Positions 1-44,267 of a stretch of DNA of 44,267 bases are shown here, in pieces. Source of the DNA: Aeromicrobium sp. (GTDB lineage: Bacteria; Actinomycetota; Coriobacteriia; Anaerosomatales; Anaerosomataceae); NCBI GenBank assembly GCA_015351705.1, contig JADIIM010000021.1:1-44267 (forward strand), given 5' to 3'. The translations under genes were made by a program, and so were the position numbers. Positions within the stretch are counted from its first letter, which is position 1; the number at the start of each line of letters is the position of its first letter. The notes below the pieces were generated by a model. It did no database searches. It was not told the origin of the DNA and saw only the letters and a list, made by a program, of their open reading frames with translations.

Positions 1-2
1 CC

Positions 3-713
3 GAGGTCGCCGCGCTCGTCGCGGCGAGCGACGCCGAGCGCCTGCGCGAGGAGGACCCCGCCACCGCAGCCTTCGGCGCCGCCTGCCCCACCCGCGTGAC
101 GATGCGCCGCTCGCGTTTCGAGGTGGATCTCAACCGGCCCCGCGAGCGGGCCGTCTACGGCGACGCCTCGGACACCTGGGGCATCGAGGTGTGGCACGCG
201 CTGCCGCTGCCCGGTGCGATCGTGGAGCGCTCGCTCGGCATGTACGACGCGTTCTACGCCGAGATGGCCGCGCTCCTCGATGCGGTCGTGGCGCGCGATG
301 GCGGGTTCGTGCTGCTCGACCTGCACTCGTACAACCACCGTCGCGGCGGCCCGTCCGCGCCACCGGACGATCCGCTGGAGAACCCCGACATCAACGTGGG
401 GACCGGCTCGCTCGAGCGCGCGCGATGGGCACCGGTGGTCGACACGTTCATGGACGGCATGGCGACCTCACTCGGCGCGGATATGGACGTGCGCGAGAAC
501 GTGAAGTTCCGCGGGGGCAACCTCGCCCGGTGGGTGCACGAGCGCTATCCGAACGGCTGCTGCCTGGCGATCGAGTTCAAGAAGACGTACATGGACGAGT
601 GGAGCGGCCGGGTCGACGACGACGCGGTGCGGCGGCTCTCCTCGGCGGTGGATGCAGTACTTCCGGCCCTGCGAACGGCCCTGGATGAGGTCATCGGCCG
701 GGAGTCTGGATGA
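3..713 (+). CDS. N-formylglutamate amidohydrolase-like protein (5' end cut by window)
   Basis: Open frame running in from the window edge; the in-frame ATG at 96 is internal because family-like sequence (TRVTMRRSRFEVDLNRPRE) spans it. The motifs EVDLNR, LLDLHSYNHRR and CLAIEFKKTYMDEW are typical of the FGase family (PF05013), metal-dependent hydrolases removing formyl groups from N-formylglutamate or related amides. About 236 codons are visible, close to family length, so little is missing. A hairpin terminator follows the stop. The next gene is an ATP-grasp ligase; from memory, this pairing often also includes a DUF1704 ('QEGLA') protein, which would lie upstream of the window. The substrate is probably not classical histidine-degradation formylglutamate, since no hut genes are visible. 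Confidence 0.85.
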   Translation, partial: EVAALVAASDAERLREEDPATAAFGAACPTRVTMRRSRFEVDLNRPRERAVYGDASDTWGIEVWHALPLPGAIVERSLGMYDAFYAEMAALLDAVVARDGGFVLLDLHSYNHRRGGPSAPPDDPLENPDINVGTGSLERARWAPVVDTFMDGMATSLGADMDVRENVKFRGGNLARWVHERYPNGCCLAIEFKKTYMDEWSGRVDDDAVRRLSSAVDAVLPALRTALDEVIGRESG

Positions 714-715
714 CG

Positions 716-741
716 GCCGTTCGGGCCATTCGCCGAACGGC
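716..741 (+). terminator. Hairpin terminator after the amidohydrolase-like gene
   Basis: Perfect 9-bp inverted repeat (GCCGTTCGG at 716-724, CCGAACGGC at 733-741) with an 8-nt loop, starting 3 nt after the stop codon and followed by TCTT. The U-tract is short. Confidence 0.6.
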
Positions 742-743
742 TC

Positions 744-772
744 TTGCGCACGTATCCGGCGCTGCGTAGGCT
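744..772 (+). promoter_or_regulatory. Putative promoter for the ATP-grasp gene
   Basis: TTGCGC (744-749), 17-nt spacer, TAGGCT (767-772), immediately downstream of the preceding terminator and about 50 nt before the GTG start at 824. Confidence 0.4.
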
Positions 773-823
773 TGTGCGGCTGCCCATCCGGGCGCCATTT
801 TGCGCGAAAGGTGAAGGTGCGCC

Positions 824-1870
824 GTGAAGATCGGGTTCATGGTCAACGACATAGCCTCCGAGGAGGCCGGCTACTCGACCACACGGCTCGCCGTGACGGC
901 GATCAACCGCGGGCACGAGGCATGGGTGCTCTCGGCCGGCGACTTCGCCTACGACCCCGACGAGAAGATCCGCGCCCGGGCGGTCCACGCACCCAAGGCG
1001 CGCTACACCTCGGGCTCGGCGTACCTGGCCGATCTGCGCGGCACCAAGGCACGCGCGGAGCGCATCACGGTCGACGACCTGGACGTGCTGATGCTGCGCA
1101 GCAACCCGGCCGAGGAAGTCAGCCGGCGGCCGTGGGCGCAGAACGCCGGCATCGACTTCGGACGCATCGCCATGCGCAACGGCGTCATCGTCTTGAACGA
1201 CCCCAACGGTCTGGGCAAGGCGCTCAACAAGATGTACTTCCAGCTCTTCCCCGAGGAGGTCCGCCCGCGCACGCTCATCACGCGTGACCGCGCGGAGATC
1301 AAGGCGTTCGTGAAGGAGCAAGGCGGGCGGGCCGTACTGAAGCCGCTCCAGGGCAGCGGCGGCCAGGGCGTGTTCATGGTCGACCACGAGTCCACCAAGA
1401 ACCTGAACCAGATGGTCGAGGCGCTCACGCGCGACGGCTACGTGATCTGCCAGGAGTACCTCGAGGCGGCCGAGGAAGGCGACACCCGGCTGTTCATGAT
1501 GAACGGCCAGCCGCTACGGTACAAAGGCAAGTACGCCGCCTTCCGGCGTATCCGCCAGGGCGACGACATCCGCAGCAACGTCCACGCCGGAGGCGCCATC
1601 GCACAGGCGACGATCACCGAGACGCACCTGCGTATCGCCGAGATCGTCCGCCCGAAGCTCGTCGCCGACGGCATGTTCCTCGTGGGGCTGGACATCGTGG
1701 GCGACAAGCTCATGGAGATCAACGTCTTCTCGCCCGGCGGACTCGGCAGCGCGCAGAAGTTCGAGAAGGTCAACTTCGCCAACGCCGTCATCGACGCGCT
1801 CGAGCGCAAGGTGGAGTACGCCGCGTACTACCGCCGCAACTTCAGCAACCTGGCGATGGCCACGCTGTAG
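824..1870 (+). CDS. RimK/glutathione-synthetase-like ATP-grasp ligase
   Basis: A 348-residue ATP-grasp enzyme that would activate a carboxylate as acyl-phosphate and join it to an amine or thiol. Visible features are an N-terminal Rossmann-like region (MKIGFMVNDI), a second region with LRSNPAEE (91-98) and NDPNGL (125-130), the ATP lysine in VLKPLQGSGGQG (171-182), a QEY segment (210-212) and the metal-binding end VGLDIVGDKLMEIN (287-300), including D290, E298 and N300. GTG start with an AAGG-containing Shine-Dalgarno. The overall look is that of bacterial glutathione synthetases, but no glutamate-cysteine ligase is nearby. With the preceding amidohydrolase-like gene it may form a small amide or peptide-modifying pathway. 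Substrate unknown. Confidence 0.85.
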   Translation: MKIGFMVNDIASEEAGYSTTRLAVTAINRGHEAWVLSAGDFAYDPDEKIRARAVHAPKARYTSGSAYLADLRGTKARAERITVDDLDVLMLRSNPAEEVSRRPWAQNAGIDFGRIAMRNGVIVLNDPNGLGKALNKMYFQLFPEEVRPRTLITRDRAEIKAFVKEQGGRAVLKPLQGSGGQGVFMVDHESTKNLNQMVEALTRDGYVICQEYLEAAEEGDTRLFMMNGQPLRYKGKYAAFRRIRQGDDIRSNVHAGGAIAQATITETHLRIAEIVRPKLVADGMFLVGLDIVGDKLMEINVFSPGGLGSAQKFEKVNFANAVIDALERKVEYAAYYRRNFSNLAMATL

Positions 1871-1881
1871 AACGGGCACGG

Positions 1882-1954
1882 CCGGGCCGAAAGGCGAGGG
1901 GCACGCGCTCGAGCTGCGCAAATGGAGCGCTGAGCCCCTCGCCCTTCGGCCCGG
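1882..1954. terminator. Large bidirectional hairpin between convergent genes
   Basis: A 21-nt left arm (1882-1902) pairs with 1934-1954 with one mismatch; an inner stem (GCGCTC 1905-1910, GAGCGC 1925-1930) extends it. It separates the ATP-grasp gene from the end of typA and could terminate both. No U-tract is present on either strand. Confidence 0.7.
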
Positions 1955-1959
1955 TGTAC

Positions 1960-3768
1960 TCAGTTGCGCCCGGCCTTCTTGCGGTCGTTGGCCGACAGCA
2001 GCCGCTTGCGCAAGCGGATGCTTTCAGGCGTGACCTCCACGAGTTCGTCGTCCTCGATGTACTCGAGCGCCTCTTCGAGGGTGAAGGTGATCGGCGGCGC
2101 CAGCTGGATGCCCTTGTCGGCCGAGGCGGCGCGCATGTTGGTGAGCTGCTTGGCCTTTGCCACGTTGATCACGAGGTCGTTGTCCTTGGCGTGCTCGCCC
2201 ACGATCATGCCCTCGTAGCACATCTCGCCCGGGCCGATGAAGAGCTTGCCGCGCGTCTGCAGCGCGTCGAGAGCGTAGGCGACGGACTTGTCGGTGGACA
2301 TCGCGATGAGCGACCCGTTGATCCGCCCGCCGATGTCGCCGCGGTACGGCCCGTACTCCGAGAAGCGGTGGAACAGCGTGGCCTCGCCGCGCGTGGCGTT
2401 CAGGATCCGCGTGCGCAGGCCCATCACGCCGCGGGTAGCGATCTTGAACTCGAGGTGCACGTGCTCGTCGCGCTGCACCATCTCGGTCATCTCGCCGCCC
2501 CGGCTGCCGAAGATCTCGATCACCTTGCCGGCGTACTCGGCCGGGACGTCGACGACAGCGTGCTCGATCGGCTCAAGCTTCGCGCCGCCCTCGTGCTTGA
2601 TGATCACCTGGGGGCGGCCCACCTGGAACTCGTAGCCCTCACGGCGCATGGTCTCCATGAGCACCGAAAGGTGCAGCACGCCGCGGCCGGCCACCTCCAT
2701 GCCGGTCTTGTCCTCGCTCTCGGCGATGCGCATCGAGATGTTGGACTCGGCCTCACGCAGGAGGCGCTCCTTGATCTGCCGACCGCCGACGATGGTGCCC
2801 TCCTGACCCACGAGCGGGCTTGTGGACGCGGCGAAGACCACCGACATCGTCGGCTCTTCCACGTGGATCGGGTCGAGTTGCACCGGCTCGAGGCGGCACG
2901 TGAACATGTCACCGATGTCGGCGTCGTCCACGCCCACCACCGCGATGATGTCGCCGGCGTGCGCCTGCTGCGCCTCGGCACGGCCGAGCGCCTCGAAGGT
3001 GAAGAGCTGCTTGACGGTCGCCTGGTAGCGGCTTCCGTCGTTCTTGATGACGAGGATCTTGTCGCCGGTGCGCATTGTGCCGCTGAACAGACGGCCCACG
3101 CCGATGCGGCCCACATACTCCGAGTGGTCGATGGTGCAGACCTGCATGGCAACCGGGCCATCGGGGTCCACATCGGGCGCCGGCACGTGCTCCACGATCG
3201 CGTCTAAGAGCGGCAGCATGTCCATGTTGCCGTCGTCCGGATCGAGGCGCGCGTAGCCGTTGACGGCGCTCGTGTAGATGATCGGGAAGTCCAGCTGTTC
3301 GTCATCGGCGCCGAGGTCCACCATGAGATCGAAGACGTCCCCGATGACCTCGAGCGGGCGGGCGCCCTTGCGGTCGATCTTGTTGACCACCACGAGCGGC
3401 TTGAGACCATGCTCCAGCGCGTGACGCAGCACGAAGCGCGTCTGCGGCATCGGACCGTCGAACGCGTCGATGATGAGCAGGCAGCCGTCGGCCATCTTGA
3501 GCACCCGCTCCACCTCGCCGCCGAAGTCGGCGTGGCCGGGCGTGTCGATGACGTTGATCTTCACATCGCCGTGTCGCACGGAGATGTTCTTGGCAAGGAT
3601 GGTGATGCCGCGCTCGCGCTCCTGGTCGTTGCTGTCGAGCACCTGGTCGACCACCTGCTGGTTCTCTCGGAACACGTGGGTGGCCTGCAGAAGCCGGTCC
3701 ACGATGGTGGTCTTTCCGTGGTCGACGTGAGCGATGATCGCGATGTTGCGGATGTTCTCGGCGCGCAT
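1960..3768 (-). CDS. typA: Translational GTPase TypA/BipA
   Basis: A 602-residue ribosome-binding GTPase of the EF-G class, known to support 50S assembly and stress or cold adaptation. The P-loop AHVDHGKT lies at about 13-20, switch I in ERERGITI, G3 in [10 protein letters not shown] and G4 in NKIDR. These are followed by an EF-G-like domain II and the TypA-specific C-terminus ([15 protein letters not shown]). Family length is about 600. I chose ATG 3768 (MRAENIRNI) because the in-frame extension upstream is not family sequence and crosses the -10 element. Convergent with the ATP-grasp gene and divergent from the toxin operon. Confidence 0.97.
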
Positions 3769-3802
3769 GGGTACTTCGATTCTCTCGGAAATGCAGCGGC
3801 AT

Positions 3803-3811
3803 AGGGTAGCA
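3803..3811 (-). promoter_or_regulatory. Extended -10 of the typA promoter
   Basis: On the minus strand TGC-TACCCT (extended -10; hexamer 3803-3808) lies about 35 nt upstream of the typA start. No good -35 is seen. The same TGC-TAnnnT form precedes rpsF, purD and the radical SAM gene at 15138. Confidence 0.45.
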
Positions 3812-3849
3812 CGCCGAGGGGTGCGGGCGCACGCGGACACACAGTCGGC

Positions 3850-3883
3850 TTGACACGACAATCGCGCGAGGTATCATTTGATA
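3850..3883 (+). promoter_or_regulatory. Toxin-antitoxin promoter with a palindromic operator
   Basis: TTGACA (3850-3855), 16-nt spacer and TATCAT (3872-3877). The -10 is the left half of a 12-bp palindrome TATCA-TT-TGATA (3872-3883). That placement fits autorepression by the HTH antitoxin encoded downstream (inference). The promoter also rules out translation starts before about 3890. Confidence 0.6.
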
Positions 3884-3981
3884 ACGGTCTGGGACGGACA
3901 TTCCAGCCGAGGGAGGCGCAGGGAGTGCCGAGTCGCGGCCAGACAGCTGCGGCGAATGACCTCGGCTGGAAGGAGAGGCAA

Positions 3982-4338
3982 GTGGCACCTCACGAGATCG
4001 TGCTCTTCCTGCATCTGGTGCGTATGGCGTCTGAGCAAGGGCGGATGACCTATCGGCGAGACAGGGCGAAGAATCGATCGACGTTGGAGACCCTTGGGTG
4101 GACCGTTTCCGCGATGCTCGAACACGTGACGACAATCTCGCCAGAACAGGCCCTTTGCCTTCCCCGCAAGAACCGTCATCCGGACTTCGGATGGGAACGA
4201 ACGTGTGAGTTCGGTACGCGCGTGCATGGCAAGGACATCTACGTGAAGATGACCGTCTTCGGAGATGAGCACCAAGCCCGAGGTTGCGTCCTGTCATTCC
4301 ACTTCGCAGAGAAGCCGCTGGTATTCCCATTCGCCTGA
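3982..4338 (+). CDS. MqsR-family type II toxin
   Basis: A 118-residue small basic protein. The N-terminal RRDRAKNRSTLETLGW (25-40) and C-terminal GKDIYVKMTV plus LSFHFAEKPLVFPF (104-117) match the MqsR family (RelE-like fold, ribosome-independent mRNA interferases cutting at GCU/GCA in the E. coli archetype). Start: GTG 3982 has AAGGAG 6 nt upstream and begins at the family domain; GTG 3925, with GGGAGG 8 nt upstream, is a weaker alternative adding 19 residues. The frame opens earlier, but that part lies in the promoter. It ends 22 nt before the antitoxin, giving the mqsR-mqsA order in which the toxin gene comes first. Target specificity is unproven. Confidence 0.8.
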   Translation: MAPHEIVLFLHLVRMASEQGRMTYRRDRAKNRSTLETLGWTVSAMLEHVTTISPEQALCLPRKNRHPDFGWERTCEFGTRVHGKDIYVKMTVFGDEHQARGCVLSFHFAEKPLVFPFA

Positions 4339-4360
4339 TGAGACCAGAACAGGACCAGAC

Positions 4361-5347
4361 ATGAGAGCGCCGAGAGACACGGTCGTCTGCCCAGAATGCC
4401 TGCGCGCTACCGACTACGACGTTGTTGAGCGCCAGGAGACGCACTGCGTGCGCGGCGAGGAAATCGTTGTCGATGCGCAGGTTGCGGTGTGCCGCCGGTG
4501 CGGCCAGGATATCGGCTTGTCCGAGCTGGACGATCAGACCTACGGCGCTGCATATGCCATCTACCGGTCTCGTCACGACCTGCTCCAACCCGAGCAGATC
4601 AGAGCCATCCGTTCGAAGTACGGCCTCGGCCAGAAGGCGTTCGCCCGGCTGTTGGGCTGGGGCGATGTGACGCTCGCGCGATACGAGGGCGGTTCACTGC
4701 AGTCCGATTCGCACGACACCCAACTGCGACTTGCGGAGAATCCGCAGACTGTTCGAGAGCTGCTGACGCGGAATGGAGCCCGACTATCACCAGACCAGCA
4801 GGCGGTGGTGAGCGAGCGGCTCCAGGAGCTGTCGCCCGAGTATGAGGCGCTGCTGGCGCGCGAGGACGCCGCCAGCTACTCGGGGTTCAGTCACGTGCGC
4901 AAACTCGAGGAAATGGTCGTCTTCTTCTCGTCGCAGCCCAAGACATGGCGGACGAAGCTGAACAAACTGCTCTTCTACGCCGACTTCCTACACCATCGGC
5001 GTTTCGACCACTCCATTTCGGGTGCACGCTATGTCCGAATGCAGTACGGACCCGTACCAGCGGACTTCTACGCGCTCCAGGCACACCTCGTGGACAGCGC
5101 GAGTATCGATGAGAGGCCGTCCACGACTGGGGAGTGCGCGGGAACCATCTTCGTGGCGCTGCGGCCGGCCGACATGGCTGTCTTCACCGAGACCGAGAGC
5201 CAGGTGCTCGCCGAGGTGGCAGCGCACTTCCGGGGATGGAGCGCCAAGCGCATATCCGAGTTCTCGCACGAGGAGCCAGCGTGGCTAGAGGCCGAGAATC
5301 GGGAGACGATCCCGTATGAAAGGTCGCGCACGCTGCGGCTGCAGTAG
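4361..5347 (+). CDS. Antitoxin: MqsA-type zinc finger + HTH + Panacea/SocA domain
   Basis: A 328-residue, three-part antitoxin. An N-terminal zinc finger has CPEC (10-13) and CRRC (44-47), as in MqsA. An XRE-like HTH at about 78-112 (IRSKYGLGQKAFARLLGWG) ends in the MqsA-like TLARYEGG. A C-terminal Panacea (SocA/DUF4065) domain at about 198-310 carries LNKLLFYADF, QYGPVP and SHEEPAW. Panacea domains are known to neutralise many unrelated toxins, and the HTH would autoregulate through the palindrome at 3872. ATG 4361 is chosen because the longer frame overlaps the toxin gene. The pairing with an MqsR toxin is direct from gene order. Confidence 0.85.
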   Translation: MRAPRDTVVCPECLRATDYDVVERQETHCVRGEEIVVDAQVAVCRRCGQDIGLSELDDQTYGAAYAIYRSRHDLLQPEQIRAIRSKYGLGQKAFARLLGWGDVTLARYEGGSLQSDSHDTQLRLAENPQTVRELLTRNGARLSPDQQAVVSERLQELSPEYEALLAREDAASYSGFSHVRKLEEMVVFFSSQPKTWRTKLNKLLFYADFLHHRRFDHSISGARYVRMQYGPVPADFYALQAHLVDSASIDERPSTTGECAGTIFVALRPADMAVFTETESQVLAEVAAHFRGWSAKRISEFSHEEPAWLEAENRETIPYERSRTLRLQ

Positions 5348-5362
5348 CGCTTCGGTAGGCCG

Positions 5363-5893
5363 CTACTGGCTCTGACTACGCCCCCACTCCCACACGTCGG
5401 CCTTGACGCGCTCGTAGTTGGCGTCGAGCTCGGGCTGCATGAGCACAAGCGCGGCGATCCGACGCACCATCTCGGTGACGTAGCGCGCCTCCTCGGGCTT
5501 GAGGTCGCGGCCGAGCAGCGCGCGCTCGCGGTACGACAGCCACTTCTTGATCACCTGGTAGCCGCCGATGGTGTAGCGCCACACGTTGACCGGCACGCAG
5601 CGCCAGTACGCCTTGTCGTTGAGGTACACGTCGAAGCACGTCTCGCCGAGGAGCTCGATCGCCTGCCCTGCCGACATGCCGAGGGTGTCCGCATGCTCAG
5701 CGATGGCCGAGCGCTCGTCGTCGGTGTAGGGGCGCTCCTCGAGCTTGCCGGTCGACGGCATCGCGATGCCGCCCTTGCCGGCAATCCCCCAGCGGGCGGT
5801 GACGGCGAGGTCGGTTGCGGGATCGAGGGTGCCTGAGGTGGCTGAGAGTGTGCCAAGGTTCAGATACGCAGCCGGTTCAACTGGCTCGATCAA
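5363..5893 (-). pseudogene. C-terminal remnant of a type ISP restriction-modification enzyme
   Basis: At most 176 codons, homologous to the extreme C-terminus (target-recognition end) of single-chain type ISP restriction enzymes, normally about 900-1600 residues. Recognisable stretches are YLNLGTLSATSGTLDPATDL, the run ending VWRYTIGGYQVIKKWLSYRE, and ALLGRDLKPEEARYVTEMVRR. Nuclease, helicase and methylase parts are absent: the homology begins directly behind the carbonic anhydrase stop. The putative TTG start has no Shine-Dalgarno. The frame is the same as the anhydrase frame, separated by that gene's TGA and six codons. It lies next to the toxin-antitoxin pair, so this looks like a decayed defence island. 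Probably not expressed as an enzyme. Confidence 0.75.
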
Positions 5894-5911
5894 TTGCGGA
5901 GCCGCTGCGGC

Positions 5912-6469
5912 TCACTCCAGCCACGTGACCTCGCCAGTATCGAGCGACTTGACCGCGCAGTGGACCCCGATCGCCCCCGCAAGGTCCGGGACACTCGCCT
6001 GCAGGAACTCGCGTACCTCGGCCATGGCCGCGCGTGCGTTGGCGGCGATCGCGTCGCTCTCCGAGCACTGTGGGTCTGCGGCGCTGCACAGCCGGGCCGA
6101 GATCGGCCCCACCAGTGGGCGGAGCGCCTCGTCCGGGACTCCAGCGAGCGCGGCCCGTACGGCGCCGCACGCCTGGTGCCCGAGGACGATCACGAGCCGG
6201 ACACCGAGCTCGCGCACCGCATACAGGATCGAGGCGAGCGCGGCCGGCTCGAGCACGTGGCCGGCCACCCGCACCACAAAGAGCGACCCCGGCGCCTGGT
6301 CGAAGACCTGCTCGACGGGAACGCGCGCGTCGGAACAGCCCACTATGACCGCGCGCGGCTGATGCACGGGCACGCCGTCGCTGCCCGCGCTCAACTCAGC
6401 GCGTCGCCCGGAGACGAATCGCTCGTTGCCCTCGCGCAGTTCCCGGAAGACCGCATCCGTGTTATGCAT
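5912..6469 (-). CDS. Beta-class carbonic anhydrase
   Basis: A 185-residue cytoplasmic zinc enzyme interconverting CO2 and bicarbonate. Zinc ligands are C45 in GCSDAR (44-49), H98 and C101 in GHQACG (97-102); D47 and R49 form the catalytic dyad. ATG 6469 is preceded by GGGGGAGAGAGG, a strong Shine-Dalgarno. A GAGCCG/CGGCTC hairpin (5899-5913) overlaps the stop codon and may terminate transcription. Length is typical for small bacterial beta-anhydrases. Confidence 0.95.
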   Translation of the reverse strand: MHNTDAVFRELREGNERFVSGRRAELSAGSDGVPVHQPRAVIVGCSDARVPVEQVFDQAPGSLFVVRVAGHVLEPAALASILYAVRELGVRLVIVLGHQACGAVRAALAGVPDEALRPLVGPISARLCSAADPQCSESDAIAANARAAMAEVREFLQASVPDLAGAIGVHCAVKSLDTGEVTWLE

Positions 6470-6516
6470 GCCGCCCGCCTCTCTCCCCCGTCGCCGGGGA
6501 GTCAGGAGTTCGCAGC

Positions 6517-6522
6517 ATTGTA
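6517..6522 (-). promoter_or_regulatory. Candidate -10 box for carbonic anhydrase
   Basis: Minus-strand TACAAT about 48 nt upstream of the start; no convincing -35 hexamer at the expected spacing. Confidence 0.35.
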
Positions 6523-6598
6523 GCGGACAGCTCCGCCCGGTGCTGATGAATGACGACAGGTGTGGGCGCACTGCACGTGGAAGTACCGCTTGCCTCCC

Positions 6599-7744
6599 TT
6601 AGAGCGGCCGCTCAAGAATCTCAAGGACCGGTCGGGCGATCCAGGTCTTGCCCCACGCACGGCCGGTGAACTCCTCCAGCAGCCCCACGTCCTCGAGCGC
6701 CGAGATCGCCGCGCGTGCTGTTGGATCGGAGACGCCAAGACGACGCGCCGCTGACGCAGCATTGGTGATCGGCGCACGGAAGAGCTCGTCTACCAGCGCA
6801 CTCGCACGCGACCTGCCACTCACAAGCCCGCGATAGCGCTCGCGCATGGCCGCAAGCTCGGCAGCTTGGTCCGATGCCTTGGTCGCTACCAGCTGCACCC
6901 CCGTAAGGAAGAACATCAGCCAGTCCCGCCAGGCACCGTGCGTGCGAACCGCCTGCAGCGAGTCGTAGTACGCGGCCCGGTTGGACTCGAAGTAGGCCGA
7001 AAGGTAGAGCAAGGGCCGCGTCATGCGCCCTCGCTCCATCAGGAACAGCGTGATCAGCAGCCGGCCGACTCTCCCGTTTCCATCGAGGAACGGGTGGATG
7101 GCCTCGAACTGCTCGTGCATCAGCGCGCACTGGATAAGATCGGGCAGCGAGTCGCGATCATGCAGGAAGCGCTCCCAGTCGCCGAGGGCCTGGAGCATCT
7201 CGTGGGGCGGGGGCGGGACATATGCCGCCGAGTCAATCGTCGATCCCGGCGGGCCGATCCAGTTCTGCGAGACGCGAAGCTCCCCCGGTGTTGCATGGTC
7301 GCCCCGCACACCTTGCATCAGGACGCGGTGAAGCTCACGCACGAGGCGCACAGACAGCGGAAGCTCCTGCAGCCTCTGGATGCCGAATTCGAGCGCGTCG
7401 ACATAGTTGCGCACCTCACGGATGTCATCGCGTGAGGCCTCTACCCTCCCTGGATCGATCTCGTCGAGCAGGATGTCTGACAGACTCGCCTGCGTGCCCT
7501 CGATCCGAGAGGACAGCACCGCTTCTCGGCGGGCGTACGGATCGATCAGCAGATGCGGGTTGGGCAGTTGGGAGCCGACCCCCTCGAGTCGACTCAAGGC
7601 GGCGTCGGCGCGCGACAGCGCGGTCACAAGCACCGTGTCCCACTGCAGGACGGGGGGGAGTGGCGCCGGGACGAATGCCCAGTAGCCGCCCTCGGCGCGA
7701 ATCGGCCGACCGGCAGTGGGCTCGCGGAACGTCTTGGGATCCAT
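6599..7744 (-). CDS. Fic-domain protein (class II, predicted AMPylase)
   Basis: A 381-residue protein. The Fic motif HPFLDGNGRVGR (217-228) is intact, with catalytic H217. The N-terminal domain carries the inhibitory-helix motif S-x3-E-G (SSRIEG, 78-83) of class II Fic proteins, which self-inhibit. The C-terminal 60 residues resemble a winged helix (NAASAARRLGVSDPTARAAI), common in stand-alone Fic proteins. Known activity of the family is transfer of AMP or another nucleotide moiety to target hydroxyls; the target here is unknown. ATG 7744 has AAGGAAGG upstream. It is transcribed alone; an inverted repeat at 7782-7811 lies in its promoter region. Confidence 0.93.
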   Translation of the reverse strand: MDPKTFREPTAGRPIRAEGGYWAFVPAPLPPVLQWDTVLVTALSRADAALSRLEGVGSQLPNPHLLIDPYARREAVLSSRIEGTQASLSDILLDEIDPGRVEASRDDIREVRNYVDALEFGIQRLQELPLSVRLVRELHRVLMQGVRGDHATPGELRVSQNWIGPPGSTIDSAAYVPPPPHEMLQALGDWERFLHDRDSLPDLIQCALMHEQFEAIHPFLDGNGRVGRLLITLFLMERGRMTRPLLYLSAYFESNRAAYYDSLQAVRTHGAWRDWLMFFLTGVQLVATKASDQAAELAAMRERYRGLVSGRSRASALVDELFRAPITNAASAARRLGVSDPTARAAISALEDVGLLEEFTGRAWGKTWIARPVLEILERPL

Positions 7745-7781
7745 CGCCCTTCCTTAAGCCGACATGCGGTTCTTCACACGC

Positions 7782-7811
7782 TTTGCAAGTTTCAGCCCAT
7801 ATACTTGCAAA
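7782..7811 (-). promoter_or_regulatory. Inverted repeat upstream of the fic gene
   Basis: TTTGCAAGT (7782-7790) and ACTTGCAAA (7803-7811) form a perfect 9-bp inverted repeat; a third half-site TGCAAGT sits at 7825-7831. It lies 38 nt upstream of fic and is AT-rich, unlike the terminators here, so an operator is more likely. The regulator is unknown. Confidence 0.45.
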
Positions 7812-7873
7812 ACTGTGCGAGGAGTGCAAGTGGGGCTGCAAAGCCCGCGCGTTGCCACAACCGCCGTGGCCGC

Positions 7874-8563
7874 CTACTTCGCGATCACGTCCAGCCCACC
7901 GAAGACCGCCGTGGACCGCACGTGCACGACAGGCCCCGGTGTGCCTGGTGGCGGCGCCGGCGCGTTGCTGTCCGACCCGCCGAAGATGTTGGTTGCGCTG
8001 AGCTGCACCTTCGTCCCCGGCGAGACGATGATGTCGGTCCCGCCGAAGAGCGTCGTCGCATCAACGAGCACGTCCTCGGTGATCTGCGCACCGCGCAGGT
8101 CAAGATCGAGCCCGCCGAACATCGCGAGCGTCTCGGCGCCGTTGAACGGCAGCCCCGTGTAGACCGCCGTGCTACCCGTGAAGATCGCGCTGAGGCGGCT
8201 GCCGGGATGGATGGGCCGCCCCTCGGCATCGGTGGGAAGCTTCGGGCCCACGAGCGCCCGTCTGAGCACCGCGATGCCCACGATCACGATGACCAGCGGG
8301 AAGAACAGCGACCACACGGAGGTGTCGCCGAGCAGCCGCTGTGCATCGGCAAGCAGCAGACCGCCGATCCCGAGCAGGACGAGGTTCCCGGCGTTCGGGC
8401 CCTGGTCGATCATGCTCACCAGCGCCGGTACGATCAGGAAGAGCGTCCACCAGCCCTCGAAGAGGACGAGCCTGCCCCACCAGCCGAGCGTGGCCCCCGT
8501 GAGCGCGATGCCGAGCGCGACCAGCGCGACTCCGAACACGACCGCCGTGACCTTGCTTCTCAT
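7874..8563 (-). CDS. LiaF-like membrane protein
   Basis: A 229-residue protein. The N-terminal half has about four hydrophobic segments (residues ~7-25, 28-50, 58-75, 83-103). The C-terminal half is a repetitive beta region (AMFGGLDLDLRGAQI, TLFGGTDIIVSPGTKV, AVFGGLDVIAK) typical of the LiaF/DUF2154 'toastrack' domain. LiaF proteins hold envelope-stress kinases in check, or act as general envelope-stress sensors. No LiaRS two-component pair is adjacent, so the partner is unknown. ATG 8563 has GGGAGG upstream. Downstream of, and co-oriented with, the flavodoxin gene, 72 nt apart. Confidence 0.8.
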   Translation of the reverse strand: MRSKVTAVVFGVALVALGIALTGATLGWWGRLVLFEGWWTLFLIVPALVSMIDQGPNAGNLVLLGIGGLLLADAQRLLGDTSVWSLFFPLVIVIVGIAVLRRALVGPKLPTDAEGRPIHPGSRLSAIFTGSTAVYTGLPFNGAETLAMFGGLDLDLRGAQITEDVLVDATTLFGGTDIIVSPGTKVQLSATNIFGGSDSNAPAPPPGTPGPVVHVRSTAVFGGLDVIAK

Positions 8564-8635
8564 GTGTCCCTCCCGGTTACGAGCAGCGGATGCGGCAGCG
8601 CGCCCAGACGCGCAGCTCGCCTCGCCACGCCAATC

Positions 8636-9136
8636 CTACAGCTCCAGCCCCGCGGCCCACGCGCGGATCGCATCCCAATCACGCGCGTCGCCCTCGGCTG
8701 TGCCGCCGAACGCCTTGAACGCCCATCGCGCGAAGCCGGACGTGTCCTCCGCGGTCGGCCCCTTGCCGAGGAAGAATCCCTCGCCCACCGGGGTGACGAC
8801 GGCCCGCACGCGGTCAAGATACGCGAGCCGCTTGCGCGTCTGCTTCGCGTCGTTGCCGCCATTCATACTGTGCACGCAAAACGCCGCCACCGGCCGAGCG
8901 CCGAGCGCCCCGGCGCTGGACTCAAGCCAACTCATCGCTTCCGGCAGCCACCTGCCGCCATTGACGGCACTCCCGATCACACACGCGTCGTAGTCGGTGG
9001 CCGAGGGATTCGCGTCGAGCCGCCGCACGTCCACCTCGTAGCCGCGCTCGGCAAGGGTCTTGCCCACCGCCTCGGCCACGCCCGTCGTGTAGCCGGTCCC
9101 CGTTGCGTATCCCACCAACACTCGCTTGCCCACCAC
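8636..9136 (-). CDS. Flavodoxin-domain protein
   Basis: A 166-residue protein with an N-terminal FMN-phosphate loop (YATGTGYTTGVAEAVGKTL, 10-28) and ACVIGSAVNGG (about 51-61), as in the flavodoxin_5/HemG-like group (PF12724). Likely an FMN electron carrier or small oxidoreductase in the cytoplasm. It lacks the clear features needed to call it protoporphyrinogen oxidase. GTG start at 9136 with GAGGGG upstream. It is divergent from the TetR gene, and the intergenic region holds that regulator's probable operators, so it may be a TetR target (inference). Confidence 0.8.
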   Translation of the reverse strand: MVGKRVLVGYATGTGYTTGVAEAVGKTLAERGYEVDVRRLDANPSATDYDACVIGSAVNGGRWLPEAMSWLESSAGALGARPVAAFCVHSMNGGNDAKQTRKRLAYLDRVRAVVTPVGEGFFLGKGPTAEDTSGFARWAFKAFGGTAEGDARDWDAIRAWAAGLEL

Positions 9137-9225
9137 TGACCCCTCTCACGCGATGCGGGTGATCGCATCGCCTGTTCGCTCATACCCCACTAGCCGAGGG
9201 CGGGCACAGCCCTCGGGGAAACTAC

Positions 9226-9274
9226 TTGACATCTGAGTTTCCATGGTGGAAACTGCAACCGTCATGAGTTTCCA
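9226..9274 (+). promoter_or_regulatory. TetR promoter/operator region
   Basis: TTGACA (9226-9231) is followed by an 8-3-8 inverted repeat, AGTTTCCA (9236-9243) TGG TGGAAACT (9247-9254), and another half-site AGTTTCCA (9267-9274). Related half-sites recur at 9892-9919. No good -10 hexamer is visible. Placement between the -35 and the start fits repression by the TetR protein encoded next. Confidence 0.65.
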
Positions 9275-9295
9275 CGCAGGCCGAGGAGGTGCTCC

Positions 9296-9835
9296 GTGAG
9301 CACGACCAAGCAGCAGATCGCGCAGGCGTTCGAGCGGCGCCTTGCCGAGGCGGGCTACGACCGCACCACGCTCGACGACGTCGCGCGCGAGCTGCGCATC
9401 TCGAAGAAGACGATCTACGTGCACTTCGAGGGCAAGCGCGACATCTACGCCCACCTCGTCGCCGGACAGGCGGCCCGCGAGAAGATGCGCCTTGCGGCCG
9501 CCGTGGCCACGCTCCCCACATACACCGCACGGGTGGAGGCGCTCTTGAAGCTCGTCATCGGCTCGGCACGAGCCCACATCGACCAAACGGGCCGGGAGGA
9601 GTGGTTGCGAGAGTACGAGATCGCCGCCGACGCGTTCCGTCAGGCCAACGGCGAGCTCCTACGAGAACTCATCGCCGCCGGGATGGATGCCGGGGAGTTC
9701 GCGGCCGGGGACGTGGCGTTCGTCGAGCGCGCGATCGCCGCGATGGTGCTGGACTACCTGGTCGTGGTGAACGAAGACCCCTCGGTAGACCACGACGCCG
9801 AGTTGATCGAGCGCATCCTGAGGTTCTTGCAGTAG
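9296..9835 (+). CDS. TetR/AcrR-family transcriptional repressor
   Basis: A 179-residue regulator. The N-terminal HTH at about 8-52 (TTLDDVARELRISKKTIYVH) is typical TetR_N with recognition helix SKKTIYVHF; the C-terminal helical ligand domain is unassigned. GTG 9296 has GAGGAGG 7 nt upstream. Inverted-repeat operators flank the gene at 9236-9274 and 9892-9919, so it probably represses itself, the small membrane gene at 9942 and possibly the divergent flavodoxin gene. Confidence 0.93.
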   Translation: MSTTKQQIAQAFERRLAEAGYDRTTLDDVARELRISKKTIYVHFEGKRDIYAHLVAGQAAREKMRLAAAVATLPTYTARVEALLKLVIGSARAHIDQTGREEWLREYEIAADAFRQANGELLRELIAAGMDAGEFAAGDVAFVERAIAAMVLDYLVVVNEDPSVDHDAELIERILRFLQ

Positions 9836-9891
9836 GACACACGGGCCGTCGTCGGCGCACCCGCGCTAGGGCGGCCCTTTGTCAGCACCAT

Positions 9892-9919
9892 TGGAAACTG
9901 GAAGCCACATGGGTTTCCA
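9892..9919 (+). promoter_or_regulatory. Second TetR-type operator, before the small membrane gene
   Basis: TGGAAACT (9892-9899) and GGTTTCCA (9912-9919) are the same half-sites as upstream of the TetR gene, in outward orientation with a 12-nt gap. They lie 22 nt before the ATG at 9942. Confidence 0.6.
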
Positions 9920-9941
9920 CGAAACACGAAGGAGCAGTACC

Positions 9942-10253
9942 ATGAAGGGAATCGCGATCGCGGGACAGACGGCCGGAGAAGCGGCATGGTCCATCTCGGT
10001 GTTCGGTCTGTCGCTCGTGGCAACGGCGATGCTCGGCTACTACCTGATCACCGATCCGGGCCGCCTGACCGAGCTCTGGGAGTGGACGCGCTCACTCAAC
10101 ATCCTTGTACAGGGCGTCATCTGGCTGCTCTTCTTGCCTTGGATGATCGCACTTGCAATCTGGGTCGCCCCATGGGCGCTGCCGATCCGCCTCGTGCTCG
10201 TCATCGGCACGCTCGGCTTCGCCGCCTGGATGCTCTTCCCCTGGAAGGCGTAA
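9942..10253 (+). CDS. Small membrane protein, probable TetR target
   Basis: A 103-residue protein with three hydrophobic segments (about 12-38, 52-75 and 80-98) and no recognised family. ATG 9942 has GAAGGAG 8 nt upstream; longer in-frame starts lie within or before the operator. It lies directly downstream of the TetR gene and behind that regulator's half-sites, the arrangement of a ligand-induced membrane protein. Function unknown. Confidence 0.75.
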   Translation: MKGIAIAGQTAGEAAWSISVFGLSLVATAMLGYYLITDPGRLTELWEWTRSLNILVQGVIWLLFLPWMIALAIWVAPWALPIRLVLVIGTLGFAAWMLFPWKA

Positions 10254-10265
10254 GGGCGGCTGATC

Positions 10266-11780
10266 TCACAGGTCGCAGCGCACCGCGTCGCACACCCGCG
10301 GGCGCATGGCTTCGATCATCTCGGCCGTGCCGAGCACATGCAACTCGTCACCGGCGGTCAGTGCCGTCGTCCCGGTGGGGATGAAGTACCACCCTTGGCG
10401 CCGCATGAGAATCACGAGCGGCATGTCCGGTCCGCCGATATCGAGCAACCGGCCGCCGTCGGCGATCGATCCCTGCTCCACTGTGAGCCGGGAGATCGTC
10501 ATACCCACCGCGGCGTCGGCGTCGATCTCGATGGGCAGCCGCTCTGCCTGCTTCATCGGCACGTCCACACGCAGCAGGCGCGCCATCGCGCCCGCGCTCG
10601 GGCCCTGGATCAGCACCGAGACAACGACCGCGAAGAACACCGTGTTGAAGATAGTGCCCGCGGTGTCGAGGCCGGCGACCATCGGGAAGGTGGCCAGGAT
10701 GATCGGCGCCGCGCCTCGCAATCCCACCCATGACACCATGAGCCGCTCGCGGAACGACTGCTTCGACCCGATCAGACACAGCATCACGGCCAGCGGGCGC
10801 GCGACGAACATGAGCACTGCCGAGACCGCAAGCCCCGGCAACGCATGCCCGAGCAGTTCGGACGGGAAGACGAGCAGGCCGAGGATAAGGAACATGATGA
10901 TCTGCATGAGCCACGCCACGCCGTCGTGGAAGCGCAGCAGGCTGCGCCGGTGCGCGAACACGCGCCCGGTCATGGCGATCCCGGCGATGTAGGCCGCCAT
11001 GAACCCGCTCGTCCCCACCACTTCGGCCAGTCCGAAGAGCACGCCTGCGGCAGCGAGCGTCAGGACCGGGTAGAGACCATCGTGCTCGAGGTCGATGCGG
11101 TTGAGCAACCGTACCAGCCCGAGTCCCGCAACCCAGCCGATCGCGCCGCCTCCCGCCAGCTTCAGGGCGAACGAGAGGGGGACGAGAGCACCCGTTGGTG
11201 CATTACCCACCGCGACCGCGATGAGCGTGACGGTGAGGAAGACCGCCGTGGGGTCGTTGCTCGCCGACTCGAACTCGATGAGCGTCCGAAGCCGCGGTGA
11301 GAGGCCGACGTTGTGCGAGCGCAGGACCGAGAAGACGGCGGCGGCATCGGTAGAGGACAGGATCGCCCCCAACAAGAGACTGTCCGCGAGCGGCAGTCCG
11401 AGCGCCGTCGCCGCAAAGACGCCCACCACTCCGGCGGTGAGCATCACGCCCACCGTGGCAAGAAGCGCACCCCGCACGGTGACATCACGCGTGAGGTTCT
11501 TGAGGTCGGTCTGCAGGCCGCCATCGAACAGAATGAGGAACAGCGCCACCGATCCGATGCCCATCGCGATGCGTGGGTCATCGAGCGGAATCCCGCCGGG
11601 CCCCTCCGAGCCGGCGAGCATGCCAGTCACCAGGAACAGCAGCAGTGCCGGGATACCGAAACGCGTCGACAACCGGCTGGCGAGGACGCCCGCGAACAGC
11701 AAGGCCGCGCCGATCAGTATGAGTGTGGCGACTGTCCCGTTGATCAGTGTGTCCCCCTTGAGGCGATTCAGGCACGACAT
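10266..11780 (-). CDS. K+/H+ antiporter, CPA1 family (CvrA/NhaP2-like)
   Basis: A 504-residue protein with about 12-13 membrane segments over residues 15-395, including family-typical LFLILFDGGLQTDL, GAILSSTDAAAVFSVLR and the FESASNDPTAVFLT motif with the transport aspartate. A cytosolic TrkA-C-like regulatory tail (about 420-500) ends in GDELHVLGTAEMIEAM. CvrA/NhaP2 proteins exchange cytoplasmic K+ for H+, which fits the two TrkA-type proteins at 42179-43489. The ATG at 11780 lacks a clear Shine-Dalgarno; AAGGGGG stands 6 nt before CTG codon 12, so the N-terminus is uncertain. A 359-nt structured gap lies upstream. Confidence 0.92.
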   Translation of the reverse strand: MSCLNRLKGDTLINGTVATLILIGAALLFAGVLASRLSTRFGIPALLLFLVTGMLAGSEGPGGIPLDDPRIAMGIGSVALFLILFDGGLQTDLKNLTRDVTVRGALLATVGVMLTAGVVGVFAATALGLPLADSLLLGAILSSTDAAAVFSVLRSHNVGLSPRLRTLIEFESASNDPTAVFLTVTLIAVAVGNAPTGALVPLSFALKLAGGGAIGWVAGLGLVRLLNRIDLEHDGLYPVLTLAAAGVLFGLAEVVGTSGFMAAYIAGIAMTGRVFAHRRSLLRFHDGVAWLMQIIMFLILGLLVFPSELLGHALPGLAVSAVLMFVARPLAVMLCLIGSKQSFRERLMVSWVGLRGAAPIILATFPMVAGLDTAGTIFNTVFFAVVVSVLIQGPSAGAMARLLRVDVPMKQAERLPIEIDADAAVGMTISRLTVEQGSIADGGRLLDIGGPDMPLVILMRRQGWYFIPTGTTALTAGDELHVLGTAEMIEAMRPRVCDAVRCDL

Positions 11781-12139
11781 AGATGCTACCAGGACGCCCA
11801 GGCGATCCGCCCGATGACGTCACTTGATAGGAGAGTACCCCACTTCGGGGCGCAGAGAGGGCCGCCATCTCTGGCGGCCCTCTCCCATCGCTGCGTTGCG
11901 ACAGCGACTTCGTCCTGGTTTGCAGGAGCGCGTAGCGCCGGGCTCCAGAGGCCCGCTCACCCGCCGCCCTACGAGGTGGACACCTCCGCAGCGATGCTCG
12001 TACTACTCAACGCTGGATCACCTCCTCGTATCGGCGGTGCGCCGGATCGCGCCCTCGGGTCTGCACCCGTGAGCCCGGTGTAGCGAGGAGCATGCCGAGG
12101 TGCGCGGTGTCCTGGAGATCGGGCGGAGCAGCGTGAGCG
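11781..12139. other. 359-nt gap rich in hairpins; no gene recognised
   Basis: Sits upstream of the antiporter and downstream of a lipoprotein, both on the minus strand. Contains a perfect 13-bp hairpin with TCTC loop (11855-11884: GAGAGGGCCGCCA / TGGCGGCCCTCTC). Also TCGCTG/CAGCGA (11888-11907), TCCTG/CAGGA (11913-11927) and the overlapping alternative GGAGC/GCTCC (11925-11946), then GAGGTG/CACCTC near 11975. At 12012-12026 the plus strand reads GCTGGATCACCTCCT, identical to the usual 3' end of 16S rRNA; the minus strand is thus an unusually long Shine-Dalgarno, followed by a TTG and 13 codons. Possibly an antiporter leader or a small RNA. Confidence 0.4.
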
Positions 12140-12748
12140 CTACCGCGCCGTGTAGCTGATGAACGCCAGGTTATGACCGGTCTGCGCGTTGACCTGGACT
12201 TGGACTGCCGTCGCGCAGCCGTACGGCGTCGAGCGCACCGTGACCGATGCGACCCCGGATGCGCTCGTTGTGGCTGCTGCCCGGCCGTTCGGCTTGGGAT
12301 CGGGAAGGCCATCCTCCCCCGGAAACGGCATGTAGCTGCTGATGAAGTTGACAGCGACGCCCGGCAGCGGGGCCCCGCTTCTGTCGACCACTTTGACCGA
12401 GAGGGTGACCTGTCCTCCGATCGATGGACTCGCGGGGGACGCCGATGCAGTGCAACGGCCGAATGGATATGTACTCGCTCCGCCCGTCGAGGCACTCCCC
12501 GACGAGGAGGAGGTCTTGGCCGCGGCCCCGGCGCTCCCCGGCCTCGGCGCGATCACAATCGCCGTGGGTTCGCGCACCGGGTTCTGCGACGGCTCCAATG
12601 CGGCGGTCGTCTCCGCGAACCACGCGGTCGACGTCGGCTCGGCGACAAGCAGGCTCTCATACGTCGGTGGCTGGGTCGCGACGCACCCGGCCATCAGAGA
12701 GACCGCCAGAACGACTATGACCGCGGTCGTTGCCCGCATCTTCATCAT
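12140..12748 (-). CDS. Lipoprotein with a bacterial Ig-like (Big_1-like) domain
   Basis: A 202-residue secreted lipoprotein. The signal peptide is MMKMRATTAV..., with lipobox MAGC (C22). A Ser/Gly/Ala-rich linker (about 60-90) precedes an Ig-like fold from about 95 (GQVTLSVKVVDRSGAPLPGV, then SASGVASVTV), the pattern of Big_1/invasin-type domains. ATG 12748 follows GGAGGGG; ATGs at 12745 and 12739 are alternatives. Surface-anchored, function unknown. Confidence 0.75.
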   Translation of the reverse strand: MMKMRATTAVIVVLAVSLMAGCVATQPPTYESLLVAEPTSTAWFAETTAALEPSQNPVREPTAIVIAPRPGSAGAAAKTSSSSGSASTGGASTYPFGRCTASASPASPSIGGQVTLSVKVVDRSGAPLPGVAVNFISSYMPFPGEDGLPDPKPNGRAAATTSASGVASVTVRSTPYGCATAVQVQVNAQTGHNLAFISYTAR

Positions 12749-12795
12749 CGGACCCCCCTCCGAGGAGCAGCATACCATTGCCGGGGCCCCGCTCA

Positions 12796-12869
12796 GCTCG
12801 CTCCGTGCACGGTGCGAACGTGTACAGGCTCACGTCCTTACCTCGCCGACACGGGCGGCACGCTCCCCG
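12796..12869 (+). repeat. 74-bp upstream element, copy A
   Basis: Gap-free match of 65/74 positions to copy B (15026-15099). The blocks TGCACGGTGC, TGTACAGGCTCA and a 29-nt tail (12841-12869, starting CCTCGCCGACACGGG) are conserved. It ends 58 nt before the ErcA-like gene. Unlike copy B it has no good -10 at the aligned position. Not a recognised riboswitch or mobile repeat. Confidence 0.85.
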
Positions 12870-12927
12870 GCCAGGCGCGGTATCATCTGTTGCAGAAGGG
12901 CGGCCGGACCGGCGAACGGAGACCCTC

Positions 12928-14085
12928 ATGTCGATCGCTCGCGGCGAGCTCCGCAAGTTCGTCTCGCCTGAGATCCTGTACGGACATGGTGCACGACACC
13001 TGGCGGGTCCGTACGCCCGGCGCATCGGCATGGCTCGGGCGCTCGTGGTGACCGACCCCGGCGTCGAGGCTGCTGGCTGGGTCACACCTCTGCTCACGTC
13101 ACTTGCGGGCAACGGCGTAGAGGCGGTCGTCTTTGACGACGTGCAGCCCAATCCTGTCGCCGAGCAGGTGATGCGCGGCGCGGCGCTGTTCGCCGAGTCC
13201 CGCTGTGACAGCATCGTCGCTCTCGGTGGTGGCAGCCCGCTGGACTGCGCGGAAGGTATCGGCGTCGTGGCCACCAACGGTGGACACGTGCTCGACTATG
13301 AGGGCGTCGATATGGTTGAGGCGCCGATGCCGCCGCTCGTCTGCATTCCCACGACCGCCGGGACCGGCGCGGATGTGTCGCAGTTCGCGATAATCACCGA
13401 TCCCGTCCGGCGGGCGAAGATCGCCCTGGTCAGCAAGTCCCTCGTGCCCGATCTTGCGCTGGTCGACCCCGAGCCGCTCACCACGATGGACCCCGCGCTC
13501 ACCGCAGCCACCGGCATGGATGCGCTCGCGCACTCCATAGAGGCATACCTTTCGAACGCGAGTTGGGCACTGACCGACGAGCTCGCGCTGGCCGCGATGC
13601 GGCTCATCGTCGAGAACCTGCCGCGCTGCGTCGCGTCTGGTGAGGATCTCGAAGCCCGCGCCCAGATGGCGCTTGCGAGTCTCGATGCGGGCCTGGCGTT
13701 CTCCAATGCCAGTCTCGGCGCGGTCCATGCGCTCGCACACGCGCTCGGAGGACTGCTCAACGCGCCGCACGGTGAATGCAATGCGCTGCTTCTGGGACCG
13801 GTCATGCGCCGCACCCTGCGCGACACCCCCCGCGCGCGCATCGACAGCATTGCGGAGGCGCTCGGCGTCGACGTCGGCGCGCGGCCTGCGGAGGACGTCG
13901 CCGCCTGGCTTACGGAGTTTCCCGCTGCGATCGGCATGACCACCACGCTCGCGCAGTACGGCTTGACACCGGACACGGTCGACGACCTCGCGGCAAACGC
14001 GGAGGCCGACGCGTGTGCGGCAACCAACCCCTGGGACGTGACGTCCGACGAGCTCGTCAGGATACTGCGCGATGCCATCGCGTGA
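12928..14085 (+). CDS. Iron-containing alcohol dehydrogenase, ErcA-like
   Basis: A 385-residue group III iron-dependent alcohol dehydrogenase. NAD-binding GGGS is at 100-103; metal ligands are D198 and H202 (MDALAHSIEAYLS), H267 and H281 (AVHALAHALGGLLNAPHG). Members adjoining a histidine kinase, as here, resemble the 'ADH-like regulatory protein ErcA' of pseudomonad ercA/ercS loci. The kinase gene overlaps its 3' end by 14 bp, so the two are probably translated together. ATG 12928 is the first start after the upstream repeat; the Shine-Dalgarno is weak (GGAG 7 nt away). All metal ligands are present, so catalytic activity is possible; a signalling role is inferred from context. Confidence 0.88.
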   Translation: MSIARGELRKFVSPEILYGHGARHLAGPYARRIGMARALVVTDPGVEAAGWVTPLLTSLAGNGVEAVVFDDVQPNPVAEQVMRGAALFAESRCDSIVALGGGSPLDCAEGIGVVATNGGHVLDYEGVDMVEAPMPPLVCIPTTAGTGADVSQFAIITDPVRRAKIALVSKSLVPDLALVDPEPLTTMDPALTAATGMDALAHSIEAYLSNASWALTDELALAAMRLIVENLPRCVASGEDLEARAQMALASLDAGLAFSNASLGAVHALAHALGGLLNAPHGECNALLLGPVMRRTLRDTPRARIDSIAEALGVDVGARPAEDVAAWLTEFPAAIGMTTTLAQYGLTPDTVDDLAANAEADACAATNPWDVTSDELVRILRDAIA

Positions 14086-15007
14086 CGAAACGCGCCGCGA
14101 GCAGCTTCGCCAGGGCGTGATAGGGCTCGGCGAACACTCGGCCAGGAAGAGCTACTACCCGGAGCTCCGCAGGCGGCTCGAGGAGTTGGAGCGCGCCCAG
14201 GAGGAGCTGACGGCGTACCGGGACGACCTCGAGCGGCAGGTGGCCGCGCGGACCGAGGAGCTGCGGCGCTCAAACGAGGAGTTGCGGGAGGCCACGCGCA
14301 CCAAGGACCAGTTCCTCGCCAACATGAGCCACGAGCTCCGCACGCCACTGAACTCGATCATCGGCTTCACCGACCTCCTGCGCCGGGGACTCACCGGCCC
14401 CGTGACCGACGAACAGGTACAGCAGCTCGATCTGGTCTACAACGCCGGACGTCATCTGCTCGGGCTTATCAGCGACATACTCGATCTTGCCAAGATCGAG
14501 TCCGGGGAGATGGTGCCGACCTACGAATCCTTCGAGGTGCGGGACGTCGTGGATGAGGCGACCGGCATCGTCGCCCCACAGGCACGCGAGAAGGGGCTCG
14601 CGCTCCAACTCGAGATCAGCGACGTGCCGGACACGATCGTGAGCGACCGGCAGCGATTCTTGCAGATACTCCTGAACCTCCTCGGCAATGCGGTGAAGTT
14701 CACGAACGATGGATCCGTTACGGTCACCGTGTCCTGCCCCGCCGATGAGCTCATTCTGGAAGTGCACGACACCGGTCCGGGAATCCACCCTGTGTTTCAG
14801 GCCGACGTCTGGAAGCCGTTCCATCAAGTCAGGCCCGAGCGAGGGGGCAAGCCCGTCGGCACGGGGCTTGGCCTGTCGATCACCCGGGAGCTCGTCACCA
14901 TGCTCGGTGGGTCGGTGTCGCTACGGAGTTCGCCCGGCGAGGGCTCGACGTTCGTGGTCCGTCTACCCTGCACCCCGGCCGAGCAGCCGCGCGAGGACCA
15001 GTCCTGA
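14072..15007 (+). CDS. Soluble sensor histidine kinase (ErcS-like context)
   Basis: A 311-residue cytoplasmic kinase without membrane segments or PAS domain. The N-terminal segment GEHSARKSYYPEL (20-32) is followed by a coiled coil (33-75), HisKA with SHELRTPLNSIIGF (H87), and HATPase_c with N-box LLNLLGNAVKF, DTGPGI and GTGLGL. No receiver domain, so it must phosphorylate a separate regulator not seen in the window. It overlaps the dehydrogenase gene by 14 bp, implying translational coupling and a shared pathway. Confidence 0.92.
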   Translation: MPSRDETRREQLRQGVIGLGEHSARKSYYPELRRRLEELERAQEELTAYRDDLERQVAARTEELRRSNEELREATRTKDQFLANMSHELRTPLNSIIGFTDLLRRGLTGPVTDEQVQQLDLVYNAGRHLLGLISDILDLAKIESGEMVPTYESFEVRDVVDEATGIVAPQAREKGLALQLEISDVPDTIVSDRQRFLQILLNLLGNAVKFTNDGSVTVTVSCPADELILEVHDTGPGIHPVFQADVWKPFHQVRPERGGKPVGTGLGLSITRELVTMLGGSVSLRSSPGEGSTFVVRLPCTPAEQPREDQS

Positions 15008-15022
15008 CGACCACCGGTTCGT

Positions 15023-15051
15023 TTGGCTCGCCCCTTGCACGGTGCTACCCT
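15023..15051 (+). promoter_or_regulatory. Putative promoter within repeat copy B
   Basis: TTGGCT (15023-15028), 17-nt spacer and TGC-extended TACCCT (15046-15051). This puts the transcript start near 15058, so most of the conserved repeat would be 5' UTR. CCTGTACAGG (15049-15058) is a perfect palindrome at the start site. Confidence 0.45.
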
Positions 15052-15099
15052 GTACAGGCTCAGATTCTCACCTCGCCGACACGGGCGGCACGCTCCCCG
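15026..15099 (+). repeat. 74-bp upstream element, copy B
   Basis: Second copy of the element at 12796-12869 (65/74 identical, no gaps), ending 38 nt before the radical SAM gene. The two copies flank the ErcA-kinase pair in the same orientation, each ahead of a gene start. Confidence 0.85.
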
Positions 15100-15137
15100 A
15101 CGGCGAACACACCGCTTGCCCCTAGGAGGCACCGCAC

Positions 15138-16325
15138 ATGGCGCATGTCCGCTCACTCTTCTTCGACGGTCCGCTGTCCGAGGTCGAGAACAAGGCGCTC
15201 AAAGCGGCCGAGCTCGGCCGGCCGAGCGACGTCATCTGGAACATCACCAACCGCTGCAACCTGCTGTGCGACCACTGCTACATGGCCGCCGACGGGCATG
15301 TGCTCCCCGACCAGCTCTCCGATGACGAGACGATCGACCTCGTCCGCCGCATGGGCGAGGCCGGCGTGCCGGTGGTCTTCCTCTCGGGCGGCGAGCCGAT
15401 GATGCGCCCCAACTTCTGGGAGATCCTCGCCGAGGTCAACGCCCAGGGCGTGCGCCCCACGATCTCCACCAACTGCACGCTCATCGACGAGGCCGCCGCC
15501 AAACGCCTGAAGGAGTATGGCGTCCGCTGGATCGCCACCTCGATGTACGGCCCTGCCGAGTTCCACGACGCGATGGTGGGCGTTCCCGGCACACACGCCC
15601 GTGTCGTCCGCGCCATCAAGGCGCTCCGCGCCGAGGGCGTGGGCGTGGTGCTCAAGACCGCGCTGTCGGTCGACACCTGGCCGTACATCTTCGACATCAT
15701 CCAGATGGCCAAGGACCTCGACTGCGGCCTCGTCTACATCTGTGACCTCATCACCGCTGGCCGCAGCGAGGGCGAGGATGACTCGCGCGTGAGTGTGGAG
15801 CAGTGGCGCGAGCTCGCCGACTTCGTCGTGGCCGACATGCTCGACCCGGAGGTGAAGCTCGAGTACGACATCGGCGCGATCCCCTCGGTCATCCCGTACA
15901 TCGCCGAGCGGTTCATCGAGCGCGGCGTGGACGTGAGCAAGGGTCTCGAGCGCCTCAAGATCATGAGCGCGTGCCCGGTGGGCAAGGGCCACATGAACAT
16001 CAACTCCGAGGGCGGGGTCATGCCCTGCCAGTTCGCGCAGGACTGGGTGGTGGGCAACATCCGCGACATGTCGTTCGCCGAGGCCACCGCCGCGCTCTAC
16101 GCGATCGACCTCGAGGAGTCCACAGGCATCTGCGCACCGGAGAACTGCGAGTACTCGCGCATCTGCCGCGGCTGCCGCGCCAAGGCGTGGCAGCGCGAGG
16201 GCGACTACATGGCCGAGGACCTCACATGCATCCTGCACCCCGAGCGGGCGCGCACCATCCCGGTCGAGCGCCCCGCCGGCCACTCGCCCGCCGCCCCGTG
16301 TGCGGTGCCGGGCGGCTGCGGCTAG
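15138..16325 (+). CDS. Radical SAM/SPASM-domain enzyme
   Basis: A 395-residue enzyme. The SAM-cleaving [4Fe-4S] motif CNLLCDHC has cysteines at 40, 44 and 47; FLSGGEPMM (81-89) binds SAM. A SPASM-like C-terminus carries C279, C297, C332, C337, C343, C346 and C364 for auxiliary clusters. Relatives modify peptides or make haem and other cofactors (NirJ/AhbC-like, peptide maturases); the substrate cannot be told here, and no obvious precursor peptide lies next to it. ATG 15138 has AGGAGG (15123-15128). It shares its upstream 74-bp element with the ErcA-like gene. The tail ends in PGGCG. Confidence 0.88.
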   Translation: MAHVRSLFFDGPLSEVENKALKAAELGRPSDVIWNITNRCNLLCDHCYMAADGHVLPDQLSDDETIDLVRRMGEAGVPVVFLSGGEPMMRPNFWEILAEVNAQGVRPTISTNCTLIDEAAAKRLKEYGVRWIATSMYGPAEFHDAMVGVPGTHARVVRAIKALRAEGVGVVLKTALSVDTWPYIFDIIQMAKDLDCGLVYICDLITAGRSEGEDDSRVSVEQWRELADFVVADMLDPEVKLEYDIGAIPSVIPYIAERFIERGVDVSKGLERLKIMSACPVGKGHMNINSEGGVMPCQFAQDWVVGNIRDMSFAEATAALYAIDLEESTGICAPENCEYSRICRGCRAKAWQREGDYMAEDLTCILHPERARTIPVERPAGHSPAAPCAVPGGCG

Positions 16326-16329
16326 CGGC

Positions 16330-17076
16330 ATGGGTAGCCGACCCGAGTCAGCCCCCGGGGCCTACGGGACCATTCGCGCCATCGTCTTCGACTTCGACGG
16401 CCTGATCATCGCGAGCGAGACCAACGCCGTCCGTTCCTGGCAGGACCTCTACGCGCGCTTCGGCCACGAGCTGCCGCTGGACAAGTGGGCCACGCTCATC
16501 GGCACGTGGGACGCCGAGTGGAACCCGGGCGTCGAGCTCGCCGAGCGCGTGGGCAACGGTCACGACTGGGAGGCCATCGAACGCGAGCGTCGCGCCGACG
16601 AACTCGCGGGGGCGTGGCAGCTGCCGGCGCTGCCCGGTGTGGTCGACCGCCTGGACGACGCGGCACGGCTCGGCCTGCCGCTGGCCATCGCGTCGAGCTC
16701 GGACCGGGAGTGGGTCGTCGGCCACCTGGAGCGGCTCGGCATCGCCGGGCGCTTCTCGGCGATCGTCACCCGCGACGACGTTGCGCGCACCAAGCCGGAC
16801 CCCGAGCTGTTCACGCGAGCGGTCGAAGCGCTTGAGGTCGCGCCGGAACGCGCGGTGGCCATCGAGGACTCGATCCACGGGGTGGTCGCGGCCAAGTCGG
16901 CCGGCATGCGCTGCGTAGCGGTGCCCAACCCGCTGCTCGCGGACGCTGACTACTCGGCGGCGGACCTGGTGACCGACTCACTCGCCGCGTGCACGCTTGA
17001 GGAGATCATCGAGCGCCTGGGCCGAGAGCAGAATCGCTACCCGTCCTGCCCGCCCACCGTCTTGCCGATCGTGTAG
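16330..17076 (+). CDS. HAD-superfamily hydrolase (beta-phosphoglucomutase-like)
   Basis: A 248-residue HAD phosphatase or phosphomutase. Motif I is VFDFDGLIIASE (D21 nucleophile, D23 acid), motif II IASSSD, motif III lysine in TKPDPELF and motif IV AIEDSIHGVVAAKSAG. A helical cap sits between motifs I and II (subfamily I). ATG 16330 lies 4 nt after the radical SAM stop, suggesting coupling. Its last 40 nt overlap the 3' end of the convergent flavin reductase gene. Substrate unknown. Confidence 0.9.
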   Translation: MGSRPESAPGAYGTIRAIVFDFDGLIIASETNAVRSWQDLYARFGHELPLDKWATLIGTWDAEWNPGVELAERVGNGHDWEAIERERRADELAGAWQLPALPGVVDRLDDAARLGLPLAIASSSDREWVVGHLERLGIAGRFSAIVTRDDVARTKPDPELFTRAVEALEVAPERAVAIEDSIHGVVAAKSAGMRCVAVPNPLLADADYSAADLVTDSLAACTLEEIIERLGREQNRYPSCPPTVLPIV

Positions 17077-17618
17077 GCGTCGGCGACCTTCTCGCCGAGC
17101 CTACGGTACTCGCGGCTGCCTGCGATGTACACGAGCGGGTCGAGCGAGGCCACGTCCACCTTCTCGCCGGTGGCGTTGAGCACGCCCTCCTCGGCATGGC
17201 TCTCCATGACCTCGGCGATCAGGAGCACGTGGCTGCCGAGCGCGACCTCCTGCTCCACGCGGCATTCGAGCTGGTACGGGCACTCGGCGATGCGCGGCGC
17301 AGCCACCACCACCGACGGCTCGAGCGTCCAGCCGCTCTCGGCGAACTTGTCCCGCTGGTGTCCGGAGACGATGCCGAAGAAGTCCGCGACTGCGGCGTCC
17401 TCGGCACGGGGCGTGTTCACCGTGAGCGTTCCGGTAGCGCGGATGAGCTCAAGGGTGCGCCGGCTCTCACGGAGTGCGACGGCGATGCGCGGAGGGTTGG
17501 TGGCGCAGATGCCGGTCCAGGCCACGGTGCAGGCGTCGGCTTCCTCCATCGTGCCGCCACACACGAGCACGGCGGGCATGGGGTACAGACGGTCGCTCGG
17601 ACCAAGGCGCTTCTTCAT
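17037..17618 (-). CDS. Flavin reductase family protein (FMN-binding split barrel)
   Basis: A 193-residue flavoprotein with the split-barrel pattern (MPAVLVCGG, TVAWTGICATNPPRIAVAL, LTVNTPRAEDAAVADFFGI), as in FlaRed/DIM6 proteins that bind FMN and act in NAD(P)H-flavin or ferredoxin-linked electron transfer. ATG 17618 is preceded by GGGAGG. The 3' end overlaps the HAD gene by 40 bp in convergent orientation. Confidence 0.9.
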   Translation of the reverse strand: MKKRLGPSDRLYPMPAVLVCGGTMEEADACTVAWTGICATNPPRIAVALRESRRTLELIRATGTLTVNTPRAEDAAVADFFGIVSGHQRDKFAESGWTLEPSVVVAAPRIAECPYQLECRVEQEVALGSHVLLIAEVMESHAEEGVLNATGEKVDVASLDPLVYIAGSREYRRLGEKVADAYTIGKTVGGQDG

Positions 17619-17731
17619 GTGATGACCTCCCAGTGAGATGGCCGGTGCTCAGATGCAGGCCGCGCTGCTGCGTCCGCCCTGGCGCGGGCAGCCGGAGCGA
17701 TGCGACCGCTGAGCCGTCCGCGCGGTTGACG

Positions 17732-18604
17732 CTACCGCACGATCTTGCTGATGGGCAGCTCGAGTATATCCTCGGCGCCGGCGGCCTTCAGCCGAGGGAT
17801 CAGGATGTTGACCGTCGCCTTGTCGGCCACGGTCATGATCTCGTAGTCGTCCGAGCCGTAGAGCTGGTTGACCGTGGGGCGCTTCATTGCCGGGAGCTCC
17901 GCGATCACGGCATCCAGCCGCGCGGCGGGGACGTTCATCGACAGCAGCACCCGGCCGCGCGCCTCGATCACGCCGAGGAGCAGTGTGCGGACCTCCTCGA
18001 TGGCGCGGCGCTTGGCCGGATCGCCCCAGGCCTCCCGGCTGGCGAAGAGCCGCGTGGTGGACTCGAGGATGACGTCGACGATCTTGAGGCCGTTGCGGCG
18101 GAGCGTGGAGCCGGTCTCCGTGAGGTCCACGAGCGCGTCCATCAGCTCAGGCACCTTCGCTTCGGTGGCTCCGTAGCTGAAGTGCACCTCCACCGGGATG
18201 CCGAGCCGCTCGAAGAACGCACGCGTGGTGTTAGGGAACTCGGAGGTGATGCGGCTGCCCGGCGGGATGTCCGCCGCCGAGGCGATCGGCGAGTCGGCGC
18301 ACACAGCGAGCACCATCTTCACCACGCCCGTGCCGGTCTTGGCGTACGGAAGCTCGGCGACCTCTACCACCTCGGCGCCTGACTCGGTCACCCAGTCATG
18401 CCCCGAGATGCCGAGGTCGAAGTGGCCGTCGGCGACGTAGAGCGGGATCTCCTGCGGGCGTAGGATCTTGACTTTGGCTATCCGCGGGTCGTCGATCACC
18501 GGGTTGTACTCACGGCTGGACTTGCGGACCGACAGGTCGGCCTCGCCGAACAGGAGCAGCGTCTGCTCCTCGAGGCTTCCTTTGGGCAAGGCGATGGACA
18601 GCAT
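17732..18604 (-). CDS. hisG: ATP phosphoribosyltransferase, long form
   Basis: A 290-residue enzyme catalysing ATP + PRPP to phosphoribosyl-ATP, the first step of histidine synthesis. MLSIALPKGSLEEQTL and the ligand region DLGISGHDWV identify it. The C-terminal ACT-like HisG_C domain (about 215-290, with PTVNQLYGSDDYEIMTV) makes it the long, directly histidine-inhibited form that needs no HisZ. ATG 18604 has GGGAG upstream. No other his gene is nearby. The upstream region holds a perfect ACACTAGTGT palindrome overlapping a TACACT -10. Confidence 0.95.
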   Translation of the reverse strand: MLSIALPKGSLEEQTLLLFGEADLSVRKSSREYNPVIDDPRIAKVKILRPQEIPLYVADGHFDLGISGHDWVTESGAEVVEVAELPYAKTGTGVVKMVLAVCADSPIASAADIPPGSRITSEFPNTTRAFFERLGIPVEVHFSYGATEAKVPELMDALVDLTETGSTLRRNGLKIVDVILESTTRLFASREAWGDPAKRRAIEEVRTLLLGVIEARGRVLLSMNVPAARLDAVIAELPAMKRPTVNQLYGSDDYEIMTVADKATVNILIPRLKAAGAEDILELPISKIVR

Positions 18605-18682
18605 GCGGACTCCCGGGCCGAGTGTCGTGCACCGTGCTGTGTGCGCACTGATGCGGCGGACACGACTGACATGCACTTTCGC

Positions 18683-18693
18683 ACACTAGTGTA
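18683..18693 (-). promoter_or_regulatory. Candidate hisG -10 and palindrome
   Basis: Minus-strand TACACT (18688-18693) overlaps ACACTAGTGT (18683-18692), a perfect 10-bp palindrome about 80 nt upstream of hisG. No -35 seen; regulator unknown. Confidence 0.35.
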
Positions 18694-18786
18694 CTACAGC
18701 GGCCAGAACATCCCCCGGGGATGCCACGCAGGAGCGTCAGCCACGACGGCCCGCCGCCGCACCGCGTCGCCGCCGGGCGTGCTCGT

Positions 18787-18815
18787 TTGACATACTCTGA
18801 CATGGGACACACAAT
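18787..18815 (+). promoter_or_regulatory. Promoter of the small protein/membrane sensor pair
   Basis: Perfect TTGACA (18787-18792), 17-nt spacer, CACAAT (18810-18815). It excludes start codons before about 18820 for the gene that follows. Confidence 0.6.
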
Positions 18816-18882
18816 CGACTCATGGGCGGGGTCCGATGTGCGCGCGACGCGCAACGCGACCGGACGGAGAATCGAGGGGACC

Positions 18883-19113
18883 GTGTCAGCACTCTCGCAG
18901 CACGTCGTGTCGATCCTGAGTCCGTACGTGGGGGAGATGGCCGCCGACACCTGCGTCAGGGCCACTGCCCTGTCACTCGGCAAGACCACCGACGACCTCA
19001 CCGTCGACGACCTTCCGGCGCTGGAATCCAACGTCCGGCGATTGCTGGGTCCGCTGGCACCCACCAACGTCATCGACCAGTTGCTGCAAGACATCGAAAG
19101 GGGCCTGCGATGA
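18883..19113 (+). CDS. Small helical protein, function unknown
   Basis: A 76-residue protein, mostly helical, with a recognisable pattern (ILSPYVGEMAADTCV, then DLTVDDLPALESNVRRLLG) but no named family. GTG 18883 is chosen because GAGGGG stands 4 nt upstream and because earlier in-frame starts lie before or in the promoter. Its stop overlaps the next ATG (ATGA), so it is translationally coupled to the membrane protein. This looks like a soluble partner of that sensor module. Confidence 0.65.
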   Translation: MSALSQHVVSILSPYVGEMAADTCVRATALSLGKTTDDLTVDDLPALESNVRRLLGPLAPTNVIDQLLQDIERGLR

Positions 19114-19946
19114 GCGACTCGCGTGCGTCCTCGATCGCGGCACGTGGCCTCTCCGCGTCGACACTGCTTGTCGGAGGAGCGATGACCGCCCTCGTGGCGG
19201 TGTACGGTGTCCTGAGTCACCTCATGTTCACAGAGCAGCTCACCGGCGGTGCGTACGCAGCGGCATACTGGTACGGCACCTCGCTGCAGGTGCTCTTCGC
19301 GATCGTGATCATCTCCGTCGGACTGATGATCGGCTGGCACCAGCACGTGGGTAAGCAATGGACGCTGCTCGGCATCGGTGTCGCCTGCTACGCGGTCGGC
19401 GACATCATCTGGACGGTGCTGGACCTGCACCTGGGGATCGAGCCGTACCCGAGTGCCGCAGACGTCTTCTACACGCTGGAGTACGTGTTCTTCCTTGCGG
19501 CACTCGTCTTGGCCATCCGTTCGTACAGCGGCATCACCAAGGTGCGCACTCCGGTCTACGTGGGCCTGCTCGTCTCCGGCGTTGCCGCCGCAGTGCTCTA
19601 CTTCGTGCTGCTCCGTCCGTACATCTTCGCGGCCGGCGTCGCCGAGCTCGGGCTGTGGGGCTTCGTCATGAGCACGCTCTACCCTCTGGGAGACGTGTTC
19701 TTCATGCTCGGGCCTGCGGTCGCACTCACGCTGATCATCGGTCAGCTCGGGGCAGGCAAGCTCGCCTGGCCGTGGTGGCTCGTGGTGGCAGGCGCGCTCG
19801 TGTTCTCGCTGGCCGACTCGATGTACTCCTACGCCGACTGGTCCGGAGCCGGCTCGAGCGCGCTGATGGAGATGGGCTGGATGACCGCGAACCTGCTGTT
19901 CGCACTCGCCGCGCTCGTCGCACGTGACGTCTACCGGGTGAGGTAG
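19110..19946 (+). CDS. Multi-pass membrane protein resembling a stand-alone sensor module
   Basis: A 278-residue protein with eight or nine hydrophobic segments and no soluble domain. The pattern YAVGDIIWTVLDLHLGIEPYPSAADV, a second GDVFF motif and SLADSMYSY recalls the N-terminal membrane region of actinobacterial GGDEF/EAL signalling proteins, here without an output domain. It starts at ATG 19110 inside the stop of the preceding small gene. Signal and output are unknown; the coupled 76-residue protein is the obvious candidate partner. Confidence 0.7.
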   Translation: MSDSRASSIAARGLSASTLLVGGAMTALVAVYGVLSHLMFTEQLTGGAYAAAYWYGTSLQVLFAIVIISVGLMIGWHQHVGKQWTLLGIGVACYAVGDIIWTVLDLHLGIEPYPSAADVFYTLEYVFFLAALVLAIRSYSGITKVRTPVYVGLLVSGVAAAVLYFVLLRPYIFAAGVAELGLWGFVMSTLYPLGDVFFMLGPAVALTLIIGQLGAGKLAWPWWLVVAGALVFSLADSMYSYADWSGAGSSALMEMGWMTANLLFALAALVARDVYRVR

Positions 19947-19961
19947 CCCGCTCGGCACATC

Positions 19962-21038
19962 CTAGCTGCGTCCACCTGAGCGATAGAAGCGCCGGATGTC
20001 GCGCGCGAGCCGCTTGTCCGCCTGCTTGCGCTCCTGGCGAGCCCGTACGTCGAGCTCCTCGTTGACGTGCCGGATCTCGGCCTGTAGTTCGCGGTAGCTC
20101 TCGAGCCGCCGCTCCGGCAGCTCACCTGAGACGACGGCCGCCTCGACAGCGCAGCCAGGCTCACCATCGTGAGTGCAGTCCCGGAAGCGGCAGCCCTCGG
20201 CAAGGCCCGCGATGTCCGCGAAGGCCTGGTCGAGACCTTCCGACGAGTCCCACATGCCGACCGCGCGCAGACCGGGTGTATCGATGATGGCCCCGCCCGT
20301 CGGCAGCGTGATCAGCTCGCGCGCCACGGTGGTGTGTCGCCCCTTGCCGTCGCTCATGCGCACTTCGCGAGTGGTCTGGATGTCCTCGCCCGCAAGCGCG
20401 TTCACCAGTGTGGACTTGCCCGAGCCCGAGGGGCCGATCAGCACGAGGGTCCGCCCGGCGCCGAGGTGTGCGCGGATCTCGTCGAGGCCCTGGCCGCTCA
20501 CCGTGCTCGTGGGATGGACCGGCACGCCCGGAGCGATATCTCCGACGGCGAGCACCTCGGCGTCCACGTCATCGGCGAGGTCGGCCTTGGTCAGCGCGAT
20601 GACGGGCAGCGCCCCGCTGTCCCACACGAGCGCGAGCTCACGCTCGATCCTGCCAAGCTTCGCCGGTGAGTCGATCGGATGCGTGATCACCACGGTGTCG
20701 ATGTTGGCCGCGAGCACCTGCACGCGTGATGCGCGCCCCGGGTCACGTCGCATGATGGCGCTGAGGCGCTCCAGGACGTCTTCCACCAGCGGCTCATCGT
20801 CTTCGTCTCCGGAGACCACGACCCAGTCGCCGACGACGGGCAGCCCGCCCTCGTCGGCCTGCTTCACGAGGCGCGTGGCGGGACGCGCCACCCTGAGCCC
20901 ACTTTCGGTCACCACGAACGCGAAGCCCCTGTCCGAGCGGATGACACGGCCGAGTTCGCCGTTGCGGCCCCGGCCAGCGGTCAGAGCGCGCACACGGTCA
21001 TCGAGTCCCAGTGCGAGCAAGTCGGGCGCTCTTTCCAC
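19962..21038 (-). CDS. rsgA: Ribosome small-subunit-dependent GTPase A
   Basis: A 358-residue circularly permuted GTPase that helps mature the 30S subunit. An N-terminal OB fold (about 25-110) precedes permuted motifs G4 TKAD (150-153), G1 GPSGSGKST (202-210) and G3 DTPG (253-256). The C-terminal zinc site is C283, C288, H290 and C296. GTG 21038 is preferred over upstream TTG/ATG codons because AAGGAG lies 6 nt before it. It ends 15 nt from the convergent membrane-sensor gene. Confidence 0.96.
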   Translation of the reverse strand: MERAPDLLALGLDDRVRALTAGRGRNGELGRVIRSDRGFAFVVTESGLRVARPATRLVKQADEGGLPVVGDWVVVSGDEDDEPLVEDVLERLSAIMRRDPGRASRVQVLAANIDTVVITHPIDSPAKLGRIERELALVWDSGALPVIALTKADLADDVDAEVLAVGDIAPGVPVHPTSTVSGQGLDEIRAHLGAGRTLVLIGPSGSGKSTLVNALAGEDIQTTREVRMSDGKGRHTTVARELITLPTGGAIIDTPGLRAVGMWDSSEGLDQAFADIAGLAEGCRFRDCTHDGEPGCAVEAAVVSGELPERRLESYRELQAEIRHVNEELDVRARQERKQADKRLARDIRRFYRSGGRS

Positions 21039-21098
21039 GCGCGCATCTCCTTGAAGGACGGGCATTTGAACACCCAATCCTACCGCGAAGCGTGATGC

Positions 21099-22571
21099 TC
21101 AGGCCACGAACTGGCCCGCGGGCACGTGGACGCGGAACGTCGAACCCTCGCCCAGCGCACTGGCCACGGTCAGGCGGAGGCCCAGCAGATCACACAGCTC
21201 CCGGCAGATCGCAAGGCCCAGCCCCGTCCCGGGGGGCTTGGAATGGTCGGGCGAGTCCACTTGCACGAACGCCTCGAAGATGCGCTCCTGGTCTGCGAGC
21301 GATATCCCGATGCCCGTGTCGATCACCTCGACGACGGCCCCGTCCCCGTCGCGCGCGACGCCGACGCGAACGGAGCCACCCGGTCCAGTGAACTTGATGG
21401 CGTTGGAGACGAGGTTGCGGACGATCTGACCGAGCTTGTCGGCATCGCTCATGAGCGCCGGTCCGTCTGCGCACACGCACTCGAGGCGCACGCTCCTGCC
21501 GTCGGCGACAGTGGAAAGCGGCGCGACGACGGCCCGTATGTGGGAGCCGAGGTCGAACGCGGCGAGCTCGACCGGGGAGTGGCCCGCCTCGATACGAGCA
21601 AGGTCCAGGACGTCGTTGACGAGCGAGAGCAGCTGCTGACCGGAGTCGCTTACCATGCCGAGTTGCCGTCGCTGCTCCTCGTTGACGGGACCGGGCAGCT
21701 CCTGGAGCAGAAGGGCCGTGAAGCCGATGATGGCGTTCAGCGGCGTCCGCAGCTCGTGGCTCACGTTGGCGAGGAACCGTTGCGCCGCCTCGTTCGCGCT
21801 CCTCAGCTCGCGGTTGACTTCGATGAGCTCGGCGGTCCGGCGGTCCACCAGGCGCTCAAGGTCCTCCCGGTAGTGCTCGAGCTCGATCTCCGATCGGATC
21901 CGCGAGGTGACGTCTTCGAGCGCGATGACGGCGCGCGCGTCCGGGCCCTGGGCCGGACCGAGCGTCGTGGCCCGTGCGCTCACCCACACCGTCCCGTCGC
22001 CGGAACCGAGCGCGTGGAGGCGATCCCCCGTGGGTGCCGAACGTACGATCGCCGCCAGGTCGAGCCCGCGGATCGCTCCGGCCGCGGCCGGACCGTCGGC
22101 AACGCCCTCAAGCGGCTCCTGCGCGCTACCCGGTCGCTCGCCGAGTTCGAGGATCCGCCGCGCCTCTTCGTTGACGAGCGAGACGTCGCCTCCCGCACCG
22201 GCGACCAGGATGCCCACGGGCGTCGTGTTGACGATACTCGTGAGCAGGGCGTGCTCGGCCCGTGCCTGACGCTGAGCCCGCTCAGCGACCTCCAGCTGCT
22301 CGACACTCGAGCGGCCGTAGATGATGTATGCGATGACCGGGATGAACATGAGCTCGGCGTAGTCTTCGTAGGCATCGAGCGCGTCGATCAGTCCGCTGTG
22401 CTCGCCGGCGTTCGACAGGCCGACGAACAGGTACAGCCCGATGGCGATGAGCAGCGGGTACTTGGTGCCCCTGCCAAGTCCCGGGGTGTCCGAGGGCACG
22501 AGCGCCACCACGACCAATGCTACGAGGAAGGCTACCGCGCCCGCGATGTCGATGAGCGCGACCGGGCTCAT
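21099..22571 (-). CDS. Membrane-linked sensor histidine kinase with PAS domain
   Basis: A 490-residue kinase. Three or so N-terminal hydrophobic segments (about 5-25, 38-52, 72-86) precede a PAS domain (about 105-225, NTTPVGILVAGAGGDVSLVN), a coiled coil, HisKA (SHELRTPLNAIIGF, H272) and HATPase_c (NAIKF, DTGIGI, GTGLGL). ATG 22571 overlaps the stop of the upstream 93-residue gene by 4 nt (ATGA), so the two are translationally coupled. No response regulator is adjacent. Confidence 0.92.
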   Translation of the reverse strand: MSPVALIDIAGAVAFLVALVVVALVPSDTPGLGRGTKYPLLIAIGLYLFVGLSNAGEHSGLIDALDAYEDYAELMFIPVIAYIIYGRSSVEQLEVAERAQRQARAEHALLTSIVNTTPVGILVAGAGGDVSLVNEEARRILELGERPGSAQEPLEGVADGPAAAGAIRGLDLAAIVRSAPTGDRLHALGSGDGTVWVSARATTLGPAQGPDARAVIALEDVTSRIRSEIELEHYREDLERLVDRRTAELIEVNRELRSANEAAQRFLANVSHELRTPLNAIIGFTALLLQELPGPVNEEQRRQLGMVSDSGQQLLSLVNDVLDLARIEAGHSPVELAAFDLGSHIRAVVAPLSTVADGRSVRLECVCADGPALMSDADKLGQIVRNLVSNAIKFTGPGGSVRVGVARDGDGAVVEVIDTGIGISLADQERIFEAFVQVDSPDHSKPPGTGLGLAICRELCDLLGLRLTVASALGEGSTFRVHVPAGQFVA

Positions 22572-22849
22572 GCGTCGGCCCTGCTCGCGCGTGACCGACG
22601 CAGAAGTGCCAGACCGCCCATGGCGAACCACACTCCACTCACGGTATACGCGAGATGCTCGAGAGCGTTGAACAGGTCGTAGAGCCAGTAGCCCTCGACG
22701 ATGGTGAACACGTAACCGGCGACGACCGAAAGATATCCCGCCACGAACCAGGCTTTGCCGTGCATCTGGATCGAGCGCACACTGCGCGCCATCACCGGCG
22801 TGAGGAACAGAGCCAGCAGCAGGCTGACGATCTCACTCTCCTGATACAT
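22568..22849 (-). CDS. Small membrane protein coupled to the histidine kinase
   Basis: A 93-residue protein with three predicted membrane helices (about 5-22, 31-50, 62-84) and an Arg-rich tail. Unrecognised family. Four-nt overlap with the kinase ATG; it starts 3 nt after the msrB stop, so the msr genes, this gene and the kinase form one minus-strand run. It may complete the kinase sensor domain as a separate chain (inference). Confidence 0.7.
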   Translation of the reverse strand: MYQESEIVSLLLALFLTPVMARSVRSIQMHGKAWFVAGYLSVVAGYVFTIVEGYWLYDLFNALEHLAYTVSGVWFAMGGLALLRRSRASRADA

Positions 22850-22852
22850 GAC

Positions 22853-23260
22853 TCACCTGTCCCGGTCGGCTTCGAAGTCGAGTGCGACGGAGTTCATACA
22901 GTACCGCAGGCCGGTCGGCGGCGGACCGTCCGGGAACACGTGGCCAAGGTGGGACCCGCAGGCGCCGCACCGGATCTCGGTGCGCATCATCCCGTGGCTC
23001 GTGTCCTGCAGCTCCTCGACCGCATCAGGAGCGACCGTCTCGAAGAAGCTCGGCCAACCGCAACCGGCATCGAACTTCGCGTCAGAGCGGAACAGGGCGT
23101 TGCCGCAACCACGGCAGCGATACAGGCCCTCGTCAGCCGTATCGAGATACACCCCGGTGAACGGACGTTCGGTGCCGGCTTCGCGCAGCACGCGATACTG
23201 CTCGGAAGTCAGCGCCTCGCGCCACTCATCGTCCGTGCGGGAGATCGGATATCGGCCCAC
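22853..23260 (-). CDS. msrB: Peptide-methionine (R)-S-oxide reductase
   Basis: A 135-residue enzyme reducing methionine-R-sulfoxide in proteins. Catalytic C121 is in RYCMNS, a candidate resolving C67 in AGCGWPSF, and zinc ligands are C49, C52, C98 and C101. GTG 23260 follows GGAGG and sits 1 nt after the msrA stop, so it is translated with msrA. Its catalytic residue is an ordinary cysteine, unlike its partner's. Confidence 0.96.
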
Positions 23261-23261
23261 G

Positions 23262-23945
23262 CTAGCCAACCTCCGCAACACTGGACGCCCGCGCGGGGAC
23301 GGCGCGACGCAACCGGCCCGCGGCCTCCTCAGACAACCCGAGCGCAGCCAGGTCCGCTTCGAGCTCGGCGCGGGAGCCCCATCCATCGAGGTAGCCGTTC
23401 ACGCGCGCCGCGGCTGTGGATTCCCGCAGGTCCGCAGGGTCCGGGTACATGCGCGCGAACTCGGCAGACAACGTGCGGTCGGTGCGCAGCCGGTACTTCT
23501 GGTGGTAGTCCTCGGCCAGATAGAAGCGCTCGTGCGGCCGGACCTCCGTGAACACACGGCCGAGCCGGGCAGCGGCTCGCTCGGCCGATGCGACCGCACT
23601 CAGCCGCTGCGCTTCGTCGTGCGCGAAGATCCGCGACGCGTACTGGACGGAGTGCGGAGGCGCCGTGGGCCTGTGTGCTGCCCAGAAGACATCGAGCAGT
23701 TCCTCGTACGTGATGACCGCGGGGTCGTAGTCGACCTGAAGCGTCTCGGTGTGATCGCCGATCGAGTGATAGGTCGGATCCGGCGTCGTTCCGCCTGCGT
23801 ACCCGACGCGTGTATGCACGACGCCTGCAAGCTGCCCGAACCGGGCATCGGGGCCCCAGAATCAACCGAGCGCGAACGTCGCGGTGGCCAGGGGGCCGTG
23901 TGGTGCCGAGTCCAGAGGCGGCAGGGACCGATGAGCGTGCAGCAT
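23262..23945 (-). CDS. msrA: Selenoprotein MsrA: peptide-methionine (S)-S-oxide reductase with in-frame UGA
   Basis: A 227-residue enzyme if UGA codon 28 (23862-23864) is read as selenocysteine. The frame is family-like on both sides: ATATFALG before, FWGPDARFG after, then HTRVGYAGG and HSIGDHTE. The UGA falls exactly where the catalytic Cys of the GCFWG motif belongs. ATG 23945 has AAGGAG 6 nt upstream, so translation clearly begins before the UGA. A SECIS-like hairpin with GU in its loop follows. The chain has no cysteine at all, hence no resolving Cys; recycling would need an external thiol. A nonsense mutation is the alternative, but codon choice and reading frame look maintained. Standard gene callers would give a truncated product starting at GTG 23819. 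One nt before msrB. Confidence 0.88.
23823..23864 (-). promoter_or_regulatory. Candidate bacterial SECIS element of msrA
   Basis: Starts with the UGA (23864-23862). The apical stem GCCCG (23846-23842) pairs with CGGGC (23838-23834) around a GUU loop; the loop begins 20 nt after the UGA, inside the usual 16-37 nt range, and has the GU expected for SelB. A lower helix can form from CUG (23859-23857) with CAG (23827-23825) and GGGC (23856-23853) with GCUU (23832-23829). Fold drawn by hand. Confidence 0.7.
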
Positions 23946-23960
23946 GCGTGCTCCTTTCGT

Positions 23961-23985
23961 CACGCCGCCTACAGCACGCGGCGTG
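23961..23985. terminator. Hairpin between the TIGR00300 gene and msrA
   Basis: CACGCCGC (23961-23968) pairs perfectly with GCGGCGTG (23978-23985), loop 9 nt. It lies after the stop at 24040 on the minus strand and 16 nt upstream of msrA; probably a terminator, without a U-tract. Confidence 0.5.
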
Positions 23986-24039
23986 CCGTGGTCCGAGGTC
24001 GTCCTGCGCGGCCACCCCGTGGAACCCGGACCGACGCGC

Positions 24040-25260
24040 CTAGCAGCGCTCCAGCTCGTCGGCGAGCATCTCGAGGAACAGGCCTACATCGGTCACGATG
24101 CCTATAGTCTGGAAGCTACCCCGGTCGGCCAGCTTCGTGACCACCGCCGGGTTGATATCCACGCACACCGTGGTCACGGATGCGGGAAGCATGTTGCCCG
24201 TGGCGATCGAGTGGAGCATCGTCGAGAGCATGATGCACGCGCCGGCGTCCTGACAGTGTTCGCGCATCACCGTCTGCGCCTCGAGCACGTCGGTGATCAC
24301 GTCCGGCAGCGGCCCGTCATCACGGATCGAGCCGGCGAGCACATACGGGGTCCCGGTCGTCACGAGTGTATGCATCAGCCCCTGGGTGAGCACACCGCGC
24401 TCGACCGCCGGCTTGATGCCGCCGCACCCCCGGACGGTGTTGATGGCCCGCAGGTGATGCTCATGACCGCCGATGGCGGGCATCCCCGCCTCCATCGACA
24501 CACCGAGCGACGTGCCATAGAGCGCCGACTCGATGTCGTGGACCGCCACCGCGTTGCCACCGAAGAGCACGGACACGTACCCGCAGCGCACGAGGCGCGC
24601 CAGGTGCTCGGCGGCGCCGGTATGCACCACCGCCGGACCGACGACGAAGATGATGCGCTGACCCCGCTCGCGCACCTTGCGCAGCATGTGCGCCACGTCG
24701 CGGATGACGAGCGCCTTGGGCTTCTCCGAGGAGACCTCGGAGTTCATGAACTCGAACTCCTGCTTGTCGCGTGGACGCTCCAGCGGGCGGACACGCAGCC
24801 CGGTGTGGCCCACCACGATCCGCTGCCCGGCCAGCACGTCGGCCATGGCCACGGTCCGCGCCCGGCCCTCCTCGATCACCACGCCGAGGTCCATCTCCGG
24901 GTACAGGACCGGGACCCAGCGCCCATCCACCCGCACTGCGGTCTCCAGGTTGGTCGTCGCATAGAACCCGTCCGGGAACACGCCGTCGGCCGGGGCCGGC
25001 TCGGTGCGCGCATCGGCATCGTCCACCGGCGTTGCGCCGTGCTGTCCGATGACGCCGAGTATGTGGTCGAGATGGGCCTCGTCACGCCCAACGATCCGCA
25101 GCAGCGCCGAGGACGGGTCCTCGTTGGTGCGGCCGACCTTGAACGACAGCGTCTCGAACTCACCATCGAGCCCGACGATGTCGTCCATGATGCGGGACAT
25201 GATGTCCGAGTCGATCAGGTGTCCGGTGACGCGGACGTCTTCGTACGGGCCGTGTGGCAT
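24040..25260 (-). CDS. TIGR00300-family ornithine-cyclodeaminase-like protein (LOR/SDH domain)
   Basis: A 406-residue protein. The N-terminal region (about 1-90: GHLIDSDIMSRIMDDIVGLD) is the small LOR/SDH domain; the rest is a Rossmann-type domain with IIFVVGPAVVHTGAAEHLA, VLFGGNAVAVHDIE and GIKPAVERGVLTQGLM. This is the architecture of archaeal and cyanobacterial TIGR00300 proteins, some shown to convert ornithine to proline; in cyanobacteria the domain follows an arginine-dihydrolase part (ArgZ/AgrE), absent here. ATG 25260 follows AGGAGG. A two-turn direct repeat lies in the divergent upstream region. Confidence 0.85.
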   Translation of the reverse strand: MPHGPYEDVRVTGHLIDSDIMSRIMDDIVGLDGEFETLSFKVGRTNEDPSSALLRIVGRDEAHLDHILGVIGQHGATPVDDADARTEPAPADGVFPDGFYATTNLETAVRVDGRWVPVLYPEMDLGVVIEEGRARTVAMADVLAGQRIVVGHTGLRVRPLERPRDKQEFEFMNSEVSSEKPKALVIRDVAHMLRKVRERGQRIIFVVGPAVVHTGAAEHLARLVRCGYVSVLFGGNAVAVHDIESALYGTSLGVSMEAGMPAIGGHEHHLRAINTVRGCGGIKPAVERGVLTQGLMHTLVTTGTPYVLAGSIRDDGPLPDVITDVLEAQTVMREHCQDAGACIMLSTMLHSIATGNMLPASVTTVCVDINPAVVTKLADRGSFQTIGIVTDVGLFLEMLADELERC

Positions 25261-25289
25261 GCGCGGTCCTCCTGATGGGCGGTGGGCAC

Positions 25290-25320
25290 GATTATTCACC
25301 AACACGACAGGTTATGCACC
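25290..25320. promoter_or_regulatory. Direct repeat two helical turns apart in a divergent promoter region
   Basis: TTATTCACCAA (25290-25300) and TTATGCACCAA (25310-25320) are identical at 10 of 11 positions and spaced exactly 20 bp. They lie between the divergent TIGR00300 and lipoprotein genes. On the minus strand AATAAT within the first copy could be a -10. Confidence 0.5.
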
Positions 25321-25409
25321 AAGGAGGTGACGAGCGGCCCGCCGTGCTGCGAACCGACGCGCTGGCACGCGCGTCGTACGGACAAGGGCCCCGCACGAAG
25401 GAGACTGTC

Positions 25410-25799
25410 ATGAAGGTTTCGCACATCCGATCGCAGGCCGTGCTCGCACTGGGCACGCTTCTCGTGACGAGTGTCGCCCTCGGCGGCTGTTCCGCCCCGC
25501 AGCCGCCCGCGGAGGCGCCGTCCATCATCGGGGTCGTCACCGAGGTGACCGCCGCCGAGGACGGCGAGGGCACGCTGCTCGTCGAGGCGCCTGAGGTCTC
25601 GGAGTCCGGCTACGACGTGGCATGGGTCCGCGTGACAACCGACACCCGCGTGCTTGAGGCAGCACCGGACGGCGCTTACGTCTCCGTCGGCACCGGCGAC
25701 ATCGAACAAGGCTTGACCGTGCGCGTCTGGTTCACCGGCCCGGTGGCCGAGTCGTATCCGGTCCAGGCCGTGGCGGGAACCATCGTCATCACGCGGTGA
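25410..25799 (+). CDS. Lipoprotein with DUF3221-like domain
   Basis: A 129-residue secreted lipoprotein. Signal peptide with lipobox LGGC (C27). The mature part has a small beta domain, IIGVVTEVTAAEDGEGTLLV, then GLTVRVWFTGPVAESYPVQA; the GPV-x-ESYP-x-Q pattern is typical of DUF3221. ATG 25410 has GAAGGAG 6 nt upstream; the longer frame starts in the divergent gene. Function unknown. Confidence 0.8.
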   Translation: MKVSHIRSQAVLALGTLLVTSVALGGCSAPQPPAEAPSIIGVVTEVTAAEDGEGTLLVEAPEVSESGYDVAWVRVTTDTRVLEAAPDGAYVSVGTGDIEQGLTVRVWFTGPVAESYPVQAVAGTIVITR

Positions 25800-25895
25800 G
25801 GGCGCTCACGGGCCATGCGACACGCGCCTCGCTTGAGTAGTAGGCGCTATCGGCCGATACTGTTGAGGTAACAGACCCCTCGACGGGAGACATCA

Positions 25896-27410
25896 TTGCA
25901 TCGCCGTAGCAGCTTCCGCCTCGTGGTGACGCTTGCGCTCGCGCTTGCCCTCGTCCCTGCATCCCCCGCGATGGCCGCCATGTCGCGCACCCTGGTCATG
26001 GCCCGCGCCACCACCTGGGCCGACGCGGTGATCCCCTACAGCCAGATCGGCTGGGCCGATCTCGATGGCACGATCGTGACCTCGCCGTCCGCAGGGTGGC
26101 GTCGCGACTGCTCCGGCATGGTATCGATGGCCTGGAACCTGCCGCGCCCCGGAGCGTCCACTCGCACGCTGGCCGGCTACGCCGAGCGCATCGAGAAGGA
26201 GGCCCTCCAGCCCGGCGACATGATGCTCAAGGAAGGGTCGCACGCACTGATCTTCGGCGGCTGGGTCGACGACAGTCGCGCGGAGTACTGGGCCTACGAG
26301 ATGAGCTCGTCCACGTCGCAGAGGACCGACCCGCCTGACGGTACGGTCCGCCGCCGGACGCCCTATCCGTTCTGGTCGAACGACGTCGGCTATCTCCCCT
26401 ACCGTCTGAAGGGCATCACCGGCAGCATCGACTACACGCCGTACGTGACCGCGGTAGAGGGCCTGAACCGCTACGCGACCTCGGTGGCCGCGTCCCGCCA
26501 GGCGTTCGCCGATGGCTCGGCATCGACGGTGGTGCTCGCCTCCGGAGAGAACTGGCCTGACGCGCTCGGCGCGGCCGCCCTTGCTGGCGCGGTCCAGGGC
26601 CCTGTGCTCCTCACCCGCCCGGGAAGCATACCCGCTGAGGTACAGGCAGAGATCAGGCGTCTGGGCGCGAGCGAGGTCATCATCGTCGGCGGACCGGGCG
26701 CGATATCCGCCGATGTCGAGAACGCGTTGACCGCCGTCGTGGGCTCCACGGCCGCCGACCCGCCGCCCGCCATGCGCATCGGCGGCTCCGACCGCTACGA
26801 GACGTCCCGAATGATCGCCGCCGAGGTCGCCCGCCGCACCGCAGAGGGCGCCCGCGCGGCGGACCGGACGGTCTTCATCGCCACCGGGACGAGCTTCCCC
26901 GATGCGCTCGCCGCCTCACCGATCGCCTACGCACACGTCAGGCCCATCGTGCTCACCCCGCCCGATGTTCTCGGAGCAGACGCGCGCTCGTCCCTTGAGG
27001 GGCTCGAAGCGACAAGCGCGGTCGTTCTCGGCGGACCGGCAGCGGTGTCCGCCGATGTCGAGGCCGCACTGGCCGAGATGCTCGGAGATGCCGGCGTCCG
27101 GCGGCTGTCGGGCTTCGACCGCTACCGGACCGCACTGGCGATCGCCCGGTACGGGATCGATGAATGCGGGTTGACCTACGGTGGACTCGCACTCGCCAAC
27201 GGCACCGGCTTTCCCGACGCGCTCGCCGGCGGCGTGATGGCCGGTCAGCTGGGCACGCCACTGCTGCTCACACCTGCCGAGCGGCTGAACGGTCACGTCG
27301 CCGACCTGCTGTCCGCGAACCGCGTCGCGGTCGGTCATGTGCGCTGTCTCGGCGGCACCGCGGCCATAGGCACGGTCGCGCGCGAGACCGTCGCCCTGAT
27401 GCTGCAGTAG
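25896..27410 (+). CDS. Secreted NlpC/P60-like protein with three cell-wall-binding repeats
   Basis: A 504-residue exported protein. Signal peptide of about 28 residues (PASPAMA-A). The N-terminal catalytic-like domain has DCSGMVSMAWNLP (C72) and GSHALIFGGW (H116), the Cys-His arrangement of NlpC/P60 or CHAP-like amidases and endopeptidases. Three CW_binding_2 (PF04122) repeats follow, each with a ...RY.T... start, a (N/S)-(W/F)-PDAL motif and a (V/C)LGG or VGGP end (about 193-280, 290-385 and 395-500). These repeats bind anionic cell-wall polymers in clostridia and related bacteria. TTG 25896 follows GGGAG. A Cys is also present at 418 and near the C-terminus. Confidence 0.85.
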   Translation: MHRRSSFRLVVTLALALALVPASPAMAAMSRTLVMARATTWADAVIPYSQIGWADLDGTIVTSPSAGWRRDCSGMVSMAWNLPRPGASTRTLAGYAERIEKEALQPGDMMLKEGSHALIFGGWVDDSRAEYWAYEMSSSTSQRTDPPDGTVRRRTPYPFWSNDVGYLPYRLKGITGSIDYTPYVTAVEGLNRYATSVAASRQAFADGSASTVVLASGENWPDALGAAALAGAVQGPVLLTRPGSIPAEVQAEIRRLGASEVIIVGGPGAISADVENALTAVVGSTAADPPPAMRIGGSDRYETSRMIAAEVARRTAEGARAADRTVFIATGTSFPDALAASPIAYAHVRPIVLTPPDVLGADARSSLEGLEATSAVVLGGPAAVSADVEAALAEMLGDAGVRRLSGFDRYRTALAIARYGIDECGLTYGGLALANGTGFPDALAGGVMAGQLGTPLLLTPAERLNGHVADLLSANRVAVGHVRCLGGTAAIGTVARETVALMLQ

Positions 27411-27543
27411 GCGGCCCGGCAGCCACTCACGAGGGGCCGACGCGAGGGTGACCGCCCGTCGGATGACGCCGCGCGCGTGGTCCCGCACGCGGGCCGTTCG
27501 GGTAGGAACCCCCCATCGCTCACGACACGGAAGGTCCGACCAG

Positions 27544-28038
27544 GTGCATGTGGAACGAGTGAGGCCCGGGCCGGGGCAGGAGTCCGTCTGGGACTATCCG
27601 CGCCCGCCTCTTGTACAGCCGACGACTCGCCACCTTGAGGTGGTCTACGACGGACGCACGATCGCCGAAACGACGCGCGGGCTGCGCGTCCTCGAGACGA
27701 GCCATGCGCCCGTGTACTACTTCCCGCTCGACGACGTCGCCCCCGGCGTGCTTGAGCCAAGCGCGCGCTCCACCTACTGCGAGTTCAAGGGCGAGGCCCG
27801 TTACTACACCGTCATCTCCGGCGAACACCGGGCCGCCGACGCAGCATGGGGGTACACCGTCCCGGCTCCCGGCTACGAACGCCTTGCCGGTCACGTCGCG
27901 TTCCACCCGGCGCTCATGGACGAGTGCAGGGTGGACGGCGAGGTCGCGACCCCTCAGCCCGGCCGCTACTACGGGGGCTGGATCACCCGCGACGTCGTCG
28001 GGCCGTTCAAAGGCGAGGCAGGCACCAGCGGCTGGTGA
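27544..28038 (+). CDS. DUF427-domain protein
   Basis: A 164-residue cytoplasmic protein. A DUF427 (PF04248) domain spans about 25-125: VVYDGRTIAETTRGLRVLET, then HAPVYYFPLDDV and STYCEFKGEARYYTV. The family has a small beta-tent fold of unknown biochemical role. GTG 27544 has GGAAGG 9 nt upstream; a GTG two codons later is an alternative. Monocistronic; a CGCGTG/CACGCG hairpin near 27475 ends the preceding transcript. Confidence 0.85.
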   Translation: MHVERVRPGPGQESVWDYPRPPLVQPTTRHLEVVYDGRTIAETTRGLRVLETSHAPVYYFPLDDVAPGVLEPSARSTYCEFKGEARYYTVISGEHRAADAAWGYTVPAPGYERLAGHVAFHPALMDECRVDGEVATPQPGRYYGGWITRDVVGPFKGEAGTSGW

Positions 28039-28075
28039 TGCGGACGGCGCCGTCGGCCGTCGGTGCGACCACGGG

Positions 28076-28540
28076 CTATGCCTCGGCCATCTCCCGCTTG
28101 TAGGCCGCGATGCGCTCGCGGAACTCGGGCATCGACGTGCCGAGGATCTGCGTCGCGAGGATCGCCGCGTTCTTGGCGCCGTTGATCGCCACGCACGCGA
28201 CCGGTACGCCGGTCGGCATCTGCACCATGGACAGCAGCGAGTCGAGCCCGCCAAGATCCGACGTCTTCATCGGGACCGTGATCACCGGCAGCGGCGTGAA
28301 GGCAGCGACCACCCCGCCGAGGTGCGCCGACTTGCCGGCCGCTGCGATGAGGACCTTCACGCCGCGTCCAGCGGCGGTCGAGGCCCACTCATGCACGCGG
28401 TCGGGGTTGCGGTGAGCGCTCGCCACAAGCATCTCATGCGGGACGCCGAACGCCTCGAGCTGCTCGGCACACTGCTTCATGACGTCCATGTCAGACGTCG
28501 AGCCCATCACGATGCCTACCAGGGGGGTCGCCTCGCTCAT
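28076..28540 (-). CDS. purE: N5-carboxyaminoimidazole ribonucleotide mutase
   Basis: A 154-residue enzyme isomerising N5-CAIR to CAIR in purine synthesis. VGIVMGSTSDMDVM binds the phosphate, H43 in SASAHRNP-like ASAHRNP is the catalytic histidine, and AAGKSAHLGGVVA is typical. ATG 28540 is preceded by AAGGAG 6 nt upstream; the upstream GTG is unlikely. It starts 11 nt after the radical SAM gene, last of a purD-radical SAM-purE run. No purK is visible, though class I PurE normally works with it. Confidence 0.96.
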   Translation of the reverse strand: MSEATPLVGIVMGSTSDMDVMKQCAEQLEAFGVPHEMLVASAHRNPDRVHEWASTAAGRGVKVLIAAAGKSAHLGGVVAAFTPLPVITVPMKTSDLGGLDSLLSMVQMPTGVPVACVAINGAKNAAILATQILGTSMPEFRERIAAYKREMAEA

Positions 28541-28551
28541 CGTGCACTCCT

Positions 28552-29877
28552 TCACTCGGGTCCGTCGTCACATCCCGTGCCGCAACCAGACGCGCCATCA
28601 CCGAAAAGCAGCTGGCGTTCGTCCGGCGCGAGCGCGTTACGGGCCGAATCGCGCAGACTGTTCAGATGCGCGAACATCGAGCGCTGCATGACCACGGTGA
28701 GGTAGCGGCCGCGCTCGGTGAGTGTGAACTCGTCCTCGGTGTCGGTGGCGAAGCCGCCGAACGCGCGGAAGAACGCCACCTCCTTCCACAGGCCGCGCTC
28801 GACGCTCACGCCGAAGTCGCGCTCGAACTTCTTCTTGTCGAGCCTCAAGCCGAAGAGCTCCATCAGGAACCGGTAGCGCATGCGATTGGCAAGCGTGGCG
28901 GCCGAACTTCCCACCGCGACCGGCATCCGCCCCTCGGCGATCGCCCGGCCGTAATCGCGCAGCGAGAAGGTGGTGAGGTAGATGTCGCCGCGAAGGTAGC
29001 TGAACGCGCCGCTACCTATGCCGACATACTCCTCGTAGTCCACGATGTACTCGTCGATCATGCCGCCGCCGACTCGCGAGAACGTCCATGCGGTGGAGAG
29101 CTCGAAGGTGTCCGACAGTTCGTCCACGAGGATCTTGTAGTAGCGGCCCTCGCGGTCGTAGTCCACCATGCCGACGGTGCGCTTGAGCTGGTTGGCCACG
29201 GCGCGTGAAGCCATCAGCGGATAGAACGTCGTCTGGTTCCCGCCGCTGGCCTTGACCGCCGCGATGTCGGCGCGCAGGATCTCCTCGGTCTGGCTCGGGA
29301 AGTTGAAGATCATGTCCACGTTCAGCGAGTGGAAGAAGCCTTCGAGCGACTGCAGGCGCTCGAGGATCTCGGCGCCCGAGCCGTACTTGTCGTAGCGGTC
29401 CATCTGCTTGAGCAGGCCGTCGTCGAAGCTCTGCACCCCCACGCTCATGCGCTGCACGCGCTCCTTGAGGGGGTCGAGGATCTCCGGGATCAGGTGGTTG
29501 GGGTTCGTCTCGGTGGAGACCTCAAGTGAGCCGAACAGCTCCCGGGCCAGGTCGATCGTTGCGGCGAGCTCGTCCACAAGGATCGTGGGCGTTCCCCCGC
29601 CGATGTACAGCGAGTCGAACGTGTAGCCGAGGTCGGCGACCATCCGCATCTGCTCACGCAGGCTGGCGAAGTACGCGCGCGCCGGGTCCTCGGCAAACGG
29701 GAAGCGGTTGAAGCTGCAGTACGGGCACAGCCGCTCGCAGAACGGCACGTGCGCGTAGAGCAGGTACGGCTTGCCGGGCTCGGGGCCCGGCAGCGACGGG
29801 ACCGCCCGGGGCGTGTCGGCGAAGTACCGCTTCTGAGCGACTTCGACGGCGGTCGAAAGCAGACGCTCGGCGAGCAC
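28552..29877 (-). CDS. Coproporphyrinogen-III-oxidase-family radical SAM protein
   Basis: A 441-residue radical SAM enzyme. PFCERLCPYCSF gives the 4Fe-4S cysteines C47, C51 and C54; YIGGGTP and SVGVQSFDD are HemN/HemW-family signatures, with a HemN_C-like helical end. It resembles the HemN/HutW/ChuW/HemW group, which decarboxylates coproporphyrinogen, handles haem or inserts haem; which activity applies cannot be decided by eye. The tail has two extra cysteines (GCGTGC). GTG 29877 directly abuts the purD stop (TAAGTG), with GGGGAGG upstream inside purD, so it is coupled to purD. Confidence 0.87.
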   Translation of the reverse strand: MLAERLLSTAVEVAQKRYFADTPRAVPSLPGPEPGKPYLLYAHVPFCERLCPYCSFNRFPFAEDPARAYFASLREQMRMVADLGYTFDSLYIGGGTPTILVDELAATIDLARELFGSLEVSTETNPNHLIPEILDPLKERVQRMSVGVQSFDDGLLKQMDRYDKYGSGAEILERLQSLEGFFHSLNVDMIFNFPSQTEEILRADIAAVKASGGNQTTFYPLMASRAVANQLKRTVGMVDYDREGRYYKILVDELSDTFELSTAWTFSRVGGGMIDEYIVDYEEYVGIGSGAFSYLRGDIYLTTFSLRDYGRAIAEGRMPVAVGSSAATLANRMRYRFLMELFGLRLDKKKFERDFGVSVERGLWKEVAFFRAFGGFATDTEDEFTLTERGRYLTVVMQRSMFAHLNSLRDSARNALAPDERQLLFGDGASGCGTGCDDGPE

Positions 29878-31149
29878 TTACGCCTCCCCGGCCGCCGCGC
29901 GGGCGATGTCGGTGCGATACTGCATGCCCTCGAACGAGATCTTCCCGACGGCCTCATACGCGCGCTCCCGTGCCTCGGCGAGCGTGGGGGCAACGGCGGT
30001 CACGTTGAGCACCCGACCGCCATGCGTGACGAGTGTACCGTCCTCCTCGAGCGCGGTGCCTGCGTGGTAGACGGTCACGCCGTCGATGGCTTCGGCCTGG
30101 GCGATCCCGCTGATGGGCCTTCCGATCTCGTACCCGCCGGGGTAGCCCTCCGATGCGAGGACGACGGAGACGGCCGCATCGCCGGACCACGTGAGCTCGA
30201 CCTCGGCCAGCGTGCCCTCAACGGTCGCACGCATCACATCCACCAGGTCGGTCTGGAGAAGCGGCAGGACCACCTGCGTCTCCGGATCGCCGAAGCGGGC
30301 GTTGTACTCGAGGACCTTGGGGCCCTCTGAGGTGAGCACGAACCCGCCGTAGAGGACGCCGCGGTACGTGACGCCGTCTGCCGCCAGACCGGCCACCGTG
30401 CGCTTCATGATGTCGATCATCGCGTCTCTGGTCGCGGCGTCCACGTCCGGCACGGGCGCGTAGACGCCCATACCGCCGGTGTTGGGGCCCTCGTCCCCAT
30501 CGAGCGCACGCTTGTGGTCGCGCGCGGGAACCATCGGTGCCACGGTCGTGCCGTCGGTGAAGGCAAGCAGTGAGCACTCGGGGCCCTCGAGGAACTCCTC
30601 GACGACCACGAGGCTTCCCGCCACTCCGAACTCACCTTCGAGGCAGGCGCGGACAGCGTTGTGCGCCGTCATCGTGTCGCGAGCCACCGTGACGCCCTTG
30701 CCGGCAGCGAGGCCGTCTGCCTTCACGACGATCGGCGCTCCGCTCGTCTCGATGTAGGCCGCCGCCTCGGTCTCGTTCTCGAACGCCTGCGCGCTTCCCG
30801 TGGGGATCCCGTGGCGCTGCATGAACTCCTTGGCGAACCACTTCGAGCCTTCGATCTCCGCACCGGCGGCGGTCGGGCCGAAGGTCGGGATCCCGTACAC
30901 GCCGAGGATGTTCACGATGCCATTGACGAGCGGCAACTCCGGCCCCACGACGACGAGGTCCATCTCGTACTGCCGGGCCCAGTGCGCGATGCGGGCCGGG
31001 TCGTCAAGATCGAGCTTGAGGTTGGTACCGAGTGCGGCGGTGCCGCCGTTACCCGGCCCGAAGAAGAGCTCAGGCGCGTGCGCTGAGCGCGAGAGCGCAA
31101 CACCGATAGCGTGCTCACGTCCACCACTGCCGATGACAAGGATTCGCAT
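29878..31149 (-). CDS. purD: Phosphoribosylamine-glycine ligase
   Basis: A 423-residue ATP-grasp enzyme making GAR in purine synthesis. MRILVIGSGGREHAIG starts the family; VVKADGLAAGKGV and YNARFGDPETQ are the ATP and metal sites. ATG 31149 follows GGGAGG. A promoter-like TGC-TAAGAT lies about 65 nt upstream, between it and purA. Confidence 0.97.
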   Translation of the reverse strand: MRILVIGSGGREHAIGVALSRSAHAPELFFGPGNGGTAALGTNLKLDLDDPARIAHWARQYEMDLVVVGPELPLVNGIVNILGVYGIPTFGPTAAGAEIEGSKWFAKEFMQRHGIPTGSAQAFENETEAAAYIETSGAPIVVKADGLAAGKGVTVARDTMTAHNAVRACLEGEFGVAGSLVVVEEFLEGPECSLLAFTDGTTVAPMVPARDHKRALDGDEGPNTGGMGVYAPVPDVDAATRDAMIDIMKRTVAGLAADGVTYRGVLYGGFVLTSEGPKVLEYNARFGDPETQVVLPLLQTDLVDVMRATVEGTLAEVELTWSGDAAVSVVLASEGYPGGYEIGRPISGIAQAEAIDGVTVYHAGTALEEDGTLVTHGGRVLNVTAVAPTLAEARERAYEAVGKISFEGMQYRTDIARAAAGEA

Positions 31150-31212
31150 GGGGCCCCTCCCGGGTACTCCGCGTCTGCCGGCGCGGAATCGCGACGAAGT
31201 ACCAGCACGGGC

Positions 31213-31221
31213 ATCTTAGCA
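31213..31221 (-). promoter_or_regulatory. Extended -10 upstream of purD
   Basis: Minus-strand TGC-TAAGAT in the 121-nt purA-purD gap; no clear -35. It would give purD-radical SAM-purE its own start separate from purA. Confidence 0.4.
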
Positions 31222-31270
31222 GACGCCTCCGCGCCTACCCATCGGCAGGCGCGGTGCTGCGCCGCGGACT

Positions 31271-32560
31271 CTACGGGCGCGGCTCCCAGCGCCGCATGAT
31301 CGTCTGCTCGCGGCTCGGCCCGACCGCGATCATCGCGACCGGCACCTCGGCAAGGTCCTCGAGGAACGTGATGTAGTCCTGCGCCGCCTTTGGCAGCTCC
31401 TCGAACGCCCTGCACCCGGTGATGTCCGTCTTCCAGCCCGGGAGCTCCTCGTAGATCGGCCGTGCGTGATGGAACACGGTCTGGTGGCTCGGCAGGTCGT
31501 TGTAGCGGTGGCCCTCGTACTCGTAGGCCACACAGACCTTGATCCGGTCGAGATTGGACAGCACGTCGAGCTTGGTGATGATGAGATCGGTCAGGCCGTT
31601 GACCTGCACCGCGTAGCGCGCGATGAGACCGTCGAACCAACCCGGACGGCGCTCGCGTCCCGTGGTCGTGCCGTATTCGGCGCCCACTTCGATGAGGTGG
31701 CGACCGGTTTCGTCGGCGAGCTCGGTCGGGAACGGACCGGACCCGACGCGGGTGATGTAGGCCTTGGCGATGCCGAGGACACGGTCGATGCGCCGGGGGC
31801 CCACGCCTGTTCCGGTGCACGCACCGCCGGCAGTGGGTGAGCTCGACGTCACGAACGGATAGGTGCCGTGGTCGAGATCGAGCAGCGTGCCCTGAGCGCC
31901 CTCGAACAGCACCCACTGGTCGGCTTCAAGAGCGCGGTTGATGATCGTGGTGGTCTCGGCGATGTGCGGCCGGATGCGCTCGGCGTAGACGAGGTACTCC
32001 TCGGCGATCTGGTCCACGGTGTACGTGGGCAGGGCGTATACCTTCTCGAGGATGTCGTTCTTCTCGTGCAGTGCGGCCTCGAGCTTCTTGCGGAAGATGT
32101 GCTCGTCGGTGAGGTCCTGCACCCGCAGGCCCATGCGCGACGCCTTGTCCATGTACGCCGGCCCGATGCCGCGGCGCGTGGTGCCGATCTCGAGCGAGCC
32201 GAGCCTGCGCTCGCTGGCCCCGTCGAGATCGCGGTGGTAGGGCATGATCAGGTGCGCGTTGGCGCTGATGAGCAGGCGGTGCGTGGAGAGCCCGTCGGCC
32301 TCAAGGCGGTCCATCTCCTCGAGCAGCACCTTCGGGTCGATCACGCACCCGTTGCCGATGACCGGCGTGATATGCGGGTACATGATGCCGCTCGGGATGA
32401 GATGCAGCTTAAGGGTGCGCCCCGCGTGGATGACGGTGTGTCCCGCGTTGTTGCCGCCCTGGAACCGCACGACGTAGTCGAAGTCGTCCGCGATCAGGTC
32501 GGTGATCTTGCCCTTACCTTCGTCGCCCCACTGGGCGCCGACGAGGACGATGCCGGCCAT
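31271..32560 (-). CDS. purA: Adenylosuccinate synthetase
   Basis: A 429-residue GTP-dependent enzyme converting IMP and aspartate to adenylosuccinate. QWGDEGKGK (P-loop), FQGGNNAGHT and the IMP loop GTTRRGIGPAY are intact; the DVLSNLDRIKVCVAYEY segment carries the guanine-binding region. ATG 32560 with a G-rich Shine-Dalgarno. Upstream of purD with 121 nt between. Confidence 0.97.
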   Translation of the reverse strand: MAGIVLVGAQWGDEGKGKITDLIADDFDYVVRFQGGNNAGHTVIHAGRTLKLHLIPSGIMYPHITPVIGNGCVIDPKVLLEEMDRLEADGLSTHRLLISANAHLIMPYHRDLDGASERRLGSLEIGTTRRGIGPAYMDKASRMGLRVQDLTDEHIFRKKLEAALHEKNDILEKVYALPTYTVDQIAEEYLVYAERIRPHIAETTTIINRALEADQWVLFEGAQGTLLDLDHGTYPFVTSSSPTAGGACTGTGVGPRRIDRVLGIAKAYITRVGSGPFPTELADETGRHLIEVGAEYGTTTGRERRPGWFDGLIARYAVQVNGLTDLIITKLDVLSNLDRIKVCVAYEYEGHRYNDLPSHQTVFHHARPIYEELPGWKTDITGCRAFEELPKAAQDYITFLEDLAEVPVAMIAVGPSREQTIMRRWEPRP

Positions 32561-32702
32561 GGTGATGGACCCCCTGGTCTGCTCGGCCCCGCGGACTCAT
32601 CTCTGCCGCTCCCGGGCCGGGCGCTACGCCGGGCGGGCGCAGCGCGCATGTGCCCGCACGCAGCGGACACCCGCGTAGTGTGCCAGATTACGCGCCGTGC
32701 GG

Positions 32703-33038
32703 CTAGTCGAGGGCGCGGTGGAGCAGCGCGTCCGCTTCGGCGTTGCAGGCCGCGCACCCCACTCGGACATCGCCGGTGATCGGCCCGTGAAGCGTGCACC
32801 ACGCATCCACGACCACACGCCTGCCAAAGCCCAGCATGCCGGCTTTGATGGTCATCCGCAGCTCGAGGTGCGGGCTGCCGTTGGCGGCAAGGACTCCGGG
32901 CACGGCGCAGCGCCCGCAGTCGGACGGCTGCCACGGAGCGGAGCGCGGATCGTACGCCGCACGACACTCGCGACGTGACGCGCCCCGCTGGAGGTCCTCG
33001 TAGTAGTAGACGCACTCGGCGCCCGACGGTGTGATCAC
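32703..33038 (-). CDS. Conserved cysteine-rich protein, function unknown
   Basis: A 111-residue cytoplasmic protein with cysteines at 9, 25, 41, 44, 81, 95 and 98, several in CxxC pairs (CGRC, CAAC), suggesting metal or cluster binding. The layout ECRAAY...W.PSDCGRCAVPGVL.AN...H resembles unnamed proteins of Chloroflexi and other Gram-positives, recalled and not checked. GTG 33038 has GAGGAG upstream. Upstream of, and co-oriented with, purA. Confidence 0.7.
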   Translation of the reverse strand: MITPSGAECVYYYEDLQRGASRRECRAAYDPRSAPWQPSDCGRCAVPGVLAANGSPHLELRMTIKAGMLGFGRRVVVDAWCTLHGPITGDVRVGCAACNAEADALLHRALD

Positions 33039-33149
33039 AGCTGCGCTCCTCGGTCAGCCGACATCGGAAGGATACACCCAGACACTGACGGAGTGCCCGG
33101 GAGCCGGGCGGGGATACACTACGAGTGACGCACGATGAAGGGAGACGCC

Positions 33150-33836
33150 ATGGCACGCACGGTCTCGTCCACGCGAACAGGCGCGGTACTCGCCCTCGTT
33201 CTCGCGCTGGCACTCGCTCTGGCGCTCGCATCCACAGGAGCGTGCACGCCGAAGGAGCCCGCCGGGGAGACACCGGCCGAACAGCCGGGCGACGCGCCCG
33301 CTGAGGGCGCCGGAGAGCCCGAAGCCCCCGCCGGAGACGGGGCCACCGAGCCTGACGACACCGACGGCAGCACGACCCCGCCTTCCGGCGAGACGCCCGA
33401 GACCGTGGCGGTCCGGCTCTACTGGGTCTCAGCCGGTGAGAACGCGCTCGGCGTGGAGCGTACGGTCCCGTACACGGCTGCGGTCGCTACCGCGGCCATG
33501 CGCGAACTGCTCGCCGGACCGACGGCTGCCGAGAAGGCCACGTGGCCGGCCATCGCGACGGCGATCCCCGCCGGCACCCGGCTCCTTGGGCTTTCGGTCG
33601 CCGACGGTGTGGCGCGCGTGGACCTGTCCGGTGAGTACGCCTCGGGAGGCGGGACGTTCGGCATGACCGCGCGGCTCGCGCAGGTGGTGTACACACTGAC
33701 GCAGTTCCCCACCGTCGACGCGGTCGAGTTCTACCTCGACGGCGAGCGCGTCCGCACGTTCTCCGGCGAGGGGATCATCCTCGACGGCCCACAGCGGCCG
33801 GCCGACTACTACGACCTGCTGCCGGTGGATGCCTAG
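33150..33836 (+). CDS. GerMN-domain lipoprotein
   Basis: A 228-residue secreted lipoprotein. A long Ala/Leu signal with STGAC (C32) as a somewhat non-canonical lipobox precedes a Pro/Glu/Gly/Thr linker (33-85). A single GerMN domain (about 88-225: VAVRLYWVSAGENALGVERTVPY, LLGLSVADGVARVDLSGEY, FYLDGERV) follows. GerMN domains occur in the sporulation protein GerM and in actinobacterial LpqB-type lipoproteins. AAGGGAG 5 nt before ATG 33150 favours that start over ATG 33135. TACACT at 33115 may be its -10. Confidence 0.85.
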   Translation: MARTVSSTRTGAVLALVLALALALALASTGACTPKEPAGETPAEQPGDAPAEGAGEPEAPAGDGATEPDDTDGSTTPPSGETPETVAVRLYWVSAGENALGVERTVPYTAAVATAAMRELLAGPTAAEKATWPAIATAIPAGTRLLGLSVADGVARVDLSGEYASGGGTFGMTARLAQVVYTLTQFPTVDAVEFYLDGERVRTFSGEGIILDGPQRPADYYDLLPVDA

Positions 33837-33842
33837 GGGCGG

Positions 33843-34862
33843 TCAGGCGGCTGCGGCCTCGGCCGCTGCTCCCTCGGCGGCCGCGGGCCCGAACACCGTG
33901 TCAGTGGCCTTGACGTACCAGGCCGCCGACTGCACCTGGACGATGTAGGCCGCCGCCAGAACGAGAGCGGCCTCAGGCCCGAAGCTCGTCATCGCGATGC
34001 CGAGCGCGATCGAGAGATTGCGCATGACGGTGCCGTAGACCACCGCGATGGCGTCCCCGCGGGGGAGCAGCCGTTTGCCGAGCACCGTTGCGAGCAGGAA
34101 GTTGAGCGCATAGAACACCATGAGCGGGACGAGGATGCGCAGCACGAGCACCGGGTCGGCGACGATCATGCGCGCCTTGAGAGCGATGGCGAGGAAGACG
34201 ATGGCCAGCACGCCGAGTGTCGACAGGCCCGGGAAGACCGGCGCGATACGCTGCTTGTACCGTTGCTGACCGTAGCGCCTGACGAGGACCGTGCGCGTGA
34301 GCACACCGGCGACCAGCGGGATGCCGACCACGAACACGACAGTGCGGGCGACCTCGGCCATATCGACGGGTACGACGGCGCCGGCCATCACGAGCAGGTA
34401 GACCGGCGCGAGCAGTGACGCCGCGATGAGCCCGATCACGGTCATCTTCACAGCGGCCGCCACATTGCCCCTGGCGAAGCCCGTCCAACTGATGGTCATG
34501 CCACTGGTGGGGAAGAGCCCCGCAAGCACCATGCCCACGAACAGGCCGGGCTCGTTGCGGAAGAACGCGAACGCGAGGGCCCAGGCGATAACGGGGAGCG
34601 CGATGAAGTCGAGGGCCATGGCGATGCCGACGGCCTTGCTGTCACGCAGATCGAGTGCCTCGGCAGGGCGGAAGTTCACGAGCATCGGATAGACCATCAG
34701 CATCGTCATCGGCAGGACGAGGGCCTTGAGTCCGGCCACGTCGGCCACGACGCCGACGGCGAGCCCCGCAAGCATCGCGACGGGGATGAGGACGACCAGG
34801 CGCTTCGACAGACCGGCAAGCGCGGACACTGCCGGATGCAGGGGTGCGGTGGTGCTGCTCAC
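33843..34862 (-). CDS. ACR3/BASS-family transporter
   Basis: A 339-residue membrane protein with about ten helices in two five-helix halves. LAGLFPTSGMTISWTGFARGN and the YGTVMRNLSIALGIAM segment fit the bile acid:Na+/ACR3 arsenite-efflux superfamily. No arsR or arsC is nearby, so arsenite as substrate is not supported by context. GTG 34862 follows GGAGGT; the promoter and a CsoR-type operator lie immediately upstream, hinting at metal- or persulfide-responsive control. Tail of about 15 Ala/Glu residues. Confidence 0.82.
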   Translation of the reverse strand: MSSTTAPLHPAVSALAGLSKRLVVLIPVAMLAGLAVGVVADVAGLKALVLPMTMLMVYPMLVNFRPAEALDLRDSKAVGIAMALDFIALPVIAWALAFAFFRNEPGLFVGMVLAGLFPTSGMTISWTGFARGNVAAAVKMTVIGLIAASLLAPVYLLVMAGAVVPVDMAEVARTVVFVVGIPLVAGVLTRTVLVRRYGQQRYKQRIAPVFPGLSTLGVLAIVFLAIALKARMIVADPVLVLRILVPLMVFYALNFLLATVLGKRLLPRGDAIAVVYGTVMRNLSIALGIAMTSFGPEAALVLAAAYIVQVQSAAWYVKATDTVFGPAAAEGAAAEAAAA

Positions 34863-34886
34863 GATCGGACCTCCGGGCGCTTCTGG

Positions 34887-34931
34887 ATACCCATGGGGGT
34901 ATAGTATGCGTCCGCGGTCAGCTCGCGTCAA
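34887..34931 (-). promoter_or_regulatory. Promoter with CsoR-type operator
   Basis: On the minus strand TTGACG (34926-34931), 17-nt spacer, CATACT (34903-34908). Abutting the -10 is the inverted repeat ATACCC-N4-GGGTAT (34887-34902), the form bound by CsoR/RcnR/CstR-family repressors. No such repressor gene is in the window. Confidence 0.65.
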
Positions 34932-35009
34932 CGCGCGGCGTGTGCGGCCGTACCCTGCTTGCGAAGCGCCCAGCGAGCCAGGCCGCTGGCACGGCAGACC
35001 TGAGAATGC

Positions 35010-36398
35010 TCACATCCCCATCTCGCGAAGCACCGCACGCGCCGCCACGAGCCCGCTCGCGCCGGACTGGACGAGCCCGCGCGTGACGCCGGCGCCGTCG
35101 CCGATCGCGTACAGCCCCGCCACCTGCGTCTGCAGGTCGGCGCCGAGTTCGAGGCGCGATGAGTAGAACTTGACCTCAACGCCGTACAACAGCGTGTCGT
35201 CCGCGGCAACGCCCGGTGCAAGCACGTCCATCGCCTCGAGGAACTCGAGGATGTCCACGAGGTGGCGGTACGGCAGCACGAACGACAGGTCCCCGGGGGT
35301 CGCGCCCGACATCGTCGGTTCGACGATCGACTCGGCGATGCGCTTGTCGGTGGAGCGACGACCGGCGCGAAGATCGCCGAGGCGCTGGATCAAGATGCCC
35401 TCGCCGAGGAGGTTCGCGAGCCGGGCGATCGAGGTGCCGTAGGTGATCGGCTCCTGGAACGGGTGGGTGAAGCTCTGGCTCACGAGCACGGCGAAGTTCG
35501 TGTTGCCGGTCTTGCGGTCGGCGTAGGAGTGGCCGTTGACCGTCACGATGTCGCCATAGCTCTCGGTCGTGACCGCTCCGTAAGGGTTCATGCAGAAGGT
35601 GCGGACCTGGTCACCGAAGCGACGCGAGTAGTGGATGAGCTTTGCCTCGTACAAGTGGTCGGTCAGCGGCTCCATCACCGGCGCGGGGACCTCGACCCGG
35701 ACGCCGATGTCCACGGCATTGCTCACAAGCGGGATGCCGAGTGCGCGCGCCTGCGTTGCCAGCCAGTCCGCGCCGTCGCGCCCTGGTGCCGCGATCACCA
35801 CGTCTGAGCGGAGCTCGGTGCCATCGACAAGCCTCACGCCACGGGCGTGGCCCCCGTCCACGACAACGGTCTCGGCGCCGGTCTCGGTACGGATCTCAAC
35901 ACCCGCCGATTCGAGGTAGTCGTGCATCGCCTGCAGGACCGCAGGCGACCGGTCGCTTCCGATGTGGCGGACGCGCATAGGGACGAGGCGCATGCCCGCG
36001 AGTGTGGCCGCCCTCACGAGGCGCTCCTCGGCAGCCGGAGACGGCGCGTGCACCTCCGGGGTGGCGCCGAACTCGAGCCACACGCGATCGCTGTCCTCGA
36101 TGAGGCGCTCGAGTTGCGCGGCTCCGACGAAGTCGCCGAGCCAGCCTCCGACGTCGGTGGAGAGCGTGAGCTTGCCGTCGGAGAACGCGCCCGCGCCGCC
36201 CCAGCCCGTCATGATCGCGCACGTGGGACAGCCGACGCAGTGCGTCTCGCGCGCGGGACACGAGCGGCGTGCGATCGGCTTGCCTCGCTCGAGGACGACG
36301 ATCCTCATCCCGGGCCGTGATCGCACCAGCTCTATCGCTGCGAAGATGCCGGCCGGGCCCGCGCCGATGATGATCGCGTCGTATCGCGTCGTGGCCAT
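35010..36398 (-). CDS. FAD-dependent dehydrogenase, COG2509 type
   Basis: A 462-residue flavoprotein. Rossmann motif GAGPAG (12-17); a Cys cluster at C47, C54, C57 and C60 (CVGCPTC) just before GWGGAGAFSDGKL, as in COG2509 proteins; AIGDGAGVTRGLVQSGASG closes the FAD domain. Reaction unknown. ATG 36398 follows GGGAGGG. Downstream of dnaB in the same orientation, 53 nt apart. Confidence 0.88.
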   Translation of the reverse strand: MATTRYDAIIIGAGPAGIFAAIELVRSRPGMRIVVLERGKPIARRSCPARETHCVGCPTCAIMTGWGGAGAFSDGKLTLSTDVGGWLGDFVGAAQLERLIEDSDRVWLEFGATPEVHAPSPAAEERLVRAATLAGMRLVPMRVRHIGSDRSPAVLQAMHDYLESAGVEIRTETGAETVVVDGGHARGVRLVDGTELRSDVVIAAPGRDGADWLATQARALGIPLVSNAVDIGVRVEVPAPVMEPLTDHLYEAKLIHYSRRFGDQVRTFCMNPYGAVTTESYGDIVTVNGHSYADRKTGNTNFAVLVSQSFTHPFQEPITYGTSIARLANLLGEGILIQRLGDLRAGRRSTDKRIAESIVEPTMSGATPGDLSFVLPYRHLVDILEFLEAMDVLAPGVAADDTLLYGVEVKFYSSRLELGADLQTQVAGLYAIGDGAGVTRGLVQSGASGLVAARAVLREMGM

Positions 36399-36451
36399 GC
36401 ACCCTCCCTGCTCTCGCCTACGCGGACCCGCCCCGCCCGCACACCCGCGGC

Positions 36452-37813
36452 CTACGGGACGTTCTTCGCCAGCGGCACGAACCGCGTGAAGCGCTCCAGG
36501 TATGCGAGCCGACAGTTGTCGGTGGGCCCGTTACGGTGCTTCGCGACGATGATCTCCGCCTCGCCCTTGCCCGGCCGCCCCGCCTCCGGCTCGGCGGTGG
36601 GATCGGTGTTGCGGTCGATGAACATCACGACATCAGCGTCCTGTTCGATGGCGCCGGATTCGCGCAGGTCAGAGAGTTGCGGGCGCTTCGATGTGCGCTG
36701 CTCCACTGCTCGGGAGAGCTGTGAGAGCGCGATCACGGGCACGTCGAGTTCCTTTGCGAGGATCTTGAGCCCACGTGAGATCTCGGCGATCTCGACCTGG
36801 CGGTTCTCAGAACGTCGACCATGCGGCTGCATGAGCTGCAGGTAGTCCACCACGATCAGCCCGTCGGGCTTGTCCCGCAAGAAGCGCCGGGCCTTCGCCC
36901 GAACCTCGAAGATCGAGATCGACGGGGTGTCATCGACCGACAGCGGGATCTTCCCCAGCCGGCCGAGCGCCTGCGTGATGAGCGGCCAGTCACCGTCGCC
37001 GAGATGGCCAGTGCGCAGGTTCTGGGAGTCGATGCGCGCCTCGGCACACAGGATACGCTGGGCGAGCTGTGCCGAGGACATCTCGAGTGAGAAGACGAGC
37101 GTCGGGTGACCCGCCTTGGCCGCGTTGACGGCCAGGTTCAACGCGAACGCGGTCTTGCCCACTGCGGGGCGCGCGGCCAGGATGATCAGGTCGCCCCGGT
37201 GCAGGCCGGCCAGGATCTTGTCGAGGTCCGGGAAGCCGGTGGGGACGCCGGTGATCTTGGCCTTGCGCTCGTAGAGCAGCTCGATCTGCTTGAACGCCTC
37301 GGCCATGAGCGCGTCGATCGGCTGGAAGTTGGAGGAGACGCGCTTGTTCGTGACGTCGAAGACGAGCTTCTCGGCCTGCTCGACGACGTCGTCCACGTCG
37401 TCGGGACTGCCGTAGCTGATCGCCTGGATCCGCGTGGCTGCGTCGATGAGCTGCCGCAGCATCGACGTACGCTTGACGATACCCGCGTAGTACTCGGCGT
37501 TGGCCGCCGTCGGCACCGTGCCCGTGATGTCGAGCAGGTACGGCTTCCCGCCGGCCGCCTCCAGATCGCCGCTCGCCTCGAGACGCGCGGCGACGGTGAT
37601 CTGATCGACCGCCTCACCGCGCGCGTGCAGGTGCCGCACCGCCGCGAATATCTTGCGGTGCGGAGGCCGATAGAAGTCCTCCTCGTTGACGATGGGGACG
37701 CACGTCTCGACCGCGTCCGGGGACAGGAACATGGAGCCGAGCAGCGACTGCTCCGCCTCCACGTTGTGCGGCGGTACCCGCTCAGCGAGCGCGCGCGCTC
37801 CGTCGTCGGCCAT
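36452..37813 (-). CDS. dnaB: Replicative DNA helicase
   Basis: A 453-residue hexameric helicase that unwinds DNA at the replication fork. N-terminal DnaB_N domain (VPPHNVEAEQSLLGSM), linker, and RecA-like C-domain with Walker A AARPAVGKTAFALN (about 214-227), Walker B region GLIVVDYLQLM and SQLSRAVEQR. ATG 37813 is chosen because GGGAG is 6 nt upstream; the ATG two codons earlier touches that site. No intein. Last gene of the rpsF operon. Confidence 0.97.
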   Translation of the reverse strand: MADDGARALAERVPPHNVEAEQSLLGSMFLSPDAVETCVPIVNEEDFYRPPHRKIFAAVRHLHARGEAVDQITVAARLEASGDLEAAGGKPYLLDITGTVPTAANAEYYAGIVKRTSMLRQLIDAATRIQAISYGSPDDVDDVVEQAEKLVFDVTNKRVSSNFQPIDALMAEAFKQIELLYERKAKITGVPTGFPDLDKILAGLHRGDLIILAARPAVGKTAFALNLAVNAAKAGHPTLVFSLEMSSAQLAQRILCAEARIDSQNLRTGHLGDGDWPLITQALGRLGKIPLSVDDTPSISIFEVRAKARRFLRDKPDGLIVVDYLQLMQPHGRRSENRQVEIAEISRGLKILAKELDVPVIALSQLSRAVEQRTSKRPQLSDLRESGAIEQDADVVMFIDRNTDPTAEPEAGRPGKGEAEIIVAKHRNGPTDNCRLAYLERFTRFVPLAKNVP

Positions 37814-37830
37814 CGTCATCTCCCGTCACA

Positions 37831-37869
37831 CGGGGCGGGACACGCTTCACACGCACGGTGCCCGCCCCG
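37831..37869 (-). terminator. Hairpin between rplI and dnaB
   Basis: CGGGGCGGG (37831-37839) and CCCGCCCCG (37861-37869), perfect 9 bp with a 21-nt loop. It may attenuate read-through into dnaB or be a processing site; no U-tract. Confidence 0.4.
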
Positions 37870-37876
37870 CAGGCAG

Positions 37877-38497
37877 CTACTCCTGGGCGTCTTCGCTGTC
37901 GGCAGCGTCGCCAGCGGCCTCTTCGTCCTCGGACGCGACATCGTCCGCGGCCGCTTCTTCGGCTTCGATCGCCTCGGCGGCCTCGGCCTCGGCCTCGACC
38001 TCTGCCTCGAACTGCTCGACCTGCGCCTCGGCGGAAGGCGCCACCACGCCGCCGATCGGCACGACCTTCAGCACGAGCGCCGCAGCGACGTCCTGGTACA
38101 CCCGGACATCGATCGCGTGGTCGCCCACGGTCTTGATATGCCCGTGCAGGTCCAACCGCTTGCGGTCGACCTCGATCCCGAACTGATCGGCGAGCGCATC
38201 GGCGACCATGCCCGAGGTGACCGAGCCGAACAGCTTGCCCGTGTCGCCGGCCTTGGCCTCGATCACCACGGTCTTGCCCGCGATCTGAGCCGCCAGGCCC
38301 TCGGCCTCGCTGCGCTTGGCCTCTTCGCGCTTGCGGATGTTGTGCATACGCGCCTCAAGCTGCTTCAGATTGCCCGAGGTGGCCTCAACGGCCATCTTGC
38401 GGGGCAGCAGGTAGTTCGCAGCAAAGCCGCGGGCGACTTCGATGACGTCGCCTTCCTTGCCCCGTCCCTTCACATCCGTCAAAAGGATGACCTTCAT
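37877..38497 (-). CDS. rplI: Ribosomal protein L9 with a long acidic C-terminal tail
   Basis: A 206-residue protein; canonical L9 is about 150. N-domain MKVILLTDVKGRGKEGDVIEV with GFAANYLLPRKMAVEAT, long connecting helix and the C-domain ending near residue 150. The last 55 or so residues are Glu/Asp/Ala only (EAEAEAAEAIEAEEAAADD), probably disordered. ATG 38497 with GGAG 6 nt upstream. Confidence 0.96.
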   Translation of the reverse strand: MKVILLTDVKGRGKEGDVIEVARGFAANYLLPRKMAVEATSGNLKQLEARMHNIRKREEAKRSEAEGLAAQIAGKTVVIEAKAGDTGKLFGSVTSGMVADALADQFGIEVDRKRLDLHGHIKTVGDHAIDVRVYQDVAAALVLKVVPIGGVVAPSAEAQVEQFEAEVEAEAEAAEAIEAEEAAADDVASEDEEAAGDAADSEDAQE

Positions 38498-38593
38498 GAC
38501 ATCTCCTACTCGTTGTGCTCCGCGCGACGGTTCGTCGCAGCGGTAGCTCTCACTTTAGTCCGTGCTCCGGGGAGCCTCAACAACCCCGCACTC

Positions 38594-39622
38594 TCAGCGC
38601 TCCTCGCCCTCGGTGCCGGACGACGGCCCGGCGTCCGTCTCCGCCCCGTCCCGCGGCAGCCGGCGGATGTTGAGCCACACATCCACCAGTCCCGTGAGGC
38701 TCACGAGCGGCACCAACGCCTCGGTCACGCCGAGAAGCGTGTAGCCTATCGCCCGCGTACCCCGCGAGAACCCGGCCCGGTCGTACAGGCCGGCGAAGGC
38801 CGCGACGCCCTGCAGGAAGAACACCCATCGTGCGACCACAAGCAGGTTCGCGCCCGCTCCCACGAGCGTGTCCGCCATCGGCACACCCATCCTGCCCGCC
38901 GCAAGCAACGCGATCGCGACGATCGGCAGGATCGTCATGCGCGGATCGAGGTCGACCTGGCCAAGGGGCGGGAGTGGCCGCAGATCAGCGCCACGCCTGA
39001 CCCCGATGGTGCCCACCGTGGCGACCACCAGAACAGCGGCGAAGCCGTTCATCGCCACCAGCAGTCCCGGCATGGACGATACGATCGCCTCCTCCATGCC
39101 CTCCAGCGCGCCCGTCCGGGCGGCCATCGCCGCCATCTCGGACACCGCCGAGGTGATGAACGCCGACAACGACATGCCGGATGCCGCCGCGAACGCCGAG
39201 AGCGTGGCCGCCTGGAGCAGGCTGAGCCCCGCTACGAGTGCGGCGACCGTGCGGTACGGTCCGGACGTGCGCATCAGCGCCACCGCTCCCGGACCGACCA
39301 GCCACAGCGATAGGCCCGTCAACGCGGCGAACACGTACGGAGCATGCGGACCCACATCCAGACCGATGATCGGCACGACGACCACATACAGCGTCGGGTG
39401 CGCGATCAAAGCGGCCAACGCGCCGGCGAAGACACACGCCGCCGCAGCCATGGCGGACCTGCGAGCGAAGACGAGCGAGGCCAGCCCGGCCGCTGCCACC
39501 GGGAGTCCCAAGACCGGGTGCATCACGACCATGAGGACCGCTCCACCGAGCACGGCGAAGAGGTCTCTCGCGGGCTGTCGGCGCTCGCGTAGCGTCACGT
39601 CGCTACCTGCGGCCCTTGCCAT
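38594..39622 (-). CDS. DUF2232 (YybS-like) membrane protein
   Basis: A 342-residue protein with about eight to nine hydrophobic segments, in the position between rpsR and rplI where DUF2232 proteins sit in many Gram-positives. GGGAAGG before ATG 39622 supports that start, which overlaps rpsR by 20 nt; GTG 39598 is a non-overlapping alternative. Function unknown. Confidence 0.82.
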
Positions 39623-39866
39623 CGACCTTCCCGCTCACGACCGGAACGGTGTAGGGGACCAGCGCCATCTCACGGGCCCGCTTCACGGCCGTCGAGAGCT
39701 GGTGCTGGTGCTGTGCGCAGTTGCCCGAGACACGGCGCGGCTTGATCTTGCCACGGTCGGTCATGTACTTGCGCAGCATGTTGACGTCCTTGTAGTCGAT
39801 GTAGTCGACCTTGTCCTTGCAGAACGCGCAGTAGCGGCGCTTCGGCTTCCTCGAGTAATCACTCAT
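39603..39866 (-). CDS. rpsR: Ribosomal protein S18
   Basis: An 87-residue 30S protein that pairs with S6. YCAFC (C13, C16) with C50 keeps a zinc-binding (C+) arrangement; [22 protein letters not shown] is the RNA-binding helix region. ATG 39866 has GGAGG upstream. The 3' end overlaps the DUF2232 gene. Confidence 0.97.
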
Positions 39867-39908
39867 GTGCGTACCTCCTTCCAGACCCCGGATGGGGCGG
39901 TGTTCGAT

Positions 39909-39936
39909 CCGCGGGGCGGGAGGGTACCGCCCGCGG
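39909..39936 (-). terminator. Hairpin between ssb and rpsR
   Basis: CCGCGGGGCGG (39909-39919) pairs with CCGCCCGCGG (39927-39936) with one bulged G. An intra-operon hairpin, possibly a partial terminator or mRNA-stability element. Confidence 0.35.
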
Positions 39937-39947
39937 TGTCAGTGGTG

Positions 39948-40364
39948 CTAGAACGGGATCTCCTCGCCGAGGTCATCAGCGCTCTCGCCGCCAGACGGCG
40001 CAGCGGGTGCGGAGTAGCCGCCCGAGCCGCCGTCGCGCGAAGACAGGAACTCCACCTCGTCGGCGATGACCTCGATGGCGCTGCGCTTCTCACCTTGCTG
40101 CGTCTCCCACTGGCGCCACCGCAACTTGCCTTCGATGGCAACCTTCTGGCCCTTGGACAGGAAGCGCGAGAGCGCTTCACCCCGCGCGCCGAAGACGGTG
40201 ACATCGATGAAGTTCGGGTAGTCTTCCCACTCGCCCGTCTGCTGGTTCTTGCGCCGATCGTTCACGGCAACGCCCAGCTTCAGAACGCTCATGCCGCCAC
40301 CAGTGGCACGGAGCTCAGGGTCACGCGTCAGGTTGCCGGAGATCACCACTCTGTTGATGCTCAT
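39948..40364 (-). CDS. ssb: Single-stranded DNA-binding protein
   Basis: A 138-residue SSB. OB fold from MSINRVVISGNLTRDPELR to about residue 107, a Ser/Gly/Ala linker, and acidic tip DLGEEIPF that recruits partner proteins. ATG 40364 follows GAGGTGG. Between rpsF and rpsR as is usual. Confidence 0.97.
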   Translation of the reverse strand: MSINRVVISGNLTRDPELRATGGGMSVLKLGVAVNDRRKNQQTGEWEDYPNFIDVTVFGARGEALSRFLSKGQKVAIEGKLRWRQWETQQGEKRSAIEVIADEVEFLSSRDGGSGGYSAPAAPSGGESADDLGEEIPF

Positions 40365-40412
40365 GTCTTTCCACCTCGCTACTTGAGACCGGTCCATACG
40401 GCCCGACCAGGA

Positions 40413-40712
40413 CTACGCCGAAGCCAGATCGTCACGACGGACGATCATGAAGCGCAGCACCTGATCGGTGATGTGCAGAACGCGGTCGAGCTCGGCGACG
40501 GTGGCGGGGTCGGCGTGGAAGAGGTCCACCTGGTAGTCGCCCTCCTCGTTGTGCGCGATCTCGTGCGCAAGGCGGCGCTTGCCCCAGGACTCCTCGGAAT
40601 CGACCGTGCCGCCCTCAGCGGTGATGATGGTCCGGACCTTCTCCAGGACCGCCTCACGAGCCTCGTCTTCGAGGTTGGGGCGCATGATGAGCATGAGTTC
40701 ATAAGCCTTCAC
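40413..40712 (-). CDS. rpsF: Ribosomal protein S6
   Basis: A 99-residue protein, MKAYELMLIMRPN with WGKRRLAHEI and the YQVDLFHADP strand. GTG 40712 follows GGGAGG. First gene of the rpsF-ssb-rpsR operon; S6 with S18 often feeds back on its own leader. Confidence 0.97.
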   Translation of the reverse strand: MKAYELMLIMRPNLEDEAREAVLEKVRTIITAEGGTVDSEESWGKRRLAHEIAHNEEGDYQVDLFHADPATVAELDRVLHITDQVLRFMIVRRDDLASA

Positions 40713-40738
40713 TGTTTCACCTCCCTTGGACTGATGCG

Positions 40739-40770
40739 GCCCCGGGACTGGTGAAGGCGCTGCCCGGGGC
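40739..40770 (-). promoter_or_regulatory. rpsF leader hairpin (possible S6:S18 autoregulatory site)
   Basis: GCCCCGGG (40739-40746) and CCCGGGGC (40763-40770), 8-bp stem with a 16-nt loop in the rpsF 5' UTR, followed on the RNA by GGCCGC containing CCG. Position suits the known S6:S18 leader motif; homology not established. Confidence 0.4.
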
Positions 40771-40788
40771 AGGAAATGAAGCTTTCGA

Positions 40789-40817
40789 AGTGTAGCAGAG
40801 GCCCGACCTTCCCTCAA
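40789..40817 (-). promoter_or_regulatory. rpsF operon promoter
   Basis: Minus strand TTGAGG (40812-40817), 17-nt spacer, TGC-extended TACACT (40789-40794), about 77 nt upstream of rpsF. Confidence 0.65.
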
Positions 40818-40870
40818 CACCGTGTACCCTACCTCTCTGACACACCTCTGGCTTCCTTCCTCGCCTATCT

Positions 40871-41854
40871 TCACGACCGGTACTGACACGCACCGGCTGC
40901 GTGCTCCCTGCGGCGTGCGACGATGAGCACCAATACCGCAGCCCCGGCGTATACGGCGGCGAAGCCGGCCAGACCGCCCGCCGGCAGCGTCACGCCGCGA
41001 ACCGCCCACCACCGCCACCCCGCCCCCGCCGGCCCGGCCACGGCCAGCGCGGAGGGCACCGGCAGATCGGCGGAGCGCAGTACGGTGTGTCGCGCACGCA
41101 TCGATGCGGCGCGCGCGTCACCCGGCCGGACCTCCGATTCGCTCTGCATCGCGCTCGCGGTGATCTCTCCGCCTTGAGTCACCGGCGCATCGCCGGCCAG
41201 CGGCTCGGCCACAGCGACCGTGCCGGCCGACAGGACGGCATCCGCGGCCGTGGAGTTGGTGATCACGGTCTGCGCCTGACTCGCAGCGGCCGAAGCGGCT
41301 GTCTGACCGACGAGCGGGTCAGTCCCCGGCGTCGCCGGAACGAGATCGGCAGGGGGTTCCGCGGCGTGTCCGCCGCCTGCGATGGGCAGGAAGCCGGTCG
41401 GGTCCAGGTACGTGTCGCCCCTCCGCAGCCCGAGATGCAGATGCGGACCGGGACACGAGTCGTCACCGCGGTCGGCCACCGTGCCGACCACCTCACCCGC
41501 GCCTACCTGGTCTCCGGCGGTCACGAAGACGTCGCCGAGCGGAAGGAGGCTCACGCGCAGGCCGTCGCCGAGCTCGATGGTCACCGCGCCGCACGTGCCC
41601 CCGCCATCGGCCGGAACCCGTCCGGCGAACGTGATCACTCCGGATGCGGGGGACGCTGCCTCGGCACCGGCTGCCGCGGCCAGGTCCACGCCCCTGTGCG
41701 TGCCACTCACGCAGCTCACGCCGTACGGCGTGACGATCACGCACCCCGCCACTGGAGGTGACCACTCGGCGGCATGTGCGGGCGCGCACGCGGCCACAGC
41801 CAGCCATACCAGCACAGAGACGGCGAGCATGCGTACGATTGTTCGCGATCGCAT
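40871..41854 (-). CDS. M23-like peptidase domain protein, membrane-anchored
   Basis: A 327-residue exported protein. Signal peptide of about 28 residues; LytM/M23 domain with THRGVDLAA (H53, D57) and PHLHLGL (H138, H140), the usual zinc and catalytic set. The strand that normally carries the Y-x-H-L histidine (LytM His260) reads VSLLPLGD, so this residue seems missing and activity is doubtful. A Thr/Ala/Ser-rich stretch (160-265) leads to a C-terminal membrane helix (about 292-315) and RRR stop-transfer. ATG 41854 with GAGGAG. Confidence 0.85.
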   Translation of the reverse strand: MRSRTIVRMLAVSVLVWLAVAACAPAHAAEWSPPVAGCVIVTPYGVSCVSGTHRGVDLAAAAGAEAASPASGVITFAGRVPADGGGTCGAVTIELGDGLRVSLLPLGDVFVTAGDQVGAGEVVGTVADRGDDSCPGPHLHLGLRRGDTYLDPTGFLPIAGGGHAAEPPADLVPATPGTDPLVGQTAASAAASQAQTVITNSTAADAVLSAGTVAVAEPLAGDAPVTQGGEITASAMQSESEVRPGDARAASMRARHTVLRSADLPVPSALAVAGPAGAGWRWWAVRGVTLPAGGLAGFAAVYAGAAVLVLIVARRREHAAGACQYRS

Positions 41855-42000
41855 CGACCACTCCTCTCGACGGTCCGCCGGAGAGGGGGTCGGCGAAGAA
41901 TCGAACCTGTGTTCGGTATGTTAGCCGATGCTCGCGACCCTGCGGTGCCTTTGGGACGAACGGCACCGTCCGGCGACAGGCGGAGCAACATGCATGCGAA

Positions 42001-42020
42001 GGGCCCCGTGACCGGGGCCC
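42001..42020 (-). terminator. Terminator hairpin downstream of tRNA-Gly
   Basis: GGGCCCCG (42001-42008), loop TGAC, CGGGGCCC (42013-42020), perfect 8 bp; on the minus strand it begins 11 nt after the CCA end and is followed by TT. Confidence 0.6.
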
Positions 42021-42031
42021 TCGGGATCTCA

Positions 42032-42106
42032 TGGAGCGGGTGACGGGACTCGAACCCGCGACACTCGGCTTGGGAAGCCGATGCTCTACCACTGAGCTAC
42101 ACCCGC
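42032..42106 (-). tRNA. tRNA-Gly (anticodon CCC)
   Basis: 75 nt with encoded CCA. Acceptor GCGGGTG/CACCCGC, D-arm GCTC-AGTGGTA-GAGC, anticodon arm TCGGC-TTCCCAA-GCCGA, T-arm GCGGG-TTCGAGT-CCCGT, discriminator U then CCA. Anticodon CCC reads GGG, fitting the GC-rich codon use. Confidence 0.96.
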
Positions 42107-42178
42107 GATGCGCCTGCATAGTGTAGGACACCGCTGGAGAGGGTCGCAAATCCTGGACCCCCCCGGTACCGCCAAGCC

Positions 42179-42844
42179 CTATATGCCGGTGAGCGCCTTC
42201 TTGAGCGCACGCTCATGCTCGACGTTCGTGAAGGCGATGACCGTGTCTCCGGGCTGCATCTCCGTGTCGCCGTGGACAGCGAACGCGTCCTCACCCCGGA
42301 TGATGGCGATGATCAGGCAGTCGCCCGGCAGGTCCAGGTCGGCGACGCGCTTGCCGCACACCACACATCGGTCCACCGGCAGCTCGACCTCCACGATCGC
42401 CATGTCGCCCTTGCGCAGCGACATCAGCGTCCTGATGTCGCCGATGACGGTCTCCTCCTCGATCAGCCGGCTGATGATCGTGGTCGATGAGATGGCTTCG
42501 ATGCCGAGTGCGTGGAAGATGCTCTCGTTCTTGGGGTTGTTCACGCGCGCGACGGCGCGCGGGACGCCGAAGGCCACCTTTGCGAGCTGGCATGCGACGA
42601 GGTTGTCATCATCATCACCGGTCGCGGCGACGAACACGTCGGCCCTGCTGACGCCGGCGTCCTCCTGATAGACCGAATCACACCCGTCGCCATGGATGAT
42701 CAGCGGCGCGCCCGGGAGTTCGATGGCGAGCTTGTGCGCGATCTCCTCACGCTTCTCGATGAGCGCCACCGTGTGGCTGCGCTCGAGCAGGGTCCTCGCC
42801 AGATACGACGCGACCTTGCCGCCTCCGTTGATCACGACGTACAT
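42179..42844 (-). CDS. TrkA-family potassium uptake regulatory protein (second of pair)
   Basis: A 221-residue RCK protein: TrkA_N NAD-binding domain (MYVVINGGGKVASYLARTL, IEKR acidic ribose-binding end, GDGCD) and TrkA_C domain (about 140-221, ending GDTVIAFTNVEHE). These cytosolic subunits gate Trk/Ktr K+ channels in response to nucleotides. It starts 3 nt after the first TrkA gene. The channel subunit is not in view and may lie outside the window. Confidence 0.93.
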   Translation of the reverse strand: MYVVINGGGKVASYLARTLLERSHTVALIEKREEIAHKLAIELPGAPLIIHGDGCDSVYQEDAGVSRADVFVAATGDDDDNLVACQLAKVAFGVPRAVARVNNPKNESIFHALGIEAISSTTIISRLIEEETVIGDIRTLMSLRKGDMAIVEVELPVDRCVVCGKRVADLDLPGDCLIIAIIRGEDAFAVHGDTEMQPGDTVIAFTNVEHERALKKALTGI

Positions 42845-42847
42845 CGC

Positions 42848-43489
42848 TCAGTCCCCCATGTAGCGCTCGACTTTGGGGAACGAGTCATCTTTGACGGCGC
42901 CGAAGATGATGTCGCCCTCATGGAGCACAAGGTCGTCGTCGGGCACGTGCGACGCCGGCCCGCGGGTGACGGCGAAGATGCGGAACCGGTGCGCGATCTC
43001 GATGTCGGAGACACGCTTTCCCTCCACCGCCGGACCGGCCTTGAACTCGATGACCTCGATGTCGTCGACTGTGTTCAAGTGATGCCCATGGCCGGACTTG
43101 ATCTTCTCCATCAGGTTCTCGGCCACGAGCGTCGTGCCGCACACGTAGTCGAGGTCCAGTTGCTGGTACGTTCGCTCGCGCACGGGATTGTAGAGACGTG
43201 CGACCACGTGCGGCACGCCGAATATCTTGCGGGCGACCTCAGCCGCCATGAGGTTGGTGTTGTCCAGGTCCGTGACCGCGGCAAAGGCGTCCGCCTCGCG
43301 GATCCCGGCCTGCTCGAGGATCTCCTCGTCGAAGCCGAGGCCCTTGATGGTGACGCCGTTGAACGTGGTACCGAGACGGCGGAAGGCGCTGTCGTCACGG
43401 TCGATGACGACCACGTTGTGGCCCTCGACGGACAGCATCGTGGCAAGCTGGGAGCCGACCCGGCCACACCCCACGACGACGATGTTCAA
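42848..43489 (-). CDS. TrkA-family potassium uptake regulatory protein (first of pair)
   Basis: A 213-residue RCK protein with MNIVVVGCGRVGSQLATML, VIDRD and a TrkA_C domain (about 135-213, HEGDIIFGAVKDD). TTG 43489 is chosen: AAGGACGG stands upstream and homologues begin at this point. Paired with a second copy 3 nt downstream; the two could form a mixed ring or serve two channels. Confidence 0.92.
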   Translation of the reverse strand: MNIVVVGCGRVGSQLATMLSVEGHNVVVIDRDDSAFRRLGTTFNGVTIKGLGFDEEILEQAGIREADAFAAVTDLDNTNLMAAEVARKIFGVPHVVARLYNPVRERTYQQLDLDYVCGTTLVAENLMEKIKSGHGHHLNTVDDIEVIEFKAGPAVEGKRVSDIEIAHRFRIFAVTRGPASHVPDDDLVLHEGDIIFGAVKDDSFPKVERYMGD

Positions 43490-43605
43490 CGCGCATCCGT
43501 CCTTACGGTCGGGCCAGGCCACGAAGGCCTGCCTCGGTCAGGGCGACAACGCCCGACGCTACTCCTGCCGCCGTGCGTCGTCAATATCGTACCCGCTCCA
43601 GACGC

Positions 43606-43639
43606 CGAGGTGGACGCCCCTGCCGGGACGCCCACCTCG
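43606..43639 (-). terminator. Terminator hairpin after the zinc-ribbon gene
   Basis: 43606-43620 pairs with 43625-43639 at 13 of 15 positions (CGAGGTGG / CCACCTCG core), 25 nt after the stop of the 48-residue gene. Confidence 0.5.
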
Positions 43640-43663
43640 AACACGCGAACGCGTGGAGCGCTG

Positions 43664-43810
43664 TTACTTGCCGATCTTGAAGATCTTCGTCCCGCACTCG
43701 GGGCACAGGCCCTGGGTGGCCGGGCGGCCGTTCTTCATCACGATGTCCTGAGCGTCCTTGATCTCACGCTTGGCCTTGCACTTGACGCAGTAACCTTCCT
43801 TGGCCGCCAT
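43664..43810 (-). CDS. DUF5679-like zinc-ribbon protein (48 residues)
   Basis: MAAKEGYCVKCKAK...GLCPECGTKIFKIGK: two CxxC pairs (CVKC at 8-11, CPEC at 36-39) make a small zinc ribbon, with IKDAQDIVMKNGRPATQG between them as in DUF5679. ATG 43810 has AGGAGG upstream. Role unknown, probably nucleic-acid or protein binding. Confidence 0.85.
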   Translation of the reverse strand: MAAKEGYCVKCKAKREIKDAQDIVMKNGRPATQGLCPECGTKIFKIGK

Positions 43811-43865
43811 GCGCCCTACCTCCTCGAGTCCGTTGGCAGGCACCTCTCCGCGAGGGCCTTACACA

Positions 43866-43889
43866 CTTCGGAGCCCTCGTGCTCCGAAG
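43866..43889 (-). terminator. Terminator of the DUF1461 gene
   Basis: CTTCGGAG (43866-43873) and CTCCGAAG (43882-43889), perfect 8 bp, 8-nt loop, directly after the stop at 43893. Confidence 0.55.
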
Positions 43890-43892
43890 AAA

Positions 43893-44267
43893 CTATACAC
43901 CGTTGTTACCCGCTGTGAAGCGCATGCGACGTGCAAGCACCACGCACGCCGCCCCGCACACGACGACGAGAAGCCCCCACACCGCTCCCGAGGCAACCCA
44001 GAACGCGGTCGGAAAGACGCGTATGAGCAGGGCGTCTGCGGGGAACATCCAGGTCCCCGGGGCGAAGAACAGGTCGTGGAAACGAGCGAAGAGCACGTCG
44101 AAATCGGCAAGCCCGGCGAGCATCACGAGCGCGGGAGCTACGACCAGGACGGCGCCCCCGAGGCGCAGCGACGCACGCACGCGCCTTCGAGCGGAAGCCG
44201 TGCGCAGGCGCACTGAGGCCCACAGACCCCACAGGCCGCCGAGGGCCAGCGCGAGCCAGCGCGCGGG
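43893..44267 (-). CDS. DUF1461 (TIGR01906) integral membrane protein, 5' end outside window
   Basis: The last 124 codons of a membrane protein whose frame stays open to the window edge (RWLALALGGLWGLWASVRLR before the apparent GTG at 44213), so the true start is beyond 44267. FDVLFARFHDLFFAPGTWMF followed by ADALLIRVFPTAFW is the TIGR01906/DUF1461 signature; full proteins have about 210-240 residues. Function unknown. Confidence 0.82.
   Translation of the reverse strand, partial: PARWLALALGGLWGLWASVRLRTASARRRVRASLRLGGAVLVVAPALVMLAGLADFDVLFARFHDLFFAPGTWMFPADALLIRVFPTAFWVASGAVWGLLVVVCGAACVVLARRMRFTAGNNGV

Follow-up and report, generated by a model that had tools for sequence, protein, structure and literature searches.

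A methionine sulfoxide reductase A gene with a predicted catalytic selenocysteine in a Coriobacteriia-like member of the Actinomycetota

MsrA (PF01625) is listed among the prokaryotic selenoprotein families in selenoproteome surveys (PMC13188914, PMC2398784). The enzyme of Clostridium (Alkaliphilus) oremlandii (PDB 4LWJ-4LWM, 4U66 and 7C13) contains one selenocysteine (Sec) and no Cys, and its activity exceeds that of its Cys form 20-fold; it is reduced by glutaredoxin and not by thioredoxin, and its helical domain is required (PMC4333827). The 2-Cys E. coli and bovine MsrA proteins (PDB 1FF3 and 1FVA) possess the catalytic Cys together with resolving Cys residues, and they lack the helical domain.

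The stretch of DNA analysed here (44,267 nucleotides, hereafter the window) carries an msrA gene whose product is almost certainly a selenoprotein of the 1-Cys (here 1-Sec) type, with its single in-frame UGA predicted to be decoded as selenocysteine by means of a 3' stem-loop (Table 1). An earlier note on this DNA had placed MsrA sequence upstream of an apparent start at 23819, beginning from a well-placed ATG and interrupted by one UGA at the catalytic Cys of the GCFWG motif. This description proved correct: the frame is preceded by a suitably spaced ribosome-binding site, the TGA occupies the exact slot of the catalytic Cys, and no other internal stop is present. The mechanically called ORF starts at the GTG at 23819, 42 codons late, and leaves out the active site, as had been anticipated for automatic annotation. 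The product matches the PMSR family of Pfam (E=2e-38, 132 bits) and, barely over the cut-off (24.6 versus 23.7 bits), at the C-terminus, the domain PF20939, which Pfam names "Selenoprotein methionine sulfoxide reductase A, helical domain". These two matches, together with the occurrence of the same frame around the TGA in 17 of 30 related genomes and in dozens of other bacteria, establish that the MsrA frame around the TGA is not due to chance. The GTG of msrB lies one base past the msrA stop and msrB also adjoins msrA in the relatives; the two genes probably form one operon. Elsewhere in the window (25896-27410, plus strand) a large protein is encoded, with repeated segments that by eye resemble cell-wall-binding repeats.

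Table 1. Features of the msrA-msrB locus in the window
Feature	Position	Strand	Description
msrA	23262..23945	-	227 aa, predicted selenocysteine at codon 28; ends VAEVG*, TAG stop
msrA catalytic domain	~residues 20-155	-	
msrA C-terminal helical domain	~residues 155-227	-	
In-frame UGA	23862..23864	-	Codon 28, catalytic position of GUFWG; aligns with C. oremlandii MsrA residue 16
SECIS-type hairpin	23833..23847	-	UGCCCG(GUU)CGGGCA; stem of 6 bp closing a 3-nt loop that begins with GU, -8.6 kcal/mol
Ribosome-binding site	23951..23957	-	AAAGGAG, 5 nt ahead of ATG 23945
msrB	22853..23260	-	SelR domain with its catalytic Cys within RYCMNS; probable GTG start

Among solved structures, the best matches of the window MsrA are those of C. 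oremlandii MsrA, in both domains. The alignment covers residues 18-207 (E=1e-53) and places the predicted Sec at the same residue. Like the C. oremlandii enzyme, the window MsrA has a C-terminal helical domain and no Cys among its 227 residues, and hence no resolving Cys. The active-site Tyr, Glu, Gln-Tyr, His and Tyr (residue list in PMC4333827) are all retained, as Y59, E67, Q101-Y102, H148 and Y151. Unlike C. oremlandii, the host belongs to the Actinomycetota (Coriobacteriia-like) and its msrA adjoins a Cys-type msrB; the N-terminus of the window MsrA is also about 12 residues longer. With the E. coli and bovine enzymes it has the catalytic domain and the GCFWG motif in common, but the match stops near residue 152.

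Scanning bacterial and archaeal genomes yielded 80 relatives, in 71 of which the motif codon was read. The codon at the catalytic position is mostly TGA, in a minority TGT or TGC, and never any other; the distinct sequences comprise 59 with TGA and 18 with TGT/TGC, drawn from several phyla. The comparison with Cys-MsrA homologues that had been proposed as a check aligned the TGA with the catalytic Cys. In the relatives the MsrA frame is conserved both before and after the TGA, and 40 of 54 TGA homologues have no Cys after the Sec. A pseudogene or sequencing error, whereby a TGC or TGT had mutated or been misread to TGA and only a truncated, inactive protein would be made from the GTG at 23819, is extremely improbable on this evidence: the same TGA recurs in independent genomes, from within the family and the order as well as from several phyla, the frame lacks any other stop, the ribosome-binding site and the conserved adjacency of msrB are in place, and the hairpin described below covaries. 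The absence of selA, selB and selC from the assembly is the one observation in favour of such an error.

The earlier note had described the Cys-to-Sec replacement as known in a few bacterial and algal MsrA proteins, which is an understatement, since Sec forms are frequent within this subfamily. In an unrooted tree of 72 sequences the window MsrA groups with those of Coriobacteriia; three Sec/Cys changes are needed, of which well-supported branches force at least two, and the tree, being unrooted, does not give their direction. One TGA-containing MsrA from the Halanaerobiaceae (L094:3984-4601) lies beside Cys-type Halanaerobium sisters and lacks a clear SECIS hairpin in the common register; it may be in the course of switching, or it may use another kind of SECIS. 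Tentatively, and with slightly less than even confidence, we suggest that the helical-domain 1-Sec MsrA subfamily is widespread and mainly Sec-using across many phyla, that its Cys forms (Halanaerobium, Haloarcula, Thermoplasmata) derive from Sec ancestors and have lost the SECIS hairpin, and that the cysteine-free enzyme is wholly selenium-dependent.

The hairpin of the window msrA, the loop of which lies 20 nt after the UGA, falls within every published limit for bacterial SECIS elements (loop of 3-9 nt with a G in the first two places, stem of 4-16 bp, distance of 16-37 nt from the UGA and a free energy of -7.5 kcal/mol or lower; PMC13188914). By itself this fit is weak evidence, because about 11% of the TGAs in this GC-rich window are followed by some model-fitting hairpin with at least 6 pairs; the exact geometry is found after just 1 of the 1091 TGAs in the window. 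Generic folding (65 nt from the UGA) was no more stable than that of shuffled sequences, and the hairpin was therefore tested by covariation. A stem of at least five contiguous pairs in this register is present in 69% of the 59 distinct TGA sequences, compared to 6% of the 18 Cys sequences and 9% of synonymously recoded TGA sequences; several of the remaining TGA sequences contain a wider-loop version. Among 30 TGA sequences that were selected for this register and are related by descent, so that the counts are not independent events, three pairs changed on both sides (30 such cells, a value reached by 0 of 500 shuffles), and the paired fraction dropped from 96% to 59% or less in slid controls. 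The distinctive feature is thus only the specific covarying hairpin, not general folding. Rfam models detected tRNAs only, in the window and two further loci tested.

The organism's own draft assembly consists of 60 contigs and is estimated to be 96.75% complete. It encodes SelD (370 bits), itself a UGA-containing gene with the active-site loop MSTKAG-U-AAKWG (contig C29, L157:2082-3110, minus strand) and a SECIS-like hairpin. A formate-dehydrogenase-like molybdopterin oxidoreductase, whose FdhA match is below the family cut-off, likewise contains a UGA, within RIUHSS (QARI-U-HSS; contig C14, L165:1400-4650, minus strand). Hairpins that fit the SECIS model occur downstream of the UGA in all three genes (selD, FdhA-like and msrA). 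A variant genetic code, in which UGA is read throughout as another amino acid, would also account for an in-frame UGA that, judging by its conservation, is read through. Nevertheless, UGA terminates 13 of the 36 genes in the window and selD itself, homologues invariably have Cys as the aligned residue, and the UGAs that were detected belong to known selenoprotein families, such that a variant code is hardly conceivable. Replacement of Cys by Sec at the catalytic position, the main claim of the earlier note, is the best reading and is strongly supported, since TGA and TGT/TGC are exchanged at this one codon, the covarying SECIS hairpin accompanies TGA but not Cys codons, and the genome has SelD and FdhA-like UGA genes.

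The accompanying prediction that the organism would possess SelA, SelB, SelC and SelD was borne out directly for SelD only; selA, selB and tRNA-Sec (selC) were not found in the draft assembly. One match over the cut-off to the tRNA-Sec model, on contig C48, is a tRNA-Ser(TGA) according to ARAGORN, and the matches to the SelB model were judged by sequence and size to be pieces of EF-Tu, IF-2, EF-G, LepA and TypA. Among 30 relatives, selA is present in 26 and selB exceeds the cut-off in 26 (17 of 18 same-family relatives have both); the two genes are adjacent and lie downstream of selD, with tRNA-Sec near selB, just beyond it, in 8 of 9 loci read. The organism's selD contig (C29) carries an exopolyphosphatase gene and tRNA-Leu(TAA), then several genes before selD, and after selD a PIN-domain gene and an unknown gene that is truncated by the end of the contig. 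It is collinear with the relatives gene by gene, and one of them (G001) continues in the same order to selA about 5 kb further on. Because the sel genes of the relatives lie downstream of selD, and the organism's own contig ends before that point within a conserved gene order, the missing selA, selB and selC are likely an assembly or binning gap. A gene from the right flank of the sel locus in another relative (G005) has no match in the organism's genome, which is consistent with such a gap without proving it.

True loss of selA, selB and selC, with the UGA genes as recently decaying relics, would agree with their absence from a nearly complete assembly and with a related genome, G013, which retains a TGA-containing msrA (C1:114645-115064) with neither selA nor selB above the cut-off. 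We consider it very unlikely: the SelD, FdhA-like and MsrA frames are intact save for the UGA, all three are followed by SECIS-model hairpins, and the contig breaks off inside a gene, short of where selA would be expected from G001.

Under the selenoprotein reading, the stem-loop just 3' of the UGA would recruit SelB with Sec-tRNA-Sec, and the ribosome would insert selenocysteine. The selenolate is expected to attack methionine-S-sulfoxide, with release of methionine. As the window MsrA lacks any cysteine, an outside reductant is needed for the oxidised selenium; this partner would most likely be glutaredoxin, as in C. oremlandii. MsrB, probably co-translated with MsrA, would handle the R-sulfoxide. 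The only glutaredoxin match in the genome is of the Cys type (CPYC; contig C46, L163 ~888-1140, plus strand), as opposed to the selenoprotein glutaredoxin with which the C. oremlandii MsrA is paired, according to a title cited in PMC4333827. Downstream of this gene lies a frame that by eye resembles the catalytic subunit of ferredoxin-thioredoxin reductase, and this pair is a possible route of reductant to MsrA.

The finding is genuine and of a kind already known: it is a further example of a known selenoprotein family and not a new family. Coriobacteriia are unmentioned in the selenoproteome review text searched, and a literature search on Coriobacteriia or OPB41 with selenocysteine or selenoproteins returned nothing relevant. 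The locus would thus add a Coriobacteriia-like lineage to the users of Sec-MsrA. Automatic annotation would remove the active site and label the gene an N-terminally truncated MsrA. The series of Sec and Cys forms, some with the hairpin and others lacking it, would provide a natural test set for the evolution of SECIS elements under coding constraint.
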